Assembly (NCBI GenBank): GCA_035945995.1
Contig: DASYZR010000143.1
Span: forward strand, 1-64,000
Direction: 5' to 3'
Source of the DNA: a bacterium
GTDB lineage: Bacteria; Sysuimicrobiota; Sysuimicrobiia; Sysuimicrobiales; Segetimicrobiaceae
DNA length: 64,000 nucleotides
Below the pieces are notes generated by a model. The model was not told where the DNA came from and made no database searches. It worked only from the letters and a program-made list of their open reading frames with translations. Numbering within the stretch: position 1 is the first letter of the stretch; each line of letters opens with the position of its first letter. This document shows positions 1 to 64,000 of this stretch, piece by piece. Made by a program: the position numbers and the translations under genes.

Positions 1-158
1 ATCGGCGCGACGACCTTCCCCCTCGATGAACGGCCGCTGGGGGAACCGGTTCGTCACGTTTGTCCGGCCGCCCTCCGCAGCGACAAGGCGCTGCATGGTC
101 AAATGCCCAATACATTAGGACCACGTGACCCGCCTGAAGACGAAGGGGGCAGGCTGTT
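1..158. other. Left edge, no assignable gene
   Basis: No gene can be assigned here. One forward frame runs in from the left edge and stops at about base 113, so it could be the 3' tail of a gene lying mostly outside the window, but the few dozen residues show no recognisable motif. A second forward frame stays open to base 285, but it overlaps the better supported gene starting at 159. Confidence 0.3.
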
Positions 159-713
159 ATGTTGGACCGGCAGACGGTTGAGCGGGTGGCCAGTTACTAT
201 CCGCCACAGGAGCAAGCGAAGGACGACATGGTTTTCTCCGAGGCCTTTCGAAAGCCGATCCGAGCGCGGCGGTACCTGGAGATGAAAGACCTGCTTCGCA
301 TCGCGGATTGGAAGTCGCCGCGACCGAAGCCGCTCCTCCGTAGCAACAGCGCCGAGTTACTGCAAACAGTCAGCCGGAAGGCGTTCGCCGAGCGCGATCC
401 AGAAGAGGCCATCCGGCACCTGGACCGACTGCGTGGCGTGTCGGTTCGCATGGCGAGCGCGATCTTGACGATCTACGAGCCGGATACATACACGACCCTG
501 GACCAGAATGCGTGGCGATCATTGGCGCGGCTGGGCTATGTCGACGACCCGGGAACGAATTTGGATGCTTTCCTCAGCAAGCCGGAGACGTACGCGCCTT
601 ATCTCGCGACGTGCCGGAACCTAGCGACCGATTGTCGCGTGTCGTTGAGGACCTTGGATAAGTGTCTGTGGGTGCTCCGAGGTCGGACTCCTGCGGAATT
701 CTTCGGCACGTGA
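159..713 (+). CDS. HhH DNA-glycosylase-like orphan protein (184 aa)
   Basis: I do not recognise a named family. Residues ~88-125 carry a helix-hairpin-helix-like core, 'LRGVSVRMASAIL', followed by a Pro/Asp-rich turn 'YEPDTYTTLDQNAWRSL'. The same layout occurs in HhH-GPD base-excision glycosylases and in small orphan proteins with an OGG-like fold found in phage and defence islands. The [4Fe-4S] cysteines of the Nth/MutY type are absent. A DNA-binding or DNA-repair role is an inference from the motif alone. The ATG at 159 follows a purine-rich stretch (gggggcagg). The next gene is a broken endonuclease-like gene on the same strand, which fits an accessory segment. Confidence 0.6.
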   Translation: MLDRQTVERVASYYPPQEQAKDDMVFSEAFRKPIRARRYLEMKDLLRIADWKSPRPKPLLRSNSAELLQTVSRKAFAERDPEEAIRHLDRLRGVSVRMASAILTIYEPDTYTTLDQNAWRSLARLGYVDDPGTNLDAFLSKPETYAPYLATCRNLATDCRVSLRTLDKCLWVLRGRTPAEFFGT

Positions 714-802
714 TCCATGCCCAACCAACAGGGCGCGGAGCGTCCCCCGTGGGGGCGACCGCCGCAGCGCCGAACGAGACCATTACGTTAGGGGGAGGGG
801 CC

Positions 803-1376
803 TTGACCATCATCAAGTTCCAACAGGAGTTGTTCAGGGCACTGATGCGGGCGCGCATTCCTCGCATTCCTCAGGGTATCAAGACCGAACAGTCCTTGGA
901 GCGCCAGTTTATTATCCCTCACGCCATCCGCATCGCGGCAGCGCAGGACGACATTCTGCTCTTCAGCCACCCCTGGGGCAACAGGCTACGCTGCACCGGC
1001 GGGTGCGCCGAGAATCCCGCCCGGCGGCCCGGGTCGGGAGGTCGGCTGTCCAGACTGCTGGGCGGCGAGCAAAGCGTGGGCGACGGTGGAGGCGTTCGGA
1101 ACGCGGCACACCTTCGACATGGTGGCGAGGGACCGTGCGGGTCGCACGCTCGCGGTCGAAATCAAGTTAGTCTCCGCCCGTGGCGGCCGGATGCCGAACG
1201 GCGACATTCAACGCTTCCTCGGCCAGGTGGCGCTCGCGGCGACTAAACACGATGCAGTCATTGGGGTGTGCGGGTACCACGGCAAACTCAACGCCAGGTG
1301 GCGTGACGACACTCCCGATGTGGAGAGGTGGCTCAGCGGGCGCAACGCGCAACTTGTGTTCCGCTACGTCGGATGA
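803..1376 (+). pseudogene. Frameshifted PD-(D/E)XK endonuclease-like gene
   Basis: Two overlapping forward frames appear to be halves of one gene. The first half starts at TTG 803 just after a gggggagggg Shine-Dalgarno-like run and reads to about base 1010 ('QSLERQFIIPHAIRIAAAQ', then 'DILLFSHPWGNRL'). The second half, in another frame, is coherent from about base 1030 to 1376 and includes 'GCPDCW', then 'FDMVARD' and 'LAVEIKLV'. The Asp...Glu-X-Lys pattern there is the PD-(D/E)XK nuclease signature. The join falls in a GC-rich stretch around 1000-1040 that makes poor protein in either frame. This is either a disrupted gene or an assembly indel. The second half alone could start at GTG 1086 (96 aa) and would keep the EXK motif. 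Confidence 0.5.
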
Positions 1377-1454
1377 ACTGAACGTGCGAGGAGGGCGTCT
1401 GAGAGACAGGAAGACGCGGCTGACGTACTCCCGGCCACTGCCAGGGACGGCACG

Positions 1455-2291
1455 TCAGGAGCCTGATTGGACGTCAAGCCTATTCTCTCGTTGGAGCCGA
1501 CGTATCAATTCTCTGAGCGTTAGCACCTCCATGTCACCCACCTGCGCGCGGCGAATCAATTCGCGTAGTCTCCCATCATGTGTTACAAAGACATCGGCGG
1601 GCGATGCCGAGGCTGCGTGGTGAAGGTCGCCGAAATGCGCTTCCTCCAGTTCGCGATTACCGAACATTCTTGCATGCGCGAGCACCAATGGTACTACGAC
1701 ACCCAGCCGGATCGGCTTGAGCGCAAGCAAACCGGCCCAGCCGCGCCGTTCACACTGGACGAGGACACCCGCACGCTCGGCCATGATTCGCAGCCACTCA
1801 ACAGCATGAGCGTTCATGAACTGCTTGAAAGTGAGGCGGCGCGGCATCGCGGCCCGCCATCTCTCCATAGCATGGGTCCAGCCGTCCGTCCACGCGGTTC
1901 GCTGCTGCTTGTAGGTAAGCACCGTTCGTAGAAGAGCGCCGTAGTCGCGCGGCGTTGGTGATGTCAGGCGCGCCAGGTCGAGGTTTGTGGCGTACGGGCT
2001 TGCCGCAGCACCAGTCCCACGCGCGTACGCTCGGAAGCAGTCGTTGAGAAGGGGCACAACGTGGTTGATGATATGCGCCCGATCCGTGAGCCCGACGATC
2101 CATCGAATCTCGTCGAGCGCCTGCTTCTTGTTGTCCATAAGTAGCACTTCCGAAACCGTGACAATGCTCAACGACAGCGATAGATGACCATGCTTGGTGG
2201 CCATGCGCAACGTGGCTTCATCTTGGTCCATGGCACCCCGGGTGCGATGGCGGAGATGACTCAGCACGTTCCTGTCGAGGTAGACGATCAT
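1455..2291 (-). CDS. PIN-domain ribonuclease-like protein (278 aa)
   Basis: The protein opens 'MIVYLDRNVLSHL', the first acidic motif of PIN nucleases (Asp6). Near the C-terminus it has 'DLHHAASASPADVFVTHDGRL', containing the later conserved acidic residues in the order typical of PIN domains, with 'SEVLL' supplying the intervening Glu. PIN proteins are Mg-dependent single-strand RNases; many are VapC-type toxins that cut tRNA or rRNA. At 278 aa this one is twice a typical VapC, with a helical insert of unknown role in the middle. The ATG at 2291 lies 20 bp past the CCA end of the tRNA-like gene, and no other promoter is evident, so the two are probably co-transcribed. No antitoxin-like gene is adjacent. 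The PIN family assignment is solid; a toxin or tRNA-processing role is an inference. Confidence 0.75.
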   Translation of the reverse strand: MIVYLDRNVLSHLRHRTRGAMDQDEATLRMATKHGHLSLSLSIVTVSEVLLMDNKKQALDEIRWIVGLTDRAHIINHVVPLLNDCFRAYARGTGAAASPYATNLDLARLTSPTPRDYGALLRTVLTYKQQRTAWTDGWTHAMERWRAAMPRRLTFKQFMNAHAVEWLRIMAERAGVLVQCERRGWAGLLALKPIRLGVVVPLVLAHARMFGNRELEEAHFGDLHHAASASPADVFVTHDGRLRELIRRAQVGDMEVLTLRELIRRLQRENRLDVQSGS

Positions 2292-2311
2292 GGTCCATGG
2301 TGCATCCCTGC

Positions 2312-2427
2312 TGGTCCGGCTGCCGGGAGTCGAACCCGGACGCTGTTTCCAGCAGCGGCTTGTACCGCGCTCCTCGCGAGATGACCGCGATACAAGCCGC
2401 CGCGTCTGCCAGTTCCGCCACAGCCGG
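2312..2427 (-). tRNA. Class II tRNA-like gene with enlarged anticodon arm
   Basis: The RNA has a perfect 7-bp acceptor stem (CCGGCTG/CAGCCGG), discriminator A, encoded CCA, a Leu-type D arm (GCG...CGC around GAACTGGCAGA), a variable arm GCTG-GAAA-CAGC and a canonical T arm (CCGGG-TTCGACT-CCCGG). It is 113 nt before CCA, about 28 nt longer than a class II tRNA. The excess is all in the anticodon arm: GCGGC and GCCGC close a 36-nt loop instead of 7. This helix extends to 10 bp (GCGGCTTGTA/TACAAGCCGC), and inside it lies a second hairpin, TCGCG-GTCATCT-CGCGA, with a 5-bp stem and a 7-nt loop that presents U33-CAU. No splice of the outer loop yields a Leu anticodon. It could be a tRNA carrying an intron-like insert, a decoy or substrate of the adjacent PIN nuclease, or a decayed tRNA. 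Isotype is unassigned. Confidence 0.75.
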
Positions 2428-2447
2428 AAGGCCGGAGAGTTGGGAGC

Positions 2448-2477
2448 ATTATCCTCACTCGCCATCGACCTCGTCAA
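2448..2477 (-). promoter_or_regulatory. Sigma-70-type promoter of the tRNA-like/PIN cassette
   Basis: On the minus strand TTGACG (2477-2472) and GATAAT (2453-2448) are separated by 18 bp, a close match to the housekeeping consensus. The -10 ends 20 bp before the 5' end of the tRNA-like gene, leaving a short leader for RNase P to remove. The promoter is in the right place to drive both the RNA and the PIN gene behind it. Confidence 0.6.
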
Positions 2478-2516
2478 GAGACGGTGGCTTGCCGCTGGTT
2501 CACCCGGGTGTTTACG

Positions 2517-3026
2517 TTAGCGCGGCCCGTCCCCGTTCCCGTCCGGCCCGACCGTCGGCATGTACGACAGCATGCGCCGCTCCGCCGCCGCGCGCTCGCT
2601 GGCAAGGTACTCCTCGCGCCGTTCCTGGAGCCACTGCCTGATCCCGTCCCGCAGTTCCGGCGGCATCTCCTTCAGCGCGGCGGCCGCCTCGGGGGCGAAC
2701 GGCCCGCTGGGCTCGTCCGGCGGCTCGATGACGACCGGCGCCCGACCCCAACCTCTCGCGGCGAGCCACTCACCGGCCAACATGCGGTCACGTAGGCTGA
2801 TACGGCGTCGCTCCCCGATGGACACGGCGTCTCCGGCGAACACGGCGCGGTAGAATCGGACGAGGTCCTCGCCGTCGCCGACAGCCTGCCTGACCAGCGC
2901 CGCCAAACCTCTTGGTCTCCCCCCGCCGTTTCTGCGCGCGTCGAAGCCAGCGAAGAATGGTCGGCCGATCGGCAGTTCGGTCGCAGTTTTGTGCGGTGCG
3001 CCGCCGTCACCGTTCCGCTCAGTCAT
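2517..3026 (-). CDS. Phage-type small protein, DUF5681-like N-terminus (169 aa)
   Basis: The protein carries an Asn/Gly/Arg-rich stretch 'RRNGGGRPRGLAALVRQ' near residue 35, like the short DNA-binding-like DUF5681 motif found in prophage proteins, then a helical segment with 'LRDRMLAGEWLAARGWG'. Small terminase-associated phage proteins show a similar layout. The ATG at 3026 has a strong Shine-Dalgarno sequence (GGAGGT) 4 nt upstream. No terminase, portal or integrase gene is visible, so this is a phage or island remnant rather than a prophage. Its exact function is unknown. Confidence 0.55.
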   Translation of the reverse strand: MTERNGDGGAPHKTATELPIGRPFFAGFDARRNGGGRPRGLAALVRQAVGDGEDLVRFYRAVFAGDAVSIGERRRISLRDRMLAGEWLAARGWGRAPVVIEPPDEPSGPFAPEAAAALKEMPPELRDGIRQWLQERREEYLASERAAAERRMLSYMPTVGPDGNGDGPR

Positions 3027-3310
3027 GCCGACCTCCGTCTACCGACAATCCCACGTCCATCATGAAGCCAGAAGGGTTGGCGGTCAACCAAACGGATGTA
3101 TGAGTACGGTGCGCGGCACCGACAGAATGCTTCAGTCGGTCGGGTACCTGTTCAGCCGGTCGTCGTCACTGGCGCATGGAGCACCCCGACGGAAAGCATC
3201 CCCCGAGGGGGACGGTCGCCGCCTAAGTTCGGCTGAATGTCGGCATCGGACCACCAAAGTGGGTAGCAGGAGGGTAGCAGATGAAAGCGGTCCTTCGCCA
3301 GCCCTTGATC

Positions 3311-3386
3311 TGGTGGGCCCTGAGGGACTCGAACCCCCGACGCCCGGGTTAAAAGCCCGGCGCTCTACCCGCTGAGCTAAGGGCCC
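3311..3386 (-). tRNA. tRNA-Lys (anticodon TTT)
   Basis: This is a standard 76-nt cloverleaf with encoded CCA. It has acceptor GGGCCCT/AGGGCCC, a D arm with AGCTCAGCGGGTAGAGC, anticodon stem CCGGG/CCCGG closing the loop CTTTTAA (anticodon TTT, Lys), T loop TTCGAGT and discriminator A. Its 3' end faces the accessory segment at 1-3310, as expected if this tRNA serves as an integration site. Confidence 0.97.
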
Positions 3387-3454
3387 GCAACCACGATCTT
3401 ATCATAGATGATGCCGAGGCTAAGCCCGGAATCGTTTCGGGGTATATCTCTACC

Positions 3455-3793
3455 GTGTATTATTATCTCGAGGAATGGAAGCATCGCCGCGAATGGCTCG
3501 CCCTGACTCCGGAAGACCGGGGGAAGTTTCTGTTTGACCTCAGCCCGACGATTCAGCGGTTGGTCGATGCCGGCGCCGAGCTCGTGGGATATTGCCTCAA
3601 CCATACCGATCACCACGGAAGAACCGATCGATTCCTGCGGATCTGGCGGATTCCCGACAAGGAGTTCGCGCAGCGGATCGAAGAGGCACTCGAGCGGGCC
3701 GGCTGGCACGCATTCTTCGAACGGGGCGAGGCGCGGGGAGAAGTCCTGACCCCGCAGGTCGCGATCCCCTATCTCGTCAACCCCGAGAAATAG
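3455..3793 (+). CDS. Small hypothetical protein, DUF6616-like (112 aa)
   Basis: This is a short soluble protein beginning 'MYYYLEEWKHRREWLAL', with a central 'LSPTIQRLVDAGAELVGYCLN' and a C-terminal 'HAFFERGEARGEVLTPQ'. The opening and overall pattern match small orphan proteins grouped as DUF6616, a family with no assigned reaction. The start is GTG 3455, with a GGGG run about 12 nt upstream. It stands alone, divergent from tRNA-Lys and convergent with the binding-protein gene at 3856. No signal peptide or membrane segment is present. Confidence 0.65.
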   Translation: MYYYLEEWKHRREWLALTPEDRGKFLFDLSPTIQRLVDAGAELVGYCLNHTDHHGRTDRFLRIWRIPDKEFAQRIEEALERAGWHAFFERGEARGEVLTPQVAIPYLVNPEK

Positions 3794-3802
3794 GGGGCTC
3801 CA

Positions 3803-3849
3803 AACGCCGTGACGTCCGCCGGGGAGCGGACTAGCCGCCCCCCGGCGTT
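3803..3849. terminator. Possible bidirectional hairpin between convergent genes
   Basis: Nested inverted repeats AACGCCG/CGGCGTT (3803-3809 and 3843-3849) and GTCCGC/GCGGAC (3814-3819 and 3826-3831) lie between the stops of the forward gene at 3793 and the reverse gene at 3856. The position suits a shared terminator, but there is no clear U-run. Confidence 0.35.
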
Positions 3850-3855
3850 CTACGT

Positions 3856-4908
3856 TCAGATCTTCGGCGTCTTCGCCATCTCCACGATCTCGTTGGTCAT
3901 CACGTCGGTCGGCGCGACCTCTTTGGGGATCTGCTGCAGGCCGTAGTACGTGTCGCTGATCGCCTTCCAGACTTTCGGGTCCATGTAGCCGAGCCCGTGT
4001 TGCTTCGTCAGCGGCGAGGACAGATAAGGAATCTCGTTCTTCCACGTCTGCAGCTCCAGCGGACGGCTGAGGGCCGGCGCCGCCTTGAGCACCCAGTCGA
4101 CCGCTTCGTCCGGATGCGCCGCCGCGTAGGTCCAGCCGCGCGCGCTCGCGGACAGGAACCGGGCCAGCACATCCTTGCGGTCGCTCAGCACGCGGTCGGT
4201 CGTGAAATACGTGTACGCGTACAGCTGGATGCCAAGGTCCCACAGCTTGAAGTAACTGTAGCTCCCCGCCTGCCGCACGGCCTCGATCTGCGGCGCGTCG
4301 ATGATCCAGCCGGTGATCACGTCCACCTGCCCCGTGATGAGCGGGCGGGTGTCGCCGCCGACAAACTGGACCTTTACCTTGTCCGGCGGGATGTGATACT
4401 TGGCGAGCACCGCCGCGAGCAGCGGGCGCGCGGTCGCCTGAATACCGATCGTCTTGCCCTCGAAGTCCTTCGGCGTGTGGATGCCCGACTTCGTCAGGAA
4501 GATGAACGCAAACGGGTGGCGCTGGAGCACCGCGCCGAACGCCTTGACGGGCACGCCGCGGCTGCGCGCGTTGACCAGGACGGCGACCGACGACACGTTG
4601 CCGAACGGCACGCCGCCGCCGGCCACGATTTGAATCGGGTCGATGTTGGGGCCGCCCGGCTGAATCTTGAGGTCGATGCCGGCGTCCTTGAAATACCCCT
4701 TGCCGGCCGCGACGAAATCGCCCGCCATCTGGGCGTTGGCGAGCCAGCCGAGCTGTTCGGACAGTCCCGTCATGCCCTGCGCCTGCGCCGGCGACCCCAG
4801 GCCGAGCAGCCGGCCGCCGGCCAGACCGAGGCCGAGCGCGGTTCCTCCGGAAAGGAGAGCGCGCCGGCTCACCGGCCGCGTGAACAGCGTGATCGTGTCC
4901 CGTCTCAT
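3856..4908 (-). CDS. NMT1/SsuA-type ABC substrate-binding protein (350 aa)
   Basis: The N-terminus has a twin-arginine-type signal ('SRRALLSGGTALGLGLAGG', arginines at ~15-16) ending near 'AQAQG', so the protein is exported folded. The mature part follows the type 2 periplasmic-binding pattern of the NMT1/THI5, SsuA and ThiY families: 'GYFKDAGIDLKIQPGG', 'FEGKTIGIQ' and 'KVQFVGG'. Such proteins deliver sulfonates, nitrate, pyrimidine precursors or aromatic acids to a BC-type importer. The matching permease (8315) and ATPase (9142) are at the upstream end of the same operon, separated from it by three catabolic enzymes. The ligand cannot be read from sequence, but co-location with a CoA-transferase and a hydratase suggests a small organic acid. 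Confidence 0.88.
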   Translation of the reverse strand: MRRDTITLFTRPVSRRALLSGGTALGLGLAGGRLLGLGSPAQAQGMTGLSEQLGWLANAQMAGDFVAAGKGYFKDAGIDLKIQPGGPNIDPIQIVAGGGVPFGNVSSVAVLVNARSRGVPVKAFGAVLQRHPFAFIFLTKSGIHTPKDFEGKTIGIQATARPLLAAVLAKYHIPPDKVKVQFVGGDTRPLITGQVDVITGWIIDAPQIEAVRQAGSYSYFKLWDLGIQLYAYTYFTTDRVLSDRKDVLARFLSASARGWTYAAAHPDEAVDWVLKAAPALSRPLELQTWKNEIPYLSSPLTKQHGLGYMDPKVWKAISDTYYGLQQIPKEVAPTDVMTNEIVEMAKTPKI

Positions 4909-4937
4909 TCCGACACCCCCAGTCGAATCGTTCGAGA

Positions 4938-6125
4938 TTACACTGCCGCGTCCGCCCGCAACCGTGCGATGTCGCCATCACCGTAGCCGAGTTCGCGGAG
5001 GATCTCGTCGGTGTGCTCGCCCACCTCGGGCGCGCCCCGGCGCACCCGGGCCGCCGTCTCACTGAGCTTCACCGGGTTGCCGACCGCCGCCACGCGGCCC
5101 CGCCCGGGATCCGGGATGTCGATGACCATCTCGTTGTGGGCGACTTGGGGATCGGCAAAGGCTTCGGCCAGCGTGTGGATGGGGGCGCACAAGATGTCCT
5201 CGCCTTCCAGGGCCGCCAGCGCCTCCGCCCGGGTGAGCTCCGCGATCCGGCGCCGGAAGATCGCCTGCAGCTCCGCCCGGTTGGTCATCTGCGCGGCCTC
5301 CGTCGCGAACCGCGGATCCTCGTGCAGCGGCTCGAGATGGAGCGCGCGGCAGATGTCCCGCAGCGGTTCCTGCTTGAACGCGCCGAGAAACAGGAGCCAC
5401 TTCCCGTCCCGGGTCTGGAAGTGGCCGTTGAGCGGCATCCGGCTCCAATTGATCTCCTGGCCGGCGTTGATGAGGCAGGTCGCTTCCTGCTGCTGCATAT
5501 AGAGCATGCTGTCGAAGAGCGACGACGAGACGAGTTGCCCCCGCCCGGTCCTTTCCCGCGCGAGGAGGGCGAAGAGGATGCCCTGCACCAGCAGCATGCC
5601 GGCGGCGAAGTCGCACACGGCGACCGTGAACGGCTCCGGCGGCGTCCCGGGTTCGGCGCGGCGCATCAGCGCGCCGCCCATCGCCTGCGCCAGCCAGTCC
5701 TGACCGCCCTTCGCCTGATAGGGACCCGAGGGACCGAAGCCGGTGCCCATCGCATAGATGAGACGGGGGTTCAGCTCCCGCGCCTGTTCGTAGCCGCAGC
5801 CGAGCCGTTCCATGGCCCCGGGGCGGAAGTTATGGACGAGAACGTCGGCGCGCCGGATCAGCCGCGCCATGATGTCCCGGCCGCCGGGCCGGCGGAGATC
5901 CAGCGTCATCGCGCGCTTGTTGCGGTTCCCGGCGATGAAAAGGTAACTCGTGCCGTCGGGCTGCGGGAGCGTCGTCCGGAGAAAGTCGCCGCCGCCCGGC
6001 CGCTCGATCTTGATGACGTCGGCGCCGAAATCGCCCAGCATCTGCGTCCCGATGGGCCCGAGTGTGATCTGGCTGAAGTCGAGGACCCGAATCCCCTCGA
6101 GCGGCTGCGGCGATCGCTGCGCCAT
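4938..6125 (-). CDS. Family III CoA-transferase (CaiB/BaiF type, 395 aa)
   Basis: The N-terminus 'LEGIRVLDFSQITLGPIGTQMLGDFGADVIKIERPGGGD' region (broken here for length) is the canonical CaiB/BaiF Rossmann start: 'LEGIRVLDFSQ' followed by 'GADVIKIERPG'. The catalytic Asp is probably that in 'KGGQDWLAQA' (~residue 149). The enzyme moves CoA between carboxylic acids and would activate the acid taken up by the transporter encoded in the same operon. Its ATG overlaps the stop of the hydratase gene (TAATG), showing tight coupling. Length is normal for the family. Reading the same frame upstream of 6125 gives only low-complexity arginine-rich sequence, so the ATG at 6125 is preferred. Confidence 0.9.
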   Translation of the reverse strand: MAQRSPQPLEGIRVLDFSQITLGPIGTQMLGDFGADVIKIERPGGGDFLRTTLPQPDGTSYLFIAGNRNKRAMTLDLRRPGGRDIMARLIRRADVLVHNFRPGAMERLGCGYEQARELNPRLIYAMGTGFGPSGPYQAKGGQDWLAQAMGGALMRRAEPGTPPEPFTVAVCDFAAGMLLVQGILFALLARERTGRGQLVSSSLFDSMLYMQQQEATCLINAGQEINWSRMPLNGHFQTRDGKWLLFLGAFKQEPLRDICRALHLEPLHEDPRFATEAAQMTNRAELQAIFRRRIAELTRAEALAALEGEDILCAPIHTLAEAFADPQVAHNEMVIDIPDPGRGRVAAVGNPVKLSETAARVRRGAPEVGEHTDEILRELGYGDGDIARLRADAAV

Positions 6126-6925
6126 TACTTCCCCCTCCAGCGCGGCGGGCGTTTCTCCCGGAAGGCGCGCGTCCCCTCCTCGGCGTCGTCCGAGGCGATA
6201 GCTTCCATCACGCGCCGCGGGAACCAGCGGGGCGCGGCCCACGACGGCACGTCCCGCGCCTCCATGGCGATCTGCTTGGTGCCCTCGACCGACAGCGGGG
6301 CGCACGCGATGATCTCGGCCGCCCATCGCTCCGCCGCCGTGATGAGCTCGGCCGGGGGGACCACTTCGTTGACGAACCCCGCGCTGAGGCCCTCGCGCGC
6401 GCTCACGCGGCGCCCGGTCAACAAGATCCCCATGGCGGCTTTGTAGGGAATTTGGCGGGTGAGCATCGCGATCCCGCCGTCGAGCGCCATGTACCCTACG
6501 CGGGGCTCGGGGAAGCCGAACTCCGCGTGATCGGCCGCCACGATCAGATCGCAGGCCAGCGCCAGCTCGAATCCCGTCCCGAGCGCGAGCCCGTTCACCG
6601 CGGCGATCACCGGCGTGAGGAGATCGCGCCGGAAGGAGAGCCCGCCGGCCCCCAGCTGGGGGCCGTTCCAGAGATAGGGGACGCCGTTCGCCGCGTCGGG
6701 ATCCTTGAGGTCGGTGCCGGCGCAGAACGCCCGGGTGCCCGCGCCGGTCAGAATCGCCACGCGGATCTCGCGGTCGTCGCGCACGTCGTCCCACGCCGAC
6801 GAGAGCGCCGCATGCGCGGCACGGCTGAGCGCATTGAGCACGGGCGGCCGGTCGATCGTCACCCGGGCCACCGGCCCGTCCTTCGTGTACTGAATTCCGG
6901 CCTCGCGGCGGGCGGCGTCGTTCAT
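6125..6925 (-). CDS. Enoyl-CoA hydratase/isomerase family protein (266 aa)
   Basis: This is a crotonase-fold protein. 'AFCAGTDLKD' forms the first oxyanion-hole loop, 'GLALGTGFELALACD' the second, and 'FGFPEPRVGYMALDGG' holds the acidic residue used in hydratases. It begins 'MNDAARREAG' at ATG 6925, whose ATGA overlaps the stop of the FAD oxidoreductase gene. The usual reaction is addition of water to an enoyl-CoA, but crotonases also isomerise, cleave or dehalogenate. The neighbouring CoA-transferase would make the CoA thioester substrate. The exact reaction is unknown. Confidence 0.88.
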   Translation of the reverse strand: MNDAARREAGIQYTKDGPVARVTIDRPPVLNALSRAAHAALSSAWDDVRDDREIRVAILTGAGTRAFCAGTDLKDPDAANGVPYLWNGPQLGAGGLSFRRDLLTPVIAAVNGLALGTGFELALACDLIVAADHAEFGFPEPRVGYMALDGGIAMLTRQIPYKAAMGILLTGRRVSAREGLSAGFVNEVVPPAELITAAERWAAEIIACAPLSVEGTKQIAMEARDVPSWAAPRWFPRRVMEAIASDDAEEGTRAFREKRPPRWRGK

Positions 6926-8268
6926 GCCGTAGTCCCCCCGTAGCGCGCCGTCGCGACGATCGGAGAGCCGAGAATCGCGCCCTGGGCGACGAGCCGCTCC
7001 TGGAGGGCGCCGACGTCGACCCGCCGGGGCTCGAGACCCGCCTGCGCGGCCATGGCCGCCGCGGTCCCCGCCGCCTCGCCCATAACCATGCACGGCGGGA
7101 TCTCGCGGCTGATCTTCTGCGCCTCCGGCGTCGCCGAGTAGTGCCGCCCGGCGACGAGCAGCCCGTCGACCTGGACCGGCAGCAGGCTCCGGTACGGCAT
7201 GTAGTAGTCGCGGCCGCGGCCGATGACGTCGGGAAAGGTGCGCCGCTCCGCAATATCCTCCTTCGTCACCACGTACTCGCCCAACAGGAGCCGCGTCTGC
7301 CGCACGCCGGCCTGGGGCGCGGCGTCCAGGATGTAGGCGCGTTCAAACCCGGGAAAGTGCCCGCGCAGCCACGCGGCCGCCTTGACGAACCGGCGGCGCG
7401 CCTCCAGCTCCAGCCTGGTCAAGTCTTCCACCCGGAGCCCGTCGAGGCCGTGGAGGTGCGGTGTGTTGCACCAGATCACGCCGTCCCGCGGGGTGCGCAG
7501 CCACCACAAATCCCACGAGGCGCCGAAGATCTGCTTGACCTGCTGATTGAGCCGGCGCGCCTCGTCGGGGCGCTCGCGCTCGAACCGCATGGCCCGATCG
7601 ACGTCGACGTCCGCCAGGCGGTGGACGAGAGTCATCATGTACGCCCCTTTGATGTGGGGCGCGCCGGCGCCGGCAAACACGTCCCCATCGCCCGTCGCGT
7701 CGATGAAGACGCGGCCTTCGATCGCCTGCCGGCCCTCTTTCGTCTCCACGATCACCGCGCGCAGGCGGCCGTCGTCGACCACCGCGCGCGAGAACCAGGA
7801 ATGCAGCCGCAGCGTGACGCCGGCGTCGAGCGCCATCTCGTGGGAGATCTGCTTCCAGACCTCCGGATCAAACGACGCGCCATACGTCGTGGGGTGCGGA
7901 TGGAGGCGGGCGTAGAAATCCTCGAACCCCCACCGCGCCCACTTCCACCACAGCTCTTCGTCCTGCCGGAAGCACTCGTCGAGGGGCGGGACGACGCATC
8001 CTCCGGCCGCCGCCATGCGCTCGACGATCTCATGGCCGATGCCGCCGACGGTGCGCCCGCCGCGGTCGCACATGTCGTCGAGCAGCAGCACCATCCCGCC
8101 GGACGCGAGGCCCCCGAGGTAGCCGTACCGCTCGAGGATGAGCACGTGCGCGCCGTTCCGGGCCGCGGCCACCGCGGCGGCGATTCCCGCGGGGCCTCCG
8201 CCGACCACCACCACGTCGGCTTCCGCCGCCACCGGCACCTCGCGCGCGGGTTCGTGAACGGTCTTCAT
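6922..8268 (-). CDS. FAD-dependent oxidoreductase (448 aa)
   Basis: Residues ~18-45 form an FAD dinucleotide-binding motif, 'VVVVGGGPAGIAAAVAA', and ~190 carries 'VFIDATGDGDVFAGAGAP', the second ATG/D motif typical of the FAD_oxidored family (succinate-dehydrogenase-like flavoproteins). The C-terminal part 'GLLVAGRHYSATPEAQ' closes the FAD domain. The substrate is unknown; relatives act on geranylgeranyl, thiazole or small organic acid substrates. It lies mid-operon, 46 bp after the permease and overlapping the hydratase by 4 nt. It probably oxidises or dehydrogenates an intermediate of the same pathway. Confidence 0.85.
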   Translation of the reverse strand: MKTVHEPAREVPVAAEADVVVVGGGPAGIAAAVAAARNGAHVLILERYGYLGGLASGGMVLLLDDMCDRGGRTVGGIGHEIVERMAAAGGCVVPPLDECFRQDEELWWKWARWGFEDFYARLHPHPTTYGASFDPEVWKQISHEMALDAGVTLRLHSWFSRAVVDDGRLRAVIVETKEGRQAIEGRVFIDATGDGDVFAGAGAPHIKGAYMMTLVHRLADVDVDRAMRFERERPDEARRLNQQVKQIFGASWDLWWLRTPRDGVIWCNTPHLHGLDGLRVEDLTRLELEARRRFVKAAAWLRGHFPGFERAYILDAAPQAGVRQTRLLLGEYVVTKEDIAERRTFPDVIGRGRDYYMPYRSLLPVQVDGLLVAGRHYSATPEAQKISREIPPCMVMGEAAGTAAAMAAQAGLEPRRVDVGALQERLVAQGAILGSPIVATARYGGTTA

Positions 8269-8314
8269 GGCGGACCCCCTTCCGGTACGCGGACGATCCC
8301 GACGCCGCCCATCG

Positions 8315-9145
8315 CTATCGGGCGGCCCCGCCCGGCCGGCGCCACGGCACGGCGTAGATCTCCAACAGCGAAATCAGCCCGAACAAGGCGAGGGCGAGCG
8401 CCGAGGCGACCGCCATGGTGGCATAGAGGAGCGGCGTGCGGTAGTCGTAGGTCGCCGCGAGGATCAGGTAGCCGAGCCCTTTGTTCGAGCCGATCCACTC
8501 CGCCACGATCGCACCGAGCAGGCTGGCCGTGCTCGCGATGCGCAAGGCCGAAAAGAGATACGGCAGCGACGTCGGCCACCGCAGGTGGCGGAACACCTCC
8601 CACTTCGTGGCCGAGAGCACGTGCATCAGCTCCTGGGCCTGGGCGTCGACCGCGTTGAGCCCGTCCACCATGTTGACCAGGGTGGGGAAGAACGTGATCA
8701 GCGCGGCGATCGCGATCTTGGGCGCGTACCCGTTGCCGAGCAGCAGGACGAGGATCGGGCTGATGGCCACGATCGGCAGCGTGCGGACGGTGACGGCGAG
8801 GGGATAGACCGTGTGCCGGAACGTCCGGTTGTGGACGAACCCGATCGCGATCAGTACGGCAATGACGTTGCCCACCAGAAAGCCGCCGAGCGTTTCCACG
8901 ATCGTCGGCCAGGCGTTGACCGCGAGAAGGACGGGCTGGGCCTGGAGGGCAGCCGCGACCTCGAGCGGCGAGGCGGCGAGGTAGTGCGGAACCTTGAACA
9001 CCACCATGATCGCCTGCCACAGCGCCAGCACCGCCAGGATGCCCCCGACGGACAGGGCCCACCGCCGCACGGCGCTCTCACGGTCCGGGCCCTGCCCGGC
9101 CGCCGCGGCGGACGCGGGAGCGAGCGGGTGCGCCGCGGTCTTCAC
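8315..9145 (-). CDS. ABC transporter permease, SsuC/TauC type (276 aa)
   Basis: This is an inner-membrane permease with about six hydrophobic segments, from 'WALSVGGILAVLALWQAI' near residue 28 to the segment before 'EIYAVPWRRPGG'. The cytoplasmic loop 'SATKWEVFRHLRWPTSLPYLF' carries the EAA-type coupling motif. The GTG at 9145 overlaps the ATPase stop (GTGA). It belongs to the nitrate/sulfonate/taurine importer class and pairs with the ATPase at 9142 and the binding protein at 3856. Confidence 0.9.
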   Translation of the reverse strand: MKTAAHPLAPASAAAAGQGPDRESAVRRWALSVGGILAVLALWQAIMVVFKVPHYLAASPLEVAAALQAQPVLLAVNAWPTIVETLGGFLVGNVIAVLIAIGFVHNRTFRHTVYPLAVTVRTLPIVAISPILVLLLGNGYAPKIAIAALITFFPTLVNMVDGLNAVDAQAQELMHVLSATKWEVFRHLRWPTSLPYLFSALRIASTASLLGAIVAEWIGSNKGLGYLILAATYDYRTPLLYATMAVASALALALFGLISLLEIYAVPWRRPGGAAR

Positions 9146-9933
9146 GCCCCATCCTCCAGCGCGGCCCGCAGCTCGGCCGTATACCGCGTGAACTCCGGTG
9201 CGTCCTTCATCTTGGGCTCGCGCGGGTACGGCAGACCGATGTCCACGATACGCCGGATGCTCGCCGGCCGCGGCGACATCACCACGACGCGCATGGAGAG
9301 GTAGACGGCCTCCGCGATGCTGTGGGTCACGAAGACGACGGTCCGCCGGACCTCGGTCCAGATCCGCAACAGCTCTTCGTTCAGCCGGTCCCGCGTGATG
9401 GCGTCGAGCGCGCCGAAGGGCTCGTCCATCAGCAAGACCTTGGGATCGCTCACGAGCGCGCGGGCGATCGCGACGCGCTGCTGCATGCCGCCGGAAAGCT
9501 GGGCCGGGCGCGCCCGGTTGAATCCGTCCAGCCCCACGAGCCGCAGGAGTGCTGCGGGCGTCGCCGGGGCATGGTGCCGCGCGCCCCAGTTCCCGATGCG
9601 AAGGGGCAGGGCGACATTTTCCTCGGCGCTGAGCCAGGGCAGCAAGATCGGCTGCTGGAACACCATGCCCAGGGCCCGGGTCCGCCGGGCCTCGGCGGGG
9701 GAGACGCCCAGCACGGACGCACGGCCCCGGGTGGGCGGGAGGATGTCCGCGATGACGCGCAGCAACGTCGATTTGCCGCAGCCGGAAGGGCCGAGGAGCG
9801 ACACGAACTCCCCCTGCCGGACCGCGAGCCTGATCCCGCGGAGCACTTCGAGGGCGCCGTCGGGGACCGCAAAGGCCATGCCGACGTCGTCGAGCTCGAT
9901 CGCCGGCACCTCCACCATGACGGACATCTGCAT
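9142..9933 (-). CDS. ABC transporter ATPase, SsuB/TauB type (263 aa)
   Basis: All ABC ATPase motifs are present and in order: Walker A 'GPSGCGKST' (~residue 48), Q-loop 'MVFQQPILLPWLS', signature 'LSGGMQQR', Walker B 'VLLMDEPFGALD' and the H-loop in 'FVTHSIAEA'. The family energises import of sulfonates, nitrate and related anions. As the first gene of the operon 9933-3856 it sits divergent from the amidohydrolase at 10044, with a ~110 bp gap that should hold both promoters. Confidence 0.93.
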   Translation of the reverse strand: MQMSVMVEVPAIELDDVGMAFAVPDGALEVLRGIRLAVRQGEFVSLLGPSGCGKSTLLRVIADILPPTRGRASVLGVSPAEARRTRALGMVFQQPILLPWLSAEENVALPLRIGNWGARHHAPATPAALLRLVGLDGFNRARPAQLSGGMQQRVAIARALVSDPKVLLMDEPFGALDAITRDRLNEELLRIWTEVRRTVVFVTHSIAEAVYLSMRVVVMSPRPASIRRIVDIGLPYPREPKMKDAPEFTRYTAELRAALEDGA

Positions 9934-10043
9934 CGCGTTCTGCGATTCGCGAAGAGAGTCCTCCGCCCGGGACCCCGCCGCGAGGCCGCGGAGGATAGGC
10001 CGGCTTGACCGACGAGCGGACGCGCGATGGGGGGAGCGTGCGC

Positions 10044-11357
10044 ATGGGTGACCCGATCCGGCAGATCCTGAGGGGCGGCACCGTCGTGACCATGAACCCG
10101 CGGCGCGACGTGTTCGCTCCGGGCACCATCGTCCTCGACGGCGCGCGCATCGTGCACGTCGGCGCGGGAGGCGACTGGCCGGTCCGGGACGGCGATACGG
10201 TCGTGGAGTGCGGGGGACATCTCGTCATGCCGGGCCTGATCAACACGCACACGCACGCCGGGTTTGCGCTCTTCCGCGGGCTGGGGGAAGACCGCTCGCG
10301 CGCGGAGTGGTTCGCCTCGGCCTACGCGCCGCCCCACATGGACGGCGCGCGCCCGGACGATTACTACTGGGGCACGATGCTGGGCGGCCTCGAAATGCTG
10401 ACGAACGGGGTCACGTGCACCGCGGACCGCTTCTCCCACATGGCCGTCATCGCCGAGGCGTTCGACCGCCTCGGGATGCGCTCCGTGCTCTGTCACACGC
10501 TGCGCGACCTCACGGCGCCCCTGGAATGGGCGCAGGCGCTCGCCCTGATCGACCGGTGGGGCGTGGCGCCGGAGTCCCGGATCCACTGCGGCCTCGGGCC
10601 GCACGCGCCCGATACCTGTTCCGACGATCTGCTGCGCCGCGTGCGGCAGACGGCCGGGGAGACCGGCGCGCGTATCTTCATCCACTGCGCGCAGGCGGAG
10701 GCGGAACTCGCCGCGCTCCGCGCGCGCGGCCACGGCGGCGGGGTGCGGTGTCTCGCCGGCACGGGGCTGCTCGGGCCCGACCTCGTGGCGGCGCACTGCA
10801 TCTACATCGACGACGAAGAGATCCGGCTACTGGCGGACAGCGGGAGCTGGGTGAGCCACTGCCCCGTGAGCGCGGCCCGGATCGAAGGCCGCCTCGCCCC
10901 GATCCCGTCCCTCCTCCGCGCCGGCGCGCGGGTGGCCCTGGGGACCGACTGGGCCGTGACCAACAACGGCATGGACCTCTTTGACGAGATGAAGTGCGCG
11001 GGCGTGCTCAACAAAGTGGCGGCCGCGGACCCGTCGGTGCTGCCGTCGGCGGCGCTGCTGCCGATGGCGACGATCGACGCGGCCCGCGCCCTGGGCCTCG
11101 AGGCGCAGATCGGCAGCCTGGAACCGGGGAAGCGCGCGGACGTCATCGCGCTGGCGATGGACGCCCCGCACCTGCGGCCGTGGCACGACGTCGCGGCGAC
11201 GCTCGTCTACTCGGCGAAGGGGCTCGACGTGCGCCACGTCTGGGTGGACGGGCGGTGGCTGGTTCGGGACCGGCGGCCGCTCGACCTGGACGCCGAGGAC
11301 GTGTATGCCCAGGTAGAGCGCATCTGGAGCCGGTTGAGGGCGAACGGCCCCGACTGA
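10044..11357 (+). CDS. Amidohydrolase, cytosine deaminase/TrzN-like (437 aa)
   Basis: This is a metal-dependent amidohydrolase. 'MPGLINTHTHAG' gives the HxH metal pair near residue 70, 'FIHCAQAE' and 'AAHCIYIDDEEI' supply further His ligands, and 'GTDWAVTNNG' carries the conserved Asp. The fold and motif order match the S-adenosylhomocysteine/cytosine deaminase, AtzA and TrzN group, which hydrolyse C-N or C-Cl bonds on nitrogen heterocycles. I chose ATG 10044, which has a GGGGGAG ribosome site 8 nt upstream; a TTG at 10005 is in frame but poorly placed. Transcription is divergent from the ABC operon, so the substrate may be shared, but that is an inference. Confidence 0.87.
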   Translation: MGDPIRQILRGGTVVTMNPRRDVFAPGTIVLDGARIVHVGAGGDWPVRDGDTVVECGGHLVMPGLINTHTHAGFALFRGLGEDRSRAEWFASAYAPPHMDGARPDDYYWGTMLGGLEMLTNGVTCTADRFSHMAVIAEAFDRLGMRSVLCHTLRDLTAPLEWAQALALIDRWGVAPESRIHCGLGPHAPDTCSDDLLRRVRQTAGETGARIFIHCAQAEAELAALRARGHGGGVRCLAGTGLLGPDLVAAHCIYIDDEEIRLLADSGSWVSHCPVSAARIEGRLAPIPSLLRAGARVALGTDWAVTNNGMDLFDEMKCAGVLNKVAAADPSVLPSAALLPMATIDAARALGLEAQIGSLEPGKRADVIALAMDAPHLRPWHDVAATLVYSAKGLDVRHVWVDGRWLVRDRRPLDLDAEDVYAQVERIWSRLRANGPD

Positions 11358-11397
11358 CGCGGGGCGAACGGCCCCGTCTGACGCGGGGCGAACGGCC
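11339..11397 (+). repeat. Tandem 24-bp repeat across the amidohydrolase stop
   Basis: Units begin at 11339 and 11363 (GGCGAACGGCCCCG followed by A or T, then CTGACGCGG), with a partial third copy at 11387-11397. The first full unit encodes the last residues of the amidohydrolase and its stop; the rest fills the short gap before the ATG at 11407. The repeats are nearly identical, suggesting recent slippage. Confidence 0.8.
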
Positions 11398-11406
11398 GGT
11401 AGGTCC

Positions 11407-12534
11407 ATGCCAACCACCCACGCGGACGTACTGATCGTCGGGGGCGGTGTAATCGGCTCGTCGATCGCCTACCATCTCGCCCTCCGGCGGACCCGCGTGG
11501 TCGTGCTGGACCAGGCGCCCCCGGCCACGCCGCCGAGCGCGTCGTGGGCCAGCGCCGGCGGCGTCCGGCAGCAGCGGCGCGATCCCCGCGAGTGGACCTT
11601 GACCCGGGCGGCCGCCCGGCGCTGGCCCGGCCTGGCCGGCGAACTGGGCGCCGACATCGAGTTCCGGCACAGCGGACACCTGCACGTCGTCGAGACCGAC
11701 GACGACCGACGCGTGCTCGAGGAGCGCGTCGCGCGCGAGCGTGATGCCGGGCTCGGCGTCCGGATCGTGGACGCGACCGAAGCCCGGCGCCTCGCTCCCG
11801 GCATCGCGGACACCGTGATCGCGGGCGCGTTCAGCCCGGGCGACGGGCAGGCCGACCCGATCAAGACGACGCGCGCCTTCGCCGCGGCCGCGGCGGCCCG
11901 TGGTGCATCGTATCGCACCGCGGGGCCGGCCCGACTTCTCGGCGAGGGGCACCGGGTGCGCGGCGCCGCCGCGGGCGGCGACACGTTCACCGCAGACACC
12001 GTCGTCGTCGCGGCGGGCGCGTGGAGCGCCGGCCTCGTCCGGCCGGTCGGCGTGCGCCTGTCGATCGTGCCGCGCGGTCCGCAGATGATCCTGACCGACC
12101 CGGCGCCGGCGGCCCTTGCGCCCACGATCACGGGAAGCGGGCGGGCGCTCTCGCTCAAGCAGCTGCCGAGCGGCGCGTACTTTATCGGCGGGGGCTGGCC
12201 GTCGGACGTCGACGCCGCCAGCATGACGTGCGCGGTCCGCGACGACAGCGTCCGGGGCAGCTGGCGCGTTGCGACGGAGGTCTGGGTACCGCTGCGGGCC
12301 TGCCGGATCCGGCAGGCGTGGTGCGGGCTCGAAGGCGAGAGCGCCGACGGCGTGCCGCTGATCGGACCGGTGCCGGGCGTGGCCGGACTTTACGTCGCCG
12401 CGGGTTTCTCCGGGCACGGCTTCCAGCTAGCGCCCGCCGTTGGGGCGGCCGTCGCCGCGGCCCTGCACGGCGAGCCGGCCCCCGGTCTCGACCCGCTCTC
12501 CCCGGCCCGCGCGGGGGCGATCGGCGCCGGTTAG
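11407..12534 (+). CDS. DAO-family FAD oxidoreductase (375 aa)
   Basis: The start 'MPTTHADVLIVGGGVIGSSIAYHLA' region shows the GxGxxG FAD motif at residue ~12. The C-terminal 'GLYVAAGFSGHGFQLAPAVG' is the signature of glycine/sarcosine/D-amino acid oxidases (DAO fold). These enzymes oxidise secondary or D-amines with O2 or an electron acceptor. It follows the amidohydrolase on the same strand, only 49 bp away across the tandem repeats, so the two may form an operon that removes and then oxidises an amine. The covalent-FAD cysteine of monomeric sarcosine oxidase cannot be placed with confidence. Confidence 0.85.
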   Translation: MPTTHADVLIVGGGVIGSSIAYHLALRRTRVVVLDQAPPATPPSASWASAGGVRQQRRDPREWTLTRAAARRWPGLAGELGADIEFRHSGHLHVVETDDDRRVLEERVARERDAGLGVRIVDATEARRLAPGIADTVIAGAFSPGDGQADPIKTTRAFAAAAAARGASYRTAGPARLLGEGHRVRGAAAGGDTFTADTVVVAAGAWSAGLVRPVGVRLSIVPRGPQMILTDPAPAALAPTITGSGRALSLKQLPSGAYFIGGGWPSDVDAASMTCAVRDDSVRGSWRVATEVWVPLRACRIRQAWCGLEGESADGVPLIGPVPGVAGLYVAAGFSGHGFQLAPAVGAAVAAALHGEPAPGLDPLSPARAGAIGAG

Positions 12535-12552
12535 CGCCGCCCGTCTTTACAC

Positions 12553-13383
12553 TTAGGAGCCCGACGACTCCGGGGATGTCTCGCCGGCGATCGCCGGGAA
12601 TCGGCTGAGCGGGAAAATATCCACCGTCGCCGATCGTTGTTGGACCAGCAATCCCCCGTCGACGACCAACAAGTGGCCGGTGATGTAGCGCGCGTCGTCA
12701 GAGGCCAAGAACACCGCGGGACCGGCGAGCTCGTCCACTTCACCCACCCGTCCCAGCGGGATGTCTTCACCTCGCGCCCGTTTGACGTCATCGTTCATGT
12801 TCGAACTGTCAATCGATCCGGGTACGAGCGCGTTGACGCGAACGCCATACGGCGCGAGATCGAGCGCCATCGCACGCGTCAGGGCTTCGACGCCGCCCTT
12901 CGCCGCGTCGTACGCGGCGTTGCCGCGATGCGCTCGAGAGGCACCGCCACTGGACACGTTGATAATGACGCCCGATCGCTTGCGCGCCATCACCTGCGCG
13001 GCGCGAACGCTGCAGAGAAACACGCCCGTCAAATTGACGGCGACAATGCGCTCCCACCACCCGTCGTCGGCGTCCAGAAAGTGACGCATCGTATCGGTCA
13101 GACTCGCGTTGTTGACAAGCACGTCGATGGTGCCGAAGTGCCGAAGGGTCGTCTCCACCAATCGATCGACCTGGGTTGGGATGGAGACGTCGCCGGCAAC
13201 GGCCACCGCCGACCGGCCGCCGGCCACCAGAGTCTCGGCCACCTCTTCGGCGGCGGCGCTGACGTCGTTGACGACGACGTGTGCCTGCTCGGCGCCGAAG
13301 CGTGTCGCGATCGCCCGTCCGATGCCGCGCGCTGCGCCCGTCACGATCGCGACTTTGCCCGCCATCCGCGTCGCAGGCATCAT
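12553..13383 (-). CDS. SDR-family oxidoreductase (276 aa)
   Basis: This is a classical short-chain dehydrogenase. It has the cofactor motif 'VTGAARGIGRAIA' near residue 14, 'DVLVNNAS' and the catalytic pair 'AAYDAAKGGVEAL' (YxxxK) preceded by 'INVSSGGAS'. 'VVNDVSAA' after the second strand places an Asp where NAD-preferring SDRs usually have it. Two ATG codons stand in tandem at 13383 and 13380. The gene is 2 bp from the FAD oxidoreductase stop upstream, so they form an operon. The substrate is unknown. Confidence 0.88.
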   Translation of the reverse strand: MMPATRMAGKVAIVTGAARGIGRAIATRFGAEQAHVVVNDVSAAAEEVAETLVAGGRSAVAVAGDVSIPTQVDRLVETTLRHFGTIDVLVNNASLTDTMRHFLDADDGWWERIVAVNLTGVFLCSVRAAQVMARKRSGVIINVSSGGASRAHRGNAAYDAAKGGVEALTRAMALDLAPYGVRVNALVPGSIDSSNMNDDVKRARGEDIPLGRVGEVDELAGPAVFLASDDARYITGHLLVVDGGLLVQQRSATVDIFPLSRFPAIAGETSPESSGS

Positions 13384-13385
13384 CG

Positions 13386-14594
13386 CTAGCCGAGCATGAC
13401 CCCCCGGCCCGGCTCGTTGGGACGATCGCCGTATTCGTGTTCGCCGATAAGAAGCGCGCCCTCTTTGAACCGCGTCGCGCGAAACGGCCGCAGCGGCACG
13501 GTGCGCGGCTCGCCGCCGGTCATCCACTCCGCGAGCGCCGCGCCGAGCGCCGGCGCGGTCTTGAACCCCGACCCGTTGTCGCCGGTGCAGATCCAGAGTC
13601 CCTCGATCTCCGGGTGGCGGTCGATGATCTGCTTGCCGTCGGGCGTGATCGTGATCGCCCCGGCCCATCCGCCGCGCATCGGCGCGCCGGTGACAGCAGG
13701 CATGCGCCGCGCCAGGCGCTCCCGCGCCCGGATCACGTAGTCGCCGTCCACGCCTTCGTCGAGGGTGTCCGGGTTCGGCAGATCCTGGCGGGTCGAGATG
13801 CCGACGAGCGTGCTGAGAAACCCCGCGCCCTCCGGGCGCATCCACAGATCGTTCGCGCCGTCGATGCAGATCGGATGAAGCGCCGCGTGCTGAGGCGGCC
13901 GCCGGAAGAGCGTGACCTGCACGCGCACGGTGGTCAGCTCGTCCGCCGCGCCGACCGGCCGCAGCAGCGGCAGCGCCCAGGCCCCGCCGGCCACGACGAC
14001 CGCGGGCGCGGCGATGAAGCCGTCCGAGGTCTCGACGCCCTCGACCCGGCCTCGCTCGACGCGGAGCGCGTGCACTTCCGTCCCGACGCGCACGTCCGCG
14101 CCCAGGTCCGCGGCGCGCCCGGCGAAGCCGTGCGTCGTCGCCACGGGATCGGCCATCCCTGAATCGGGCTCATAGGCCGCGGCCACGATGTCGTCGGTCC
14201 GCCACGACGGGACGATCGCGTGGACGTCGTCCGGCCCGATCACCGTCGTGTTCACCCCGACCCGCCGGAGCATCGCGACGTTGGCCCGCAGTTTGGTCTC
14301 GTTGGCCGCGGAGACGAGTCGCAGCATCCCGGTGTTGACGAAACCCGACGAGCCGGCGCCGACCACATCGTACCAGTGCTGGAAATACGGCAGGCTCGCC
14401 GCGGCCAGGCGGGCCTCCGGCTCGTTCGCGTAGTGCATGCGCACGAGGGCGCCGGACTTGCCGGTCGCACCGGCGGCGAGAAAGCGCCGCTCGCAGAGCA
14501 CGATCCGGCCGGCGCGGCGGGACGCGAGGTGGAATGCGACGCTGGTCCCGACGACGCCGCCGCCGATCACCACGGCATCCGCGGTTGCCGCCAT
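13386..14594 (-). CDS. DAO-family FAD oxidoreductase, sarcosine-oxidase-like (402 aa)
   Basis: The N-terminal 'ADAVVIGGGVVGTSVAFHLA' is an FAD-binding GxGxxG. 'AGATGKSGALVRMHYANEP' is the substrate-side loop seen in sarcosine and dimethylglycine dehydrogenases, and 'LWICTGDNGSGFKTAPALG' is the C-terminal DAO motif. The ATG at 14594 is used because the FAD strand begins immediately after it; an in-frame ATG at 14636 would add 14 unconserved residues. It is divergent from the sugar ABC operon at 14756 and co-transcribed with the SDR. It probably oxidises an amino acid or N-methylamine. Confidence 0.85.
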   Translation of the reverse strand: MAATADAVVIGGGVVGTSVAFHLASRRAGRIVLCERRFLAAGATGKSGALVRMHYANEPEARLAAASLPYFQHWYDVVGAGSSGFVNTGMLRLVSAANETKLRANVAMLRRVGVNTTVIGPDDVHAIVPSWRTDDIVAAAYEPDSGMADPVATTHGFAGRAADLGADVRVGTEVHALRVERGRVEGVETSDGFIAAPAVVVAGGAWALPLLRPVGAADELTTVRVQVTLFRRPPQHAALHPICIDGANDLWMRPEGAGFLSTLVGISTRQDLPNPDTLDEGVDGDYVIRARERLARRMPAVTGAPMRGGWAGAITITPDGKQIIDRHPEIEGLWICTGDNGSGFKTAPALGAALAEWMTGGEPRTVPLRPFRATRFKEGALLIGEHEYGDRPNEPGRGVMLG

Positions 14595-14696
14595 AATGAT
14601 GCCTGATTCAGCCGCGCCGGTGCGGCTCTCCTGCATTCGATGCCGCCGCGTGCTCGCACCCCGGCGTGCGCATGTGGTACGCGCGGCGAAAGGGGG

Positions 14697-14729
14697 GGCG
14701 CACGGGGGAAGCGAAGCCCCCCGTGCGCC
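14697..14729 (+). promoter_or_regulatory. Perfect 12-bp hairpin in the leader of the ABC operon
   Basis: GGCGCACGGGGG (14697-14708) pairs perfectly with CCCCCGTGCGCC (14718-14729) across a 9-nt loop. It ends 26 nt before the ATG of the binding-protein gene. There is no U-run, so it may be a stability or protein-binding element rather than an intrinsic terminator. Confidence 0.45.
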
Positions 14730-14755
14730 ACGGTGCGCGCAGGGGGGGTGTTGAC

Positions 14756-16171
14756 ATGGCCAGTATGCGAAAGGTTCGGCGAGGACTTCGTCAATCCACC
14801 GCGTCGGACGCGCCTCGCTCCGACGGCCACGCTCCGCGTGTGTCTCGGCGGGCACTGCTCCGGGCGGCAGGCGCCGGCGCGCTGGGGCTCGGCGCGCTCG
14901 GCACCGCCCCGGGCCTGCTGCGCTGGGGCGGCGCCGCACCCGCGACGCTCAAGGGCACCTCGCTCACGACGCTGCAGGCGACGTATTTCATCCCGGCCGC
15001 CCAGGATCTCTTCAAGAAGCAGGTGCAGGAGTGGGGCCAGGCCAACGGCGTCAACGCCAACGCGGATTTCCTCAACTGGCCCGATCTGCAGCCGAAAATC
15101 TCCGCCGCGATTCAAGCGGGCGGGTACGACATCGTCGAGCTGTGGCCGGGCTGGAACTATCTCTACGCGGACAATCTCGTCGATCTCACGGACATGACGG
15201 AGGCGTACGCAAAACGGGACGGCGGCCTCGAGGCGTTCGCGGCCACCGACGCCAAGGTGGGGTCCCGGTACTTGGGGATCCCTCACGGACAATCGAACGA
15301 CGCCCTCAACTATCGCATCAGCTGGCTCAGGGAGGCCGGGGCGAACGTCCCGGATGCCGCGGTCCAGGCCAGGACCGGGAAGATTCTTGACCTGACGTGG
15401 GATCAGTTCTTCGCCCTCGGCAAGAAGCTCAAGGCGAGCGGCCATCCGCTCGGGCAGGCCTTTGGCCACAGTCAGGGCGACCCGCCGAGCTGGGCGTACC
15501 CATACATGTGGAGCCACGGGGCGATGGAGGTGGAGCGGGACGGCAAGACGGTCGCCTTCAACAAGCCGATCTTCGTGGACGCGATGAAGAAGCTTGTGTC
15601 GGCGTGGAAGGAGTCGTTCGACGAGACGGGTCTGTCCTGGGACGACTCCAGCAACAACAAGGCGTTCCTCGCAGGACAGATCGCGGCGACGCTCAACGGC
15701 TCGAGCATCTACGCGGCCGCGCTCAAGGACTACCCCGACATCGCCAAGGATATGAACCATACAATGATCCCGCGTGGCCCCGCCGGCCGGTTCGCCCTGC
15801 TCGGCACGCGGACGCTCGCCATTCTCAAGAATTCGAAGAACATCGCCGGCGCGAAAGAGTTTCTCGCCTGGTGGTTCCAGGACAAGCAGTACGGCGACTG
15901 GCTCCACATTCAGGCCGGCTACAATCTGCCGGCGATGAAGAAATGGGCGAAGGATCCGATGTGGGGCAAGGACCCGGTGATGTACGCGTTCAGCAAGGAG
16001 GCCAGTGTCGGCCGCGACCAGGGGTGGGCGGGGCCGCCGAACTCCAAGTCCGGCTTGGCGTTCTCGAAGTACATCATCGTGGACACCTACGCCAAGGCGA
16101 TCCAGTCGGGCGACGCCGCCGGCGCGATCAAGTGGGGGGCCGACCAGCTGGGGGCGATCTACGGGCGGTAG
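14756..16171 (+). CDS. Sugar-type ABC substrate-binding protein (471 aa)
   Basis: The N-terminus has a twin-arginine signal, 'VSRRALLRAAGAGALGLGALG', around residues 29-49. The mature region resembles family 1 (carbohydrate) solute-binding proteins: 'GYDIVELWPGWNYLYADNLVDL', split here as 'GYDIVELWPG' and 'NLVDLTDM', then 'AFLAGQIAATLNGSS' and 'GAKEFLAWWFQ'. ATG 14756 follows an AGGGGGGG ribosome site at normal spacing. Two MalF/MalG-type permease genes follow immediately. No ATPase gene is in the cluster, so an MsmX-like shared ATPase elsewhere is likely. The ligand is unknown. Confidence 0.88.
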   Translation: MASMRKVRRGLRQSTASDAPRSDGHAPRVSRRALLRAAGAGALGLGALGTAPGLLRWGGAAPATLKGTSLTTLQATYFIPAAQDLFKKQVQEWGQANGVNANADFLNWPDLQPKISAAIQAGGYDIVELWPGWNYLYADNLVDLTDMTEAYAKRDGGLEAFAATDAKVGSRYLGIPHGQSNDALNYRISWLREAGANVPDAAVQARTGKILDLTWDQFFALGKKLKASGHPLGQAFGHSQGDPPSWAYPYMWSHGAMEVERDGKTVAFNKPIFVDAMKKLVSAWKESFDETGLSWDDSSNNKAFLAGQIAATLNGSSIYAAALKDYPDIAKDMNHTMIPRGPAGRFALLGTRTLAILKNSKNIAGAKEFLAWWFQDKQYGDWLHIQAGYNLPAMKKWAKDPMWGKDPVMYAFSKEASVGRDQGWAGPPNSKSGLAFSKYIIVDTYAKAIQSGDAAGAIKWGADQLGAIYGR

Positions 16172-16179
16172 TAACCGGG

Positions 16180-17103
16180 GTGCCCACGACGGTTGCACAA
16201 CCGCACGTGCCGGCGGCGCGTCACACGCATTCGCTCTTGGAAAACGAGCGGAGCCTCGGGCTCCTCCTCATGCTGCCCGGAGCGCTGCTGCTGGTCGTCT
16301 TCATGGCCTACCCGTTCTTTCTCGGGTTGTGGCTCTCGGTGACGGACAGCACGATCGGACACGCCGGCCGGTTCGTCGCGTTCCGCAACTTCACCGACCT
16401 GCTCGGCGACAGCATCTTTCGGCAGACGGCGCGGAACACGTTCATCTACGCCTTGGTCACCGTCCCGTTCAAACTCCTGCTGGGCCTGGGCCTCGCGCTG
16501 GTGCTGAACGCCCCCATCCCGTTTCGCAACGCGGTGCGGGCCGGCGTCCTCATGCCGTTCATCGTGCCGACGGCGTTGAGCAGCCTGGGGTGGCTCATGA
16601 TCTTCGACCCAATCTTCAGCCCCATCTCCTGGCTGCTCCGGCACTGGGGGCTCATCGCCCGCAACATCAATTTCCTCGGCGGCCCCGTGCTGGCCATCGT
16701 GTCCGTGATGATCGCCAACATCTGGCGGGGCACGCCGTTCTTTGGGGTGACCATTCTCGCGGGCCTGCAGGCCGTGCCGGCGGAACTCCACGATGCGGCC
16801 GCGATCGACGGCGCCGGCGCCTGGCACCGGTTCCGCAACGTCACGCTGCCGATCATCACCGGCGTCATGCTGATCAGCACGCTCTTCTCGATCATCATGA
16901 CGTTCGCCGACTTCCAGCTCATCTACATCCTCACGAAGGGCGGCCCGGCAAACGAAACCCACATCTTCGGCACGTATGCCTACCAGATCGGCCTGAGCGC
17001 GACGGAGATCGGGCAGGGCGCCGCGATCGCGCTGTACATGTTCCCGCTCCTTGCGGTCCTCGCGGTGCTGCTGCTGCGGTACCTGCGGCGGGACGTGGCG
17101 TGA
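16180..17103 (+). CDS. Sugar ABC permease, UgpA/MalF type (307 aa)
   Basis: This is an inner-membrane protein with about six transmembrane segments, beginning '[20 protein letters not shown]'. The EAA coupling loop reads '[20 protein letters not shown]', matching the EAAxxDGA motif of carbohydrate permeases. The start is GTG 16180, 8 bp after the binding-protein stop, with GGGG just before it. The stop overlaps the ATG of the second permease (TGATG). Confidence 0.9.
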
Positions 17104-17948
17104 TGGTCGGCAGCCGGAGCGCGGTGCGGCAGATCTTCGCGGTGTACCTGCCGCTCGCCGCCTTTCTCGTCTTCCTCCTGGCGCCGTTCTACTGGATGGC
17201 GATCGTCTCGCTCAAGCCGCCGGCCGACCTGTTCAATCTGCGGTTCAACCCGCTGTGGGCGCGGCACTTCACGCTCAACAACTACGTGTACCTCTTTCGC
17301 GACACCGCCTTTGCGACGTGGGCCAAGAACACGCTGATCATCTCGACGGCGGCGACCATCCTGTCGCTCGTCTGCAGCGTCCTGATCGGGTACGCGCTGG
17401 CGCGCCTGCGGTTTCCGGGCAGCGGTGTGATGGGGATGTCGATCTTCCTGGCCTACCTCGTGCCGCCGACGCTGTTGTTCCTGCCGCTCGCCCAGGTCGT
17501 CGGCTGGCTGCGCCTGTACAACACCTATTGGGCGCTCATCCTCACGTACCCGACGTTTCTCATTCCGTTCGGCTCCTGGCTGCTGATGGGCTACTTCCGG
17601 ACCATCCCGCGAGAGATCGAGGAATGCGCGCAGATCGACGGCAGCACCCGCGTGGGCACACTCCTCAGGATCGTGCTGCCGCTCTCGCTGCCGGGCGTGC
17701 TCTCGGCCGCGATCTTCTCGTTCACGCTCTCGTGGAACGAGTTCCTCTACGCCCTCATCTTCATGTCGTCGGGACCGCTGAAGACGATTCCCGTCGGCAC
17801 CGTCAGCGACCTCATCCGGGCCGACGTGCTGTTTTGGGGTCCGCTGATGGCCTCGGCGGTGCTCGGGTCCGTCCCGATCGCCCTCATCTACACGTTTTTC
17901 GTGGAGCATTACGTCTCCGGCCTCACCGCGGGCGCGGTGAAAGGCTAG
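17103..17948 (+). CDS. Sugar ABC permease, UgpE/MalG type (281 aa)
   Basis: This is the second membrane subunit. '[20 protein letters not shown]' is the first transmembrane segment, and '[20 protein letters not shown]' is the EAA-type loop. '[17 protein letters not shown]' is the conserved C-terminal segment of MalG-like proteins. It forms a heterodimer with the preceding permease. No ATPase gene follows; the next gene is an unrelated secreted enzyme 122 bp away. Confidence 0.9.
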
Positions 17949-18070
17949 CAGCCGCGGCGCCCGCCGGGAACTCCTCACCCGGCCCCGGCGCTCTCTGCTC
18001 TCGACAGCGGGCGCGGAGGCTTCCTCATCCGTGCGATCCGGCCGCGCACGCCCGCACACGGAGGGGGTCC

Positions 18071-19537
18071 ATGCGGATCAACGCCCAACAACTCCACCCG
18101 GCCACCAGGCACCGCCGTCCGCGGATCGTCTGCCGGTTCCGCCGGGCGGTCCTCGCCGTTCTCGGAACGGCGCTGAGCGCGCTGCTGCCGTGGGGACTGC
18201 CGGCCGGCTGGCTCCAGGAGACGCCCGCCGCGGATCTCGGCGGCATCCACAAGATCCAACACGTCGTCGTCATCATGCAGGAGAACCGCTCGTTCGACGC
18301 TTACTTCGGCACCTACCCCGGCGCGGACGGCATTCCGATGCGGCAGGGGGTGTGCGTGCCCGATCCGCGGGCCGGCGGGTGCGCGAAGCCGTTTCACGAT
18401 TCGCGCGACCTCAACCGCGGCGGCCCGCATGGCGCGGCCAATGCCGCGGCGGACATCGACGGCGGTAAGATGGACGGGTTCATCGCCCAGGCGGTCCGGA
18501 CCGGGCGGTGCCGCAATGTCTTCGATCCGACCTGCGCCGGCAGCGCCGCCGCGCCGGATGTGATGGGCTACCACGATGCGCGGGAGATCCCGAACTACTG
18601 GACCTACGCGCGCGAGTTCGTGTTACAAGATCGCATGTTCGAGCCCAACGCCTCGTGGAGCCTGCCCGAGCATCTGTTCATGGTCTCGGAGTGGTCGGCG
18701 CGGTGCGCGACCGGCGATCCGATGAGCTGCGTGAACGAGCTCCAGAGTCCCGACCGGCTTGGAGGCCGGCGCAGTCCCGGCACGCGCGCGCCCAACTACG
18801 CGTGGACGGACCTGACGTACCTCCTGCACAAGGCCGGCATCAGGTGGGCGTACTACGTCGCCGAGGGCACTCAGCCGGACTGCGACAACGACGCGGCCAG
18901 TTGTCCCCCCAAGCCGCAGCGCGCCGGGACGCCCGAGATCTGGAATCCGCTGCCGTGGTTTGCGACGGTGCGGAACGACGGCGAGCTGCGGAACATTCAG
19001 ACCGTCCCGCACTTCTTCGAGGCCGCGCGCGGCGGAACGCTGCCCGCCGTGTCCTGGGTCGTGCCGAACGGCCGCACGAGCGAACACCCGCCGGCCCTCG
19101 TCAGCGCGGGCCAGACGTACGTCACGAGTCTGATCAACGCGGTCATGCAGGGACCGGACTGGAACAGCACCGCGATCTTCCTGGCCTGGGATGATTGGGG
19201 CGGCTTCTACGACCACGTCGCACCGCCGACGATCGATGAGAACGGCTACGGTCTCCGCGTGCCGGGGCTGGTGATCAGCACCTACGCCCGCCGCGGCTAC
19301 ATCGACCACCAGGTGTTGAGCTTCGACGCCTACGTGAAATTCATCGAGGACGATTTTCTCGGCGGCCGGCGCATCGATCCGCGGACCGACGGCCGGCCCG
19401 ACCGCCGTCCGACCGTCCGCGAAGACGCCCCGCAACTCGGGAACCTCGCGGCGGACTTCGACTTCACGCGGCCGCCGCGCCCGCCGCTGGTGCTCCCGCT
19501 CAAGCCGTCGCCCGGATCGGCCTCGGCCGGCCCGTAG
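18071..19537 (+). CDS. Secreted phosphoesterase, phospholipase C/AcpA type (488 aa)
   Basis: After a basic start and a hydrophobic segment ('[18 protein letters not shown]', residues ~28-45) comes '[19 protein letters not shown]', broken here as '[13 protein letters not shown]' with 'YFGTYPG', the signature of the bacterial phospholipase C/phosphoesterase family. 'FMVSEWSA' and the C-terminal '[17 protein letters not shown]' carry the metal-binding Asp and His residues. The enzyme hydrolyses phosphodiesters or phosphomonoesters outside the membrane. ATG 18071 follows GAGGGGG. The family is often Tat-exported, but the arginines here ('[15 protein letters not shown]') are not a perfect Tat motif. 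It stands as a single gene. Confidence 0.87.
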
Positions 19538-19635
19538 CGCGCGTTTCCGGCCCGACGCCGCGGGCAAGCGGGCCGCGGCAACGCCCGACGCTGCGGGCCA
19601 AGGGGAAGGGGCGGCCGGACCGAAATAGCGGGAGC

Positions 19636-20427
19636 ATGGCGGAAGAACGTCGTTGGGCCTTGATCCTCGGCGCGAGCAGCGGCTTCGGCGAGGCGACGAG
19701 CCTCGAGCTCGCCGCGGCCGGCTACGACATCATCGGCGTCCACCTGGACCGCAAGGGCACGATGCCGCACGTCGAGGACGTGATCGGCGGGATCCGCGCC
19801 GCGGGGCGCGCGGCCGTGTTCTTCAACGTGAACGCCGCGGACCCCGAGCGCCGCGTCGAAGTGCTCGCGCGCGCCCGCGAGGAGGCGGGCACGGGCGGCG
19901 CGGTCGGGGTGCTGCTCCACTCGCTCGCGTTTGGCAACCTGCGCCCGTACATCGCCGAGACGGCCGCGGACGCGATCACCCCGGCGCAGATGGACATGAC
20001 CCTCTCGGTGATGGCGCACAGCCTCGTCTACTGGACGCAGGACCTCGTGCACTCCGGGCTGATGCGGCGGGGCGGCAAGATCTTCGCGATGACCAGCGCC
20101 GGCGGGACACGCGTGCTGCCGAACTACGGGGCGGTCTCGGCCGCCAAAGCAGCGCTCGAGTCCCACATCCGCCAGTTGGCGATGGAACTGGCGCCCCGCG
20201 ACATCACCATCAATGCGATCCGCGCCGGCGTCACGGATACGCCGGCGCTCCGCAAGATCCCCGGCAACGAGGCGATCGTCGAACAGGCGCTCCGGCGCAA
20301 CCCCTCGGGCCGCCTCACCACGACGCGGGACGTCGCCCGGGCGATCGCCGCGCTGTGCGGACCGGGCACGGAATGGATGACGGGCAACGTGATCGGCGTG
20401 GACGGGGGCGAGGACGTAATCGGTTAG
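19636..20427 (+). CDS. SDR protein, enoyl-ACP reductase-like (263 aa)
   Basis: The Rossmann start 'WALILGASSGFGEATSLELA' is followed by 'GGAVGVLLHSLAFG', where a Ser-Leu-Ala-Phe string replaces the usual NNAG and resembles FabI/FabL enzymes. The active site reads 'NYGAVSAAKAAL', a Tyr-X6-Lys spacing, which is the hallmark of enoyl-ACP reductases rather than the YxxxK of ordinary SDRs. It ends 'GNVIGVDGGEDVIG'. It may therefore reduce enoyl-ACP or enoyl-CoA. It is a single gene, with ribosome site GCGGGAG before the ATG. FabL-like function is probable but not proven. Confidence 0.75.
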   Translation: MAEERRWALILGASSGFGEATSLELAAAGYDIIGVHLDRKGTMPHVEDVIGGIRAAGRAAVFFNVNAADPERRVEVLARAREEAGTGGAVGVLLHSLAFGNLRPYIAETAADAITPAQMDMTLSVMAHSLVYWTQDLVHSGLMRRGGKIFAMTSAGGTRVLPNYGAVSAAKAALESHIRQLAMELAPRDITINAIRAGVTDTPALRKIPGNEAIVEQALRRNPSGRLTTTRDVARAIAALCGPGTEWMTGNVIGVDGGEDVIG

Positions 20428-20475
20428 TGCTCCTCCAACTTGATTGGTGGGGCATGGTATGGTGGGGAGGATAGT

Positions 20476-21414
20476 CTAGACGAGCCTGTTAAGCAGATAG
20501 CCGAGCATGCCGGTGAGAACCACCACGCTGGCAGCATAGACGACCGCCGTTCGCAATCCCATAACCCGAGCAACAGGGCCAAGCGTGGACAGGTTCGTCC
20601 CCACACCCGCAACCAGCAGGATCATGCCGCTGCCAGCGCCGAGTCCCTTATCAAGCAATGTTCGTACCCACGGCAATGAGGCGAGACTGTCAGTGTAAAA
20701 GGCTCCCGCGACGACAAGAGCTACCAAGATTCCCCACAGGCTCGCTTTCCCAAGATACGTGGTGACAAGTTCTTTTGGCACGGTTGCTTCGATTGCCGCC
20801 CCCAACAGGATACCGGCAATCATCCAGGGGCCAAGCTCCCGCAACAAGTCAAATGCGAACCGTGCTCCAGACTTTGCCTTGTCCCTCGGGTTGGATAAGT
20901 CGAGCAGACGCTGGTCCGCAGAGTCCACCGGGCCGGCATCGCAACACCCCGCTTCGGTGCATCCGCCGGCCTCGGGAAGCGCGGGGGCGGCCGATACCCC
21001 CGACGAACGACCAATAACGGTATCGATGAGCACACCGGCCAAGGACCCAACCACGACCGCGGAAAGAGAGACGATCAATCCGGCACGCCAACCCAGAAAG
21101 ATGACCAGAGCCGTTAGACCATACCAGTTGAACCACGGAACAGCAATCAAAAACGCACAGGCGGGTCCCCGATGGCTCCCCGAACGGTAGAGGGTTAATG
21201 CCGTGGGGATGCCCGAGCAGCAACAGAGGGGCATAAGGAATCCCCATGTGGCTGCCAGCGCGTTCGCGCCGACGATGCTTCCGCCGAGATGGCGGGCGAC
21301 CGCCGCTTTGTTGACAATCGCGTTGAGAATCCCGGCGACGAGGAAACCCAGCACTGCCACTTCGGCAAACTCCCGAAGATAGCCTAACGCTGTATGCATG
21401 AAGATCTGTAGCAT
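20476..21414 (-). CDS. ArsP/DUF318-type permease (312 aa)
   Basis: This is an integral membrane protein with about eight to nine segments. The first half has 'FLMPLCCCSGIPTALTLYRSG', split here as 'PLCCCSGIPTAL', the cysteine-containing motif of the two-part DUF318/ArsP/SO_0444 efflux permeases. A soluble linker holds 'EAGGCTEAGCC', a possible metal-binding Cys cluster. Family members export organoarsenicals, Cu/Zn or related species. Codon use and base composition are visibly less GC-rich than the flanking genes, hinting at recent transfer. No arsR or cation-regulator gene adjoins it. A perfect inverted repeat lies 18 bp before the start codon. Confidence 0.82.
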   Translation of the reverse strand: MLQIFMHTALGYLREFAEVAVLGFLVAGILNAIVNKAAVARHLGGSIVGANALAATWGFLMPLCCCSGIPTALTLYRSGSHRGPACAFLIAVPWFNWYGLTALVIFLGWRAGLIVSLSAVVVGSLAGVLIDTVIGRSSGVSAAPALPEAGGCTEAGCCDAGPVDSADQRLLDLSNPRDKAKSGARFAFDLLRELGPWMIAGILLGAAIEATVPKELVTTYLGKASLWGILVALVVAGAFYTDSLASLPWVRTLLDKGLGAGSGMILLVAGVGTNLSTLGPVARVMGLRTAVVYAASVVVLTGMLGYLLNRLV

Positions 21415-21432
21415 CGTAGCACCGCCCTGGCA

Positions 21433-21471
21433 ACTGGGGACCAGCCGCTAACCGTGGCGCTGGTCCCCAGT
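21433..21471. repeat. Perfect 12-bp inverted repeat upstream of the permease gene
   Basis: ACTGGGGACCAG (21433-21444) is mirrored by CTGGTCCCCAGT (21460-21471) around a 15-nt loop. It lies between the stop of citrate synthase (21530) and the start of the permease (21414), both on the minus strand. It could terminate the citrate synthase transcript or be an operator for the permease. No U-run follows. Confidence 0.6.
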
Positions 21472-21529
21472 CTTCGGAACCGATGGCTTGCTCAACTCAT
21501 CGGCACTCGCGGCCCGCGGGCCGGACCGC

Positions 21530-22672
21530 CTAGCGCTGGTCGATCGGGAGATACACGCGATTGCGTGGGCCGACGTACTCGGCCCGCGGCCGGATGATCC
21601 GGTTGTCGGCCAGCTGCTCGAGCACGTGCGCGGTCCAGCCGCTGATCCGGCTCACCGCAAACACCGGCGTGAACAACTCCAGCGGGATGCCGAGCTCGTA
21701 GTAGGACGACGCCGAGTAGAAGTCCACGTTGGCGTGGATCTTTTTCTCCGACAGCATGAACTGCTCGAGCGTCCGCGACATCTCGAACCACTTCAACTCG
21801 CCCTTGCGCCGGCCCAGCTCTTCGGACATCCGGCGCAGGTGCGTCGCGCGCGGGTCTTCGGTCTTGTAGACCCGATGCCCGAACCCCGGGATCTTCTGCT
21901 TCCCGGCCAGCATCTCGCGGGCGGCCGGGAGGACCTTCGACGGCTCGCCGATCTTCAGCAACAGACGCATCACCGCTTCGTTGGCCCCGCCGTGGAGCGG
22001 CCCCTTGAGCGTGCCGATCGCCGAGGTGATCGCGGAGTGCATGTCGGCGAGCGTCGCCGCCGTCACGCGGGCGGCGAAGGTGCTGGCGTTCAGTTCGTGA
22101 TCCGCGTGGAGAATCAGCGCGATCTCCATCGTCTTGACGCTGGTGTCGTCGGGACGCCGGCCCCAGAGCATGAAGAGAAAATTGGCGGCGTGACTGAGCG
22201 AGGGATCGGGCGGGATGGGATCGTTCCCATCGCGGCACCGCCCGATCGCGGCCACGATCGTCGCGAGTTGCGCGGTCAGCCGCACCGACTTCCGAAGATT
22301 CGCCGCCGGGGAGTCATCGCGCGTCTCGGGATCGTAGACGCCGAGCGCCGACACGGCCGTGCGCAGGGCGTCCATCGGCAGCACGGCGCGGGGAAACCCC
22401 CGCAGCATGTTCAAGACGGGGTCGGGCAGTGCGCGCGCCGCGACGAGGTCTCGCTGCAGGGCGCTGAGCTGGTCGCGGGTGGGCAGGTCGCCGTGCCACA
22501 GTAGATACGCGACTTCTTCGAAGCCCGCGTGCGCGGCCAGGTCGTGGATGTCGTACCCTTGGTAGATCAGCCGGCCTTCGATCCCGTCGACGAAGCAAAT
22601 CCGGCTTTCCGCCGCGACGATGCCCTTGAGCCCTTCGGCAACATGGCCGGGCGCCCCGGATGCGGAGTCCAC
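21530..22672 (-). CDS. Citrate synthase / 2-methylcitrate synthase (380 aa)
   Basis: This is a full-length citrate synthase of the short Gram-positive/archaeal type. 'GIEGRLIYQGYDIHDLA' at the start, 'LILHADHELNASTFAARV' with the first catalytic His region, 'GPLHGGANEAVM' with the second His, and 'KKIHANVDFYSAS' with the catalytic Asp are all present. It condenses acetyl-CoA (or propionyl-CoA) with oxaloacetate. No other TCA or methylcitrate genes adjoin it, so the two substrates cannot be told apart. The ATG at 22672 is followed directly by a variable leader, then conserved sequence from residue ~16. Confidence 0.93.
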   Translation of the reverse strand: MDSASGAPGHVAEGLKGIVAAESRICFVDGIEGRLIYQGYDIHDLAAHAGFEEVAYLLWHGDLPTRDQLSALQRDLVAARALPDPVLNMLRGFPRAVLPMDALRTAVSALGVYDPETRDDSPAANLRKSVRLTAQLATIVAAIGRCRDGNDPIPPDPSLSHAANFLFMLWGRRPDDTSVKTMEIALILHADHELNASTFAARVTAATLADMHSAITSAIGTLKGPLHGGANEAVMRLLLKIGEPSKVLPAAREMLAGKQKIPGFGHRVYKTEDPRATHLRRMSEELGRRKGELKWFEMSRTLEQFMLSEKKIHANVDFYSASSYYELGIPLELFTPVFAVSRISGWTAHVLEQLADNRIIRPRAEYVGPRNRVYLPIDQR

Positions 22673-22824
22673 GCCCCCACGGTACCGGCGCGCGCGCGGC
22701 GTGTCAAATGCGCGGGGAGGACTTGCCCGGTGCCGTCAGAGAAGCGACCGTCACTGCTCGGCGTCTGCGGAACGCGCTGCCTGACTCTGTCCCGGATGAA
22801 TCGCAACACATGAGGAGGATGACC

Positions 22825-24438
22825 ATGCCGACTCGAGGCACGCGGCGGAGAACCGTCCGGTGGGCGGCCGGTGGTGCGGCAATCGTTCTGGCTCTGGCCG
22901 GGATCCGGGTGAGCGCGGCGCCCGCGAAAGGCGGGACGCTCGTCGCCGGCCTCGACTCGCAACCCTCCACGCTCGACCCGCACGCGTCGACGGCGGCCAT
23001 CAGTTACCTGATCGCGAGCCTGAACACGACCGAAAGCCTCGTCTACCAGCGGCCGGACGGGGTGATCGTCCCGTGGCTGGCCGCGGCCTACACGACGTCG
23101 CCCGACGGCAGGACGTTCACGTTTGCGCTGCGGAAGGACGTCGCCTTCAGCGACGGCGCGCCGTTCAATGCCGAAGCCGTGAAGTGGAACCTCGACCGGA
23201 TCGTGAGCCCCGGGTTCAAGGCGGGGGGCGCCCTGAACGCGCTGCTCGGGTATACCGGCACGACCGTCGTGAACGAGTACACGGCACGCGTGACGTTCAA
23301 AGAGCCGTACGCCCCGTTCCTGGCCAACGCGGCCGTCGGCGTGCTGGCCATGCTCTCGCCGAAGACCACGCCGGCGCAGGGGGCGGACGTGGCCAAGCGG
23401 CCGATCGGCACCGGGCCGTTCACCGTCTCGGAGTACGTCACCCAGGATCACATCACCCTGGTCCGCAACGCCGCCTACAACCGCCGCGCGCCGTGGAGCG
23501 ACCATCTCGGCGCGCCCTACCTCGACCGGATCGTATGGCGGAACATCCCGGAGAGCGGCAGCCGCAACGTCACGGTGGAGACGGGGGAGACGCAGATGAT
23601 CTACCTGTACTCGTCGCCCGGGTCCGCGCTGGCGCAGCTGCGGGCCAACAAGGCGCTGCGGATCGAGACCCGGCCGTTCCCCGGCTCCTCATACTTCTGG
23701 TGGCTGAACGTCAGGCTCGCACCCACGGACGACGTGCAGGTCCGCCGGGCGCTCAGCTACACCGTCAACCGCGCCGCGATCGTCGGATCGGTCTACAAGG
23801 GCCTCGACGTCATCGGCTGCGGCCTGCTCAGCCAGTCGCTGCTGAACGATCCGGCCGCGTGCAAGTACTACCCCTACAATCCGGCGAAGGCCGCGCAGCT
23901 GCTGAACGAAGCCGGGTGGAAGATGGGGCCGAACAACGTCCGGGTGAAGGGCGGCAGGCCGCTGTCGGTCGTGATCAACTCGCTGACCTACGGCGGCGGC
24001 AACTTCCCGGAAGTCGAGCTGGTCCAGGGCCAGTTTCTGCAGCTCGGGATCGACGCGAGGATCAAGAGCCAGGCCGCCGCGCCCTGGGTCGACGACAACT
24101 ACCGGTGCGCCACGAACATGGGATCGATCTTCCTCCGCACCAACGAACCGGATGCGCTCTACGCGCTGTTCGATTCGGCCACGATCGGCAGCAACTTCAA
24201 CTGGTCCTGCTACTCCAACCGCGACGTGGACGCGCTGCTCGAACAGGGCCGCTCGCAGCTCGATCCCGTGAAGCGGCACGCCCTCTACGTCAGGATCCAG
24301 CACATGCTGCTGGATCAAGCCGTCGCGATTCCGTTGATGGATAAGCTGTCGGTGTGGGCGATTCGGAACGAGGTGAAGAACGTCAAGTACAACTACTCGT
24401 CGTATCCGGCGCTCGGCGACGCCTACATCCAAAAATGA
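22825..24438 (+). CDS. Peptide/nickel-type ABC substrate-binding protein (537 aa)
   Basis: A signal peptide ('AAIVLALAGIRVSAAPAKGG') precedes a family 5 extracellular solute-binding domain. It shows 'LDSQPSTLDPHAST' at the start, 'RKDVAFSDGAPFNAEAVKWNLDR' (split as 'FSDGAPFNAEAVKW'), 'KRPIGTGPFTV' and 'DVQVRRALSYTVNRAAIV'. The family binds oligopeptides, nickel or opines. Three in-frame ATGs lie at 22810, 22819 and 22825; an AGGAGG at 22813-22818 gives the best spacing to 22825. No permease or ATPase genes accompany it, so it works with a transporter encoded elsewhere. Confidence 0.88.
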   Translation: MPTRGTRRRTVRWAAGGAAIVLALAGIRVSAAPAKGGTLVAGLDSQPSTLDPHASTAAISYLIASLNTTESLVYQRPDGVIVPWLAAAYTTSPDGRTFTFALRKDVAFSDGAPFNAEAVKWNLDRIVSPGFKAGGALNALLGYTGTTVVNEYTARVTFKEPYAPFLANAAVGVLAMLSPKTTPAQGADVAKRPIGTGPFTVSEYVTQDHITLVRNAAYNRRAPWSDHLGAPYLDRIVWRNIPESGSRNVTVETGETQMIYLYSSPGSALAQLRANKALRIETRPFPGSSYFWWLNVRLAPTDDVQVRRALSYTVNRAAIVGSVYKGLDVIGCGLLSQSLLNDPAACKYYPYNPAKAAQLLNEAGWKMGPNNVRVKGGRPLSVVINSLTYGGGNFPEVELVQGQFLQLGIDARIKSQAAAPWVDDNYRCATNMGSIFLRTNEPDALYALFDSATIGSNFNWSCYSNRDVDALLEQGRSQLDPVKRHALYVRIQHMLLDQAVAIPLMDKLSVWAIRNEVKNVKYNYSSYPALGDAYIQK

Positions 24439-24490
24439 GCCGGCGCCATCCGGCCATCGACCGGTCCCGGCGCGAGCGGCGGGACCGCGC

Positions 24491-25311
24491 TCAGCGCTCG
24501 GCGATCGCCGCGCTGAGCTGCCGCACAAACGCGCCGACGCGGGCCAGGTCGCGCGGCGCCTCTTCGATCATCTGCACGAGCGCGCTGCCGACGATCACGC
24601 CGTCGGCCACCCGGGCGACCTCGCGGGCCTGGGCCGGGCGGCTGATGCCGAAGCCGACGCAGACCGGGGTGGCGGTCTCGGCCCGGATCCGCGCCACGAG
24701 CTCGGGGAGGCCTACGGGCAGCGCGTCGCGCACGCCGGTCACCCCGGTCCGCGACACGCAGTAGACGAACCCGGTCGACGCCGCGGCGACCGCCCGAATC
24801 CGCTCGGGCGTGCTCGTGGGCGCGGCCAGAAACACCGTCGCGAGCCCCGCGGGGCGCGCCGCGCCGGTGAGCTCCTCCGCGGTGTCGGGCGGCAGATCCG
24901 CGGCGATGAGGCCGTCGAGGCCGGCGGCCGCGGCGTCTTGCGCGAATCGGCCGGGTCCGTAGCGGAGAATCAGATTATAGTAAGTCATGAACACGAGCGG
25001 CGCCTGGGTGCGCGTCCGCAGCCGCGCGACGAGATCGAGCGCCGGACGGATTCCCATCCCCTGCGCCAAGGCGCGAAGGCCGGCGCGCTGGTTCACCGGA
25101 CCGTCGGCGATCGGATCGCTGAAGGGCACGCCGAGCTCCACCGCGTCCGCGCCGGAGGCGACCAGGGTCTCGACGAGGCGTTCCGTGGCCGGCACGTCGG
25201 GATCCCCCGCCATGACGTACGGAATCAAGGCGCAGCGCCGCTCGGCCCTGAGCCGCTCAAACGCCTGCACGAGGCGGTTGTTCGGGAGCACGGCCGTGGC
25301 TGCCGGGCCGG

Positions 25312-25315
<4 letters not shown>
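24491..25315 (-). CDS. trpA: Tryptophan synthase alpha chain
   Basis: It cleaves indole-3-glycerol phosphate to indole and glyceraldehyde 3-phosphate and passes indole to TrpB. '[11 protein letters not shown]' opens the barrel, '[16 protein letters not shown]' holds the catalytic Asp (with Glu in 'ELGVPFSDP'), and 'VCVGFGIS' binds phosphate. Length (274 aa) is normal. The GTG at 25315 overlaps the trpB stop (GTGA). It is the last gene of the T-box-led operon. Confidence 0.96.
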
Positions 25316-26552
<1,237 letters not shown>

Positions 26553-26556
<4 letters not shown>

Positions 26557-27191
26557 CCCCGCACCTCCTGCGCGGAGTTCCACTCCTGCACGCGGGCGAG
26601 AAACGCGCGAATCTTCTCCGGATCTGCCTCCCCGTCCGTCTCGACGCCCGTGGCGACGTCGACGGCGTAGGGCCGGACCCGGCGGATCGCGTCCTGGACG
26701 TTGTCCGCGGTCAGGCCGCCGGAGAGGATGATCGGTCCCGCGTCCCGCGCGCGCGCGGCAAGACTCCAGTCGAACGCCCGTCCCGTGCCCCCGGCCTCGC
26801 CGGGAACGTGGGCGTCGAGCAGAAACCCGGCGACGCGGTACCGCCCCAGGCCGACGACGCTCTCCGGCCCGCGCACCTTGATCCCCTTGATCACCGGCAG
26901 GTCGAAGCCGGCGCAGACCTCCGGGGATTCGGCGCCGTGGAGCTGCAGCGCGTCGAGGCCGACGCGCGCGGCGATGTCGCGCACCCGATCGGGGTCCTCG
27001 TCGACGAACACGCCGACCTTGCACACGAACGGCGGCAGCGCCCGCGCGATCTGCCGGGCGACCTCCGTCGGCACGTACCGCCGACCGGGCCGCCAGAAGT
27101 TGAACCCGACCGCGTCCGCGCCGGCCTCGGCCGCGACGAGCGCCTGGGCGAGGCGGCGGACGCCGCAGATCTTGACGCGGACCGCGATCAT
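26553..27191 (-). CDS. trpF: Phosphoribosylanthranilate isomerase
   Basis: This is the third step of tryptophan synthesis, an Amadori rearrangement of PRA to CdRP. 'VKICGVRR' carries the catalytic Cys, '[10 protein letters not shown]' is the central strand, and '[17 protein letters not shown]' holds the catalytic Asp and phosphate loop. Length is 212 aa. The ATG overlaps the trpS stop by ATGA, an odd neighbour, since trpF normally follows trpC. Confidence 0.95.
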
Positions 27192-28261
27192 TCGACGGCC
27201 GCCTCGTCGCGGACCCCGCGGAAGTAGTCCATCCCCATCCGCTCCAAACACAACGCCAACGTCGCCTGCGCCTCGCGGCGCGCGACCCGGCTGCCCTCGA
27301 GGACGATCTCGCGCAGGCGCTCCGGCTGCGCGGCCCACCGCGCCCGGCGGTCCCGGATCGGGTCGAGGAACTCGTTGATGACCCGAACGAGGCGCTTCTT
27401 GACCTCGACGTCGCCCACGGTCCCCTTGCGGTAGCGCTCCTTCAGCTCTTCGACCTCCGCGGCGTCCCGGTTGAACGCGTCGTGGTAGGTGAACACGGGA
27501 TTTCCCTCGACGTGCCCGGGATCGGTCGGGTGGATCCGCGTCGGATCCGTGAACATCCCCATGACCTTGCGCCGCACCGTCTCGGGGTCGTCGGAGAGAT
27601 CGATCGTGTTGCCGAGGGACTTGCTCATCTTGGCCTCGCCGTCCGTGCCCACGAGCGTGCCGACCCGGCCGGTGATCGTCGCCGGCTCGGGGAACACCGG
27701 CCCGTACAGCTCGTTGAAGCGGCGCGCGACCTCGCGCGTGACCTCGAGGTGGCTCGACTGGTCCTTGCCGACCGGCACGACGTCGGCGCGGACCATCAGG
27801 ATGTCCGCCGCCTGCAGGACCGGGTACGTCAGGAGGCCGGCGGTCGCGGTCTCGAGCTTGAGATCGCGCATGACTTCCTTGAGCGTCGGCACGCGCTGGA
27901 GCCGCGGGACCGTCGTCAGCATCGAGAAGATGAGGTGCAGCACGGCGACTTCGGGGACCAGCGACTGCACGTAGATCGTGCTGCGCTCCGGGTCGATGCC
28001 GACGCTCAGGTAGTCGAGCAGGAGATCCTCCACGTTGCCGGCGATCTCCCGGGTCCGCTCGACGCCGGTCGTGAGCACGTGGTAGTCGGCGACCAGGAAG
28101 AAGCACTCGTATTCTTCCTGCAGCCGGAGGCGGTTCTCGAGTGAGCCGACGTAGTGTCCGATGTGCAGCCGGCCGGTGGGCCGGTCGCCCGTGAGGAGCC
28201 GGCCTTTCTTGCCCGGCGCGGTCCGCCGGACGGCCGTGTGGGTGGTCTGGGTCTCAGGCAT
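27188..28261 (-). CDS. trpS: Tryptophanyl-tRNA synthetase
   Basis: This is a class I synthetase that charges tRNA-Trp. The HIGH motif is at residues 33-36 and KMSKS at 211-215; '[15 protein letters not shown]' and 'ADYHVLTTG' are typical of TrpRS. At 357 aa it is full length. It sits inside the trp operon between trpC and trpF, overlapping trpC by 8 nt and trpF by 4 nt. Since the operon leader senses uncharged tRNA-Trp, the enzyme that relieves the signal is made from the same transcript. Confidence 0.96.
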
Positions 28262-29108
28262 GGTCCCTCCCCGTGTTCGCCCCTCCGACGGGACGCTCTT
28301 CCGGCCCCGCGCCGAGCAACTCGCGGACGCGGGCGCCCGGGTCGGCCGACCGCATCAGCGCCGAGCCGACGAGCACGGCATCGACGCCGAGCCGCGCCAT
28401 TTCCTCGACGTCCCGCCGCTCCGCGATGCCGCTTTCGGCCACCACCGTCACGCCGGACGGGACGCGGGGCCGCAGCCGCCGGGTCACCTCGAGCGAGGTC
28501 GCGAGCGTATCGAGGTTGCGGTTGTTGATGCCCACCAGGCCCGCGCTGGCCGCGAGCGCCGCCTCGAGCTCGCCGTCCGTGTGCACCTCGACGAGCGCCG
28601 CCATGCCGAGGTCCGCCGCGAGGGCCATGAGGTCCGCGGCCGCGGCCCGGTCCAGGATCGCCGCGATCAGGAGCACGGCGTCGGCGCCGATCGCCCGCGC
28701 CTCGTACACCTGATAGGGTTCCAGCGTGAAGTCCTTGCGCAGCAGCGGAACCTCGACGGCCCGCCGCACCCGCGTCAGATGCTCGTCGGCGCCGTGAAAG
28801 AACCGCGCGTCCGTGAGCACGGAGATCGCGGCCGCACCGGCTGCGGCGTAGGCGCGCGCGATCGCCGCGGGATCGAAGTCCGCGCGGATCGTCCCGGCGG
28901 AGGGCGACGCGCCTTTGACTTCCGCGATCAGCCGGATGCCCCCGCCTGAGCCGGTCAGCGGCCCGCCTGGGGCGCGCAGCGCGGCGTGGAAGGGCCGCGC
29001 GGGTGGGGCGTCCGCGGCCCGCCCGCGCACGTCCGCGGCGGGCATCCGCCGCCGGCGGTCCGCCAGCTCCTCGCGTTTGTGTGCCACAATCTGCTCGAGG
29101 ACGCCCAT
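28254..29108 (-). CDS. trpC: Indole-3-glycerol phosphate synthase
   Basis: It converts CdRP to indole-3-glycerol phosphate. Conserved strands 'LIAEVKGASPSAG' (catalytic Glu and Lys), 'VPLLRKDFTLEPYQVYEAR' (split as 'LLRKDFTLEPYQ'), 'VGINNRNLDT' and 'VAESGIAERRDV' are all present. Length is 284 aa, with a short variable C-terminal tail that overlaps the trpS start. It is monofunctional, not fused to trpF. Confidence 0.96.
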   Translation of the reverse strand: MGVLEQIVAHKREELADRRRRMPAADVRGRAADAPPARPFHAALRAPGGPLTGSGGGIRLIAEVKGASPSAGTIRADFDPAAIARAYAAAGAAAISVLTDARFFHGADEHLTRVRRAVEVPLLRKDFTLEPYQVYEARAIGADAVLLIAAILDRAAAADLMALAADLGMAALVEVHTDGELEAALAASAGLVGINNRNLDTLATSLEVTRRLRPRVPSGVTVVAESGIAERRDVEEMARLGVDAVLVGSALMRSADPGARVRELLGAGPEERPVGGANTGRDHA

Positions 29109-29114
29109 CGCCGG

Positions 29115-30134
29115 CTACGCGAACTTCGTCCGAAGCCGCAGCGCCTCGAGCCGGTCGTACGCGCGCCCGGTGTCGATGCTCTGCGCCGCCCGGGTCACGC
29201 CGTCGTCGAACGTCTCGGCGATCCCCGCCGCGACGAGGGCGACGCCGGCGTTCAGCACCACGATGTCCCGGCGGGGCCCGCGCTCGTTCCCGTTCAAGAT
29301 CGCGACGGTTGTCGCGGCGTTCTCCTGCGGCGTGCCGCCGCGGAGATCCTCGAGCGCCGCCCGCCGGAAGCCGAACTGCTCCGGGGTGATCGTGGACGTG
29401 CGCACCGCCTCGTCCCGGACTTCCGTCACCTGGGTCGGCCCGCACAGCGTGATCTCGTCCATGCCGTCGAGACCGTGCACCACGAAGGCCCGGTCGGCGC
29501 CGAGCTGCGCCAGCACCCGGCCCATCACCTCGGTGTGCGCCGGGCTCGGCACGCCCTGCAGGTAGCGGCGCGCACCGGCCGGGTTGGTGAGCGGGCCGAG
29601 GATGTTGAAGACCGTCCGGATGCCGATCTCGCGCCGGGGCGCCAGCGCGTGCTTGAACGCCGGATGGAACCGCGGCGCGAACAGGAAGCCGATCCCGACC
29701 TCCTCGACGCAGGCCTGGACGACCTCGGGCGGCGCCTCGAGATTCACGCCCAGCGCCTCGAGGACGTCGGCGGCGCCGCTGCGGCTGCTGGCGGCCCGGT
29801 TGCCGTGCTTCGCGACGTGCCCGCCGGCGCCGGCGATCACGAACGCCGAGGTGGTCGAGATGTTGAACGTGTTGAGGCGATCGCCGCCGGTGCCCACCAC
29901 GTCGACGAGGTGGTCGGCGCGGGGCGCGATCGTCACGGCGTGTTCGCGAATCGCGCGGGCGAACCCGGTGATCTCGTCGACCGTCTCGCCGCGGATCGCG
30001 AGCCCGGTGATGAAGGCGGCGATCTGCGCCGGCGTGGCCTCGCCGTCCATGATGTGGCTCATCGCGGCGTGAGCCTCCGCCTCCGTGAGGGTCTCGCGGG
30101 CGGCGACTTTGGCGATCGCGGGTCGCAGCGGCAT
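29115..30134 (-). CDS. trpD: Anthranilate phosphoribosyltransferase
   Basis: It transfers ribose 5-phosphate from PRPP to anthranilate. 'DVVGTGGDRLNTFNIST' is the PRPP/glycine loop, slightly altered from the usual GTGGD, and 'VAKHGNRAASSRSGAADVLEALG' (split as 'KHGNRAASSRSGAADV') is the anthranilate site. 'NPAGARRYLQGV' follows. Length is 339 aa. It is separate from trpG and 6 bp from trpC. Confidence 0.96.
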   Translation of the reverse strand: MPLRPAIAKVAARETLTEAEAHAAMSHIMDGEATPAQIAAFITGLAIRGETVDEITGFARAIREHAVTIAPRADHLVDVVGTGGDRLNTFNISTTSAFVIAGAGGHVAKHGNRAASSRSGAADVLEALGVNLEAPPEVVQACVEEVGIGFLFAPRFHPAFKHALAPRREIGIRTVFNILGPLTNPAGARRYLQGVPSPAHTEVMGRVLAQLGADRAFVVHGLDGMDEITLCGPTQVTEVRDEAVRTSTITPEQFGFRRAALEDLRGGTPQENAATTVAILNGNERGPRRDIVVLNAGVALVAAGIAETFDDGVTRAAQSIDTGRAYDRLEALRLRTKFA

Positions 30135-30138
30135 CGTG

Positions 30139-30771
30139 CTAGCTCCCCACGGCTACCGCCGGCGCCTGCGGGAGCGTTCCGGCGAGTCCCGGCGGCGTCT
30201 GTCCCCGCGCCACCGCCAGGAAGTTCCGGAGTATGGCGTGCCCGTAGTCGGTCAGCACCGATTCGGGGTGGAACTGCACCCCCTCGACGATCGCGGTGCG
30301 GTGACGCACGCCCATGATGACGCCGTCCTCGGTGCGGGCGGAGACTTCGAGCGACGGCGGCAGGCGGCCGGGGTCGATCACCAGCGAGTGGTATCGCGTG
30401 CCGGTGATCGGGCTCGGCAGCCCCGTGAAGATCGTCCGGCCGTCGTGATGGATGCGGGACGTCTTGCCATGCACCGGCGCGAGGCCCCGCACGACCGCGC
30501 CGCCGCAGGCCGCGCCGATGCACTGGTGTCCGAGGCAGACGCCGAGGATCGGGACCCGCCCGGCGAGGGATGCGACGAGCGGCGTGCTCACGCCCGCTTC
30601 CGCCGGGGTGCACGGGCCGGGCGAGACCACGATCGCCTCCGGCCGCAGGGCCGCGATCTCGTCGACCGTGCTCGCGTCGTTTCGGCGGACCTCGAGCTCC
30701 TCCCCGAGCTCGCCGAGATACTGCACGAGGTTGTACGTGAACGAGTCGTAGTTGTCGATAACCAGGATCAT
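30139..30771 (-). CDS. trpG: Anthranilate synthase glutamine amidotransferase
   Basis: This is a class I glutaminase that supplies ammonia to TrpE. It opens '[20 protein letters not shown]'. The catalytic Cys is in '[10 protein letters not shown]' and the His-Glu pair is in '[11 protein letters not shown]'. Length is 210 aa, with a ~20-aa Ala/Pro-rich tail. Similar subunits also serve PabB; none is seen here, so a dual role is possible but unproven. Confidence 0.95.
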
Positions 30772-30817
30772 CGCCGTCTCCTCCGCCGGGCCCGCGACAT
30801 GGTGCGACGCCGTGGCC

Positions 30818-32299
30818 CTACAGACCGCGCCGCGCCATCTCGATGGCGCGGATGAGCACCTTCGCCTTGTTCACGGTCTCGTCGTACTCCGCGGCGGGCT
30901 CGGAGTCCGCGACGATGCCGCCGCCGGCCTGGACGTACGCCACGCCGCCGCGCAGCGCCAGCGTGCGGATCGCGATGCACGTGTCGAGCGCGCCGCCGAA
31001 ACCCGCGTAGCCCACCGCGCCGGCGTACGGCCCGCGCGTCGTCGGCTCCAGCTCGTCGAGGATCTCCATCGCCCGGACCTTCGGCGCGCCGCTCACGGTG
31101 CCATGGGGAAACACGGCGCGCAGCACGTCGAACGCGTCGAGCCCCGGCCGGAGCCGGCCCTCGACGAGGCTCACGATGTGCATGACGTGCGAGTAGCGCT
31201 CGACCGTCATGAGCTCGGGGACGCGCACGGTCCCGTACCGCGCGACGCGCCCGACGTCGTTGCGCGTCAGGTCGACGAGCATGACGTGCTCGGCGCGTTC
31301 CTTCTCGCTCCCGAGCATCTCCTGCTCGAGCCGCCGGTCCTCGCCGTCGTCGAGGCCGCGCCGGCGGGTGCCGGCGATCGGGCGCATCTGGATGCGATCG
31401 CCCTCGAGCCGGACCAGGAGCTCCGGAGACGCCCCGACGAGGGTCGCGTCGCCGCCGCCGAGATAGAACATGAACGGCGACGGGTTGATGGCGCGCACGG
31501 CGCGGTAGACGGCGAACGGGTCGAGATCGCCGACGTCCGCGGCAAAGCGCTGCGAGAACACGATCTGGAAGGCGTCGCCGGCGTGGATGTACGCCCGGCA
31601 GGCCTCGACCGCCGCGAGATAGCGCTCCCGCGTCATGTTGGAGCGCAGCCGCAGCGGCGGATACGGGCCCCCGGCCGGGACCGCGGGCATCGGCGCGCGG
31701 AGCAGGTCGATCCACCGCTCGATCCGCTCCCGCGCGTCGTGGTAGGCGCGTTCGGCGCCGTCGTCGACGCACGCGTTGGCCACGATCCGGATCCGGTGGC
31801 GGACGTGGTCGAAGATTACCACGGTGTCGGCGAGGGCGAGACTGAGGATCGGCAGGCCGTAATCGTCGGGAGGCTGGTTCGGCAGACGTTCGATCGTGCG
31901 GATCAGATCATAGCCGAAGTGCCCGACCAACCCCCCGTAAAATCGCGGCAGGGCCGGATCGGCGACGGGACGGTATCGCGCGAGCACGTCGCGGGCCGCG
32001 GCGAGCGGCTCCTGCCGGAGGCGGCGGACCGTACCGCCCTCGTGGATCTCCACGCGATCGGCGAACGCGCGCAGCACAAGACGCGGCGCGGCACCCAGGA
32101 ACGAGTAGCGCGCAACCTTCTCGCTGCCCTCCGCGCTCTCGAGCAGGAACGGGTACGGCAGGTGCCGGATGCGCAGAAACGCGGAGATCGGCGTGTCGAG
32201 GTCCGCCATGATCTCGCACGAGACGGGCACGAGATTCCCTTCCCGGGCCCGGCGGTCGAACTCGGTCACGGTGGGCGCGAGCGGGACGGCGGCGCTCAC
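30818..32299 (-). CDS. trpE: Anthranilate synthase component I
   Basis: It makes anthranilate from chorismate and ammonia. The chorismate-binding domain has '[13 protein letters not shown]', '[16 protein letters not shown]' and '[17 protein letters not shown]'. The N-terminal '[10 protein letters not shown]' matches the LLES motif that binds tryptophan in feedback-sensitive enzymes, so allosteric inhibition is likely. The start is GTG 32299, overlapping the tyrA stop (GTGA). Length is 493 aa, normal. Confidence 0.95.
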
Positions 32300-33150
32300 G
32301 GCTCGCTCCGCGACGAGAGCTCGAGGCGCGCGCGGCGCGCGTCGTCGAGCAGCTCTTCTAAGTTTGTCCCGCCGGCGAGCGCGCGCTCCAGGCGATCGAG
32401 CCGGTCGCGAAATGCGCGCAGCGCCTCGACGATCTCCCCCCGGTTGAGCCGGCAGATCTGCGCCCACAACGGCACGGGGCTGCCGGCGACCCGCGTCGCC
32501 CCGAGGAACGACGGCCCGGCGGCCGCGGTCTCCCCCTCCGCCGCGCCCACGAGCGCCGCGGCCACGAGATACGGCAGGTGGCTCACCCGCGCCACCGCCC
32601 GGTCGTGCGCGTCCGGGTCCACCACCATCGGCCGGGCTCCGAGCGCCTGCGCGAGCGCGGCCAGGCGGTCCAGCGCCGCCTCCGCCGTCGCGGTAGTGCG
32701 CGTGAGGAGGTACACCGATCCCTCGAACAGCTCCGCGGACGCGGCGCCCACGCCGCGGCTTTCGTTGCCGGCCATGGGGTGGCCGCCGACGAACGCCACG
32801 CCCCGCTCGGGATCGAGGGCCGGTTCGACCGCCCGAACGATCTCGGCCTTTACGCTCGCCACGTCGGTCAGGATCGCCCCCGCCGCGAGGTATGGCAGAA
32901 TCTCCCGCGCCAGCGGGACGATGAGATCGGGCGGGGTGGCCAGCACCACAAGGTCCGCCCCCGCGACACCCTCCACCGGATCGGTGGTCCCGCGATCGAT
33001 CGCGCCGCGCGTGCGGGCCGTGCCCAGGGTCTCGGGCACGCGGGCGACCCCGACCACCTCGCGCGCGAGCCGCCGCCGGCGCATCGCCATGCCGAGCGAG
33101 CCGCCGATGAGGCCCACCCCAATGACCGCCGCGCGGGCAAACGGCGTCAT
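32296..33150 (-). CDS. tyrA: Prephenate dehydrogenase
   Basis: An NAD(P)-binding GxGxxG ('VIGVGLIGGSLGMAM', residues 9-23) leads a TyrA-type dehydrogenase. 'FVGGHPMAGNESRG' contains the catalytic His and the prephenate loop. It oxidatively decarboxylates prephenate to 4-hydroxyphenylpyruvate for tyrosine. At 284 aa it lacks the C-terminal ACT domain found in many Gram-positive TyrA proteins, so feedback by tyrosine may work otherwise. It lies between aroF and trpE in the tryptophan-controlled operon. Confidence 0.92.
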   Translation of the reverse strand: MTPFARAAVIGVGLIGGSLGMAMRRRRLAREVVGVARVPETLGTARTRGAIDRGTTDPVEGVAGADLVVLATPPDLIVPLAREILPYLAAGAILTDVASVKAEIVRAVEPALDPERGVAFVGGHPMAGNESRGVGAASAELFEGSVYLLTRTTATAEAALDRLAALAQALGARPMVVDPDAHDRAVARVSHLPYLVAAALVGAAEGETAAAGPSFLGATRVAGSPVPLWAQICRLNRGEIVEALRAFRDRLDRLERALAGGTNLEELLDDARRARLELSSRSEP

Positions 33151-33158
33151 CGCCGCGC

Positions 33159-34181
33159 CTACACCCGCCGCCCGACCGCGAGGGCGATGCCGTCGAGCTC
33201 CTGCATCAGCAGCGCGAAGCTCTCCAGCGTGAGCAGTTGCGGCCCGTCGCAGAGGGCGTGATCCGGCTCCGGATGCACCTCGACGAGCAGCCCGTCCGCG
33301 CCGGCGGCCACGCCTGCCCGGGCCATCGGGATGACGAGCCTGGACTTGCCGGGCCCGTGACAGGGATCGACGATCACCGGCAGGTGGCTCAGCGATTTCA
33401 GGACCGGCACGGCCGTGATGTCGAGCGTGTAGCGCGTGTACGTCTCGAACGTGCGGATGCCGCGCTCGCACAGCACGACTTTGGGGTTGCCCTCGGCCAT
33501 GATGTACTCGGCGGCCAGGAGCAGCTCTTCGATCGTCGCGCTCGGTCCGCGCTTCAGCAGCACCGGATGCCCGGACCGCCCGACCTCGCGCAGCAGCGTG
33601 TAGTTCTGCATGTTGCGGGCCCCGATCTGCACCATGTCCGCGTATTCCATGACGAGCTCCAGTTGATGGGCGTCCATGGCTTCGGTGACCAGCGGCATGC
33701 CGGTCTCGGCGCGCGCCTCGGCGAGGATCTTGAGGCCTTCCTCTTCCAGCCCCTGGAACGAGTACGGCGAAGTGCGGGGCTTGAAGGCCCCCCCGCGGAG
33801 GATCTGCGCGCCGGCGGCTTTGACCGAGCGCGCCGTCCGCAGCGTCTGCTCGCGGGTTTCCACCGTGCACGGCCCGGCCATGACGACGACGCGGCCGCCG
33901 CCGATCGCCACGTCCCGCACCCACACGATCGAATCCTTGCCGCCGTGAAACTCGCGGTTGACGAGCTTGTACGGCTGGAGGATGCGCACCACGCTTTCGA
34001 CGCCCGGCAGCGCTTCCAGACTCTGGCGAAGCGACTCCTTGGTGTGACTGTCTCCCACCACGCCGATCACCGTCCGTTCGACGCCTTCCATGACCTGCGT
34101 GCGAAGTCCGGCTTCCTCGATCTGCCGCGTCACCGCCTCGCGCTCGGCCCGGCTGTATCCCGGCTGCATGACGACGATCAT
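33159..34181 (-). CDS. aroF: 3-deoxy-7-phosphoheptulonate synthase (DAHP synthase)
   Basis: First step of the shikimate pathway, joining PEP and erythrose 4-phosphate. This is the type I-beta (AroF/Thermotoga) form. A ~70-aa N-terminal regulatory ferredoxin-like domain ('[20 protein letters not shown]', shown as '[15 protein letters not shown]') precedes the KDO8P-synthase-like barrel: 'VMAGPCTVE', '[16 protein letters not shown]', '[10 protein letters not shown]' and '[11 protein letters not shown]'. Length is 340 aa. It is the first gene after the T-box leader, so flux into the whole pathway responds to tRNA-Trp charging. Confidence 0.95.
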
Positions 34182-34208
34182 CCCGCCCGCCTCCTTGCCG
34201 CGAAATAC

Positions 34209-34240
34209 ACAAGCCCCCCGTCCTCTCGGGACGGGAGGCT
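34209..34240 (-). terminator. T-box intrinsic terminator
   Basis: In transcript sense AGCCTCCCGTCC and GGACGGGGGGCTT form a GC-rich hairpin around CGAGA, followed by a modestly U-rich tail (GTGTATTT). It lies just downstream of the T-box antiterminator sequence and 28 nt before the aroF start, as expected for a transcriptional T-box switch. Confidence 0.8.
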
Positions 34241-34535
34241 CATCGGGCCCCGCGGTACCACCCCACTTCCCCGGCGCGACACCGGGGCGCTCGACGGGAC
34301 GGAGCCGCCCGTCTGGGGCGCGGCTCGATCCCGGCCTCCGGATTACGGGGGAGGATGCCGGCGGCGACTACTCAGCGGGCGGCCCACAGCGTGAGCCAGT
34401 ACGTCCGCCGCCTTTCGGTCCGCCCCTCACGGGTCCATTCGGTCCGGGCATCCGTCCCGCGCTTTCACCGTGTTCGCGCGGGTCTCTACGATCGGACCGC
34501 CCGGCCTACTCGCCCCGGTCATCAGGTTTGGTACC
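34209..34535 (-). promoter_or_regulatory. T-box riboswitch leader, Trp (UGG) specifier
   Basis: Reading the minus strand, all T-box landmarks occur in order: an AGTA element in GCGAGTAGG (34510-34507), an AGAGA bulge, a distal loop with ACGGTGAAAG, then the specifier GAA-TGG-AC with codon TGG at 34437-34435. The T-box itself, GTGGGGTGGTACCGCG, is at 34268-34253, with the UGGU bulge that pairs the tRNA acceptor end. The terminator follows at once. Binding of uncharged tRNA-Trp should stabilise the antiterminator and turn on aroF-tyrA-trpEGDCSFBA. A TTGACT hexamer at 34559-34554 could be the -35; its -10 is weak. Confidence 0.9.
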
Positions 34536-34633
34536 CTCCATGGTAGCACAAGAAGTCAAGTCCAGGCGAAAAGCGCAACGTCCACGGTTCACGATAGGGC
34601 CGGCGGCGGCGAATTGCCGCCGGTTGCCGGCGG

Positions 34634-35716
34634 CTAAAGAATCAGGTGCAGGTCGCCGAATTCGTGCCAGAGGTATCCGCCGGCGATCGCCGCACGATAG
34701 GCGTGCTCGAGGTGTGTCCGCCCGGCGAACGCCGTCAACATCGCGAGATGCGACGCCCGCGGCTCGTGAAAGCCGGTGAGCAAAGCGTCCACTGTGCGGA
34801 TCCGCCGCTCGGGTGTGATCACGAGATCGGTCCATCCCTGCGACGCTATGAGCCGCCCCCGCGGATCGACCGCGCTTTCGAGGGCGCGGACGACGGTGGT
34901 GCCGACCGCGATCACCCGGCGGCCGCGCTCCCGGGCCGCTTCGATCGCCGCCACCGCCTCTCGCGGGACACGGTACCACTCTTCGATCGGCGGTTCGTCG
35001 CGCTCGAGGCTCGCGACACCTGTGTGGAGCGTAATCCGAGCCAGGCCGATGCCGCGTGCGGCGGAACGGGCGAGAACGTCGGGGGTGAACGCACGCCCCG
35101 CCGACGGCATCTCCGCCGATCCCGGCTCCCGCGCGTACACGGTCTGGTACATCGCCAAGGGCCATTCACCGCGCACGTACGGGTAGGCGATCGGCCGGCC
35201 CACGCGCGCGAGGTACTCGAACGCCGGCGCCCGCAGTTGGAGTTGCGCGATCCACAGGCGCTGCGATCCGGGGTAGGAGGCGACGATCCGGGCCACTCCG
35301 CCGCCGGGCAGGGCTAGAACTTCGCCGAGGTCGACGCGGGTCTGCCGCGGCTCGACAATCCACAACGACGCGGGGAGGCTTGTCGAGAGGTGCAAAGCCA
35401 CGGCGGTGCCGTCGGCGCGGCGTGCCGTGAGCGCCGCCGGAAGCGTCCCAGAATCGTTCACTACGAGCAGGTCGCCGGGCCGGAGCACGTCGGGTAGATC
35501 CGCAAACCGGTAGTGGCCGACCCGGCCGCTCTCCCGATGGGTCACGAGGAGGCGGACTTGGTCGCGCCTGAGGCCGCGCGCCTCCGGCGGCTCGCGTGCC
35601 TCGAGCTCGGGCGGCAGGGCAAACTCCGGCACGCGGTCCCGGGGCGTGTTCGGGTCATGGCTCAACGATGGGGTGGGGGCTGCCGCGACGGCGGTTAGTG
35701 TCGCAAGCGGCATCAT
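34634..35716 (-). CDS. QueA-like S-adenosylmethionine:tRNA ribosyltransferase-isomerase (360 aa)
   Basis: The family pattern is clear: 'FALPPELEAREPPEARGL' and 'GDLLVVNDSGTLPAAL' at the N-terminus, 'YQTVYAREPGSAEMPSAGRAFT', 'VIAVGTTVVRALES' and 'TVDALLTGFHEPRASHLAML' at the C-terminus. QueA adds the epoxycyclopentanediol of queuosine to tRNA using SAM. Here the conserved EHxMHxE stretch is replaced by 'LERDEPPIEEWYRVP', and the middle is shortened. That marks a divergent paralogue seen in lineages without a queuosine pathway, so the substrate may differ. It overlaps the upstream SDR by 4 nt. No tgt, queC, queD or queG is nearby. Confidence 0.8.
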   Translation of the reverse strand: MMPLATLTAVAAAPTPSLSHDPNTPRDRVPEFALPPELEAREPPEARGLRRDQVRLLVTHRESGRVGHYRFADLPDVLRPGDLLVVNDSGTLPAALTARRADGTAVALHLSTSLPASLWIVEPRQTRVDLGEVLALPGGGVARIVASYPGSQRLWIAQLQLRAPAFEYLARVGRPIAYPYVRGEWPLAMYQTVYAREPGSAEMPSAGRAFTPDVLARSAARGIGLARITLHTGVASLERDEPPIEEWYRVPREAVAAIEAARERGRRVIAVGTTVVRALESAVDPRGRLIASQGWTDLVITPERRIRTVDALLTGFHEPRASHLAMLTAFAGRTHLEHAYRAAIAGGYLWHEFGDLHLIL

Positions 35717-36489
35717 CGGACCTGCCCCCGCTGCATGCCCCGCGTCAGACGGGGGCCAACGGGCATGCGCTGCGCCGCGAAACGCCCGAAGGCTGCCGTC
35801 TCGTCCTCGACCAACTGCAGGAACGCCGGCGCCGACACCTCAGGCGGCGGAAGGTGCGATAGGTCGACACCCGGCTCGGCATCCCGGTGCATGCGCGTGT
35901 TCATCTCGCCGGGGTCGACAATGTACGCGCGAACACCGGTCCCGTCAAGCTCGGCGGCCAGAATACGGGTGAGGTGCTCGAGCGCCGCCTTGCTGGCGCC
36001 GTATCCGCCCCATCCGGGATAGGCTTCGACGGCGGCGTCGGAGGTGACGTTGATGATGACGCCGGTCCGCCGCGCCTTCATCTGGGGCAGCACGAGCTGG
36101 ATCAAGCGCAGCGGCGCTGCAACGTTGATCCGAAAGATCTCCTCGAAGATCCGGGGATCCAATGCCTCGAGGCGCGGCATCGGGCTCGCGCCGAGCGTCG
36201 AGGCGTTGTTGATGAGAACGTCGATGTGTCCGAACCGGGCCAGTCCGTCCCGGACGAGCCGCTCCGCGTGCGCAGCATCGGCGACGTCGCCGGCAACGGC
36301 CAGGATCTCGCCGGCCGCACCGGAGCGGGATGCGACATCGCGCAGACCCGCGACCGCGTCTTCAAGGGCGCCGGCGCCGCGGGCGGTGAGAATGAGCCCT
36401 GCGCCGCGCGCGGCAAGGAGCCGTGCGACTTCACGGCCGAGGCCGCGCGAGGCACCGGTGATGAGGACAATCGTGTCGTCGGTTCGCAT
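35713..36489 (-). CDS. SDR-family oxidoreductase (258 aa)
   Basis: This is a classical SDR with 'LITGASRGLGREVARLLA', 'DVLINNAS', 'INVTSDAAVE' and 'YGASKAALEHL' (YxxxK). It ends with a ~40-aa extension that lacks the usual C-terminal GxxxxVDGG motif. The ATG at 36489 has an AGGAGG site 8 nt upstream; a further ATG at 36522 has none. Translation is coupled to the QueA-like gene through ATGA, hinting at a joint function, but the substrate is unknown. Confidence 0.85.
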   Translation of the reverse strand: MRTDDTIVLITGASRGLGREVARLLAARGAGLILTARGAGALEDAVAGLRDVASRSGAAGEILAVAGDVADAAHAERLVRDGLARFGHIDVLINNASTLGASPMPRLEALDPRIFEEIFRINVAAPLRLIQLVLPQMKARRTGVIINVTSDAAVEAYPGWGGYGASKAALEHLTRILAAELDGTGVRAYIVDPGEMNTRMHRDAEPGVDLSHLPPPEVSAPAFLQLVEDETAAFGRFAAQRMPVGPRLTRGMQRGQVR

Positions 36490-36623
36490 GATCGCTGCCT
36501 CCTGCGCATTCGCGTGCGACACGGCAAGTGTGCGCGTCCGGCGGCAGCGAAAAACCGGCCGCGGGCACAGCGAAGTACCCCGTCGTTGGGGAGCGTCCGG
36601 CCCTGTCCGGCAGGACAGGGGAA

Positions 36624-37244
36624 CTACAGGAGTCCCCGCCTAGCCCCCTCGGCGACGGCCTGCGCCCGGTTGTCCGCGCCGAGCTTGTTCATGATCGAGC
36701 TGACGTGGAACTTCACGGTTCGTTCGCTGATGCCGAGATCGCGGGCGATCTGCTTGGTCGATCGCCCCGCGGCGACTTTGTGAAGCACCGAGCGTTCCCG
36801 CTCGCTGAGCAGCGAGGCCCGCCGCGGCGATCGGACCTGGCTCAGGACTTTCGCGGCCACGGGAGACGCGAGGTACGAACCGCCGGCGTGGACCGCCCTG
36901 ATGGCCCGGGCGATCTCATCGACCGGGGCGCCCTTCAACACGTATCCGCGCGCGCCGGCCTTGATCGCACCCAGCACCCGCTCGTCCGTGTCATACGCGG
37001 TGAAGACGATGATCGCGACGTCCGGGGAGGCCGCGAGGAACCGCGGAATGGCCTCTATTCCGGTCATGCCCGGGAGCTCGAGGTCGAGCAGGATCGCCTG
37101 AGCCTGCGACCTCGCGAGCCCCGCCAGCGCGTCCTCGGCGGAACCCGCGGCGCCGGCGACCTCGAAGTCCGGTTCGTCTTCGAGCATCGCGACCAATCCC
37201 TCGCGAACGACCGGGTGGTCGTCGACCACCAAGACGCGGATCAC
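36624..37244 (-). CDS. NarL/LuxR-family response regulator (206 aa)
   Basis: An N-terminal receiver domain has the acidic pair 'VVDDH' and phospho-acceptor Asp54 in 'LLDLELPG', with Lys in 'YVLKGAP'. The C-terminal LuxR-type HTH includes 'LSERERSVLHKVAAGRSTKQIARDLG' (split as 'LSERERSVLHKVAAG' and 'STKQIARDLG') and 'SERTVKFHVSSIMNKL'. It is the DNA-binding output of the kinase encoded just upstream and overlaps it by 4 nt. Targets are unknown. Confidence 0.94.
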   Translation of the reverse strand: MIRVLVVDDHPVVREGLVAMLEDEPDFEVAGAAGSAEDALAGLARSQAQAILLDLELPGMTGIEAIPRFLAASPDVAIIVFTAYDTDERVLGAIKAGARGYVLKGAPVDEIARAIRAVHAGGSYLASPVAAKVLSQVRSPRRASLLSERERSVLHKVAAGRSTKQIARDLGISERTVKFHVSSIMNKLGADNRAQAVAEGARRGLL

Positions 37245-38464
37245 GGACCGGCCGCCTCGAGCGGCACGGACGCGGTCACGGTGGTGCCGCCCCGCCGCGA
37301 GCTCGCGACGTGGAGCCGTCCGCCGAGCAGCTGCGCCCGCTCCCGCATCCCGACGAGGCCCAGCCGGCCGGCGGGGACCCGGCGGAGCGTGAAGCCCCGG
37401 CCGTCATCGCGAATCGACAGCCGGACGCGGTGCTGGGTGCGCGACAGCGCGATCGCGACCTCGTTGGCCTCCGCGTGCCGCCGGACGTTGGTGAGGGCCT
37501 CCTGCGCCACCCGGAACAATTCCGCCTCCACCTGCGGCGGGATCGGGCGGTCGCCGGTCGTCCGGACGTGGACGCGCACGCCGGTCTCGGCGGTCAACGC
37601 GCGGGCCAGGACTCCGAGCGCCTCCGGGAGCGGCCGGCCGGCCGCCGGGGCGGCCCGGAGGGCCAGCACGGAGCGCCGGGCCTCCTCGAGGCCCGCGCGC
37701 GCCACGTCGAGCGCCCTGGCGACCCGTGCCTTCGCGCGCCCGGGGCTTGCATCCACCGTGCGCACCGCGCCCTCCAGGTGCAGCGCGATCGCGGTCAGGG
37801 ACTGGGCCAGCGTGTCGTGAATCTCCCGGGCGATGCGGGCCCGCTCCTCCGCCCGCGCCAGCCGGGCGCCGGCTTCGGCCAGCCGGGCGCGCTCGATCGC
37901 GATCCCGACCTGGTAGGCGATCGTCGACAGCAGCTGCAACTCCTCGGACGTCAGCTCCCGCCACGACGGCCCGGTGACGTTCATGATGCCGAGCGGCTTG
38001 TCCTGAAAGTAGAGGGGAATGCTGGCGTGGTAGGCGAGCCCGCGCGTGAGATCGGTCGCGTGCTTCTTGACCGCCGGCCGGAGCCGGCTGCACTCGATCA
38101 TGTCGATGTTCTTCGGGGTCAGCTCGCCGTCCCGGAAACTCTCGATGCACCAGCACGGCCGTCCCGCCATCCGAACGGGCTTTTGCAGGTACGGAGGCAG
38201 GTGTTGCGCGGCCGCGTTGTACCACCGGCCCGATTCGGGATCGACGAGCCAGACCCATCCGGTGCGCAGGCCGAGAAGATCGGCGACCATCGCGAGCGTT
38301 CGTTCGAGCGCCCGCTGCACGTCGGGGGCGCTGTTGAGGGCTTCGGCGATCGCGGCCAGGACGCGCAGCTCGCGGACGCGGCGGCGCGCGGCGACGGCGC
38401 GGCGCGCGGCGGGGATGCCCGGTCCGGCCGCCTGGGCCCACGGCGTGAGCCAAAGATGCGTCAG
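37241..38464 (-). CDS. GAF-domain sensor histidine kinase, NarX/DegS type (407 aa)
   Basis: Residues ~45-210 form a GAF domain ('LGLRTGWVWLVDPESGRW', 'PLGIMNVTGPSWREL'). The HisKA_3 box 'RARIAREIHDTLAQSLTAI' (split as 'REIHDTLAQSL') carries the phospho-His, and the GHKL ATPase has 'EALTNVRRHAEA' and 'IRDDGRGF'. There is no membrane segment, so it is cytosolic; the GAF region 'CWCIESFRDGEL' has cysteines that could bind a cofactor. No ATG, GTG or TTG lies between the nadA stop and the GAF domain. CTG 38464 overlaps that stop as CTGA and is the likely start. Confidence 0.85.
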   Translation of the reverse strand: MTHLWLTPWAQAAGPGIPAARRAVAARRRVRELRVLAAIAEALNSAPDVQRALERTLAMVADLLGLRTGWVWLVDPESGRWYNAAAQHLPPYLQKPVRMAGRPCWCIESFRDGELTPKNIDMIECSRLRPAVKKHATDLTRGLAYHASIPLYFQDKPLGIMNVTGPSWRELTSEELQLLSTIAYQVGIAIERARLAEAGARLARAEERARIAREIHDTLAQSLTAIALHLEGAVRTVDASPGRAKARVARALDVARAGLEEARRSVLALRAAPAAGRPLPEALGVLARALTAETGVRVHVRTTGDRPIPPQVEAELFRVAQEALTNVRRHAEANEVAIALSRTQHRVRLSIRDDGRGFTLRRVPAGRLGLVGMRERAQLLGGRLHVASSRRGGTTVTASVPLEAAGP

Positions 38465-39507
38465 CCGGTCGCCACCATGCGCTCGACGGCGCGCGCGGCG
38501 CGGACGCGGATCTCCTCGGGCACGTGGACCTCGTAGCGCATCTGCCGCAGCGCCTCGAGCGTGTCTTCGAGCGTGATCTGACTCATGTGCGGGCAGCGCA
38601 CGCTGCAGAGCCGCAGCATTTCCTTGTCCGGGTTGGCGGCGGCGACGTTGTCGCCCATCGCGCACTCGGTCAAGAGGAGATAGCGCCGCGCCTGCGACCG
38701 CTCGACGTATTTGACCAGGGCCGTGGTGCTGCCCGAGAAATCCGACGCCGCCACCACCTCCGGACTGCACTCGGGATGCGCGAGCACGATCGTGTCGGGG
38801 AACTGCCGCCGGACGCTCTCGATGTCCCCGACCGTGAACTTCTCGTGCACTTCGCAGCGGCCGCCCCAGCCGACGAGCGCCCTCTGCCCGTTCGGACCGG
38901 TCGCGCCGGCGTCACCGGCGTCGCCGCCCGGGCGCGCGATGATGACGCGCCGGCCGGTCTCGCGGGCCACGTTGCGGGCGAGGTATTCATCGGGCAGGAA
39001 GATCACGGTGTCGCCCGCGAGCGAGTTGACGACCTCGACGGCGTTGCTCGACGTGCAGCATACGTCGACCTCGGCCTTGACGTCGGCGTAGGTGTTGACG
39101 TAGGCGACGATCGGGACGCCGGGGAACCGCTCCCGAAGCGCCCGCACGTCGGCCGCGGTGATGCTCGCGGCCAGCGAGCAGCCGGCGCGCTCCGACGGGA
39201 TGAGCACGACCTTGCCCGGATTGAGAATCTTTGCCGTCTCCGCCATGAACCGGACGCCGCAGAACACGATGACGGACTTGTCGGTCCGCGCGGCGCGCCG
39301 GGACAGTTCCAGCGAGTCGCCGGTGAAGTCGGCGATCGAATAGTACAGCGCCGGCTCCATATAATTGTGGCCGAGGATCACGGCGTTCCGCTCGGCCTTG
39401 AGCCGGTTGATCTCTTCGGCGAGGTTCGCCTTGTAGCGGAGCTCGGGATCCGGCACCACGTCGTGGAGCCGATCCTTCAACCGTTCGTACAGCGCGGCGG
39501 CCGACAT
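38461..39507 (-). CDS. nadA: Quinolinate synthase A
   Basis: This [4Fe-4S] enzyme condenses iminoaspartate with DHAP to quinolinate for NAD synthesis. 'AVILGHNYMEPALYYSIAD' (shown as 'ILGHNYMEP') begins the core, and three conserved Cys are in 'IVFCGVRFMAE', 'VDVCCTSSNA' and 'LCSVRCPHMSQ'. Length is 348 aa. It is 8 bp after nadC. The usual iminoaspartate source nadB is not in the window. Confidence 0.95.
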   Translation of the reverse strand: MSAAALYERLKDRLHDVVPDPELRYKANLAEEINRLKAERNAVILGHNYMEPALYYSIADFTGDSLELSRRAARTDKSVIVFCGVRFMAETAKILNPGKVVLIPSERAGCSLAASITAADVRALRERFPGVPIVAYVNTYADVKAEVDVCCTSSNAVEVVNSLAGDTVIFLPDEYLARNVARETGRRVIIARPGGDAGDAGATGPNGQRALVGWGGRCEVHEKFTVGDIESVRRQFPDTIVLAHPECSPEVVAASDFSGSTTALVKYVERSQARRYLLLTECAMGDNVAAANPDKEMLRLCSVRCPHMSQITLEDTLEALRQMRYEVHVPEEIRVRAARAVERMVATG

Positions 39508-39515
39508 GCGCGTCC

Positions 39516-40481
39516 CTACCTTTGCGGCGTCTTCCCCGGCACGGGGGGACCGGCGAGTTCGAGGCTGATGTCCAGGGCCTTGACCGAGTGCGTGAGCGCG
39601 CCGACCGAGATGTAGTCTACCCCGGTCCGGGCGATCTCCGCGGCGGTCTCAAGGCGGACACCGCCGGACGCTTCGAGCGGCACCCGGCCGGCGGCGATCC
39701 GGACCGCGTCCCCCATCTCCGCCGGGCTCATGTTGTCCAGCAAGATCCGGTCGGGTACCAGGTCCAGTGCTTCCCGCAGTTCCGCGAGCGTCCGGACCTC
39801 GACTTCGATCAACACGCGCCGGCCGGCCCCGCCTTGCGATCCGGCGCCGTCCGGATCACCCGCGCGGTCGACGGCGGCCGTGAGGGCGGCCCGCACCCGG
39901 CGCACCGCCGCGGCGATCCCGCCCGCAACCGCGATGTGGTTCTCCTTGATGAGCGCCATGTCGAAGAGCCCGAGCCGGTGGTTGGTCCCGCCCCCCAGCC
40001 GGACCGCGAGCCGGTCCAGCCGGCGCAGCCCGGGGGCGGTCTTTCGCGTATCGAGAATGACAGCGCGCGTGCCTTCCACCGCGCGCACGAACGCCCGGGT
40101 CGTTGTGGCGATCCCCGAGAGCCGCTGCAGAAAATTCAGCGCGACGCGCTCGCCGCTGAGCAGCGCCCGCACCGGGCCCGCGACCGTGCCGATCACCGAC
40201 CCGGCCTCGACCGCCTCACCGTCGGCGGCCGCCGGCCGGACCACGACACGGGGATCGAGCGCCGCGAACGTCGCGGCCACGACCTCCCACCCGGCGACCA
40301 CGCCGGCCGCCTTGGCCAGAAACTGCCCGCGGGAAACGGCGTCGGCGGGGACGATCGAGTCGGTCGTGACGTCCCCGGCCCCGAGATCCTCATCGAGCGC
40401 ACGGCGCACGATCGCCTCGATCTCCTGCGCGTCGGGTCCGGTCTGCACGATTTGAGGCGTCATCATAGCGGCAAACGTCAT
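39516..40481 (-). CDS. nadC: Nicotinate-nucleotide diphosphorylase (carboxylating)
   Basis: This quinolinate phosphoribosyltransferase makes nicotinate mononucleotide. 'EDLGAGDVTTDSIVP' opens the N-terminal domain, 'ALNFLQRLSGIATTTRAFV' (split as 'NFLQRLSGIATTT') follows, then 'ILDTRKTAPGLRRLDRLAV' (as 'DTRKTAPGLR'), 'GGGTNHRLGLFDMALIKENH' and 'EASGGVRLETAAEIA'. It has 321 aa, with a Gly/Ala-rich insertion around residue 210. It forms a unit with nadA downstream. Confidence 0.96.
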   Translation of the reverse strand: MTFAAMMTPQIVQTGPDAQEIEAIVRRALDEDLGAGDVTTDSIVPADAVSRGQFLAKAAGVVAGWEVVAATFAALDPRVVVRPAAADGEAVEAGSVIGTVAGPVRALLSGERVALNFLQRLSGIATTTRAFVRAVEGTRAVILDTRKTAPGLRRLDRLAVRLGGGTNHRLGLFDMALIKENHIAVAGGIAAAVRRVRAALTAAVDRAGDPDGAGSQGGAGRRVLIEVEVRTLAELREALDLVPDRILLDNMSPAEMGDAVRIAAGRVPLEASGGVRLETAAEIARTGVDYISVGALTHSVKALDISLELAGPPVPGKTPQR

Positions 40482-40492
40482 TGTAACGCAGA

Positions 40493-42520
40493 TTATTGCG
40501 CCCGGCGGACCTCGAGGAAGGTGCTCTGGTAGGTGGCCCCGTCACCGACGTCGGTGTAGCGACCGGAGCAGAGCAGGTTGACCGTGCCGCGGCGCGCTTC
40601 GCCGCTCGGGCGCTGGCCGGGCACAAGCACGACGCCGGCCGGGACCTCGTCGCTCACCCGCAGGGTGAGACCTACCGTGCCGCGATCGTTGTGCAGATCG
40701 ACCGCATCGCCGTCTCGCAGCTCCCGGCGCGCCGCCTCCGACGGGTGGAGGACCGCGACCGGCGGACCCTGCCGGAGGCGAAGCCCCGGGTTGCCGGAAA
40801 ACGCCGTATGGCTCTGGTAGTAGCCGGGGGCGGTGAGGAGGCGCAGCGGCCACCGGGCCGCGTCCGCCGCCTCACCGGGGTCGGGCCGCCAGTCCGGCAT
40901 CGGCGGGAGGCCCCGCGCGGCGAGCGCGGCCGAGTAGAATTCGAGCCTGCCCGACGGCGTGGCAAACCGCTGGCCGCCGGCGGCCGGGGCGATCTTGATC
41001 GGTCCGGCCCGGCGAACCGTGCCGGGATCGACCGCGGCGGCGGGCCCGGCCGCGTCGCTCCACAGCGCGCGGAGCAGTTCGTCGGTCGCCATCGAAAAGA
41101 CCGCGTCGTTCACCTCGAGCCGGCGGGCAAGTTCTTGGGCCAGCCGGCGGTTCGGCCACGCCTGGCCGACCGGCTCGACGGCCTGGGGGCCAAACTGCAT
41201 GTAGTAGGCTCCGTAGGCCCGGTAGAAATCCTCGCTCTCGAGGAACGTCGCCGCCGGCAGCACGATATCGGCGTACCGCGCGGTGTCGGAGAGAAACGGC
41301 GCGTGCACCACCGTGAACAGGTCGTCGCGGGCGAGACCCCGGCGCACCGCCCCGGCGTCGGGGCACGTCACGGCGGGGTTGTTGCCCGCCACGAACAGCG
41401 CGCGGATCGGCGGATGATCGAGATGCAGCAAAGCCTCGCCGAGCCGCGAGTGATTGACGGTCCGCGTCGACGCGGGGCCGGAGGGACGGCGGATCGCGCC
41501 CATCGTGAACCCGAAGCCCGGGGCCGTGCTCAGCAGGGCGCCGCCGCCCCGCCTGGCATAGGCGCCGGTCACCCCCGGCAGGAGCGCGACCGCCCGGATG
41601 GCCTGCCCGCCCTGGGCGCTGCGCGACATCCCCCACCCGAGGCGGATGAACGGCGAGCGGGCGCGGCCGTAGGCGTGCGCCAGGCGCTCCACGTCGGCGG
41701 CGGCGATCCCGGTGATCGCCTCGGTCAGGGCCGGCGAGAAGCGCGGCAGGACGTCGCGCTCGACCCGGTCGAACCCCGCGGTTTCGCGCGCGAGGTAGGC
41801 ACGGTCGCACAACCCGTCGCGGACGAGCACGTGCATCACGCCGAGCGCGAGCGCGGCGTCGGTGCCGATCCGCGGCGCGAGGTGCCAGTCGGCCTGGGCC
41901 GCGGTGCGGCTCCGGCGGGGATCGATCACGACGAGCGTCGCGCCGCCGCGGCGGGCCTGCTCGACTTTGGCCCAGAAATGGACGTTCGTCGTCACCAGGT
42001 CGGCGCTCCACGCGATCACGAGGTCGGAGTGCACGACCATCTCGGGATCGGCGCCGCCCACCGCGCCGAGGGTCGCCTCCCACGCCGCGTCCGAGCAGCT
42101 GTCACAGACCGTCCCGGCGATGAGGCGTGTCGTGCCGAGCGCGTGGAAGAGCCCGAGCAGCAGCCCACGATTGAACAATCCCTGGTGGGCGCTGTAGCAG
42201 TACCCGAGGATGCCGAGTGGGCCGTCCGCCTCGATGATCGCGCGCCAGCGCGCGACGATCTCGTCGAGCGCGGCCTCCCACGGCACCGGCTCGAACGAGC
42301 CGCCGCCCTTGGAACCGGTCCGCCGGAGCGGCTGTGTGAGCCGCTCCGGCGAGTGGACGAGTTCGTGTTCGCGGGACACCTTGGCGCAGGCGAACCCGGC
42401 CGTGAACGGCTGCGCGGGGTCCCCCCCGACGCGCGTAATACGGCCGTCTTCGACGTGCACGAGCAGCGAGCACATGTCGGGGCAGTCGTGCGCGCACACC
42501 GTGCGGACCACTGTCTTCAC
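40493..42520 (-). CDS. Molybdopterin-dependent oxidoreductase (675 aa)
   Basis: The N-terminus has a [4Fe-4S] site, 'CAHDCPDMC' with the fourth Cys in 'FACAKVSRE', as in formate dehydrogenase and DMSO-reductase family enzymes. 'GTVCDSCSDAAWEAT' is near the metal site, and 'FVAGNNPAVTCPD' and the C-terminal 'GDAVDLHNDRGTVGL' are MopB domains. No Tat signal is seen, so it is probably cytoplasmic. I prefer GTG 42520, which has GAGGGGG upstream; ATG 42562 would add 14 unconserved residues. No partner subunit adjoins, so the electron acceptor and substrate are unknown. It is 11 bp upstream of nadC. Confidence 0.85.
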   Translation of the reverse strand: MKTVVRTVCAHDCPDMCSLLVHVEDGRITRVGGDPAQPFTAGFACAKVSREHELVHSPERLTQPLRRTGSKGGGSFEPVPWEAALDEIVARWRAIIEADGPLGILGYCYSAHQGLFNRGLLLGLFHALGTTRLIAGTVCDSCSDAAWEATLGAVGGADPEMVVHSDLVIAWSADLVTTNVHFWAKVEQARRGGATLVVIDPRRSRTAAQADWHLAPRIGTDAALALGVMHVLVRDGLCDRAYLARETAGFDRVERDVLPRFSPALTEAITGIAAADVERLAHAYGRARSPFIRLGWGMSRSAQGGQAIRAVALLPGVTGAYARRGGGALLSTAPGFGFTMGAIRRPSGPASTRTVNHSRLGEALLHLDHPPIRALFVAGNNPAVTCPDAGAVRRGLARDDLFTVVHAPFLSDTARYADIVLPAATFLESEDFYRAYGAYYMQFGPQAVEPVGQAWPNRRLAQELARRLEVNDAVFSMATDELLRALWSDAAGPAAAVDPGTVRRAGPIKIAPAAGGQRFATPSGRLEFYSAALAARGLPPMPDWRPDPGEAADAARWPLRLLTAPGYYQSHTAFSGNPGLRLRQGPPVAVLHPSEAARRELRDGDAVDLHNDRGTVGLTLRVSDEVPAGVVLVPGQRPSGEARRGTVNLLCSGRYTDVGDGATYQSTFLEVRRAQ

Positions 42521-42581
42521 GGGGCGGTTCCCCCTCGCGGACGGGCCGGTGTCTGCGCCCATAGTAGCAATTCTCGGCGCG

Positions 42582-43328
42582 CTACCGCAGCAGCCCGCGT
42601 GCCAGCAGATTGATGGACGCGAGAGACACGATTCCGAGCACGATCCGGCCGAACAGCACGGGGTCCAGCCGGTGCTGCAGCGCCATCCCCGACCACGTGC
42701 CGATCGCCATGGGGATGCAGCCGGCGAGCGCCAGCAGCAGCACCCGGCCGGCATACAGCCCGAGGTGCGCGTAGCTCGCCACCTGCACGATATTGCCCAC
42801 AAAGAACATCATCGTGATCCAGAACACGAAGTCGCGCCCCGTCATGCGCAGCAGATGGAGGTAGCTGGCCAGCAGCGGTCCGAGGATGCCGGTCGCGCCG
42901 CCCAGCACTCCGGCGGCGAGGCCGACCAAGGGCGCCGCGCGGCGACCCGCCGCTTCGGGCACCCGGGCGGTGAGCCGGAACATCGCCGCGATCACGTAGC
43001 CGAGCGCCACAGCGCCCACGAGCACGGACAACCGTCGCGAATCCAGCGCCGTGATCGCCGCCGCGCCGGCCAGCGTTCCGACCGCCACGCCCGTGATCGC
43101 GAGGATGAGATGCGTGCTGGCGCGGCTCGCGGACCCACGGCTCACCATGATCAAATTGCTGAGGAGGGTCGGCACGGCGATCACCGGCACGGCGGCCCGC
43201 GGCCCGATGATGGCCGACAGCAGGGGGACTCCCAGGAGGGGAAAACCGAACCCGATCGCGCCCTTGATCGCGGCGGCGCCGGCGATCACGACCGCCACCA
43301 GCGCGAGATGCGGCGCGTCGACCGTCAC
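42582..43328 (-). CDS. TauE/SafE-family anion exporter (248 aa)
   Basis: This is a membrane protein with about seven to eight segments in two repeats. 'KGAIGFGFPLLGVPLLSAI' is the first TauE/SafE motif and 'GVLGGATGILGPLLASYLHL' the second. The family exports sulfite, sulfoacetate or related anions. It overlaps the aroA stop by 4 nt, so it is transcribed with the shikimate operon. The molybdopterin oxidoreductase follows after 61 bp; if that enzyme acts on sulfur compounds the pair would fit, but this is speculation. Confidence 0.85.
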   Translation of the reverse strand: MTVDAPHLALVAVVIAGAAAIKGAIGFGFPLLGVPLLSAIIGPRAAVPVIAVPTLLSNLIMVSRGSASRASTHLILAITGVAVGTLAGAAAITALDSRRLSVLVGAVALGYVIAAMFRLTARVPEAAGRRAAPLVGLAAGVLGGATGILGPLLASYLHLLRMTGRDFVFWITMMFFVGNIVQVASYAHLGLYAGRVLLLALAGCIPMAIGTWSGMALQHRLDPVLFGRIVLGIVSLASINLLARGLLR

Positions 43329-44602
43329 GCCCCCGTGAGCCGCCGCAGCGTGTCCTCGAACCCGGGAAACGACGCCCGGATGCAGTCGGTGTCGTCCACG
43401 GTGACCGGGCCGTCGGCGCGCAGCCCGGCGACCGCGAGCGCCATCGCCATCCGGTGATCGCCGCCGCTCGCGGCGCGGCCGCCGCGGAGGCGCGGCACGC
43501 CGCGGATCGCGAGCCCGTCGGGCTGCGCCTCGACCCGCGCGCCGAGCGCCCCCAACCCGCGGGCGAGCGCGGCGATCCGGTCGGACTCTTTGACGCGCAG
43601 CTCGGCGGCGTCCTTGATCACCGTCTCGCCGTCGGCCACACTCGCCGCCACGGCCAGAACGGGGAGTTCGTCGATCAGGCGGGGGATCAGGTCGCCGGCG
43701 ATCGTCGTGCCGTGGAGCGGGGCGGCGCGGACGGTCACGTCGCCGGCCGGCTCGCCGCCGTCGTCCCGGAGATTGTCGACGGCCACCTGCGCGCCCATCG
43801 CGCGCAGGACGTCGAGCACGCCGGTGCGCGACGGGTTGAGGCCGACGCCTTCCACGGTGAGGACAGACCCGGAGACGATCGCGGCGGCCACCAGGAAAAA
43901 CGCCGCCGACGAGATGTCGCCCGGGACCCGCACCGGCGTCGCGGACAGCACGGCGGGACCCCGCAGCCGCACCGTCCGTCCATCGGACGCCACCGGCACG
44001 CCGAAGGCCGCCAGCATCCGCTCGGTGTGGTCGCGGCTGCGGGAGGGCTCCGTCACGGCCGTCTCGCCGTCCGCGAAGAGGCCGGCCAGCAGGATCGCGG
44101 ACTTCACCTGCGCGCTCGCCACGGGCGTGGCGTGCGTCGTCGCGCGCAGCACCGCGCCCTCGATGGCGAGCGGGGCGAGCCGGCCGCCGGCGCGGCCGCG
44201 GATCCGTGCGCCCATACGGCGGAGCGGCTCGGCCACCCGGTCCATCGGGCGGCGCCGGATGCTCGCATCCCCGGTGATGACGCTGTGAAACGGCTGGCCG
44301 GCCAGAATGCCGGTGAGCAGACGGATGGTCGTGCCGGAGTTGCCCACGTCGAGCACGTCGTCGGGCTCCCGCAGCGGCCCGCCGCGGACGACGACGCCGG
44401 CGCCGTCGTCGTCGATCTCGATGCCGAGCGCGCGGACGCAGTGCACGGTGGCCAGGCAGTCGTCGGCGCGGAGAAACCCGTCCACGCGGGTGGCGCCGCG
44501 CGCGAGCGCGCCGAGGAGCACGGCGCGGTGGGAAATGGACTTGTCGCCCGGAACGCGGACCGTGCCGGAGAGCGCGCGGCCCGGCGCAACCACGATGGCC
44601 AT
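43325..44602 (-). CDS. aroA: 3-phosphoshikimate 1-carboxyvinyltransferase (EPSP synthase)
   Basis: It adds the enolpyruvyl group of PEP to shikimate 3-phosphate. 'VPGDKSISHRAVLLGALA' binds both substrates, and 'LDVGNSGTTIRLLTGILAG' has Gly-Asn-Ser-Gly-Thr-Thr with 'LAG' where glyphosate-sensitive class I enzymes read Asn-Ala-Gly-Thr...Arg. 'LRVKESDRIAALA' and 'GDHRMAMALAVAG' complete the motifs. The N-A-G loop therefore looks like class II (glyphosate-tolerant-like), though that needs structural comparison. Length is 425 aa; the ATG overlaps the aroH stop. Confidence 0.95.
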   Translation of the reverse strand: MAIVVAPGRALSGTVRVPGDKSISHRAVLLGALARGATRVDGFLRADDCLATVHCVRALGIEIDDDGAGVVVRGGPLREPDDVLDVGNSGTTIRLLTGILAGQPFHSVITGDASIRRRPMDRVAEPLRRMGARIRGRAGGRLAPLAIEGAVLRATTHATPVASAQVKSAILLAGLFADGETAVTEPSRSRDHTERMLAAFGVPVASDGRTVRLRGPAVLSATPVRVPGDISSAAFFLVAAAIVSGSVLTVEGVGLNPSRTGVLDVLRAMGAQVAVDNLRDDGGEPAGDVTVRAAPLHGTTIAGDLIPRLIDELPVLAVAASVADGETVIKDAAELRVKESDRIAALARGLGALGARVEAQPDGLAIRGVPRLRGGRAASGGDHRMAMALAVAGLRADGPVTVDDTDCIRASFPGFEDTLRRLTGA

Positions 44603-45009
44603 CAGACCCCGGGGTTGGTTACATCGTGGCCGGCCGCTGAGTCCGCCGGCGTCAGGTCCGGGCGGAGCCGCTCCGCGCCGCGGAGGTAGACGTGACGGAC
44701 TTCGTCGGCGGTCTTCGTCGTGTTCACGAACATCAACGCGCGCACGCAGCGGGGCAGCGCCCCGGGCACGGGGATCTCCTGGGAGCACATGAGCGGCACC
44801 TGCGTCCAGCCGAGCGTGCACCGCGCGGCCTCCGCCGGAAAGGCCGCGTCAAGATCCGGCGTGACGGTGAAGATGACCCCCGCGATGTCGTCGGCGTCGA
44901 CCTCGTTCCGGGTCACCATCTCTCTGAGCATGGCCGTCGTCGCCTCGAAGATCGCGCGCTCGGTGTTCGCGTCGACGGTGGTCGCGCCCCGGATCCCGCG
45001 AAACCGCAT
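44602..45009 (-). CDS. aroH: Chorismate mutase, AroH class (135 aa)
   Basis: This is a monofunctional Bacillus-type chorismate mutase, a trimer of barrel-like subunits. 'FRGIRGATTVDANTERAI' has the active-site Arg7, 'FTVTPDLDAAFPAEAAR' follows, and 'MCSQEIPVPGALPRCVRAL' holds the key Arg near residue 90. It rearranges chorismate to prephenate for TyrA. A short 15-aa tail is unlike B. subtilis AroH. It overlaps aroA by TGATG and is 74 bp after aroQ. Confidence 0.94.
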   Translation of the reverse strand: MRFRGIRGATTVDANTERAIFEATTAMLREMVTRNEVDADDIAGVIFTVTPDLDAAFPAEAARCTLGWTQVPLMCSQEIPVPGALPRCVRALMFVNTTKTADEVRHVYLRGAERLRPDLTPADSAAGHDVTNPGV

Positions 45010-45083
45010 GATGGCTCCTGTCGCTGCGCCGTGTGGGCCGCGCGTTCCTTCGACGGCCCGGTGAGGCCTCCTGTGCCCGACGC

Positions 45084-45647
45084 CTACCTGGCCCGGCGCC
45101 GCGCGCCGGCGCGCGACGCGCGCGCGGCGACCCGCTTCGATCCCCGCGCACGGGCGCCGTCCACCCGCGGCGCGGGGCGGACATCGGCCGCGGCCGGGAC
45201 GGCCTGTGCGGCGCGGACGGCCAGTGCCGCCGCCGCGCGCAGCCCGAGACGATAACTCTCCACGCCGAAGCCCGCGATCTGTCCGGCCGCGGCGGCGGCG
45301 ATGACCGAGCGGTCGCGGAACGGCTCGCGCGCGTGGATGTTCGTCACGTGCACTTCCACGACCGGAATGCCGATCGCCGCGATCGTGTCCCGCAGCGCGA
45401 CGCTCGTGTGGGCGAGGCCGCCGGGGTTGAACACGACGGCCGCGTAGCGCGCCGGCGCCGTCTGCAGGCGGTCGATCAACGTGCCTTCGTGATTGCTCTG
45501 GGCGGTCTCGATCTCCATGTCGAGATCCCGCGCGAGCACACGCAGCTCGCGGTCGACGTCCTCGAGCGTGGACGAACCGTAGAGGTGAGGCTCGCGGCGC
45601 CCGAGCAGGTTCAGGTTCGGACCGTGCAGGACCAGGACCCTAAGCAT
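45084..45647 (-). CDS. aroQ: 3-dehydroquinate dehydratase, type II
   Basis: 'VLHGPNLNLLGRREPHLYG' is the AroQ active-site start with catalytic Tyr, 'QSNHEGTLIDRL' follows, and 'FNPGGLAHTSVALRD' and 'EVHVTNIHAREPFRDRS' hold the catalytic His region. It dehydrates 3-dehydroquinate and forms dodecamers. The family ends at about 145-150 aa; here a ~40-aa Ala/Arg tail follows 'VESYRLGLRAA', very basic at its end. It overlaps aroKB by 8 nt. Confidence 0.93.
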   Translation of the reverse strand: MLRVLVLHGPNLNLLGRREPHLYGSSTLEDVDRELRVLARDLDMEIETAQSNHEGTLIDRLQTAPARYAAVVFNPGGLAHTSVALRDTIAAIGIPVVEVHVTNIHAREPFRDRSVIAAAAAGQIAGFGVESYRLGLRAAAALAVRAAQAVPAAADVRPAPRVDGARARGSKRVAARASRAGARRRAR

Positions 45648-47394
45648 CGGCGAGCACCTCCTCGAGCAGTACGGGCGGCACGTCGTCGTGGACGGCCGTC
45701 CGGCCGAGCGACACGGGCAGGACGAACCGCAGCCGGCCCGCCCGGGCTTTTTTGTCGTGGGTCATCGCCCCGAGGATCGCCGACACACCGCGCGGCCGCG
45801 CCGCGCGAAACCCGGCGAGACGGACGGGCAGCCCGGCCCGTTCAAGCAGGGCCGTCTGCCGTTCGAGGAGCCCGGCGTCGCAGACGCCGAGGCGTACGGC
45901 GAGGCGCGCCTCCAGCGTCATCCCCACCGCGATCGCTTCGCCGTGCGTGAGGCCGCGGTAGCCGGCCGCCGCCTCGATCCCGTGCCCGATCGTGTGGCCG
46001 TAGTTGAGGACGATGCGCCCGCCTGCCTCACGCTCATCCGACGCCACGACGCGGGCCTTGTACGCCGCGCAGCGCTCGATCGTGGACACGAGCGCGCCCG
46101 GCCGGCGTGCCAGGACGTCCCGGACGTTGCCTTCGAGGAACTCGAAGAGCTCGGGCGCGCCGATCACCGCGGTCTTGATGACCTCGGCCATGCCCGAGCG
46201 AAACTGGCGGCGCGGCAGCGAGGCCAGCGTGTCGATGTCCGCGACGACAAGGGCCGGTTGGTGGACCGCGCCGATCAGGTTCTTGCCCCGCGGATGGTCG
46301 ACCGCGGTCTTGCCGCCGATCGCGGCGTCGACCTGTGCCAGCAGCGTCGTCGGAAGCCCGACCCAGCGGATCCCGCGGAGGAACGTCGCCGCGACGAACC
46401 CGCCGAGGTCTCCGGCCACGCCCCCCCCGAGCGCCAGCAGCGTCGCGTCGCGGTCGAGCTGCGCGTCGACCAGGGCGTCGTACACGCGGGCGGCGACGCG
46501 CAGGCTCTTGCTGGTCTCCGACGGCGGCACCTTCACCGTCACCACGTCGCGGCCGGAGGCGCGCAGCGCCTCGGCGAGCGGACGTCCGTACCGCGCGTCG
46601 AGCCGTGGATGGGTGAGCAGGACGAGCCGTCCGGCGACGCCCGCGCCGCGCAAATGCCCGTCGAGCCGGGGATACACGGCCCGGCCGATCCGCACGTCGT
46701 AGCCGCGGTCGCCGAGATCCACGCGCACGACCCGGTCGCCCATGAACGTCAGCACCATGTCGGCGACCTCCTCGGCGGACGCGCCGGAAGTGTCGATGAC
46801 GAGATCGGCGTCACGATACGCGGCGCCGCGCTCCGCCAGAAGACGCCGGACGGCGGCTTCGGGATCCGCGCCCAGGAGGGGCCGGTCGCCGGCCGCACCG
46901 ACGCGGGCGAGAATCGCCCGCGGCGACGCCGTGAGCGCGACGATCACGCCGCGCCGCCTGAGGTGCCGCATGTTCTGCGCGCGCAACGGGACGCCGCCGC
47001 CGGTGGCGATGACGGCGCCGCCCATGGCCCCCGCCTCCGCCACCGCGGCGGCCTCGAGGCCGCGAAACGCCGCCTCGCCCTCGTCCGCGAAGATGCGGGC
47101 GATCGTCCGGCCGCATCGGGCCTCAATCATCGCGTCCGTGTCGACGAAGCGACGGCCGAGCCGCGAGGCGAGACAGCGCGCGACCGCGGTCTTCCCGGTA
47201 CCCATGAACCCGATCAACACGATGTTGGGCGGCAGGCCCGAACTGGCGTTCGATGTGCCGGTGCCGGCGCGGGGCGGCGCGGCCGGCCGCGCCGCCCCCG
47301 GCGCACCGCCGCCACGCGCGTCATCCGAACCGTCCCGCAGCCCGGATACCTCCGACGCCACCGCCCAACCCCCCGCCGGCACCCCGACCCTCAC
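45640..47394 (-). CDS. aroKB: Fused shikimate kinase / 3-dehydroquinate synthase (584 aa)
   Basis: One frame encodes two enzymes. Residues ~55-220 are shikimate kinase: Walker A '[12 protein letters not shown]', '[10 protein letters not shown]' for shikimate, and '[11 protein letters not shown]'. Residues ~225-584 are DHQ synthase: 'PPSETSKSL', '[18 protein letters not shown]', '[18 protein letters not shown]' and the zinc ligands in '[13 protein letters not shown]'. A ~50-aa low-complexity Gly/Ala/Pro leader precedes the kinase, so the GTG at 47394 may not be the true start, although it overlaps the aroC stop (GTGA). Steps 2 and 5 of the pathway are thus on one chain. Confidence 0.94.
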
Positions 47395-48524
47395 ACGCCA
47401 CCCGGCCCGCGCTCAACCCAACGCCGGTGCGCATCGTACGCGACGCGCATCTGGTCGAGGCTGTCGCCGCCGAACTTCTCGAGCATCGCGTCGGCAACCA
47501 CAAGCGCCGCCATCGCCTCACCGATCACCCCGGCGGCAGGCACCGCCGTCACGTCGCTGCGTACCACGGCGGCATCGACACGCTCTTTCGTCGCAATATC
47601 GACCGACGCCAGCGGGCTCCGCAGAGTGCTGAGCGGCTTCATCGCTACGCGAACGACGAGCGGCTCACCCGTCGACATGCCGCCCTCGGTCCCGCCCGAC
47701 TGATTCGTCCGCCGGAAGAATCCGCGCCCGGCCTCGAAGAAGATCTCATCGTGCGCCGCGGAGCCGGGCAGCCGCGCTTCGAGGAAGCCCCGGCCGATCT
47801 CGACGCCCTTCATCGCGTTGATCGACACCATCGCCTGCGCGAGACGTCCGTCGAGACGGCGGTCCCAGTGCACGTACGTGCCGAGCCCGACCGGCAGACC
47901 GAGTACGACGACCTCGAACACGCCGCCGAGCGTGTCGCCGCGCGCCTTCGCGTCGTCGACCGCGGCAATCATGCGCTGTTCGGCCTCCGGATCGGCGCAG
48001 CGAAGCGCGGACGCCTCCGCGATCGCCGGAATCTCCTCCAGGCGGTCGGGCCGCCGCGCGGCCTCGATGCCGCCGAGCTCGACGACGTGACTGAACAACG
48101 TGATGCCGAATTCGCCGAGCAGCAGCCGCGCCACAGCACCGGCGGCCACCCGGGCGACCGTCTCACGCGCGCTCGACCGCTCCAGGACGCGGCGCACGTC
48201 GTCGAAGTGGTACTTGAGCGCGCCGGCGAGGTCCGCGTGCCCCGGCCGGGGCCGCGTGAGCGGCGGCTCGTCCCGCCGCCAATCCTTGTTGCCGATGACC
48301 AGGCCCACCGGCGCCCCGATCGTCGTGCCGTGCATCACGCCGCTGTAGATCTCGGCGCGATCCTGCTCGATCTGCATGCGGCCGCCGCGGCCGTACCCCC
48401 GCTGGCGCCGCGCCAGCTGGGCGTTGATCGCGTCCTCGGACACCGGGACGCCGGCCGGCATTCCCTCGACGACGACGAGCAGCCCGCGGCCGTGCGATTC
48501 TCCGGCGGTCAGAAACCGCAGCAT
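47391..48524 (-). CDS. aroC: Chorismate synthase
   Basis: This FMN-dependent enzyme removes phosphate from EPSP to give chorismate. It begins '[21 protein letters not shown]' (as 'FLTAGESHG'). '[17 protein letters not shown]' follows, then '[19 protein letters not shown]' (as 'RPGHADLAG'), '[17 protein letters not shown]' and '[16 protein letters not shown]'. It has 377 aa, normal. The ATG at 48524 has GGGG upstream and lies 5 bp after aroE. Confidence 0.96.
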
Positions 48525-48529
48525 GGGGG

Positions 48530-49390
48530 CTACCGTCCCCCCACCCGCGCGGCCGGGGCGTCGCCGAGCAGACCCACCGCGCGCCGCATCACATCCACGG
48601 GCGCCGCCCGGCCGGTCCAGATCTCGAAGGCGCGCGCCCCCTGATACACCAGCATCGGCAGTCCCTCGAGCGTCCGGCAGCCGCGCGCCCGAGCCGCCCG
48701 CAGCAGCGCCGTGTCGCGAGGGTCGTAGACCATGTCCATCACGAAGAGGTTCGGGTGGAGCGCGTCGGACGTCACCGGCAGCTGGCCCCGCTGCGCCCCG
48801 GAGCCCACGGTCGTGGCCTGCACGAGGACGGTTGCCTCGCGCACCCGCCCCGCGATCGCCGCCCCGTCGAGCGGCACGGCGTCCACCGTGCGCCCGGGGA
48901 ACGCCCGCCGCATGTCGGCGGCGAGGGCCGCGGCACGGTCCCAGTTCCGGTTGGCGATCACCACCGACGCCGCGGCCGCGACGAGCGCGAACGCGGCCGC
49001 GCGGGCAGCTCCGCCCGCGCCGATCACGACGGCGAGAGCGCCGTCGACGGTGAGGCCGGCGTCGAGCCGCAGCGCGTCGAGCAACCCGCCGCCGTCGGTG
49101 TTGTATCCAATCAGCCGTTCGCCGTCGACCCGGATCGTGTTGACGGCGCCGATCGCCCGCGCCTCGTCCGTGGCGTCGTCGAGATACGCCAGCGCGGCTT
49201 CCTTGTGCGGGACGGTGACGTTGGCGCCGGCCGCGCCGAAGGCCGCGAGCCCCCGCAGCGCATCCCCGAGACGGGCGCGGCTCGCGGGAAACGCCAGGTA
49301 ACACCAGTTCAGGCCGGCCGCGGTGAACGCCGCGTTGTGCATGCGCGGGGAAAGACTGCCACGAACCGCGTCACCAATGACCCCGACCAG
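48530..49390 (-). CDS. aroE: Shikimate dehydrogenase with CTG start (286 aa)
   Basis: It reduces 3-dehydroshikimate with NADPH. '[17 protein letters not shown]' carries the catalytic Lys, '[13 protein letters not shown]' the Asp, and '[15 protein letters not shown]' the nucleotide loop. The first ATG (49342) would remove the N-terminal strand and the shikimate-binding serines. In-frame sequence upstream encodes '[18 protein letters not shown]', the conserved AroE opening. No ATG, GTG or TTG exists in that extension before a stop. CTG 49390, after a GCGGGG run, gives 286 aa, the usual family length. Shikimate dehydrogenase is certain; the start codon is inferred. Confidence 0.9.
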
Positions 49391-49452
49391 TCGCGTCCCC
49401 GCGTCGATTTCCGTACGACCCCTCCCGGTCCGCGCCAGGATTATAGGCCCCC

Positions 49453-49482
49453 ATTATAGGCAACATCGGCTGAACGGCACAA
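49453..49482 (-). promoter_or_regulatory. Promoter of the aroE operon
   Basis: On the minus strand TTGTGC (49482-49477) and a perfect TATAAT (49458-49453) are 18 bp apart. A second perfect TATAAT lies just downstream at 49445-49440 without a good -35. The TATAAT pair stands ~50-70 bp before the CTG start of aroE and can drive aroE-aroC-aroKB-aroQ-aroH-aroA. Confidence 0.55.
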
Positions 49483-49612
49483 GCCTCCGCCCGGCCGCCG
49501 AGGGGACGGACCGCGGCCCGCGCAAGGGGCGTCCCGACCGCCGCCGAATGAGTCCGCCGGGCGGCACGGACGTGTTCGGGGACGCGCCGGAGACCTATCC
49601 GGGAGGGCCGGG

Positions 49613-50191
49613 ATGCGGTATGAGGGACAGGAGTATTACGAGGTCGCGGTCGCCGGTCTCCGCCGGCGCCTCCCGATCGTGCCGATCAGCGAGTCCCTCT
49701 GGATCGCCGCGTTCGTCCTCTGGGGCGACGTCGAGCTGACCAACGCGTGCGCCCGGGCGCTGACGGACCGGCTGCGGCCGTTGTCGTTTGACTGCCTCGT
49801 CTCCGTCGAAGCCAAGGCGCTCCCGCTGGCCCACATGGTGGCGACATATCTGTCGGACGAATCGGCCGGGCGGTACTTTCCCTACGCCGTCTGTCGGAAG
49901 AGCGTCAAGGGGTACATGAAAGAACCGCTGACGGTCCAGGTGAAGTCGATTACGACGGCCGCGGCGCAGACGCTCGTCCTCGACGGCGGCGACGCGCGCC
50001 GCGTGCGGGGCAAGCGGGTCGCCGTCGTCGACGATGTCGTCAGCACCGGCGGCAGCCTGCGCGCCGTCGACGAGCTGCTCGAGCGGGCGAACGCCGAGGT
50101 CGTCGCGCGCGCGACCGTCCTCCTCGAAGAAGGCGGGTATTCGGACCCGGGCTTGATTTTCCTCGGCACGCTGCCGATCTTCACGAAATAG
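49613..50191 (+). CDS. Purine/xanthine-type phosphoribosyltransferase (192 aa)
   Basis: The PRPP-binding loop 'VAVVDDVVSTGGSLRAV' sits near residue 138, with 'VSVEAKALPLAHMVATYL' as the pyrophosphate loop and 'ARATVLLEEGGY' after it. The layout resembles adenine and xanthine phosphoribosyltransferases (Apt/Xpt), which salvage purine bases. Base specificity cannot be read. ATG 49613 has GGGAGG about 7 nt upstream. It is divergent from the aroE operon and 1 bp from the transporter gene that follows, so the transporter may import a base or nucleoside. Confidence 0.82.
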   Translation: MRYEGQEYYEVAVAGLRRRLPIVPISESLWIAAFVLWGDVELTNACARALTDRLRPLSFDCLVSVEAKALPLAHMVATYLSDESAGRYFPYAVCRKSVKGYMKEPLTVQVKSITTAAAQTLVLDGGDARRVRGKRVAVVDDVVSTGGSLRAVDELLERANAEVVARATVLLEEGGYSDPGLIFLGTLPIFTK

Positions 50192-50192
50192 C

Positions 50193-51503
50193 GTGGCGTC
50201 ACGGCCGGGCGGCCGCGTCCTCGCCGTCTACGGCGCCGGCGCGCTCGGCGCGAGCGTGCTGCTGCAGACCATCCTGCTGTGGCTCGTCTACTTCTACGCG
50301 CCCCCGGCCGGGCAGGGCGTCACGCGCCTGGCGCCGGTGCTGGTCGGCCTTGCGCTCGCCGCCGGCCGGATCGTCAATGCGATCAGCAATCCGCCGATCG
50401 CGTACTGGAGCGACCGCCTGCGCACGCGGTGGGGGCGCCGGCGGCCGTTCATTGCCGCCGGTGCGCCGGCGCTCGCGGCGTGCTTCGCGCTGCTGTGGCT
50501 GCCGCCCGTCGGCGCGGCGGGACTCGTGTACACCTACACCGCGCTCACACTCGCCGGGTTCTTCTTCTTTTTCTCGCTCGTGATGAACCCGTACGCGGCG
50601 ATGCTGCCCGAGATCACGCCCGGCGGCGCCGGGCGGGCGGCCGCGGCATCCTGGCAGGCCGGCGCGTCGCTCGGGGGCGTGGGGATCGCCATGATCGCGT
50701 CCCCGTGGCTGATCGTCCGGTGGGGGTTCGGCGCGATGGGCGCCGCGCTGGCGGCGTTCGCGCTGGTGTGCCTCTGGACGGTCGGCGCCGGTGTGCGTCC
50801 CGCGGTCGAGACGGCCGCGTCTCCACACCGTCCCTTCATCTCGGAGATCGCGGGCGTGCTGCGCGACCGCGCGTTTTCGATCTACCTGCTGACACTTGCG
50901 CTCCTCTGGCTCGGCACGAGCATGGTCAACACGACCGTCGTCTATGTCGTGACGGTGCTGATGGGCCTGCCGCGGGGGCAGGTCCCGGTGGTCCTCGGGG
51001 CGGCGTTCGTGTGCACGGCGGCGGCCTTCGGGCCGCTCGCCCGCGTCGCGCGGACGGCCGGCACGGCCCGCGCGCTCATGTGGACGCTCGGCGCCACGTC
51101 GGTGGTCGTCCCCCTGATCGGCACCATCGGCCTGCGCGGGATGCCGTTTACGCCGCCGCTCCAGGGCTACGCGCTCGTCATCCTGGCCGCCGTGCCGCTC
51201 GCCGGGCTGCTCGTCCTGCCCAACGTGCTGCTCGCCGACATCGCGGAAGCGGACGGCGCGGCGACCGGCGAGAGACGGGAGGCGATGTTCTACGCGGTGC
51301 AGGGCCTCGCGCTGAACGCGGCCACCGCGGTGGCGTCGGCGCTGCTCGGCGCGCTGCTCACCCTCGGGTACAGCGCCGGCCACGCGCTCGGACTGCGGCT
51401 TATTCCCGCGGTGGCGGGGGCGTGTACGCTGCTGGCGCTGCTGGCGTTTCGGAGCTACCCCCGCGGCGCGGCCGCAGCCCCTCGAGATGCGCCGTCTCGT
51501 TGA
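50193..51503 (+). CDS. MFS transporter, GPH-symporter-like (436 aa)
   Basis: About twelve transmembrane segments are visible. 'ISNPPIAYWSDRLRTRWGRRRPF' (split as 'AYWSDRLRTRWGRRRPF') in loop 2-3 is the signature of glycoside-pentoside-hexuronide:cation symporters (the MelB group), with the Asp that binds the coupling cation region. The start is GTG 50193, 1 bp after the phosphoribosyltransferase stop. The C-terminal ~35 codons overlap, in antisense, the end of the histidine phosphatase gene. The substrate is a sugar, nucleoside or similar solute. Confidence 0.85.
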   Translation: MASRPGGRVLAVYGAGALGASVLLQTILLWLVYFYAPPAGQGVTRLAPVLVGLALAAGRIVNAISNPPIAYWSDRLRTRWGRRRPFIAAGAPALAACFALLWLPPVGAAGLVYTYTALTLAGFFFFFSLVMNPYAAMLPEITPGGAGRAAAASWQAGASLGGVGIAMIASPWLIVRWGFGAMGAALAAFALVCLWTVGAGVRPAVETAASPHRPFISEIAGVLRDRAFSIYLLTLALLWLGTSMVNTTVVYVVTVLMGLPRGQVPVVLGAAFVCTAAAFGPLARVARTAGTARALMWTLGATSVVVPLIGTIGLRGMPFTPPLQGYALVILAAVPLAGLLVLPNVLLADIAEADGAATGERREAMFYAVQGLALNAATAVASALLGALLTLGYSAGHALGLRLIPAVAGACTLLALLAFRSYPRGAAAAPRDAPSR

Positions 51504-52083
51504 GCACGACGACGCGCGCGGTGCCGCGGTCCCACTCGATGACGTTGATCGCCGCGTTGTCCTGGGGCAGGCCGCGGTAGGCCTCGAGCGGCGAGCCGAG
51601 CACGCTGAGCAGGATCGTCTTGTTCACCGCGCCGTGCGCGACCGCGGCCAGCGCCGCATCGGGGTGCGCGGCAACGAGCCCGCGCACCGCCGGGAGGACG
51701 CGCGCACACACGTCGAGGATCGTTTCGCCGCCCTCCGGGGCCGCGTGGAGCGGGTCGCGCCGCCGCGCCGCGAGCCGGTCAGGATAGCGCGCCGCGACCT
51801 CGGCGGTGGTCATCCCTTCCCAGTTGCCGAGCGCGATCTCTTTGAGCGCGTCCACGGTCACGACGGGCAGTCCGTGCGGGGCGGCGACCGCGAGGGCGGT
51901 GTCGAGCGCCCGCCGGAGCGGGCTGCTGTAGACCGCGCGCAGCGGCACCGCCGCGAGGGCCTCCGCCAGCCGCTCGATCTGTGCGCGGCCGGCCTCCGAG
52001 AGCGCGCTTTCGCCCTGCCCCTGCAGGCGGCCTTCGGCGTTCCAGCCGGTTTGTCCGTGCCGGATGAGGAAGAGCCGGGTCAG
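51400..52083 (-). CDS. Histidine phosphatase, cobalamin/GpmB-type, with CTG start (227 aa)
   Basis: 'LFLIRHGQTGWNAEGRLQG' is the RHG motif with the phospho-His. 'YSSPLRRALDTA' and 'EIALGNWEGMTTAEVA' follow, and 'VAHGAVNKTIL' holds the second His. These match CobC, GpmB and related 2-His phosphatases. The family starts 'MTRLFLIRHG'; here the same residues follow a CTG (52083) overlapping the tatA stop as CTGA, and no ATG, GTG or TTG is available. The protein has an extra ~30-aa Pro-rich tail that overlaps the MFS gene on the other strand. Confidence 0.88.
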   Translation of the reverse strand: MTRLFLIRHGQTGWNAEGRLQGQGESALSEAGRAQIERLAEALAAVPLRAVYSSPLRRALDTALAVAAPHGLPVVTVDALKEIALGNWEGMTTAEVAARYPDRLAARRRDPLHAAPEGGETILDVCARVLPAVRGLVAAHPDAALAAVAHGAVNKTILLSVLGSPLEAYRGLPQDNAAINVIEWDRGTARVVVLNETAHLEGLRPRRGGSSETPAAPAAYTPPPPRE

Positions 52084-52481
52084 CGGGACAGACTTTCCCG
52101 CAGCGCGGCGGCGGTCGGCTCCGAGGCCAGCGAGGACGGGTCGTCGTCGGGAACGGCCGCGGCGGCGGGCGGTGGAGCGTCGAGGTCCGGCGAGACAGCG
52201 TAGTCCGGCGCCGCGCCGTCGTGCATCCCGGCCGCCGCGGTCTCGTCCGGCGCCGGTTCGGGCGCGGGGAGCTCCGGGACCGCCGAGTCCATCGCCCCGG
52301 TCGCCGTGTCGAGATGGTCCTGCATCGCCGTGCGAAACTCGTCGTGGGCGCCCCGCACGGTACTGCGGAAGTCGCGGATCGAGCGTCCGAGCGAGGCGCC
52401 GAGCGACGCGAGCTTGGACGGCCCGAAAATCAGCAGCGCGATCACGAAGAGGATGAACAGTTTCTCCGGGTTGTCGAACAT
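52080..52481 (-). CDS. tatA: Sec-independent translocase subunit TatA/TatB-like (133 aa)
   Basis: One N-terminal membrane segment ('KLFILFVIALLIFGPSKL') with the conserved FGP hinge is followed by an amphipathic helix ('LGASLGRSIRDFRSTVRG'). This is the pore-forming Tat subunit, needed here by several twin-arginine substrates (3856, 14756). The acidic, Pro/Ala-rich tail of ~75 aa is long for TatA. No tatC lies nearby. The start is ATG 52481. Confidence 0.85.
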   Translation of the reverse strand: MFDNPEKLFILFVIALLIFGPSKLASLGASLGRSIRDFRSTVRGAHDEFRTAMQDHLDTATGAMDSAVPELPAPEPAPDETAAAGMHDGAAPDYAVSPDLDAPPPAAAAVPDDDPSSLASEPTAAALRESLSR

Positions 52482-52579
52482 CGAGCACCTCGTCTGTCTC
52501 AACGCAAGCGCACGCCGGCCGCCGCGTTCCCGAAAGCCATTGTAGCGTACGGACCGCTGGACTCGGAAGGTCCGCCCGG

Positions 52580-53095
52580 CTACCCGGCCGGCCGCCGGCA
52601 GTTGCCGGTGCGGCGCGGCCGGGCCGGCGATCGCGGCGACATCGCGGCCATCGCCTTGCCGGCCGGCTGTGCCGCCAGCACCAGCTCCGCCGCGTGTCCG
52701 CGCGGATCGGCGCGCCCCGTGCCGGCGGCGAGGTACTGCTGGTAGTAGCGCTCCACGGTCCGCCGGTTGATGCGGAACGTCGGCGTGCGGTGCGGCCGGA
52801 GCGCGCCGCTGAACGTGCGCGGAATATGCAGCAGTTCGTGAATCAGGATGCGGTCCTGTTCGTCTTCGGGGAGCCGGCTGAACTCGGGCTCGATGATCTC
52901 GACGACGTAGGCCGGTCCGATCTCCAGGACCTGCTGCCAGAGACTCGGCAGTCCCCAGATCCGCGCCCATGCTTCCGACGTAGAGCCGTACCCGCGCACG
53001 CAGAAGACGCGGGACGGATCGACGTGCGAAAAATCCAGGGCGCCCACGATGCGGCGCAGGCGGTCATGGGTCCGGCGGCAGAGCTCCCAGCGCAT
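52580..53095 (-). CDS. Putative zinc metallopeptidase, HExxH (171 aa)
   Basis: 'RILIHELLHIPRTFSGALRPH' contains His-Glu-Leu-Leu-His followed by a third His, a zincin-like active site. The N-terminus 'WELCRRTHDRLRRIVGALDFSHV' (shown partly) and 'CVRGYGSTSEAWARIWGLP' match small phage and bacterial putative metallopeptidases (PF18894-like). The basic C-terminal ~30 residues look disordered. It is 9 bp from the DinB-like gene, on the same strand. The peptide substrate is unknown. Confidence 0.75.
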   Translation of the reverse strand: MRWELCRRTHDRLRRIVGALDFSHVDPSRVFCVRGYGSTSEAWARIWGLPSLWQQVLEIGPAYVVEIIEPEFSRLPEDEQDRILIHELLHIPRTFSGALRPHRTPTFRINRRTVERYYQQYLAAGTGRADPRGHAAELVLAAQPAGKAMAAMSPRSPARPRRTGNCRRPAG

Positions 53096-53104
53096 CGCCG
53101 GCGG

Positions 53105-53611
53105 CTAGCGACCGGCCGTCCCGCGAATGCGGGAGGCGAAGGTGGCGGGCGGCTTGCGGCCGAGGTCGCGGAGCAGCAGGATCTGGCCCCGATGATACCC
53201 GAGGTGCTCGAGGTAGTGCAGCAGCGCCCAATACTTGTCCGGCTGCCCGGCCGAGGAGAGCCGTCGGGCGCCGCCCGGCACCGGCGCGGCGAGGTCCGCG
53301 GCCCCCACCCCGGCCAGCACGCGGCGCGTCAGCGTCCGTGCCGCGTCGACGGCGCGCAGCACGTCCTCGCGTACGGGCACATCATGGACGAACTCCGCGT
53401 CGCGGACGCGGTGCGCGGGAACGCCGCCGATGACCTCGCCGATCCACCACCGCTCGCTCCCGGCGAGATGGCGCAGCAGGATCGCGATGGAGTTGAAGCC
53501 GGGCCCGGGACTCCACTGGAAGAGCTCGTCGTCGACGTCGCGCACGGCGGCGAGGAGGGAGTTCCAAACGTCGTCGAGATGATCTTGGATTGCCGCGACA
53601 CCGGTGTCCAT
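53105..53611 (-). CDS. DinB-like protein, DUF1572 type (168 aa)
   Basis: This is a helical-bundle protein. 'SIAILLRHLAGSERWWIGEV' has the first metal His, and 'LLHYLEHLGYHRGQILLLRD' (shown as 'YLEHLGYHRGQ') supplies the other ligands of the DinB/YfiT fold. Relatives are metal-dependent thiol transferases or nucleases of uncertain role. It is the only gene between gyrA and the metallopeptidase gene. Function is unassigned beyond the fold. Confidence 0.85.
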   Translation of the reverse strand: MDTGVAAIQDHLDDVWNSLLAAVRDVDDELFQWSPGPGFNSIAILLRHLAGSERWWIGEVIGGVPAHRVRDAEFVHDVPVREDVLRAVDAARTLTRRVLAGVGAADLAAPVPGGARRLSSAGQPDKYWALLHYLEHLGYHRGQILLLRDLGRKPPATFASRIRGTAGR

Positions 53612-53692
53612 CGCGCCGCACCTCCGGCGGCCGGGACCCGCCGCCGCCCGGACTCTTCGCCGCGCGGGGCGCCTCCCCCCCTGCGACGCTGG

Positions 53693-56131
53693 CTACGCTT
53701 CCGCGGCGTCCTCGCGCGTCACGATCGGCGCGATCGCGGACACGCGATCGCCGGCGTCCAGCCGCTTGATCCGCACGCCCTGCGCCGCGCGCCCCTGCTT
53801 CGGGATCCCGCCCACGCTCAACCGGCTCACGATCCCGCGCGCGGTGATGACCAGCACCTCGTCGCCGTCGCGCACCGCGCGGACCCCGACCACGGATCCC
53901 GTCTTCGGAGTGAGCCGAATGTTCTTCACTCCGCCGCCGCCGCGCGACTGCAGCCGGTAGTCCCGAAGCGGCGTCCGCTTGCCGAGGCCCAGCTCCGTCA
54001 CAACCAGCAGGTCTTCCCCGCCGTCGCTCGTCGCCATGCCGACGACCGCGTCGTCCTTGCCGAGCCGCATGCCGCGGACGCCGTGCGCGGCGCGTCCCAT
54101 CTCGCGCACGTTCGCCTCCTTGAAACGGATCGCCTGGCCGCGCCGGCTGGCCAGCACGACTTCCTGCTTGCCGTCCGTGAGCCGGACGCCGATCAACTCG
54201 TCGCCTTTGTCCAGCGTAATCGTCACGATCCCGGCCCGCTTCGCGTTCAGGAACTCCATCAGTCCGGTCCGCTTGACGTACCCGCCGGCGGTGGCGAAGA
54301 AGAGGTACCCCGTGTCCTCGAACGAGCGGATCGGGATGATCTCCGTGACGCGCTCGCCCTGCGCGAGGCTGATCAGGTTGACGACGTTGGTGCCCTTCGC
54401 GGTGCGGCCGGCCTCCGGCACGTCGTACGCCTTGACGCGATACACCTTGCCGCGGTTGGTGAAGAAGAGCACGAACGCGTGGTTCGTCGTCACGGAGACG
54501 ATCTCGACGTAGTCCTCTTCCTTCGTCTCCATCCCCATGACGCCCCGGCCCCCCCGGCTCTGCCGGCGGTAGGTGTCGAGCAGCAGCCGCTTGATGTAGC
54601 CCTGGTGCGTCAGGGTGAGGACGACGTCGGCGTCGGGAATGAGGTCCTCTTCTTCGAACTCCGCGTCCTTGCCGGTGATTTTGGTGCGGCGGTCGTCGCC
54701 GAACTTCGTCTTCACCTCGGCCAGCTCGCCGTTGATGATCGCCATGAGCCGGCGGGGATTCTTGAGGATGTCCTCGTAGCCCGCGATCGCTTTGATGAGC
54801 TCCTTGTACTCCTCGTCGATCTTGTCGCGCTCGAGGGCCGTCAGCCGCTGGAGGCGCATGTCGAGGATCGCGTCGGCCTGCGTCTCGCTGAGCTTGAACT
54901 GCTTCATGAGGCCGGCGCGCGCCGACGGGACGTCCTTGGCGCGGCGAATCAGCGCGATGACCTCGTCGAGATGCCTGAGCGCGATCTTGAGCCCTTCCAG
55001 GATGTGGGCCCGCGCCTTGGCCTTGCGCAGCTCGAACTCGGTGCGGCGGGTGACGACGGTCTTGCGGTGCTCGATGTAGTGCGTGAGCATCTGCCGCAGC
55101 GTCAGCACCCGCGGCACGCCGTCGACGAGGGCGAGCATGATGGTCCCGAACGTCGTCTGCAGCTGCGTGTGCTTGAACAGCTGGTTCTGGACGATCTGCG
55201 GGTTCACGTCGCGGCGCAGCTCGATGACGATCCGCATCCCGCGCCGGTCGCTCTCGTCCCGGAGGTCGGACACGCCGTTGAGCTTCTTGTCGCGCACCAG
55301 CTGGGCGATCCGCTCGATGCACGCCGCTTTGTTCACCATGTAGGGCAGCTCGGTCACGATGACCGCCAGGCGGCCGCCGCGCAACTCCTCGATCGTCGTC
55401 TTGGCACGGATGACGATGCTGCCGCGGCCCTCGAGGTACGCCTGCCTGATGCCGTCCCGGCCGAGGATCAGGCCGCCGGTCGGGAAGTCGGGTCCCTTCA
55501 CGGTCTTGAGCAGGGCCTCATCCGGCAGCTCCGGCGTGTCGATCAACGCGGCGAGCGCATCGACCAGCTCGCCGAGGTTGTGCGGCGGGATATTGGTCGC
55601 CATGCCGACCGCGATGCCGCTCGCGCCGTTCATGAGGAGGTTCGGCACGCGGCTCGGCAGCACCACCGGCTGCCGGAGCGTCTGGTCGAAGTTGGGCTCG
55701 AACGGGACGGTTTCTTTGTCGATATCGGCCAGCAGCTCCATCGCCATGCGCGACAGCCGGGCCTCGGTGTAGCGCATCGCCCCCGGCGGGTCGCCGTCCA
55801 CGCTGCCGAAGTTGCCCTGGCCGTCGATCAGAGGATAGCGGAAGCTGAAGTCCTGGGCCATTCGTACGAGGGCCTCGTACACCGGGACGTCGCCGTGCGG
55901 ATGGTAGCGGCCCATGACGTCGCCGACGATGCGCGCGCACTTCTTGTAGGGCCGGTCGGGCGGGAGCCCCATTTCGTGCGCGCCGTACAGAATGCGGCGC
56001 TGCACCGGTTTGAGCCCGTCGCGCACGTCCGGCAGCGCGCGGCTGACGATGACGGACATCGCGTAATCAAGGTACGAGGCCTCCATCTCGGCCTCGATGC
56101 GCTGCGTGATGATCTTCTCGTCCCCGGCCAT
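53693..56131 (-). CDS. gyrA: DNA gyrase subunit A
   Basis: This is the breakage-reunion subunit of gyrase, 812 aa, full length. The catalytic Tyr is 121 in '[10 protein letters not shown]'. The C-terminal wrapping domain has a GyrA box ('[11 protein letters not shown]') and further blades. At the quinolone site '[15 protein letters not shown]' the usual Ser (E. coli 83) is Val82 and the usual Asp87 is Glu86, so reduced quinolone affinity is predicted. It follows gyrB by 3 bp. Confidence 0.97.
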
Positions 56132-56134
56132 GGC

Positions 56135-58132
<1,998 letters not shown>

Positions 58133-58134
58133 TT

Positions 58135-58163
58135 ATTGTACTGGAAAAGCCCGGCTGGGTCAA
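58135..58163 (-). promoter_or_regulatory. Sigma-70-type promoter of gyrB-gyrA
   Basis: TTGACC (58163-58158) and TACAAT (58140-58135) on the minus strand are exactly 17 bp apart. They lie ~85 bp before the gyrB ATG. This is the strongest promoter match in the origin block. Confidence 0.7.
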
Positions 58164-58231
58164 TTGGCTGAAACCAGCGCCACGACTGGGTTTCAGGCCT
58201 CGGATGGCCCGGTATCCAAACCCGGTTGGGT

Positions 58232-58501
58232 TCACCCATCGGGGCGGCGCAGCTCCTCCCCGGCATTGGTAACCCGCCGCACGAGGGTTACGGGGGAGAT
58301 CGCAGACTGGTAGACGCCTCCCGTGGTCACGACGATCGCCTTGCGGTCGCGGTGCGGCACCTCGACCCGCATCCGGCCCTGGGCTCGCGCGCGCTCCATA
58401 AATCGCTCGTTGTCGGCGCTTCCCTCCATCATCCGCGCGTCGAAAATGCCGACGATATCCGGTATCAGGAGTACGACGTCACCGCCGACGTGGACGTACA
58501 C
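58232..58501 (-). CDS. remB: RemB-type (DUF370) regulator (89 aa)
   Basis: 'MYVHVGGDVVLLIPDIVGIFD' is the typical start of the RemA/RemB family, whose members are small DNA-binding ring proteins in Gram-positive bacteria; 'KAIVVTTGGVYQSAISPVTL' is also conserved. In B. subtilis remB (yaaB) lies between recF and gyrB, the same position as here. The pairing with dciA and gyrB supports the name, although the regulated genes are unknown. Confidence 0.85.
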   Translation of the reverse strand: MYVHVGGDVVLLIPDIVGIFDARMMEGSADNERFMERARAQGRMRVEVPHRDRKAIVVTTGGVYQSAISPVTLVRRVTNAGEELRRPDG

Positions 58502-58504
58502 CGC

Positions 58505-58873
58505 TCAACCCCCGGCGGGCGGCGGTCCCTCGCCGCCGGCGGCCGGCTCACCGCCCGAAGCACCCAGCGGCCGCATCGTCAGGTGAATCTCGGTAATGAC
58601 TCGATCGCCGGCCCGAGCGTTGAGCGCCTCGATCAGCGACGCCCGCTGCATACCGAGCTCGTAATAGACGGCCGAATGGTCCGTCGCAACGATCAGCGTG
58701 TGGCCGCGAACGCCGAGCGCCCGGGCGTGACAGGCCCGCACCTCTCCAATGACCTCGGGCCACGCATCCAGAACTCCGCCCAGCCGCGCGCGCCGCGGCC
58801 CGATCAGCGCCGACAACGCGTCGCCGAGCAACTCCTTAAGCGCGTACATCGGCGCCGGCGGCGACTGTTCCAC
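58505..58873 (-). CDS. DciA-like DUF721 protein (122 aa)
   Basis: 'LGGVLDAWPEVIGEVRACHARAL' (partly shown) and 'HTLIVATDHSAVYYELGMQ' match the DUF721 fold, whose DciA members help load the replicative helicase in bacteria without DnaC/DnaI. Position between recF and remB/gyrB is classic for this family. The first ~38 nt overlap the recF end. A Gly/Pro-rich tail of ~20 aa follows the domain. Confidence 0.85.
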   Translation of the reverse strand: MEQSPPAPMYALKELLGDALSALIGPRRARLGGVLDAWPEVIGEVRACHARALGVRGHTLIVATDHSAVYYELGMQRASLIEALNARAGDRVITEIHLTMRPLGASGGEPAAGGEGPPPAGG

Positions 58874-59969
58874 CGCGGACGATCAAGGTCCGGAGGGAAA
58901 CACCGGCGGGGAGCGGAGCGACGGTGTGCGTCAGCAGCACCTGCGGTTCTGCGAGTTCGCGCAGCAGCGTGATCTGCCGGGCAGGATCGAGATCGGCCAG
59001 CACGTCGTCCAGCAGCAGAACGGGCCAGGTCCCGAGTTCGTCGCGCAGCAACTCCGCCTCGCCGAGTCGCAGGCTCAACGCGGCGGTATGCTGCTGGCCG
59101 CGCGACCCGAAAACACGGAGATCGATGCCGTTGACGGTGATGCGGAGGTCGTCGCGGTGCGGTCCGATCAGGCTGGTCCGCCGGCGCAGCTCCTCCCCTC
59201 GGCGTGCCGCCAGCGCCCGCGCCAACGCCTTCGCGTCGGCGGCACGCGGGACGGGCCCGCCGCTTTCGTTCGCGCCGGCCCCCGCAGGGTGGTCGTCGGC
59301 GGTGCAGACATACACCGCGTCCAGCCGCTCCGCGCCGGCCGCGATGCGCGCGTGCCGCGACGCGGCCCGCGCGGCGAGCGCCCGCACGAACCCGCGCCGG
59401 CGCTCCACTACCGTCGCGCCCAGCGCGACGAACTGCTCGTCCCACGGCTCGAGCGCCGCACTCCCGGCGCCCTCGGCCAACAGCCGGTTGCGCTGCCGCA
59501 CGACGCGCAGGTACCGGGTCAGCGTAAAGTAATACGATGGGCTCGCCTGGCTCAACGCCGCGTCCAACAAGCGGCGTCTCGCACCGGGCGCTCCCCGAAC
59601 CACGTCATCGTCCAACGGACCGGCAAACACGACGCCCAACCGCCCAAGTAATTGCCCCCGCTGCACGGCCACACCGTTCACCTTCGTCCGTTTCTCGCCG
59701 GTGGTGCGGTCGACCGCGATTTCGAGCGTGTCCGCACGCGGACCGCGCACCTCGGCCCGGACGTACGCCCGGTCCTGCCCAAATCGGATCAGATCGGTGT
59801 CGGCCGACGCACGCGGACTCCGGCCCATCGCGGCGGTATACACGCTCTCCAGAAGATTGCTCTTCCCCTGCGCGTTCGCTCCGATGAGTACCGTCATGCC
59901 GGAGTCGAACACCAGGTCGGCGCGGCCGTAGTTGCGGAAATCGCGAAGCCTGAGTTCAGCGAGCCACAA
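58836..59969 (-). CDS. recF: DNA replication and repair protein RecF
   Basis: This is an SMC-like ATPase that loads RecA at gaps. The start 'MWLAELRLRDFRNYG' is typical, Walker A is 'GANAQGKSNLLE', 'YLRVVRQRNRLL' follows, and the signature and Walker B are 'LSLRLGEAELLRDELGTWPVLLLDDVLADLD' (split as 'LSLRLGEAELL' and 'LLLDDVLADLD'). Length is 377 aa. It overlaps the S4 gene by 14 nt and dciA by 38 nt. Confidence 0.95.
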   Translation of the reverse strand: MWLAELRLRDFRNYGRADLVFDSGMTVLIGANAQGKSNLLESVYTAAMGRSPRASADTDLIRFGQDRAYVRAEVRGPRADTLEIAVDRTTGEKRTKVNGVAVQRGQLLGRLGVVFAGPLDDDVVRGAPGARRRLLDAALSQASPSYYFTLTRYLRVVRQRNRLLAEGAGSAALEPWDEQFVALGATVVERRRGFVRALAARAASRHARIAAGAERLDAVYVCTADDHPAGAGANESGGPVPRAADAKALARALAARRGEELRRRTSLIGPHRDDLRITVNGIDLRVFGSRGQQHTAALSLRLGEAELLRDELGTWPVLLLDDVLADLDPARQITLLRELAEPQVLLTHTVAPLPAGVSLRTLIVRGGTVAAGADVRA

Positions 59970-60213
59970 CCAGATACTCCTTCCCGGCCACGGCGACGCG
60001 GTCGCCGGACGCGAGTTGCCGCCCGCGCCGGCGCTCCACGGCGCCGTTGACCTTCACGGCGCCGCCCTGAACCATCTGCTTCGCCCGGCCGCCCGTGTCG
60101 GCGGCCCCGGCCCATTTGAGAAAATCGCCGAGGCCAATCCGGCCGGTCTCGATCGCGATCGCCTGCGGACCGGCGCTACGAGTAGACGCGGACCGGCGCG
60201 AGAACGTAGACAT
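59956..60213 (-). CDS. S4-domain RNA-binding protein, YaaA/RlbA type (85 aa)
   Basis: 'RIGLGDFLKWAGAADTGGRAK' and 'QMVQGGAVKVNGAVERRRGR' (both shown partly) form an S4 RNA-binding domain of the small dnaN-recF-linked family, implicated in ribosome assembly. The family usually starts a few residues before 'IxLxxFLKxAG'. Here no ATG, GTG or TTG is at that point; the only in-frame ATG is 60213, overlapping dnaN by 38 nt and adding ~18 unconserved residues. The start is uncertain. Confidence 0.85.
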   Translation of the reverse strand: MSTFSRRSASTRSAGPQAIAIETGRIGLGDFLKWAGAADTGGRAKQMVQGGAVKVNGAVERRRGRQLASGDRVAVAGKEYLVVAR

Positions 60214-61282
60214 ACTCCGAGGTGTCCGTCGGGTGAAGCGCGCCGGGACTGAGCGGTCCGGTCAGATCGAAGTGAACATCGGCCGCATCGATATTCGCGA
60301 GAGCGTCCATCAGAAACTTGGCGTTGAAGGCGACCGGGATCGCGTCGCCTTCAACGCGGACTTCGATATCCTCTTGGGCCTTGCCGACATCCGGCGTGTT
60401 GGACGAGATCGTGAGCGTTCCTTCGGCCGCGTTCAGCCTGACCACATTGGCCGAATCTCTGGCTGTAATACTGGCCCGGCGGACGCCACGGAGGAGCCGC
60501 TCCGTGCCGACCGTGATTCGTTGCTTGAACTCCTTGGGGATCACCTGCTCGTAATTCGGGAACTGGCCGGCGATCAGCCGTGATACAAACCGTATTTCGG
60601 GCAGCGAAAAGATGAGCTGGTTCTCGTGCGACGCCACGGTAACGTCGCCTTCCACCGTTCCGAGTACCCGGACCAACTCCGCCATCGTCTTGCTCGGGAC
60701 GATCGCACCGATCTTGGCGCGGCTCCCCGCCATCTTTGCTCGGCGGACGGCAAGCCGTCCCCCGTCGGTGGCAACCAGATGTCCCTGCGCACCGTCTACA
60801 ACGAGATATACTCCGGTCAAAAACGGCCGTGTTTCATCCGTTGAAACGGCGAAACTCGTTTGCCGAATCATTGTTCGAAGCAGTCCGGCATCCAACTTGA
60901 CAACGACATCACCTTCTCCGGACGGCATGAGAGGGAAATCTGCGGCAGGAAGTCCCAGGATCTCGAACCGTACGTTTTCGGACGTTATTATAGCTTTTGA
61001 TTCCCCCTCGGCTACGACCACCTCAACGGGACCTTCAGGAAGATTGGTTACAATATCCATCAAAATACGGGCTGGAAGAGTAACGGCACCACCTTCCGTG
61101 GTGGTTCCGTTTACATACGCCTCGATTCCGAGTTCTAGATCTGTCGCAGCCAATTTTGCGCCGTTTTTCGTTGTTTCAAGAAGCACGTTACCAAGAATTG
61201 GCATGCTGGCTCGAGGAGAAATAGCCCGACCAACCGTTTGAACAGCTCTGAGCAGGTGATCCTGGGAGCAGCGGAGGTGCAT
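60176..61282 (-). CDS. dnaN: DNA polymerase III beta subunit (sliding clamp)
   Basis: This is a ring clamp of three domains, 368 aa. It opens 'MHLRCSQDHLLRAVQTVGRA', followed by 'RASMPILGNVLLETTKNGAKLAATDLELG' (split as 'MPILGNVLLE', 'LAATDLELG'), and ends 'HPTDTSEYVYVLAPVRVYS', close to the usual PMR/PVR motif. ATG 61282 has AAGGAGGG upstream at ideal spacing. It is preceded by the origin-like gap. Confidence 0.97.
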   Translation of the reverse strand: MHLRCSQDHLLRAVQTVGRAISPRASMPILGNVLLETTKNGAKLAATDLELGIEAYVNGTTTEGGAVTLPARILMDIVTNLPEGPVEVVVAEGESKAIITSENVRFEILGLPAADFPLMPSGEGDVVVKLDAGLLRTMIRQTSFAVSTDETRPFLTGVYLVVDGAQGHLVATDGGRLAVRRAKMAGSRAKIGAIVPSKTMAELVRVLGTVEGDVTVASHENQLIFSLPEIRFVSRLIAGQFPNYEQVIPKEFKQRITVGTERLLRGVRRASITARDSANVVRLNAAEGTLTISSNTPDVGKAQEDIEVRVEGDAIPVAFNAKFLMDALANIDAADVHFDLTGPLSPGALHPTDTSEYVYVLAPVRVYS

Positions 61283-61496
61283 TCAGCCCTCCTTAAAGAG
61301 AACTTTTCATATATAAAATTCGTCGTAATAGTAATAGAACCTGTGGATTATGTGAATATCGGCAGGAATCCCCGCCTCAACGAGATTTCGGCCTGTGGAT
61401 AAGCAGATTGCCAGGATTTGAGGGAAATGCACCTTATCCGGACGATTCCGCTCTCGACGCTGGGGATCCGTGGACAGTTCCAGTTTGATACACACG
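61283..61496. other. Probable oriC (basal unwinding region) between dnaA and dnaN
   Basis: The gap is conspicuously AT-rich in an otherwise GC-rich window. It holds an AT-rich stretch (61301-61320, with CATATATAAAA), four DnaA-trio triplets (61326-61337), a DnaA box TGTGGATTA (61342-61350), a perfect DnaA box TGTGGATAA (61394-61402) and a weaker TTATCCGGA (61434-61442). The layout matches the incC/oriC part of B. subtilis, which also lies between dnaA and dnaN. Confidence 0.75.
61326..61350 (-). promoter_or_regulatory. DnaA-trio element next to a DnaA box
   Basis: Plus strand TAATAGTAATAG (61326-61337) is TAA-TAG-TAA-TAG, i.e. repeats of the 3'-[G/A]AT-5' trinucleotide that guides DnaA onto single strands. 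It is separated by 4 nt from the DnaA box TGTGGATTA (61342-61350) and adjoins the AT-rich DUE on its other side. The order box-spacer-trio-DUE is as described for B. subtilis oriC. Confidence 0.7.
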
Positions 61497-62891
61497 CTAT
61501 CCGCGGCCGGCCCCCCGTTCAATCCGGAAGCTCTCCACAAGACTCTGGATCCCGGCGTTGAGATGGCTGTCTTCGAGCAGCGCATGCTTTACCCGGTCGC
61601 ATGCGTGCATGACCGTCGTGTGGTCGCGGCCGCCGAACTCTTCTCCGATTCGGGGAAGCGAAGCATCGGTAAGTTCACGGCTCAGGTACATGGCGACTTG
61701 GCGAGGGAATGCGACGCCCTTCGTGCGACGTTTCGCTTTCATTTCTTCGATCCGGATCCCGAAGAACTCCGCGACGGCCCGCTGGATCGCCGGAATCGTC
61801 ACCGGGCGGATCCGCGCCTGCGGGAGAAGCTCCTTGAGCACGTCGGCCGCAAGGTCCACCGAAATGGGGGTGCGCGTCATCTCCGCATGAGCCCGGAGCC
61901 TGCTGAGCGCCCCCTCGAGTTCCCGGATGTTGGAGGAAATGTGCTGGGCGATGTACTGCGCGACCTCGTCCGGCACGGCGATGTGGTCCTTTTCGGCCTT
62001 CTTTCTGAGAATCGCCACCCGCGTTTCGAAGTCCGGCGGTTGAATGTCGGCGATGAGGCCCCACTCGAAGCGGGAGCGCAGGCGGTCTTCCAGGGTCGGA
62101 ATCTCGCGGGGAGCCCGATCGCTGCTGATGATGAGTTGCCGGCTCGACTCGTGTAGGGTGTTGAACGTATGGAAGAATTCTTCTTGCGTCCGCTCTTTGC
62201 CGGCCAGAAACTGAATGTCATCGATGGCCAGGACATCGACGTTTCGGTAGCGTTGCCGGAATTCGACCATCTTGTCGTCGCGGATGGCGTTGATCAGATC
62301 GTTCGTGAATCGCTCCGAGGAGACGTACATCACGCGCGCCGCGGGCGAATGCGCGAGGACGTGGTGGCCGATGGCTTGGAGGAGGTGCGTCTTGCCCAGT
62401 CCGACGCCGCCGTAGATGAACAGCGGATTGTAGTTGCGGGCCGGCGCTTCCGCGACCGCCTTGGCGGCCGCGTGCGCAAAGCGGTTGCCGGCTCCCACGA
62501 CGAAGGTGTCGAACGTGTATTTGCCGGTCAGGGCCTGCCGGGCATCGGCCACGGTTGTGTGGGCGCCGCTGTCCGGTCTGGCCGTTGATTGCGCGGCCGC
62601 GGCCGTCCGGGGCGCTTGCGCGACCCCGTCGCCTTCCGAGACGATGAAACGGATGTCGACGCCCCGTGTCAGGACTTCCCGAAGCGTTTCCGCGATGAGG
62701 CCGCGGTAGCGGCCCTCAAGCCAGTCCTTGGCGAAGGTGCTCGGCACGGAAAACACAAAGACGTCCTGTTCCAACGCGAGCGGCCGCATGGCCTTGACGA
62801 ACGCCTCGAAACTCGGCTTGCTGAGCTGGCTTTCAATCCTGGCTAGGGCTTCCTGCCACACCTGGCCGATCGTAATACTCTGCACGTCCAT
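61497..62891 (-). CDS. dnaA: Chromosomal replication initiator DnaA
   Basis: This is the replication initiator, 464 aa. Domain III has Walker A 'GGVGLGKTHLLQAIG' and Walker B 'VLAIDDIQFLAGK'; domain IV ends with the DnaA signature 'GGRDHTTVMHACDRV'. 'YTFDTFVVGAGNRFAHAAA' marks the start of the AAA+ domain. ATG 62891 has GGAGGGG upstream. The gene lies between the GHKL-HTH gene and the DnaA-trio region. Confidence 0.98.
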   Translation of the reverse strand: MDVQSITIGQVWQEALARIESQLSKPSFEAFVKAMRPLALEQDVFVFSVPSTFAKDWLEGRYRGLIAETLREVLTRGVDIRFIVSEGDGVAQAPRTAAAAQSTARPDSGAHTTVADARQALTGKYTFDTFVVGAGNRFAHAAAKAVAEAPARNYNPLFIYGGVGLGKTHLLQAIGHHVLAHSPAARVMYVSSERFTNDLINAIRDDKMVEFRQRYRNVDVLAIDDIQFLAGKERTQEEFFHTFNTLHESSRQLIISSDRAPREIPTLEDRLRSRFEWGLIADIQPPDFETRVAILRKKAEKDHIAVPDEVAQYIAQHISSNIRELEGALSRLRAHAEMTRTPISVDLAADVLKELLPQARIRPVTIPAIQRAVAEFFGIRIEEMKAKRRTKGVAFPRQVAMYLSRELTDASLPRIGEEFGGRDHTTVMHACDRVKHALLEDSHLNAGIQSLVESFRIERGAGRG

Positions 62892-62939
62892 TCGTTGAGC
62901 CCCTCCAGCCGGTCGTTCACGCCGGGTTGTCGGTCTTGA

Positions 62940-63746
62940 CTATGCCTTGAACACCGAGCCAAGGAACGCGATGCCTTCTTCCGTGAGCGTGCGCTTGCCG
63001 GGATCGGCCGTACCGACGGTGAGGAGGCGCAGGCGCTGCAGCGACTGGAGTTCGCGGAACGCAGTGCTTTGACTCATCCCGAGCTCCTTGGCGATCGTGG
63101 ACGGGCCCGCCGCCCCGATCTCGGCGATCAGCAGCAGGATCTTCTTCTCCCGATCGGTCAGGCGGACGGCGGCGGCCGCCGCCTGGTCCGCGGTGGGTTG
63201 GTCCGGGACCGGCGCCGGCGGGGTCACCGCCGGCGGGGCACCGACCCGCAGGGTGACCACGGTGCCGCTTTTCAAGTTGTCTTCGATCGTAATCATGCCG
63301 CCCAGGAACGCCAGTTGTTCGCGCGCCACCGGCAGGCCGGATCCGACGCCTTTGATGAGCCGCCGCATCTCGCGCGTCGCCGTCGTGAACCCCGGTTCAA
63401 ATGCCCGCTCTTTGTCACGAATTCCCGGCCCTTGATCCGAGATCCGGATCGTATTGCCGTCGTCCATGATCGTGACGACGGCGTCCTTGAAGTACGCGTG
63501 GATCAGATTTTCCAGAATCTCCTTGATGACGACGAAGGGAATGCGCCCGCCGCGTTCGCGTGCGTACCCGTGGGTGCGTGCCGACAGCTCGCCGATGAGT
63601 TGGTTGAAGTCGTCCGACGAAAGCGAGATGACCTGCGGCGGTGCAAGCGGAGAGTCGTAGATCGCCACGCGAACCTCAGGCGCCTGCGCCTCGCTCGGCG
63701 TCTCATCCCCCTGTTGAGACACAAGCCGCAGGAAGAAGTCCTGCAT
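62940..63746 (-). CDS. GHKL ATPase-HTH fusion protein upstream of dnaA (268 aa)
   Basis: Residues ~40-165 are a histidine-kinase-like (GHKL) ATPase, as in anti-sigma kinases: N-box 'VIKEILENLIHAYF', G1 'ISDQGPGIRDK', G2 'GVGSGLPVAREQL' and a Gly-Thr-Val strand. There is no phospho-His domain. A Pro-rich linker leads to a winged-helix HTH (~190-268), 'GPSTIAKELGMSQSTAFREL', and 'GKRTLTEEGIAFLGS'. An ATP-sensing DNA-binding regulator is implied. It sits 48 bp upstream of dnaA on the same strand, so the two are probably co-transcribed. I do not know a named family for this fusion; a role in controlling replication initiation is an inference from position. Confidence 0.8.
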   Translation of the reverse strand: MQDFFLRLVSQQGDETPSEAQAPEVRVAIYDSPLAPPQVISLSSDDFNQLIGELSARTHGYARERGGRIPFVVIKEILENLIHAYFKDAVVTIMDDGNTIRISDQGPGIRDKERAFEPGFTTATREMRRLIKGVGSGLPVAREQLAFLGGMITIEDNLKSGTVVTLRVGAPPAVTPPAPVPDQPTADQAAAAAVRLTDREKKILLLIAEIGAAGPSTIAKELGMSQSTAFRELQSLQRLRLLTVGTADPGKRTLTEEGIAFLGSVFKA

Positions 63747-63789
63747 CGAGACGAGCCCCCCGCATGCGCCAAGAGAAATTTGGCTGCAT
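63703..63789 (-). CDS. Possible 28-codon leader ORF overlapping the GHKL-HTH start
   Basis: ATG 63789 has a strong AGGAGGG site 7-8 nt upstream, better than that of the following gene. The frame encodes 28 residues starting 'MQPNFSWRMRGARL', then stops 43 nt inside the GHKL-HTH gene in another frame. It may couple translation, as a leader peptide would. No homology is claimed. Confidence 0.35.
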   Translation of the reverse strand: MQPNFSWRMRGARLDAGLLPAACVSTGG

Positions 63790-64000
63790 GCGGAGGCCCT
63801 CCTTTGTTTGCGCCTGACGTCCCAGGCTTTTCGAACGTGCCAGTGACGTGCCGGGGTGCGGTCAACTCTGTGGAGAGAAGACGGCCGCGTTTTCAGCGAT
63901 TGCCCGCGCGGTCCCTCACTGCCGGTGTGTGCCGACGTTGTCCCATACGGGTAACGGCGAGTGGACGGTGTTATCCACAGGTATGGAAGATGTTGTGGAT
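63790..64000. other. Origin-proximal intergenic region at the right edge
   Basis: No gene is visible. There is a perfect DnaA box TTATCCACA (63971-63979), a box-like TGTGGAGAG (63869-63877) and a truncated TGTGGAT at the last bases. On the minus strand TTGACC lies at about 63866 but its -10 is weak. This is probably part of, or adjacent to, the second half of a bipartite origin that continues beyond the window. Confidence 0.45.

Follow-up and report, generated by a model that had tools for sequence, protein, structure and literature searches.

What does a tRNA-shaped RNA do directly in front of a gene for a putative PIN nuclease? The question is raised by one end of a 64,000-nucleotide stretch of bacterial DNA (the window), where a tRNA-like RNA gene with its own predicted promoter is followed by an open reading frame for a PIN-like protein, P0001. 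A sequence-only reading had taken promoter, RNA and PIN ribonuclease for one transcription unit at a tRNA integration site. The same kind of RNA occurs in 11 other bacteria and often adjoins PIN-type toxin genes, which raises the possibility of a hitherto unrecognised RNA that partners these toxins or acts as their decoy. Coordinates of the window features are collected in table 1.

Table 1. Features at the window locus.
Feature	Position	Strand	Remarks
sigma-70-like promoter TTGACG-18-GATAAT	2448..2477	(-)	10/12 match; 20 nt upstream of the tRNA-like RNA
tRNA-Leu-like RNA	2312..2427 (5' end 2427)	(-)	class II cloverleaf, encoded CCA
extended anticodon arm, in place of a decoding loop	2354..2401	(-)	CUUG...CAAG; retains U32 U33 and A37 A38
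variable arm of the tRNA-Leu-like RNA	2342..2353	(-)	GCUGGAAACAGC
A73 and encoded CCA of the tRNA-Leu-like RNA	2312..2315	(-)	from the sequence
PIN-like nuclease gene P0001, 278 aa	1455..2291	(-)	ATG 20 nt past the CCA of the RNA
169-aa ORF	2517..3026	(-)	between tRNA-Lys and the tRNA-like RNA
tRNA-Lys(TTT)	3311..3386	(-)	ARAGORN and Rfam

The promoter proposed for the RNA holds up. Over 64 kb, both strands included, just two sigma-70-like sites match at 10/12 positions or better, and this is one of them; it is also the top-scoring site of the first 5 kb, where four sites are found against 0.8 expected from shuffles. The close spacing reported between the CCA and the start of the 278-aa frame was likewise correct. 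The annotated interval 1455-2477 is itself a mechanical ORF reading that runs across the tRNA-like RNA. No terminator was found in the window between the RNA and the PIN-like gene; by eye, this gene has no well-spaced Shine-Dalgarno sequence, and no protein partner gene is evident for it. A single transcription unit fits the window and only the window: the arrangement is not conserved, and PIN genes are convergent with the RNA in four Acidobacteria loci. As to the integration site, the tRNA-Lys gene is confirmed but its use as a site is not. Neither the end of tRNA-Lys nor that of the tRNA-like RNA is repeated in att-like fashion within the 64-kb window, and the idea of an attachment site was dropped.

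In build, the RNA is a leucine tRNA up to its decoding loop. An acceptor stem of 7 bp (CCGGCUG/CAGCCGG) is followed by U8 G9 and the Leu-type D-arm GGCGGAACUGGCAGACGC; the T-arm, CCGGG-UUCGACU-CCCGG, leads to A73 and CCA. Class II cloverleaf, D-arm, T-arm and A73 are all as in a decoding tRNA-Leu. What is missing is the anticodon loop of 7 nt and, with it, a leucine anticodon; a hairpin takes the place of the loop, as in all 12 members of the class described below; in the window RNA this hairpin has 16 unbroken pairs and two short ones towards the tip. The minimum free energy of the whole RNA is -67.1 kcal/mol, which none of 200 shuffles equals (z -5.0). The RNA scores 120 bits with covariance model R2, and it is missed by default ARAGORN and by the Rfam tRNA model at its gathering score. 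With introns allowed, ARAGORN draws the identical cloverleaf and calls a tRNA-Val(TAC) with a 29-nt intron, the spliced product being a valine anticodon on a leucine body. Each of the five tRNA-Leu anticodons (TAG, TAA, CAG, CAA and GAG) is served by an ordinary gene in the genome of the window, so the tRNA-like RNA is not required for decoding. Also present in this genome, at G000:C24:4355-4439 (L386), is a class II tRNA whose body is serine-like and whose anticodon is UGC (alanine).

Relatives were sought by a pattern scan requiring a leucine D-arm and T-arm 50-80 nt apart, which returned 67 stretches from the genomes of 84,980 species. Folding set five RNAs built like that of the window (Chloroflexi L070, Acidobacteriaceae L076, Polyangiaceae L092, Chlorobaculum L100 and Acidobacteria L133) apart from tandem duplications and from other tRNAs or tRNA-like types. 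Covariance models made from these RNAs split the class (109-117 nt) from ordinary tRNA-Leu (82-86 nt). One of the 43 genomes of the window's phylum carries a class RNA, namely that of the window itself, and eight of 300 Acidobacteriaceae genomes do, two of them previously identified. No further members came from 41 Chloroflexi, 329 Myxococcota and 396 Acidobacteria genomes, few candidates per genome being scored in the larger searches. The class totals 12 members in 12 genomes (the window, Chloroflexi, Myxococcota, Chlorobi and Acidobacteria). Among viral contigs, the borderline L197 is the sole hairpin-type candidate. No published account of such an RNA was found in the open-licence literature.

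The structure of the RNA is under selection, as judged from the way its paired positions vary. In an alignment of the 12 sequences, which was fitted to the model and is hence biased towards structure, 94.6% of cells are paired, against 39-45% when the partners are slid. Both sides have changed in 32 of 39 pairs, including 11 of 11 in the outer hairpin. RNAalifold, run unconstrained on the same alignment, recovers the same fold, and the hairpins are also obtained by folding single sequences. On average the extended arms are 42% identical and the bodies 69%. Throughout the class, the segment replacing the anticodon loop is a hairpin of 34-44 nt of the form YUUN...NAAG; U33 and A37 are invariant (12/12), and U32, A38 and A73 are each kept in 11 of 12 members. 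A -10 hexamer matching at 5/6 positions or better lies within 40 nt upstream in eight of the 12, where 1.6 would be expected. The earlier description of a tRNA-like gene with an altered anticodon arm is borne out, by the fold statistics of the window RNA and by this 12-member structural class. A guide-like role of the hairpin was rejected, its longest matches elsewhere within each locus being just 8-12 nt.

Other rebuilt tRNAs were met alongside the class. At least 120 IMG/VR contigs (loci L138-L217, for example L215 and L138; Bacteroides loci L105 and L107 are similar) encode RNAs with the D-arm, T-arm and acceptor of tRNA-Leu (the last often AGTCAGG...CCTGACT), mostly without CCA. A varied, partly pseudoknot-like stretch of 48-78 nt replaces the anticodon arm in these, and several often share a tRNA cluster. 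Gammaproteobacterial bins contain leucine-bodied tRNAs with a long variable arm and non-leucine anticodon loops (by eye GGA, GGC and CGC), several per genome (L074, L080, L084, L096, L097, L098, L111, L113, L117 and L118). In two Planctomycetota genomes with the same flanking genes (L078 and L079), a gene resembling tRNA-Leu(CAA) has about 26 nt of hairpin inserted after U33, ahead of the anticodon. A Saprospiraceae locus (L124, 2159-2266) has a tRNA-Leu(CAA)-like gene, about 0.3 kb from an ordinary tRNA-Leu, with the palindrome CCTGCCTGC...GGCAGGCAGG in its anticodon arm, probably through insertion of a palindromic element. A pseudogene with such an insertion, excluded for the class by covariation, may apply to L124; the insertions of L078 and L079 are a separate case.

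The protein P0001 is a putative PIN nuclease, assigned by motif only. Four acidic residues (D6, E48, D222 and D239) stand in PIN order, and the corresponding regular expression matched none of 4000 shuffles; they speak for the earlier designation as a PIN ribonuclease. The lack of a PIN profile match speaks against it: P0001 matches no Pfam, NCBIfam, PADLOC or PHROGs family, comparison with PIN by hhalign is insignificant (probability 0.5%), and a home-made PIN HMM gives a weak signal (p 0.037 against shuffles). Searches of genome contigs, viral contigs and plasmids found no protein relatives apart from one C-terminal remnant of 61 aa, 65% identical, in a genome of the same family (L258 4023-4286, G003:C41). 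This remnant sits 88 bp downstream of tRNA-Ser(GCT). A 9-nt match to the D-arm beside it is at chance level, since 11% of random pieces do as well. The exact pair of window RNA and P0001 has no counterpart in 42 related genomes.

Across the class, five of 12 loci have a PIN-type gene at a distance of 2-20 bp from the RNA's 3' end, and the genes concerned belong to three PIN families. Convergent with the RNA in L304 and L308 is a gene of the DUF4411 family (PF14367), which we take to be PIN-like; it stops 3 and 14 bp short of the RNA, respectively, and an HTH-ImmA gene comes next. The convergent gene of L305 and L307 is a PIN gene of family PF01850, with gaps to the RNA of 2 and 14 bp, and the gene behind it encodes a partner of about 270 aa without family. 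Gene order in these four loci is that of a PIN gene and a protein partner in an operon. The fifth case is the window, where the PIN-like gene is codirectional and 20 bp away. Farther off are the PIN genes of L306 (PF01850, 1.3 kb) and L309 (PF16289 PIN_12, 1.1 kb). Between L304 and L308, identity is 58% for the DUF4411 proteins and 38% for the extended arms of the RNAs; between L305 and L307 it is 37% for the PIN proteins and 48% for the arms. Similarity between L304 and L308 starts at the RNA and stops after DUF4411 and HTH-ImmA, with nothing convincingly alike outside, which indicates that the RNA was inherited or moved as part of this unit.

Ordinary tRNA-Leu genes provide a control: among 118 ORFs neighbouring 48 such loci there is no PIN relative at a significant E-value, the search being BLAST and phmmer with six PIN sequences, which remote PINs could escape. 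A rough binomial estimate for four of 11 loci (window excluded) gives 5e-5 if 2% of neighbours are PIN genes and 0.02 if 10% are, and counting by independent families gives a weaker excess (0.01 and 0.23); these values apply to an adjacency noticed post hoc, to four Acidobacteria cases that amount to two families, and to a class of few (12) members. Because three PIN families are involved and two of them retain the RNA across divergence, the pairing is, as far as gene order tells, real and recurrent, and more general than could be seen from one locus. The sequence-only reading had held that a pairing without conservation would count against it; for the class the reverse was found, two PIN families keeping the RNA at the protein identities of 58% and 37% given above.

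The association has limits. DUF4411 is matched in 28 of 329 Acidobacteriaceae genomes, with the RNA at just two loci (L304 and L308), and the RNA lies beside two of four homologues of the L307 PIN. Since most DUF4411 genes and half of these homologues have none, both kinds of PIN can manage without it. The Acidobacteria PINs lying next to the RNA already have protein partners, five of the 12 RNA loci (L302, L303, L310, L311 and L312) have no PIN gene within reach, and orientation varies, being codirectional in the window and convergent in L304, L305, L307 and L308. In L372, a locus without the RNA, the PIN stop is directly followed by the block CTTGTTCTGAGGG, which lies beyond the RNA in L305 and L307; because stop and block are joined straight to each other there, the RNA unit can enter or leave a locus as one piece. 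At L305 and L307 a conserved block, ACTTGTTCTGRGGG, is found upstream of the RNA; in L372 it comes right after the PIN stop. The block ACTTGTTCTGAGGGGAT, upstream of two RNAs, was considered as a terminal inverted repeat and rejected, as there is no second copy.

By sequence, then, the class presents a Leu-type class II body, A73, a predicted promoter of its own, a covarying hairpin with U33 and A37, and, repeatedly, a 3' end within 2-20 bp of PIN-type genes, which belong to three families. Every step past an RNA gene beside a PIN gene is one that we infer. The account we tentatively prefer, at somewhat less than an even chance, is that the RNA is a tRNA-Leu mimic unable to decode, which accompanies PIN toxin modules on mobile segments and binds or buffers their tRNA-cutting nucleases. 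Bacterial LeuRS does not read the anticodon, so that the RNA may still be charged and a leucine scaffold permits the design of a decoy. The anticodon stem-loop of tRNAs is where VapC-type PIN toxins cut. One PIN toxin, VapC-mt11, cuts tRNA-Leu(CAG) and tRNA-Gln there and requires the stem-loop to be intact (PMC6459853). The proposed mechanism would run as follows. (i) The RNA would mature as tRNAs do (RNase P, 3' trimming), possibly be leucine-charged, and be incapable of decoding. (ii) PIN toxins that cut anticodon arms would bind it as a decoy that they cleave slowly or not at all: with a tRNA-Leu body and a loop sealed in a helix, the enzyme would be bound and offered no cut. (iii) The decoy would restrain the nuclease or set a threshold. 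(iv) If the RNA were diluted, destroyed or not made, the toxin would be freed to cut tRNAs, with leucine tRNA the likeliest target. (v) In Acidobacteria the RNA would work alongside the protein antitoxin; the window has no evident protein partner, and the nuclease could there be checked by the RNA alone. A bolder version, which we regard as doubtful, is that these RNAs form a new toxin-linked class of sealed-hairpin tRNA-Leu mimics restraining PIN nucleases, a tRNA-scaffold antitoxin acquired by unrelated modules across phyla.

The main rival, possible and on balance unlikely, is an autonomous tRNA-Leu mimic of mobile islands, to which PIN modules are neighbours through shared accessory islands. 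Such an RNA might serve as a decoy against host or phage tRNA-cutting enzymes, or as a LeuRS or EF-Tu sponge. The five loci without a PIN, which by eye have restriction- or methylase-like, FRG or unknown genes instead, agree with this; so do the majority of PIN genes that go without the RNA, the viral contigs (at least 120) in which no PIN link was seen for other anticodon-altered tRNA-Leu-like RNAs, and the remnant that the window PIN family left next to tRNA-Ser in G003. Loose island sharing, however, hardly explains a spacing of 2-20 bp in five of 12 loci, or a pair kept in two diverged families, with one shared segment that starts at the RNA.

It is improbable that the RNA gene is a recombination site, at which a mobile cassette inserts or which marks the end of one, in the way that elements insert at tRNA 3' ends. 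PIN genes do abut the RNA 3' end in either orientation, IS1595-like transposases lie near L304 and L307 (by eye), and L372 lacks the RNA unit between the PIN stop and the flanking block, which the RNA separates in L305 and L307. Yet the 3' end is not repeated in the window, the loci read have no integrase next to the RNA, and a mere site leaves aside the strong selection on the entire cloverleaf and extra hairpin, and the RNAs' own promoters.

Little probability is given to a regulator of PIN expression, whereby transcription from the RNA promoter would enter the PIN gene, as antisense where the two converge and as a leader in the window. The gaps (2-14 bp when convergent, 20 nt when codirectional) would suit such a role, as would the failure to find a terminator between the window RNA and PIN and the lack, by eye, of a well-spaced Shine-Dalgarno sequence for this PIN, but the full leucine tRNA body is left unexplained and PIN is absent from five loci. 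That the gene is or was an ordinary tRNA-Leu, its hairpin an intron or palindromic insertion, is very improbable: the body and the bases flanking the loop match tRNA-Leu and ARAGORN does call a 29-nt 'intron' giving tRNA-Val(TAC), but no common leucine anticodon remains, the pairing is kept across phyla, and a short continuous helix without bulge-helix-bulge, together with the complete ordinary tRNA-Leu set, led to rejection of an archaeal-type or group I intron.

Were the tRNA-Leu mimic to control the nuclease, a tRNA-shaped RNA antitoxin would join the known toxin-antitoxin types, and it would provide a direct handle on PIN toxin targets, because the decoy copies the target. Even without a role in control, a covarying family of non-decoding tRNA-Leu mimics is unexpected, and the window copy escapes standard tRNA annotation.

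Among known systems, the type III toxin-antitoxin modules (ToxIN, CptIN) are similar in that a small structured RNA gene adjoins an endoribonuclease toxin gene and the RNA is, here by proposal, the inhibitor. Type III antitoxin RNAs are tandem pseudoknot repeats that are made upstream of the toxin within a shared operon, and the toxin processes them. The class RNA differs from these as a tRNA-Leu mimic beside a PIN-type nuclease in variable orientation; in place of tandem repeats upstream in the same operon there is a single unit, convergent in four loci. With type II PIN modules (VapBC; HTH-ImmA, that is COG2856-Xre plus PIN, PMC2701414) the class has in common that four RNAs adjoin PIN genes with protein partners. 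COG2856-Xre and PIN are a predicted toxin-antitoxin pair, which the DUF4411 and HTH-ImmA genes of L304 and L308 fit (PMC2701414). The differences are that no RNA component is described for type II PIN modules and that the window PIN is without an evident partner. Ordinary tRNA-Leu (Rfam RF00005) shares the acceptor, D, variable and T arms, A73 and, in the window, an encoded CCA; unlike it, the class RNA has no anticodon loop and is additional to a full tRNA-Leu set. CreTA is comparable as a case of small RNAs affecting tRNA supply. CreT sequesters a rare tRNA by translation and, in contrast to the class RNA, is neither tRNA-shaped nor beside a nuclease. With tmRNA, finally, the class shares a tRNA-like body without a decoding loop, and in both cases the amino acid is one whose synthetase recognises its tRNA without reading the anticodon. 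tmRNA is of alanine type and holds an mRNA-like tag region, which the class RNA lacks. By this comparison, a tRNA would be free for rebuilding to other uses when its synthetase does not depend on the anticodon, as tmRNA was rebuilt from an alanine tRNA.

Follow-up and report, generated by a model that had tools for sequence, protein, structure and literature searches.

What kind of RNA has the complete body of a transfer RNA and carries a hairpin where its anticodon should be? The question is raised by a gene near the start of the window, that is, of the whole stretch of 64,000 nucleotides that was analysed. The initial annotation had described the RNA as having a doubled anticodon arm and had proposed that it could be an intron-bearing tRNA, an RNA with two anticodons or a decoy.

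The tRNA-like RNA and its anticodon arm

Reading the sequence directly, we find that the RNA does occupy positions 2312-2427, on the minus strand. The intact acceptor, D, variable and T arms and the encoded CCA that had been reported are all present. The parts of the gene are as follows:

2427-2312, minus strand: tRNA-like RNA, 116 nt including the encoded CCA (5' end 2427, 3' end 2312)
2421..2427, minus strand: 5' strand of the acceptor stem, CCGGCUG, forming 7 bp with CAGCCGG at 2316-2322
2402..2418, minus strand: Leu-type D arm of 3 bp (GCGGAACUGGCAGACGC), from the sequence
2355..2400, minus strand: extended anticodon arm, a predicted 46-nt hairpin with about 15 continuous bp and no exposed anticodon
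2362..2393, minus strand: 32-nt hairpin, from folding, that replaces anticodon positions 34-36 and is flanked by U32-U33 and A37-A38
2342..2353, minus strand: class II variable arm, GCUG-GAAA-CAGC, from sequence and fold
2323..2339, minus strand: T arm of 5 bp, CCGGG-UUCGACU-CCCGG, from sequence and fold
2312..2322, minus strand: 3' strand of the acceptor stem, discriminator A73 and encoded CCA, from the sequence
2448..2477, minus strand: sigma-70-like promoter, TTGACG-18-GATAAT, with the -10 box ending 20 nt upstream of the RNA

Among the features of a decoding tRNA-Leu, we find the intact acceptor, D, T and variable arms together with A73, and D-arm motifs similar to this one occur in the ordinary tRNA-Leu genes of the host genome. 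A 7-nt loop with a Leu anticodon is absent, and so is recognition by tRNA finders: ARAGORN and Rfam at the gathering threshold (including RF00005) both missed the RNA, and a permissive Rfam scan gave weak partial matches only. The computed fold has an energy of -68.4 kcal/mol, compared with -51.1 +/- 3.8 kcal/mol in shuffled sequences (z -4.5; 0 of 200 shuffles). The promoter matches the consensus at 10 of 12 positions and has the distance from the RNA that would be expected; two sites were found against 0.2 expected, and none of 300 shuffles gave an equally good one. Judging from the sequence, the RNA is probably transcribed, processed at its ends like a tRNA and stable.

The 10-bp helix that had been noted in the anticodon arm is present (GCGGCUUGUA/UACAAGCCGC), as is the 36-nt outer loop, which lies beyond the 5-bp anticodon stem. 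A nested hairpin of 5 bp with the 7-nt loop GUCAUCU can be drawn on paper; all five of its pairs have a probability of 0.00, since the whole arm forms a single uninterrupted hairpin. In this fold U32-U33 pair with A38-A37 (U33 with A37) and the helix continues into the 32-nt hairpin, which also folds independently (z -3.2). When the energy of the whole RNA is calculated, the form with the nested hairpin reaches -54.1 kcal/mol and the continuous form -65.7 to -67.1 kcal/mol, a penalty of about 12 kcal/mol. The anticodon arm is thus predicted to be one long hairpin and not two nested anticodon arms; a doubled arm is not favoured. An RNA with two anticodons is likewise disfavoured, since the inner hairpin is excluded energetically and the other loci described below have apical loops that are not 7-nt anticodon loops. 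The RNA cannot decode, since its anticodon stem runs on into a hairpin that takes the place of the anticodon.

Another possibility is that the hairpin is a short intron, whose removal would give a working tRNA. Positions 32-33 and 37-38 are kept, and there is a sister class in phages and bacteria with hairpins whose removal restores the Leu anticodons UAA or CAA. For the RNA in the window, on the other hand, no 7-nt splice of the outer loop yields a Leu anticodon, as the initial annotation had correctly read from the sequence; the nearest products read Tyr, Val or Asp, and the other loci of its class yield no shared anticodon. It resembles tRNA-Leu with a group I intron, and archaeal or eukaryotic tRNAs with introns, in having extra sequence within the anticodon loop. 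It differs from them in that its insert of about 32 nt forms a continuous helix without a catalytic core or a bulge-helix-bulge, finds no group I match in Rfam and restores no anticodon, and the 29 surplus nt are far below the size of a group I intron. With no Leu anticodon to be restored, an intron is not favoured here and we regard it as quite improbable.

This copy is surplus, since the host genome, which measures 4.15 Mb and is rated 98.8% complete by the tool, contains the full normal Leu set: ordinary tRNA-Leu genes with UAA, UAG, CAG, CAA and GAG anticodons, that is, all five species.

Further loci with the same design

DNA searches with the RNA in its own genome, in relatives, phages and plasmids returned only the RNA itself or short matches to tRNA-Leu D arms, and no close relative that would show selection within the lineage was found in them. 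We scanned one genome per GTDB species, as well as viral contigs, for a pattern of a Leu D arm and a T arm 50-80 nt apart; in the genome collection exact motif matches only were accepted. Sorting the matches by structure left nine more independent loci of this design, all of them in metagenome bins, draft genomes or viral contigs:

Bacterial loci: L090 (Chloroflexi); L102, L179 and L186 (Acidobacteria); L126 (Polyangiaceae); L138 (Chlorobaculum)
Loci on viral contigs (phage or provirus): L264, L325 and L401

The weakest member is L264, where positions 32-33 and 37-38 do not form the UU/AA pairs. L102 is the one locus in which splicing could give a Leu anticodon (CAG or UAG). A covariance model (R1) built from the RNA in the window and L102 places all ten loci, yet ordinary tRNA-Leu genes score highly too, so that membership of the class rests on the inspected structures.

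The pairing of the arms was tested without a fitted alignment. In the ten loci, the 5' and 3' arms of the same locus form on average 10.0 of 12 pairs, compared with 6.0 for arms combined from different loci (permutation p < 5e-5). Since the first five pairs are common to any tRNA, the relevant figure for the extension is that of the four pairs just inside the insert, where 27 of 40 possible pairs are formed (p 0.003). Folded by itself, the insert does better than its shuffles (p <= 0.013) in seven of the nine loci tested, with L102 and L264 falling short. The sequences of arms and inserts are unrelated between loci, yet self-complementary. That this is not simple decay, as the initial annotation had argued, is supported by the nine further loci of shared architecture and by the covariation of their arms.

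The RNA could nevertheless be a tRNA-Leu in decay that has taken up a palindromic repeat: the copy is surplus to a complete Leu set, and insertion of a palindrome alone would make a hairpin. We consider this very unlikely, given that every other arm is perfect and the promoter kept, that neither the RNA nor the insert was found a second time in the genome, and that the design is repeated in the nine further loci, whose inserts are unrelated and some of which lie on transposons or in phage operons. The class is sporadic, since 396 Acidobacteriota genomes, searched by pattern and with the L179 PIN protein, contained no further copy.

Mobile-element settings and the neighbouring PIN genes

Around the RNA, the window contains the following features:

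3311..3386, minus strand: tRNA-Lys(UUU), a host gene (ARAGORN), with synteny to congeners ending just past its 3' end
1..3310: strain-specific island of low GC content (about 0.62 vs 0.70) that holds the RNA; its far end lies beyond the contig start
2517..3026, minus strand: ORF of 169 aa with unknown function, between tRNA-Lys and the RNA
1455..2291, minus strand: ORF P0001, 278 aa, codirectional with the RNA and starting 20 nt after it, PIN-like by motif only

In two congeners, the upstream sequence through tRNA-Lys is syntenic and similarity stops just beyond this tRNA, which places the RNA in a strain-specific island of lower GC content. The island is horizontally acquired. The 169-aa ORF has a 79% identical DNA match in the same genome (G000:C6:67-304) and a short match in G005.

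Several other tRNA-related sequences were seen in these genomes. In one congener, a sequence like the 3' half of a tRNA (GGTTCGATTCCGGAGCCTGCGCCA; L395, about 1390-1430, G002:C26) lies in the variable region that follows the same tRNA-Lys. In the host genome, a class II tRNA whose anticodon is UGC-like comes immediately after a tRNA-Sec (L073, G000:C24:4246-4442), and there are partial 3' halves of tRNA-Ala and tRNA-Pro that are possible integration remnants (L074 and L083, G000:C95 and C22).

The further loci lie in various kinds of mobile DNA. L179 and the viral contig L322 have in common a segment of 2.97 kb with 99.9% identity in different surroundings. It has inverted repeats of about 25 bp, and its target duplications are 8 bp long: CTACCTAG, where one side has an additional base, and CTACTTTG. 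It encodes an IS1595-family transposase, a 267-aa protein, a PIN protein and the RNA. We describe it as an IS1595-family transposon (L179:1-2190 and L322:7656-10623) with the PIN gene, the 267-aa protein and the tRNA-like RNA as passengers; when inverted-repeat transposon ends were searched among the loci, only this pair was positive. In L401 the RNA lies in a phage late operon, between the genes for head completion and the terminase small subunit. In L325 it lies upstream of an integrase gene near the end of a provirus, the Pfam match of the integrase being below the curated cut-off. Restriction-modification genes are found near L090 and L179.

tRNA genes are common integration sites, and the gene could therefore matter as DNA, as the target of an integrase. 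The position of L325 would suit this, and the island in the window sits at a tRNA gene. However, the junction of the island is at tRNA-Lys and not at the RNA, the RNA is inside the transposon in L179/L322, and searches for a direct repeat of the RNA were negative in the window (where the contig ends inside the island), in the L325 contig or in the L179/L186/L322 regions. We hold an attachment site for highly improbable. tRNA-dependent lysogeny (PMC10865867) was considered too and does not fit an RNA that is unable to decode.

A gene for a PIN or PIN-like protein is the next 3' gene in three of the ten loci: L179 (PF01850), L186 (DUF4411) and the window (by motif only). The first two are supported by Pfam and end 10 nt from the RNA; furthermore, L102 has a PIN_12 gene two genes away. 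P0001 has the acidic pattern of D6 near the N-terminus and a GDLHHAA...FVTHD stretch near the C-terminus. It matched nothing in Pfam, NCBIfam, PADLOC or the PDB, a PIN profile included, and its single-sequence AlphaFold model is uninformative (pLDDT 38). Its one homologue, in the same family, is a C-terminal fragment beside a tRNA-Ser in a related genome; a search of 43 genomes of the phylum and of GTDB contigs, plasmids, phages and viral contigs gave no other. As the next 3' gene of ordinary tRNA-Leu controls, a PIN gene was seen in none of 12 cases (Fisher p about 0.08), and the link across loci is suggestive.

VapC-type PIN toxins cut tRNAs. The RNA could accordingly be the partner of the adjacent nuclease, either as a mimic that binds and restrains the enzyme or as its target, in an RNA antitoxin or addiction module. 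The short distances, 20 nt in the window and 10 nt in L179 and L186, speak for this, as does the transposon in which the L179 RNA and PIN gene travel together. On the other side, P0001 is PIN-like by motif only and has no detectable homology to the L179 PIN protein, the gene orientations differ, and the DUF4411 gene of L186 already has a possible protein partner in its neighbour, an M78-family peptidase gene. In a type III-like system the RNA gene would be linked to a nuclease gene in most members, compared with 3 of 10 here. Since this count against 0 of 12 is merely suggestive and at least two phage-borne copies (L401 and L325) are without a PIN neighbour, we keep the PIN link as a rival and not as the main reading, and think it rather unlikely.

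A probable non-decoding mimic and its relation to known tRNA-like RNAs

Because the same design is found in phages, in a transposon and in other mobile DNA, the RNA is probably a real non-decoding RNA and not a broken tRNA. The explanation that we prefer, with slightly less than even confidence, is a non-decoding tRNA mimic carried by mobile elements, for which we infer a function that is probably that of a decoy or of a stable RNA scaffold. The RNA would be transcribed, have its ends trimmed as in a tRNA and be retained as a stable mimic. It might benefit the mobile element by occupying factors that bind tRNA: the charging enzyme, EF-Tu or a tRNA-cutting nuclease, of which a neighbouring PIN enzyme would be an example. 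Alternatively, the tRNA body may be a stable scaffold that presents the hairpin. The decoy proposed by the initial annotation is possible and close to our best guess. Little should be made of a Leu specificity: the Leu bias of the set stems from the search pattern, which demanded a Leu-type D arm, and class I analogues exist.

The RNA is like bacterial class II tRNA-Leu in its acceptor, D-arm motif, variable arm, T arm, A73 and CCA. It differs by the hairpin in place of the anticodon and 7-nt loop, by its length of 116 nt and by a C1-G72 pair, where the Leu tRNAs of the host have G1-C72. With tmRNA it shares a tRNA-like body without an anticodon; it has no alanine-type D domain, no pseudoknot array and no room for a tag reading frame, and neither a tmRNA match in Rfam nor a tRNA-Ala-like end with a tag segment was found. 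The tRNA-Other of Bacillus cereus, a pseudo-tRNA regulator, is also a tRNA-shaped RNA outside translation; to our knowledge no extended anticodon hairpin has been reported for it. In engineered tRNA scaffolds a hairpin is grafted on the anticodon stem of an intact tRNA body; these are man-made, whereas the present RNA is natural.

A wider and more tentative idea, which we find possible but on balance doubtful, is that the RNA in the window, as a member on a chromosomal island, belongs to a broad and so far undescribed group of natural tRNA-scaffold RNAs on mobile elements and in phages. Their tRNA bodies would be intact and processed as tRNAs are, with a hairpin or pseudoknot payload in place of the anticodon arm, and in conflicts with the host they would serve as decoys or presenters. 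In open-licence papers, whose silence is weak evidence of novelty, we found no description of the hairpin-capped tRNA-like design. Many defence systems and toxins cut tRNAs. If the idea is true, annotation pipelines overlook or misname stable, non-decoding, tRNA-shaped RNAs on mobile elements, the engineered tRNA scaffold has a natural counterpart, and RNA decoys in conflicts over tRNA gain a candidate that can be tested.

The scans brought up further groups of tRNA-like genes. Short hairpins in the anticodon loop of tRNA-Leu genes, giving UAA or CAA on removal, occur on viral contigs (L309, L324, L326, L344, L361, L364, L371, L376 and L378) and in bacteria (L104, L106, L119 and L172), and resemble very short introns, for whose removal we know of no machinery in bacteria. 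A Leu D arm, T arm and acceptor are found in viral or prophage RNAs (L107, L177, L196, L202, L203, L208, L263, L365 and at least about 100 others) whose middles often fit an H-type pseudoknot instead of anticodon and variable arms. A strict pseudoknot pattern is present in 19 of 108 among the matches listed, compared with 4.4 in shuffles (maximum 7). A class I (non-Leu) pattern gave over 120 viral matches; 92 of 122 keep acceptor and T stems, and 26 the anticodon stem as well. Such class I RNAs with enlarged middles are common in viral contigs (L405-L519), with long extended hairpins in L455, L473 and L425. Finally, eleven mostly Gammaproteobacterial tRNAs (L099, L101, L114, L118, L131, L133, L152, L156, L162, L163 and L165) have a Leu-type D arm and a long variable arm together with apparent Ser, Ala or Gly anticodons (GGA, GGC, CGC, CCC), and are reminiscent of allo-tRNAs.
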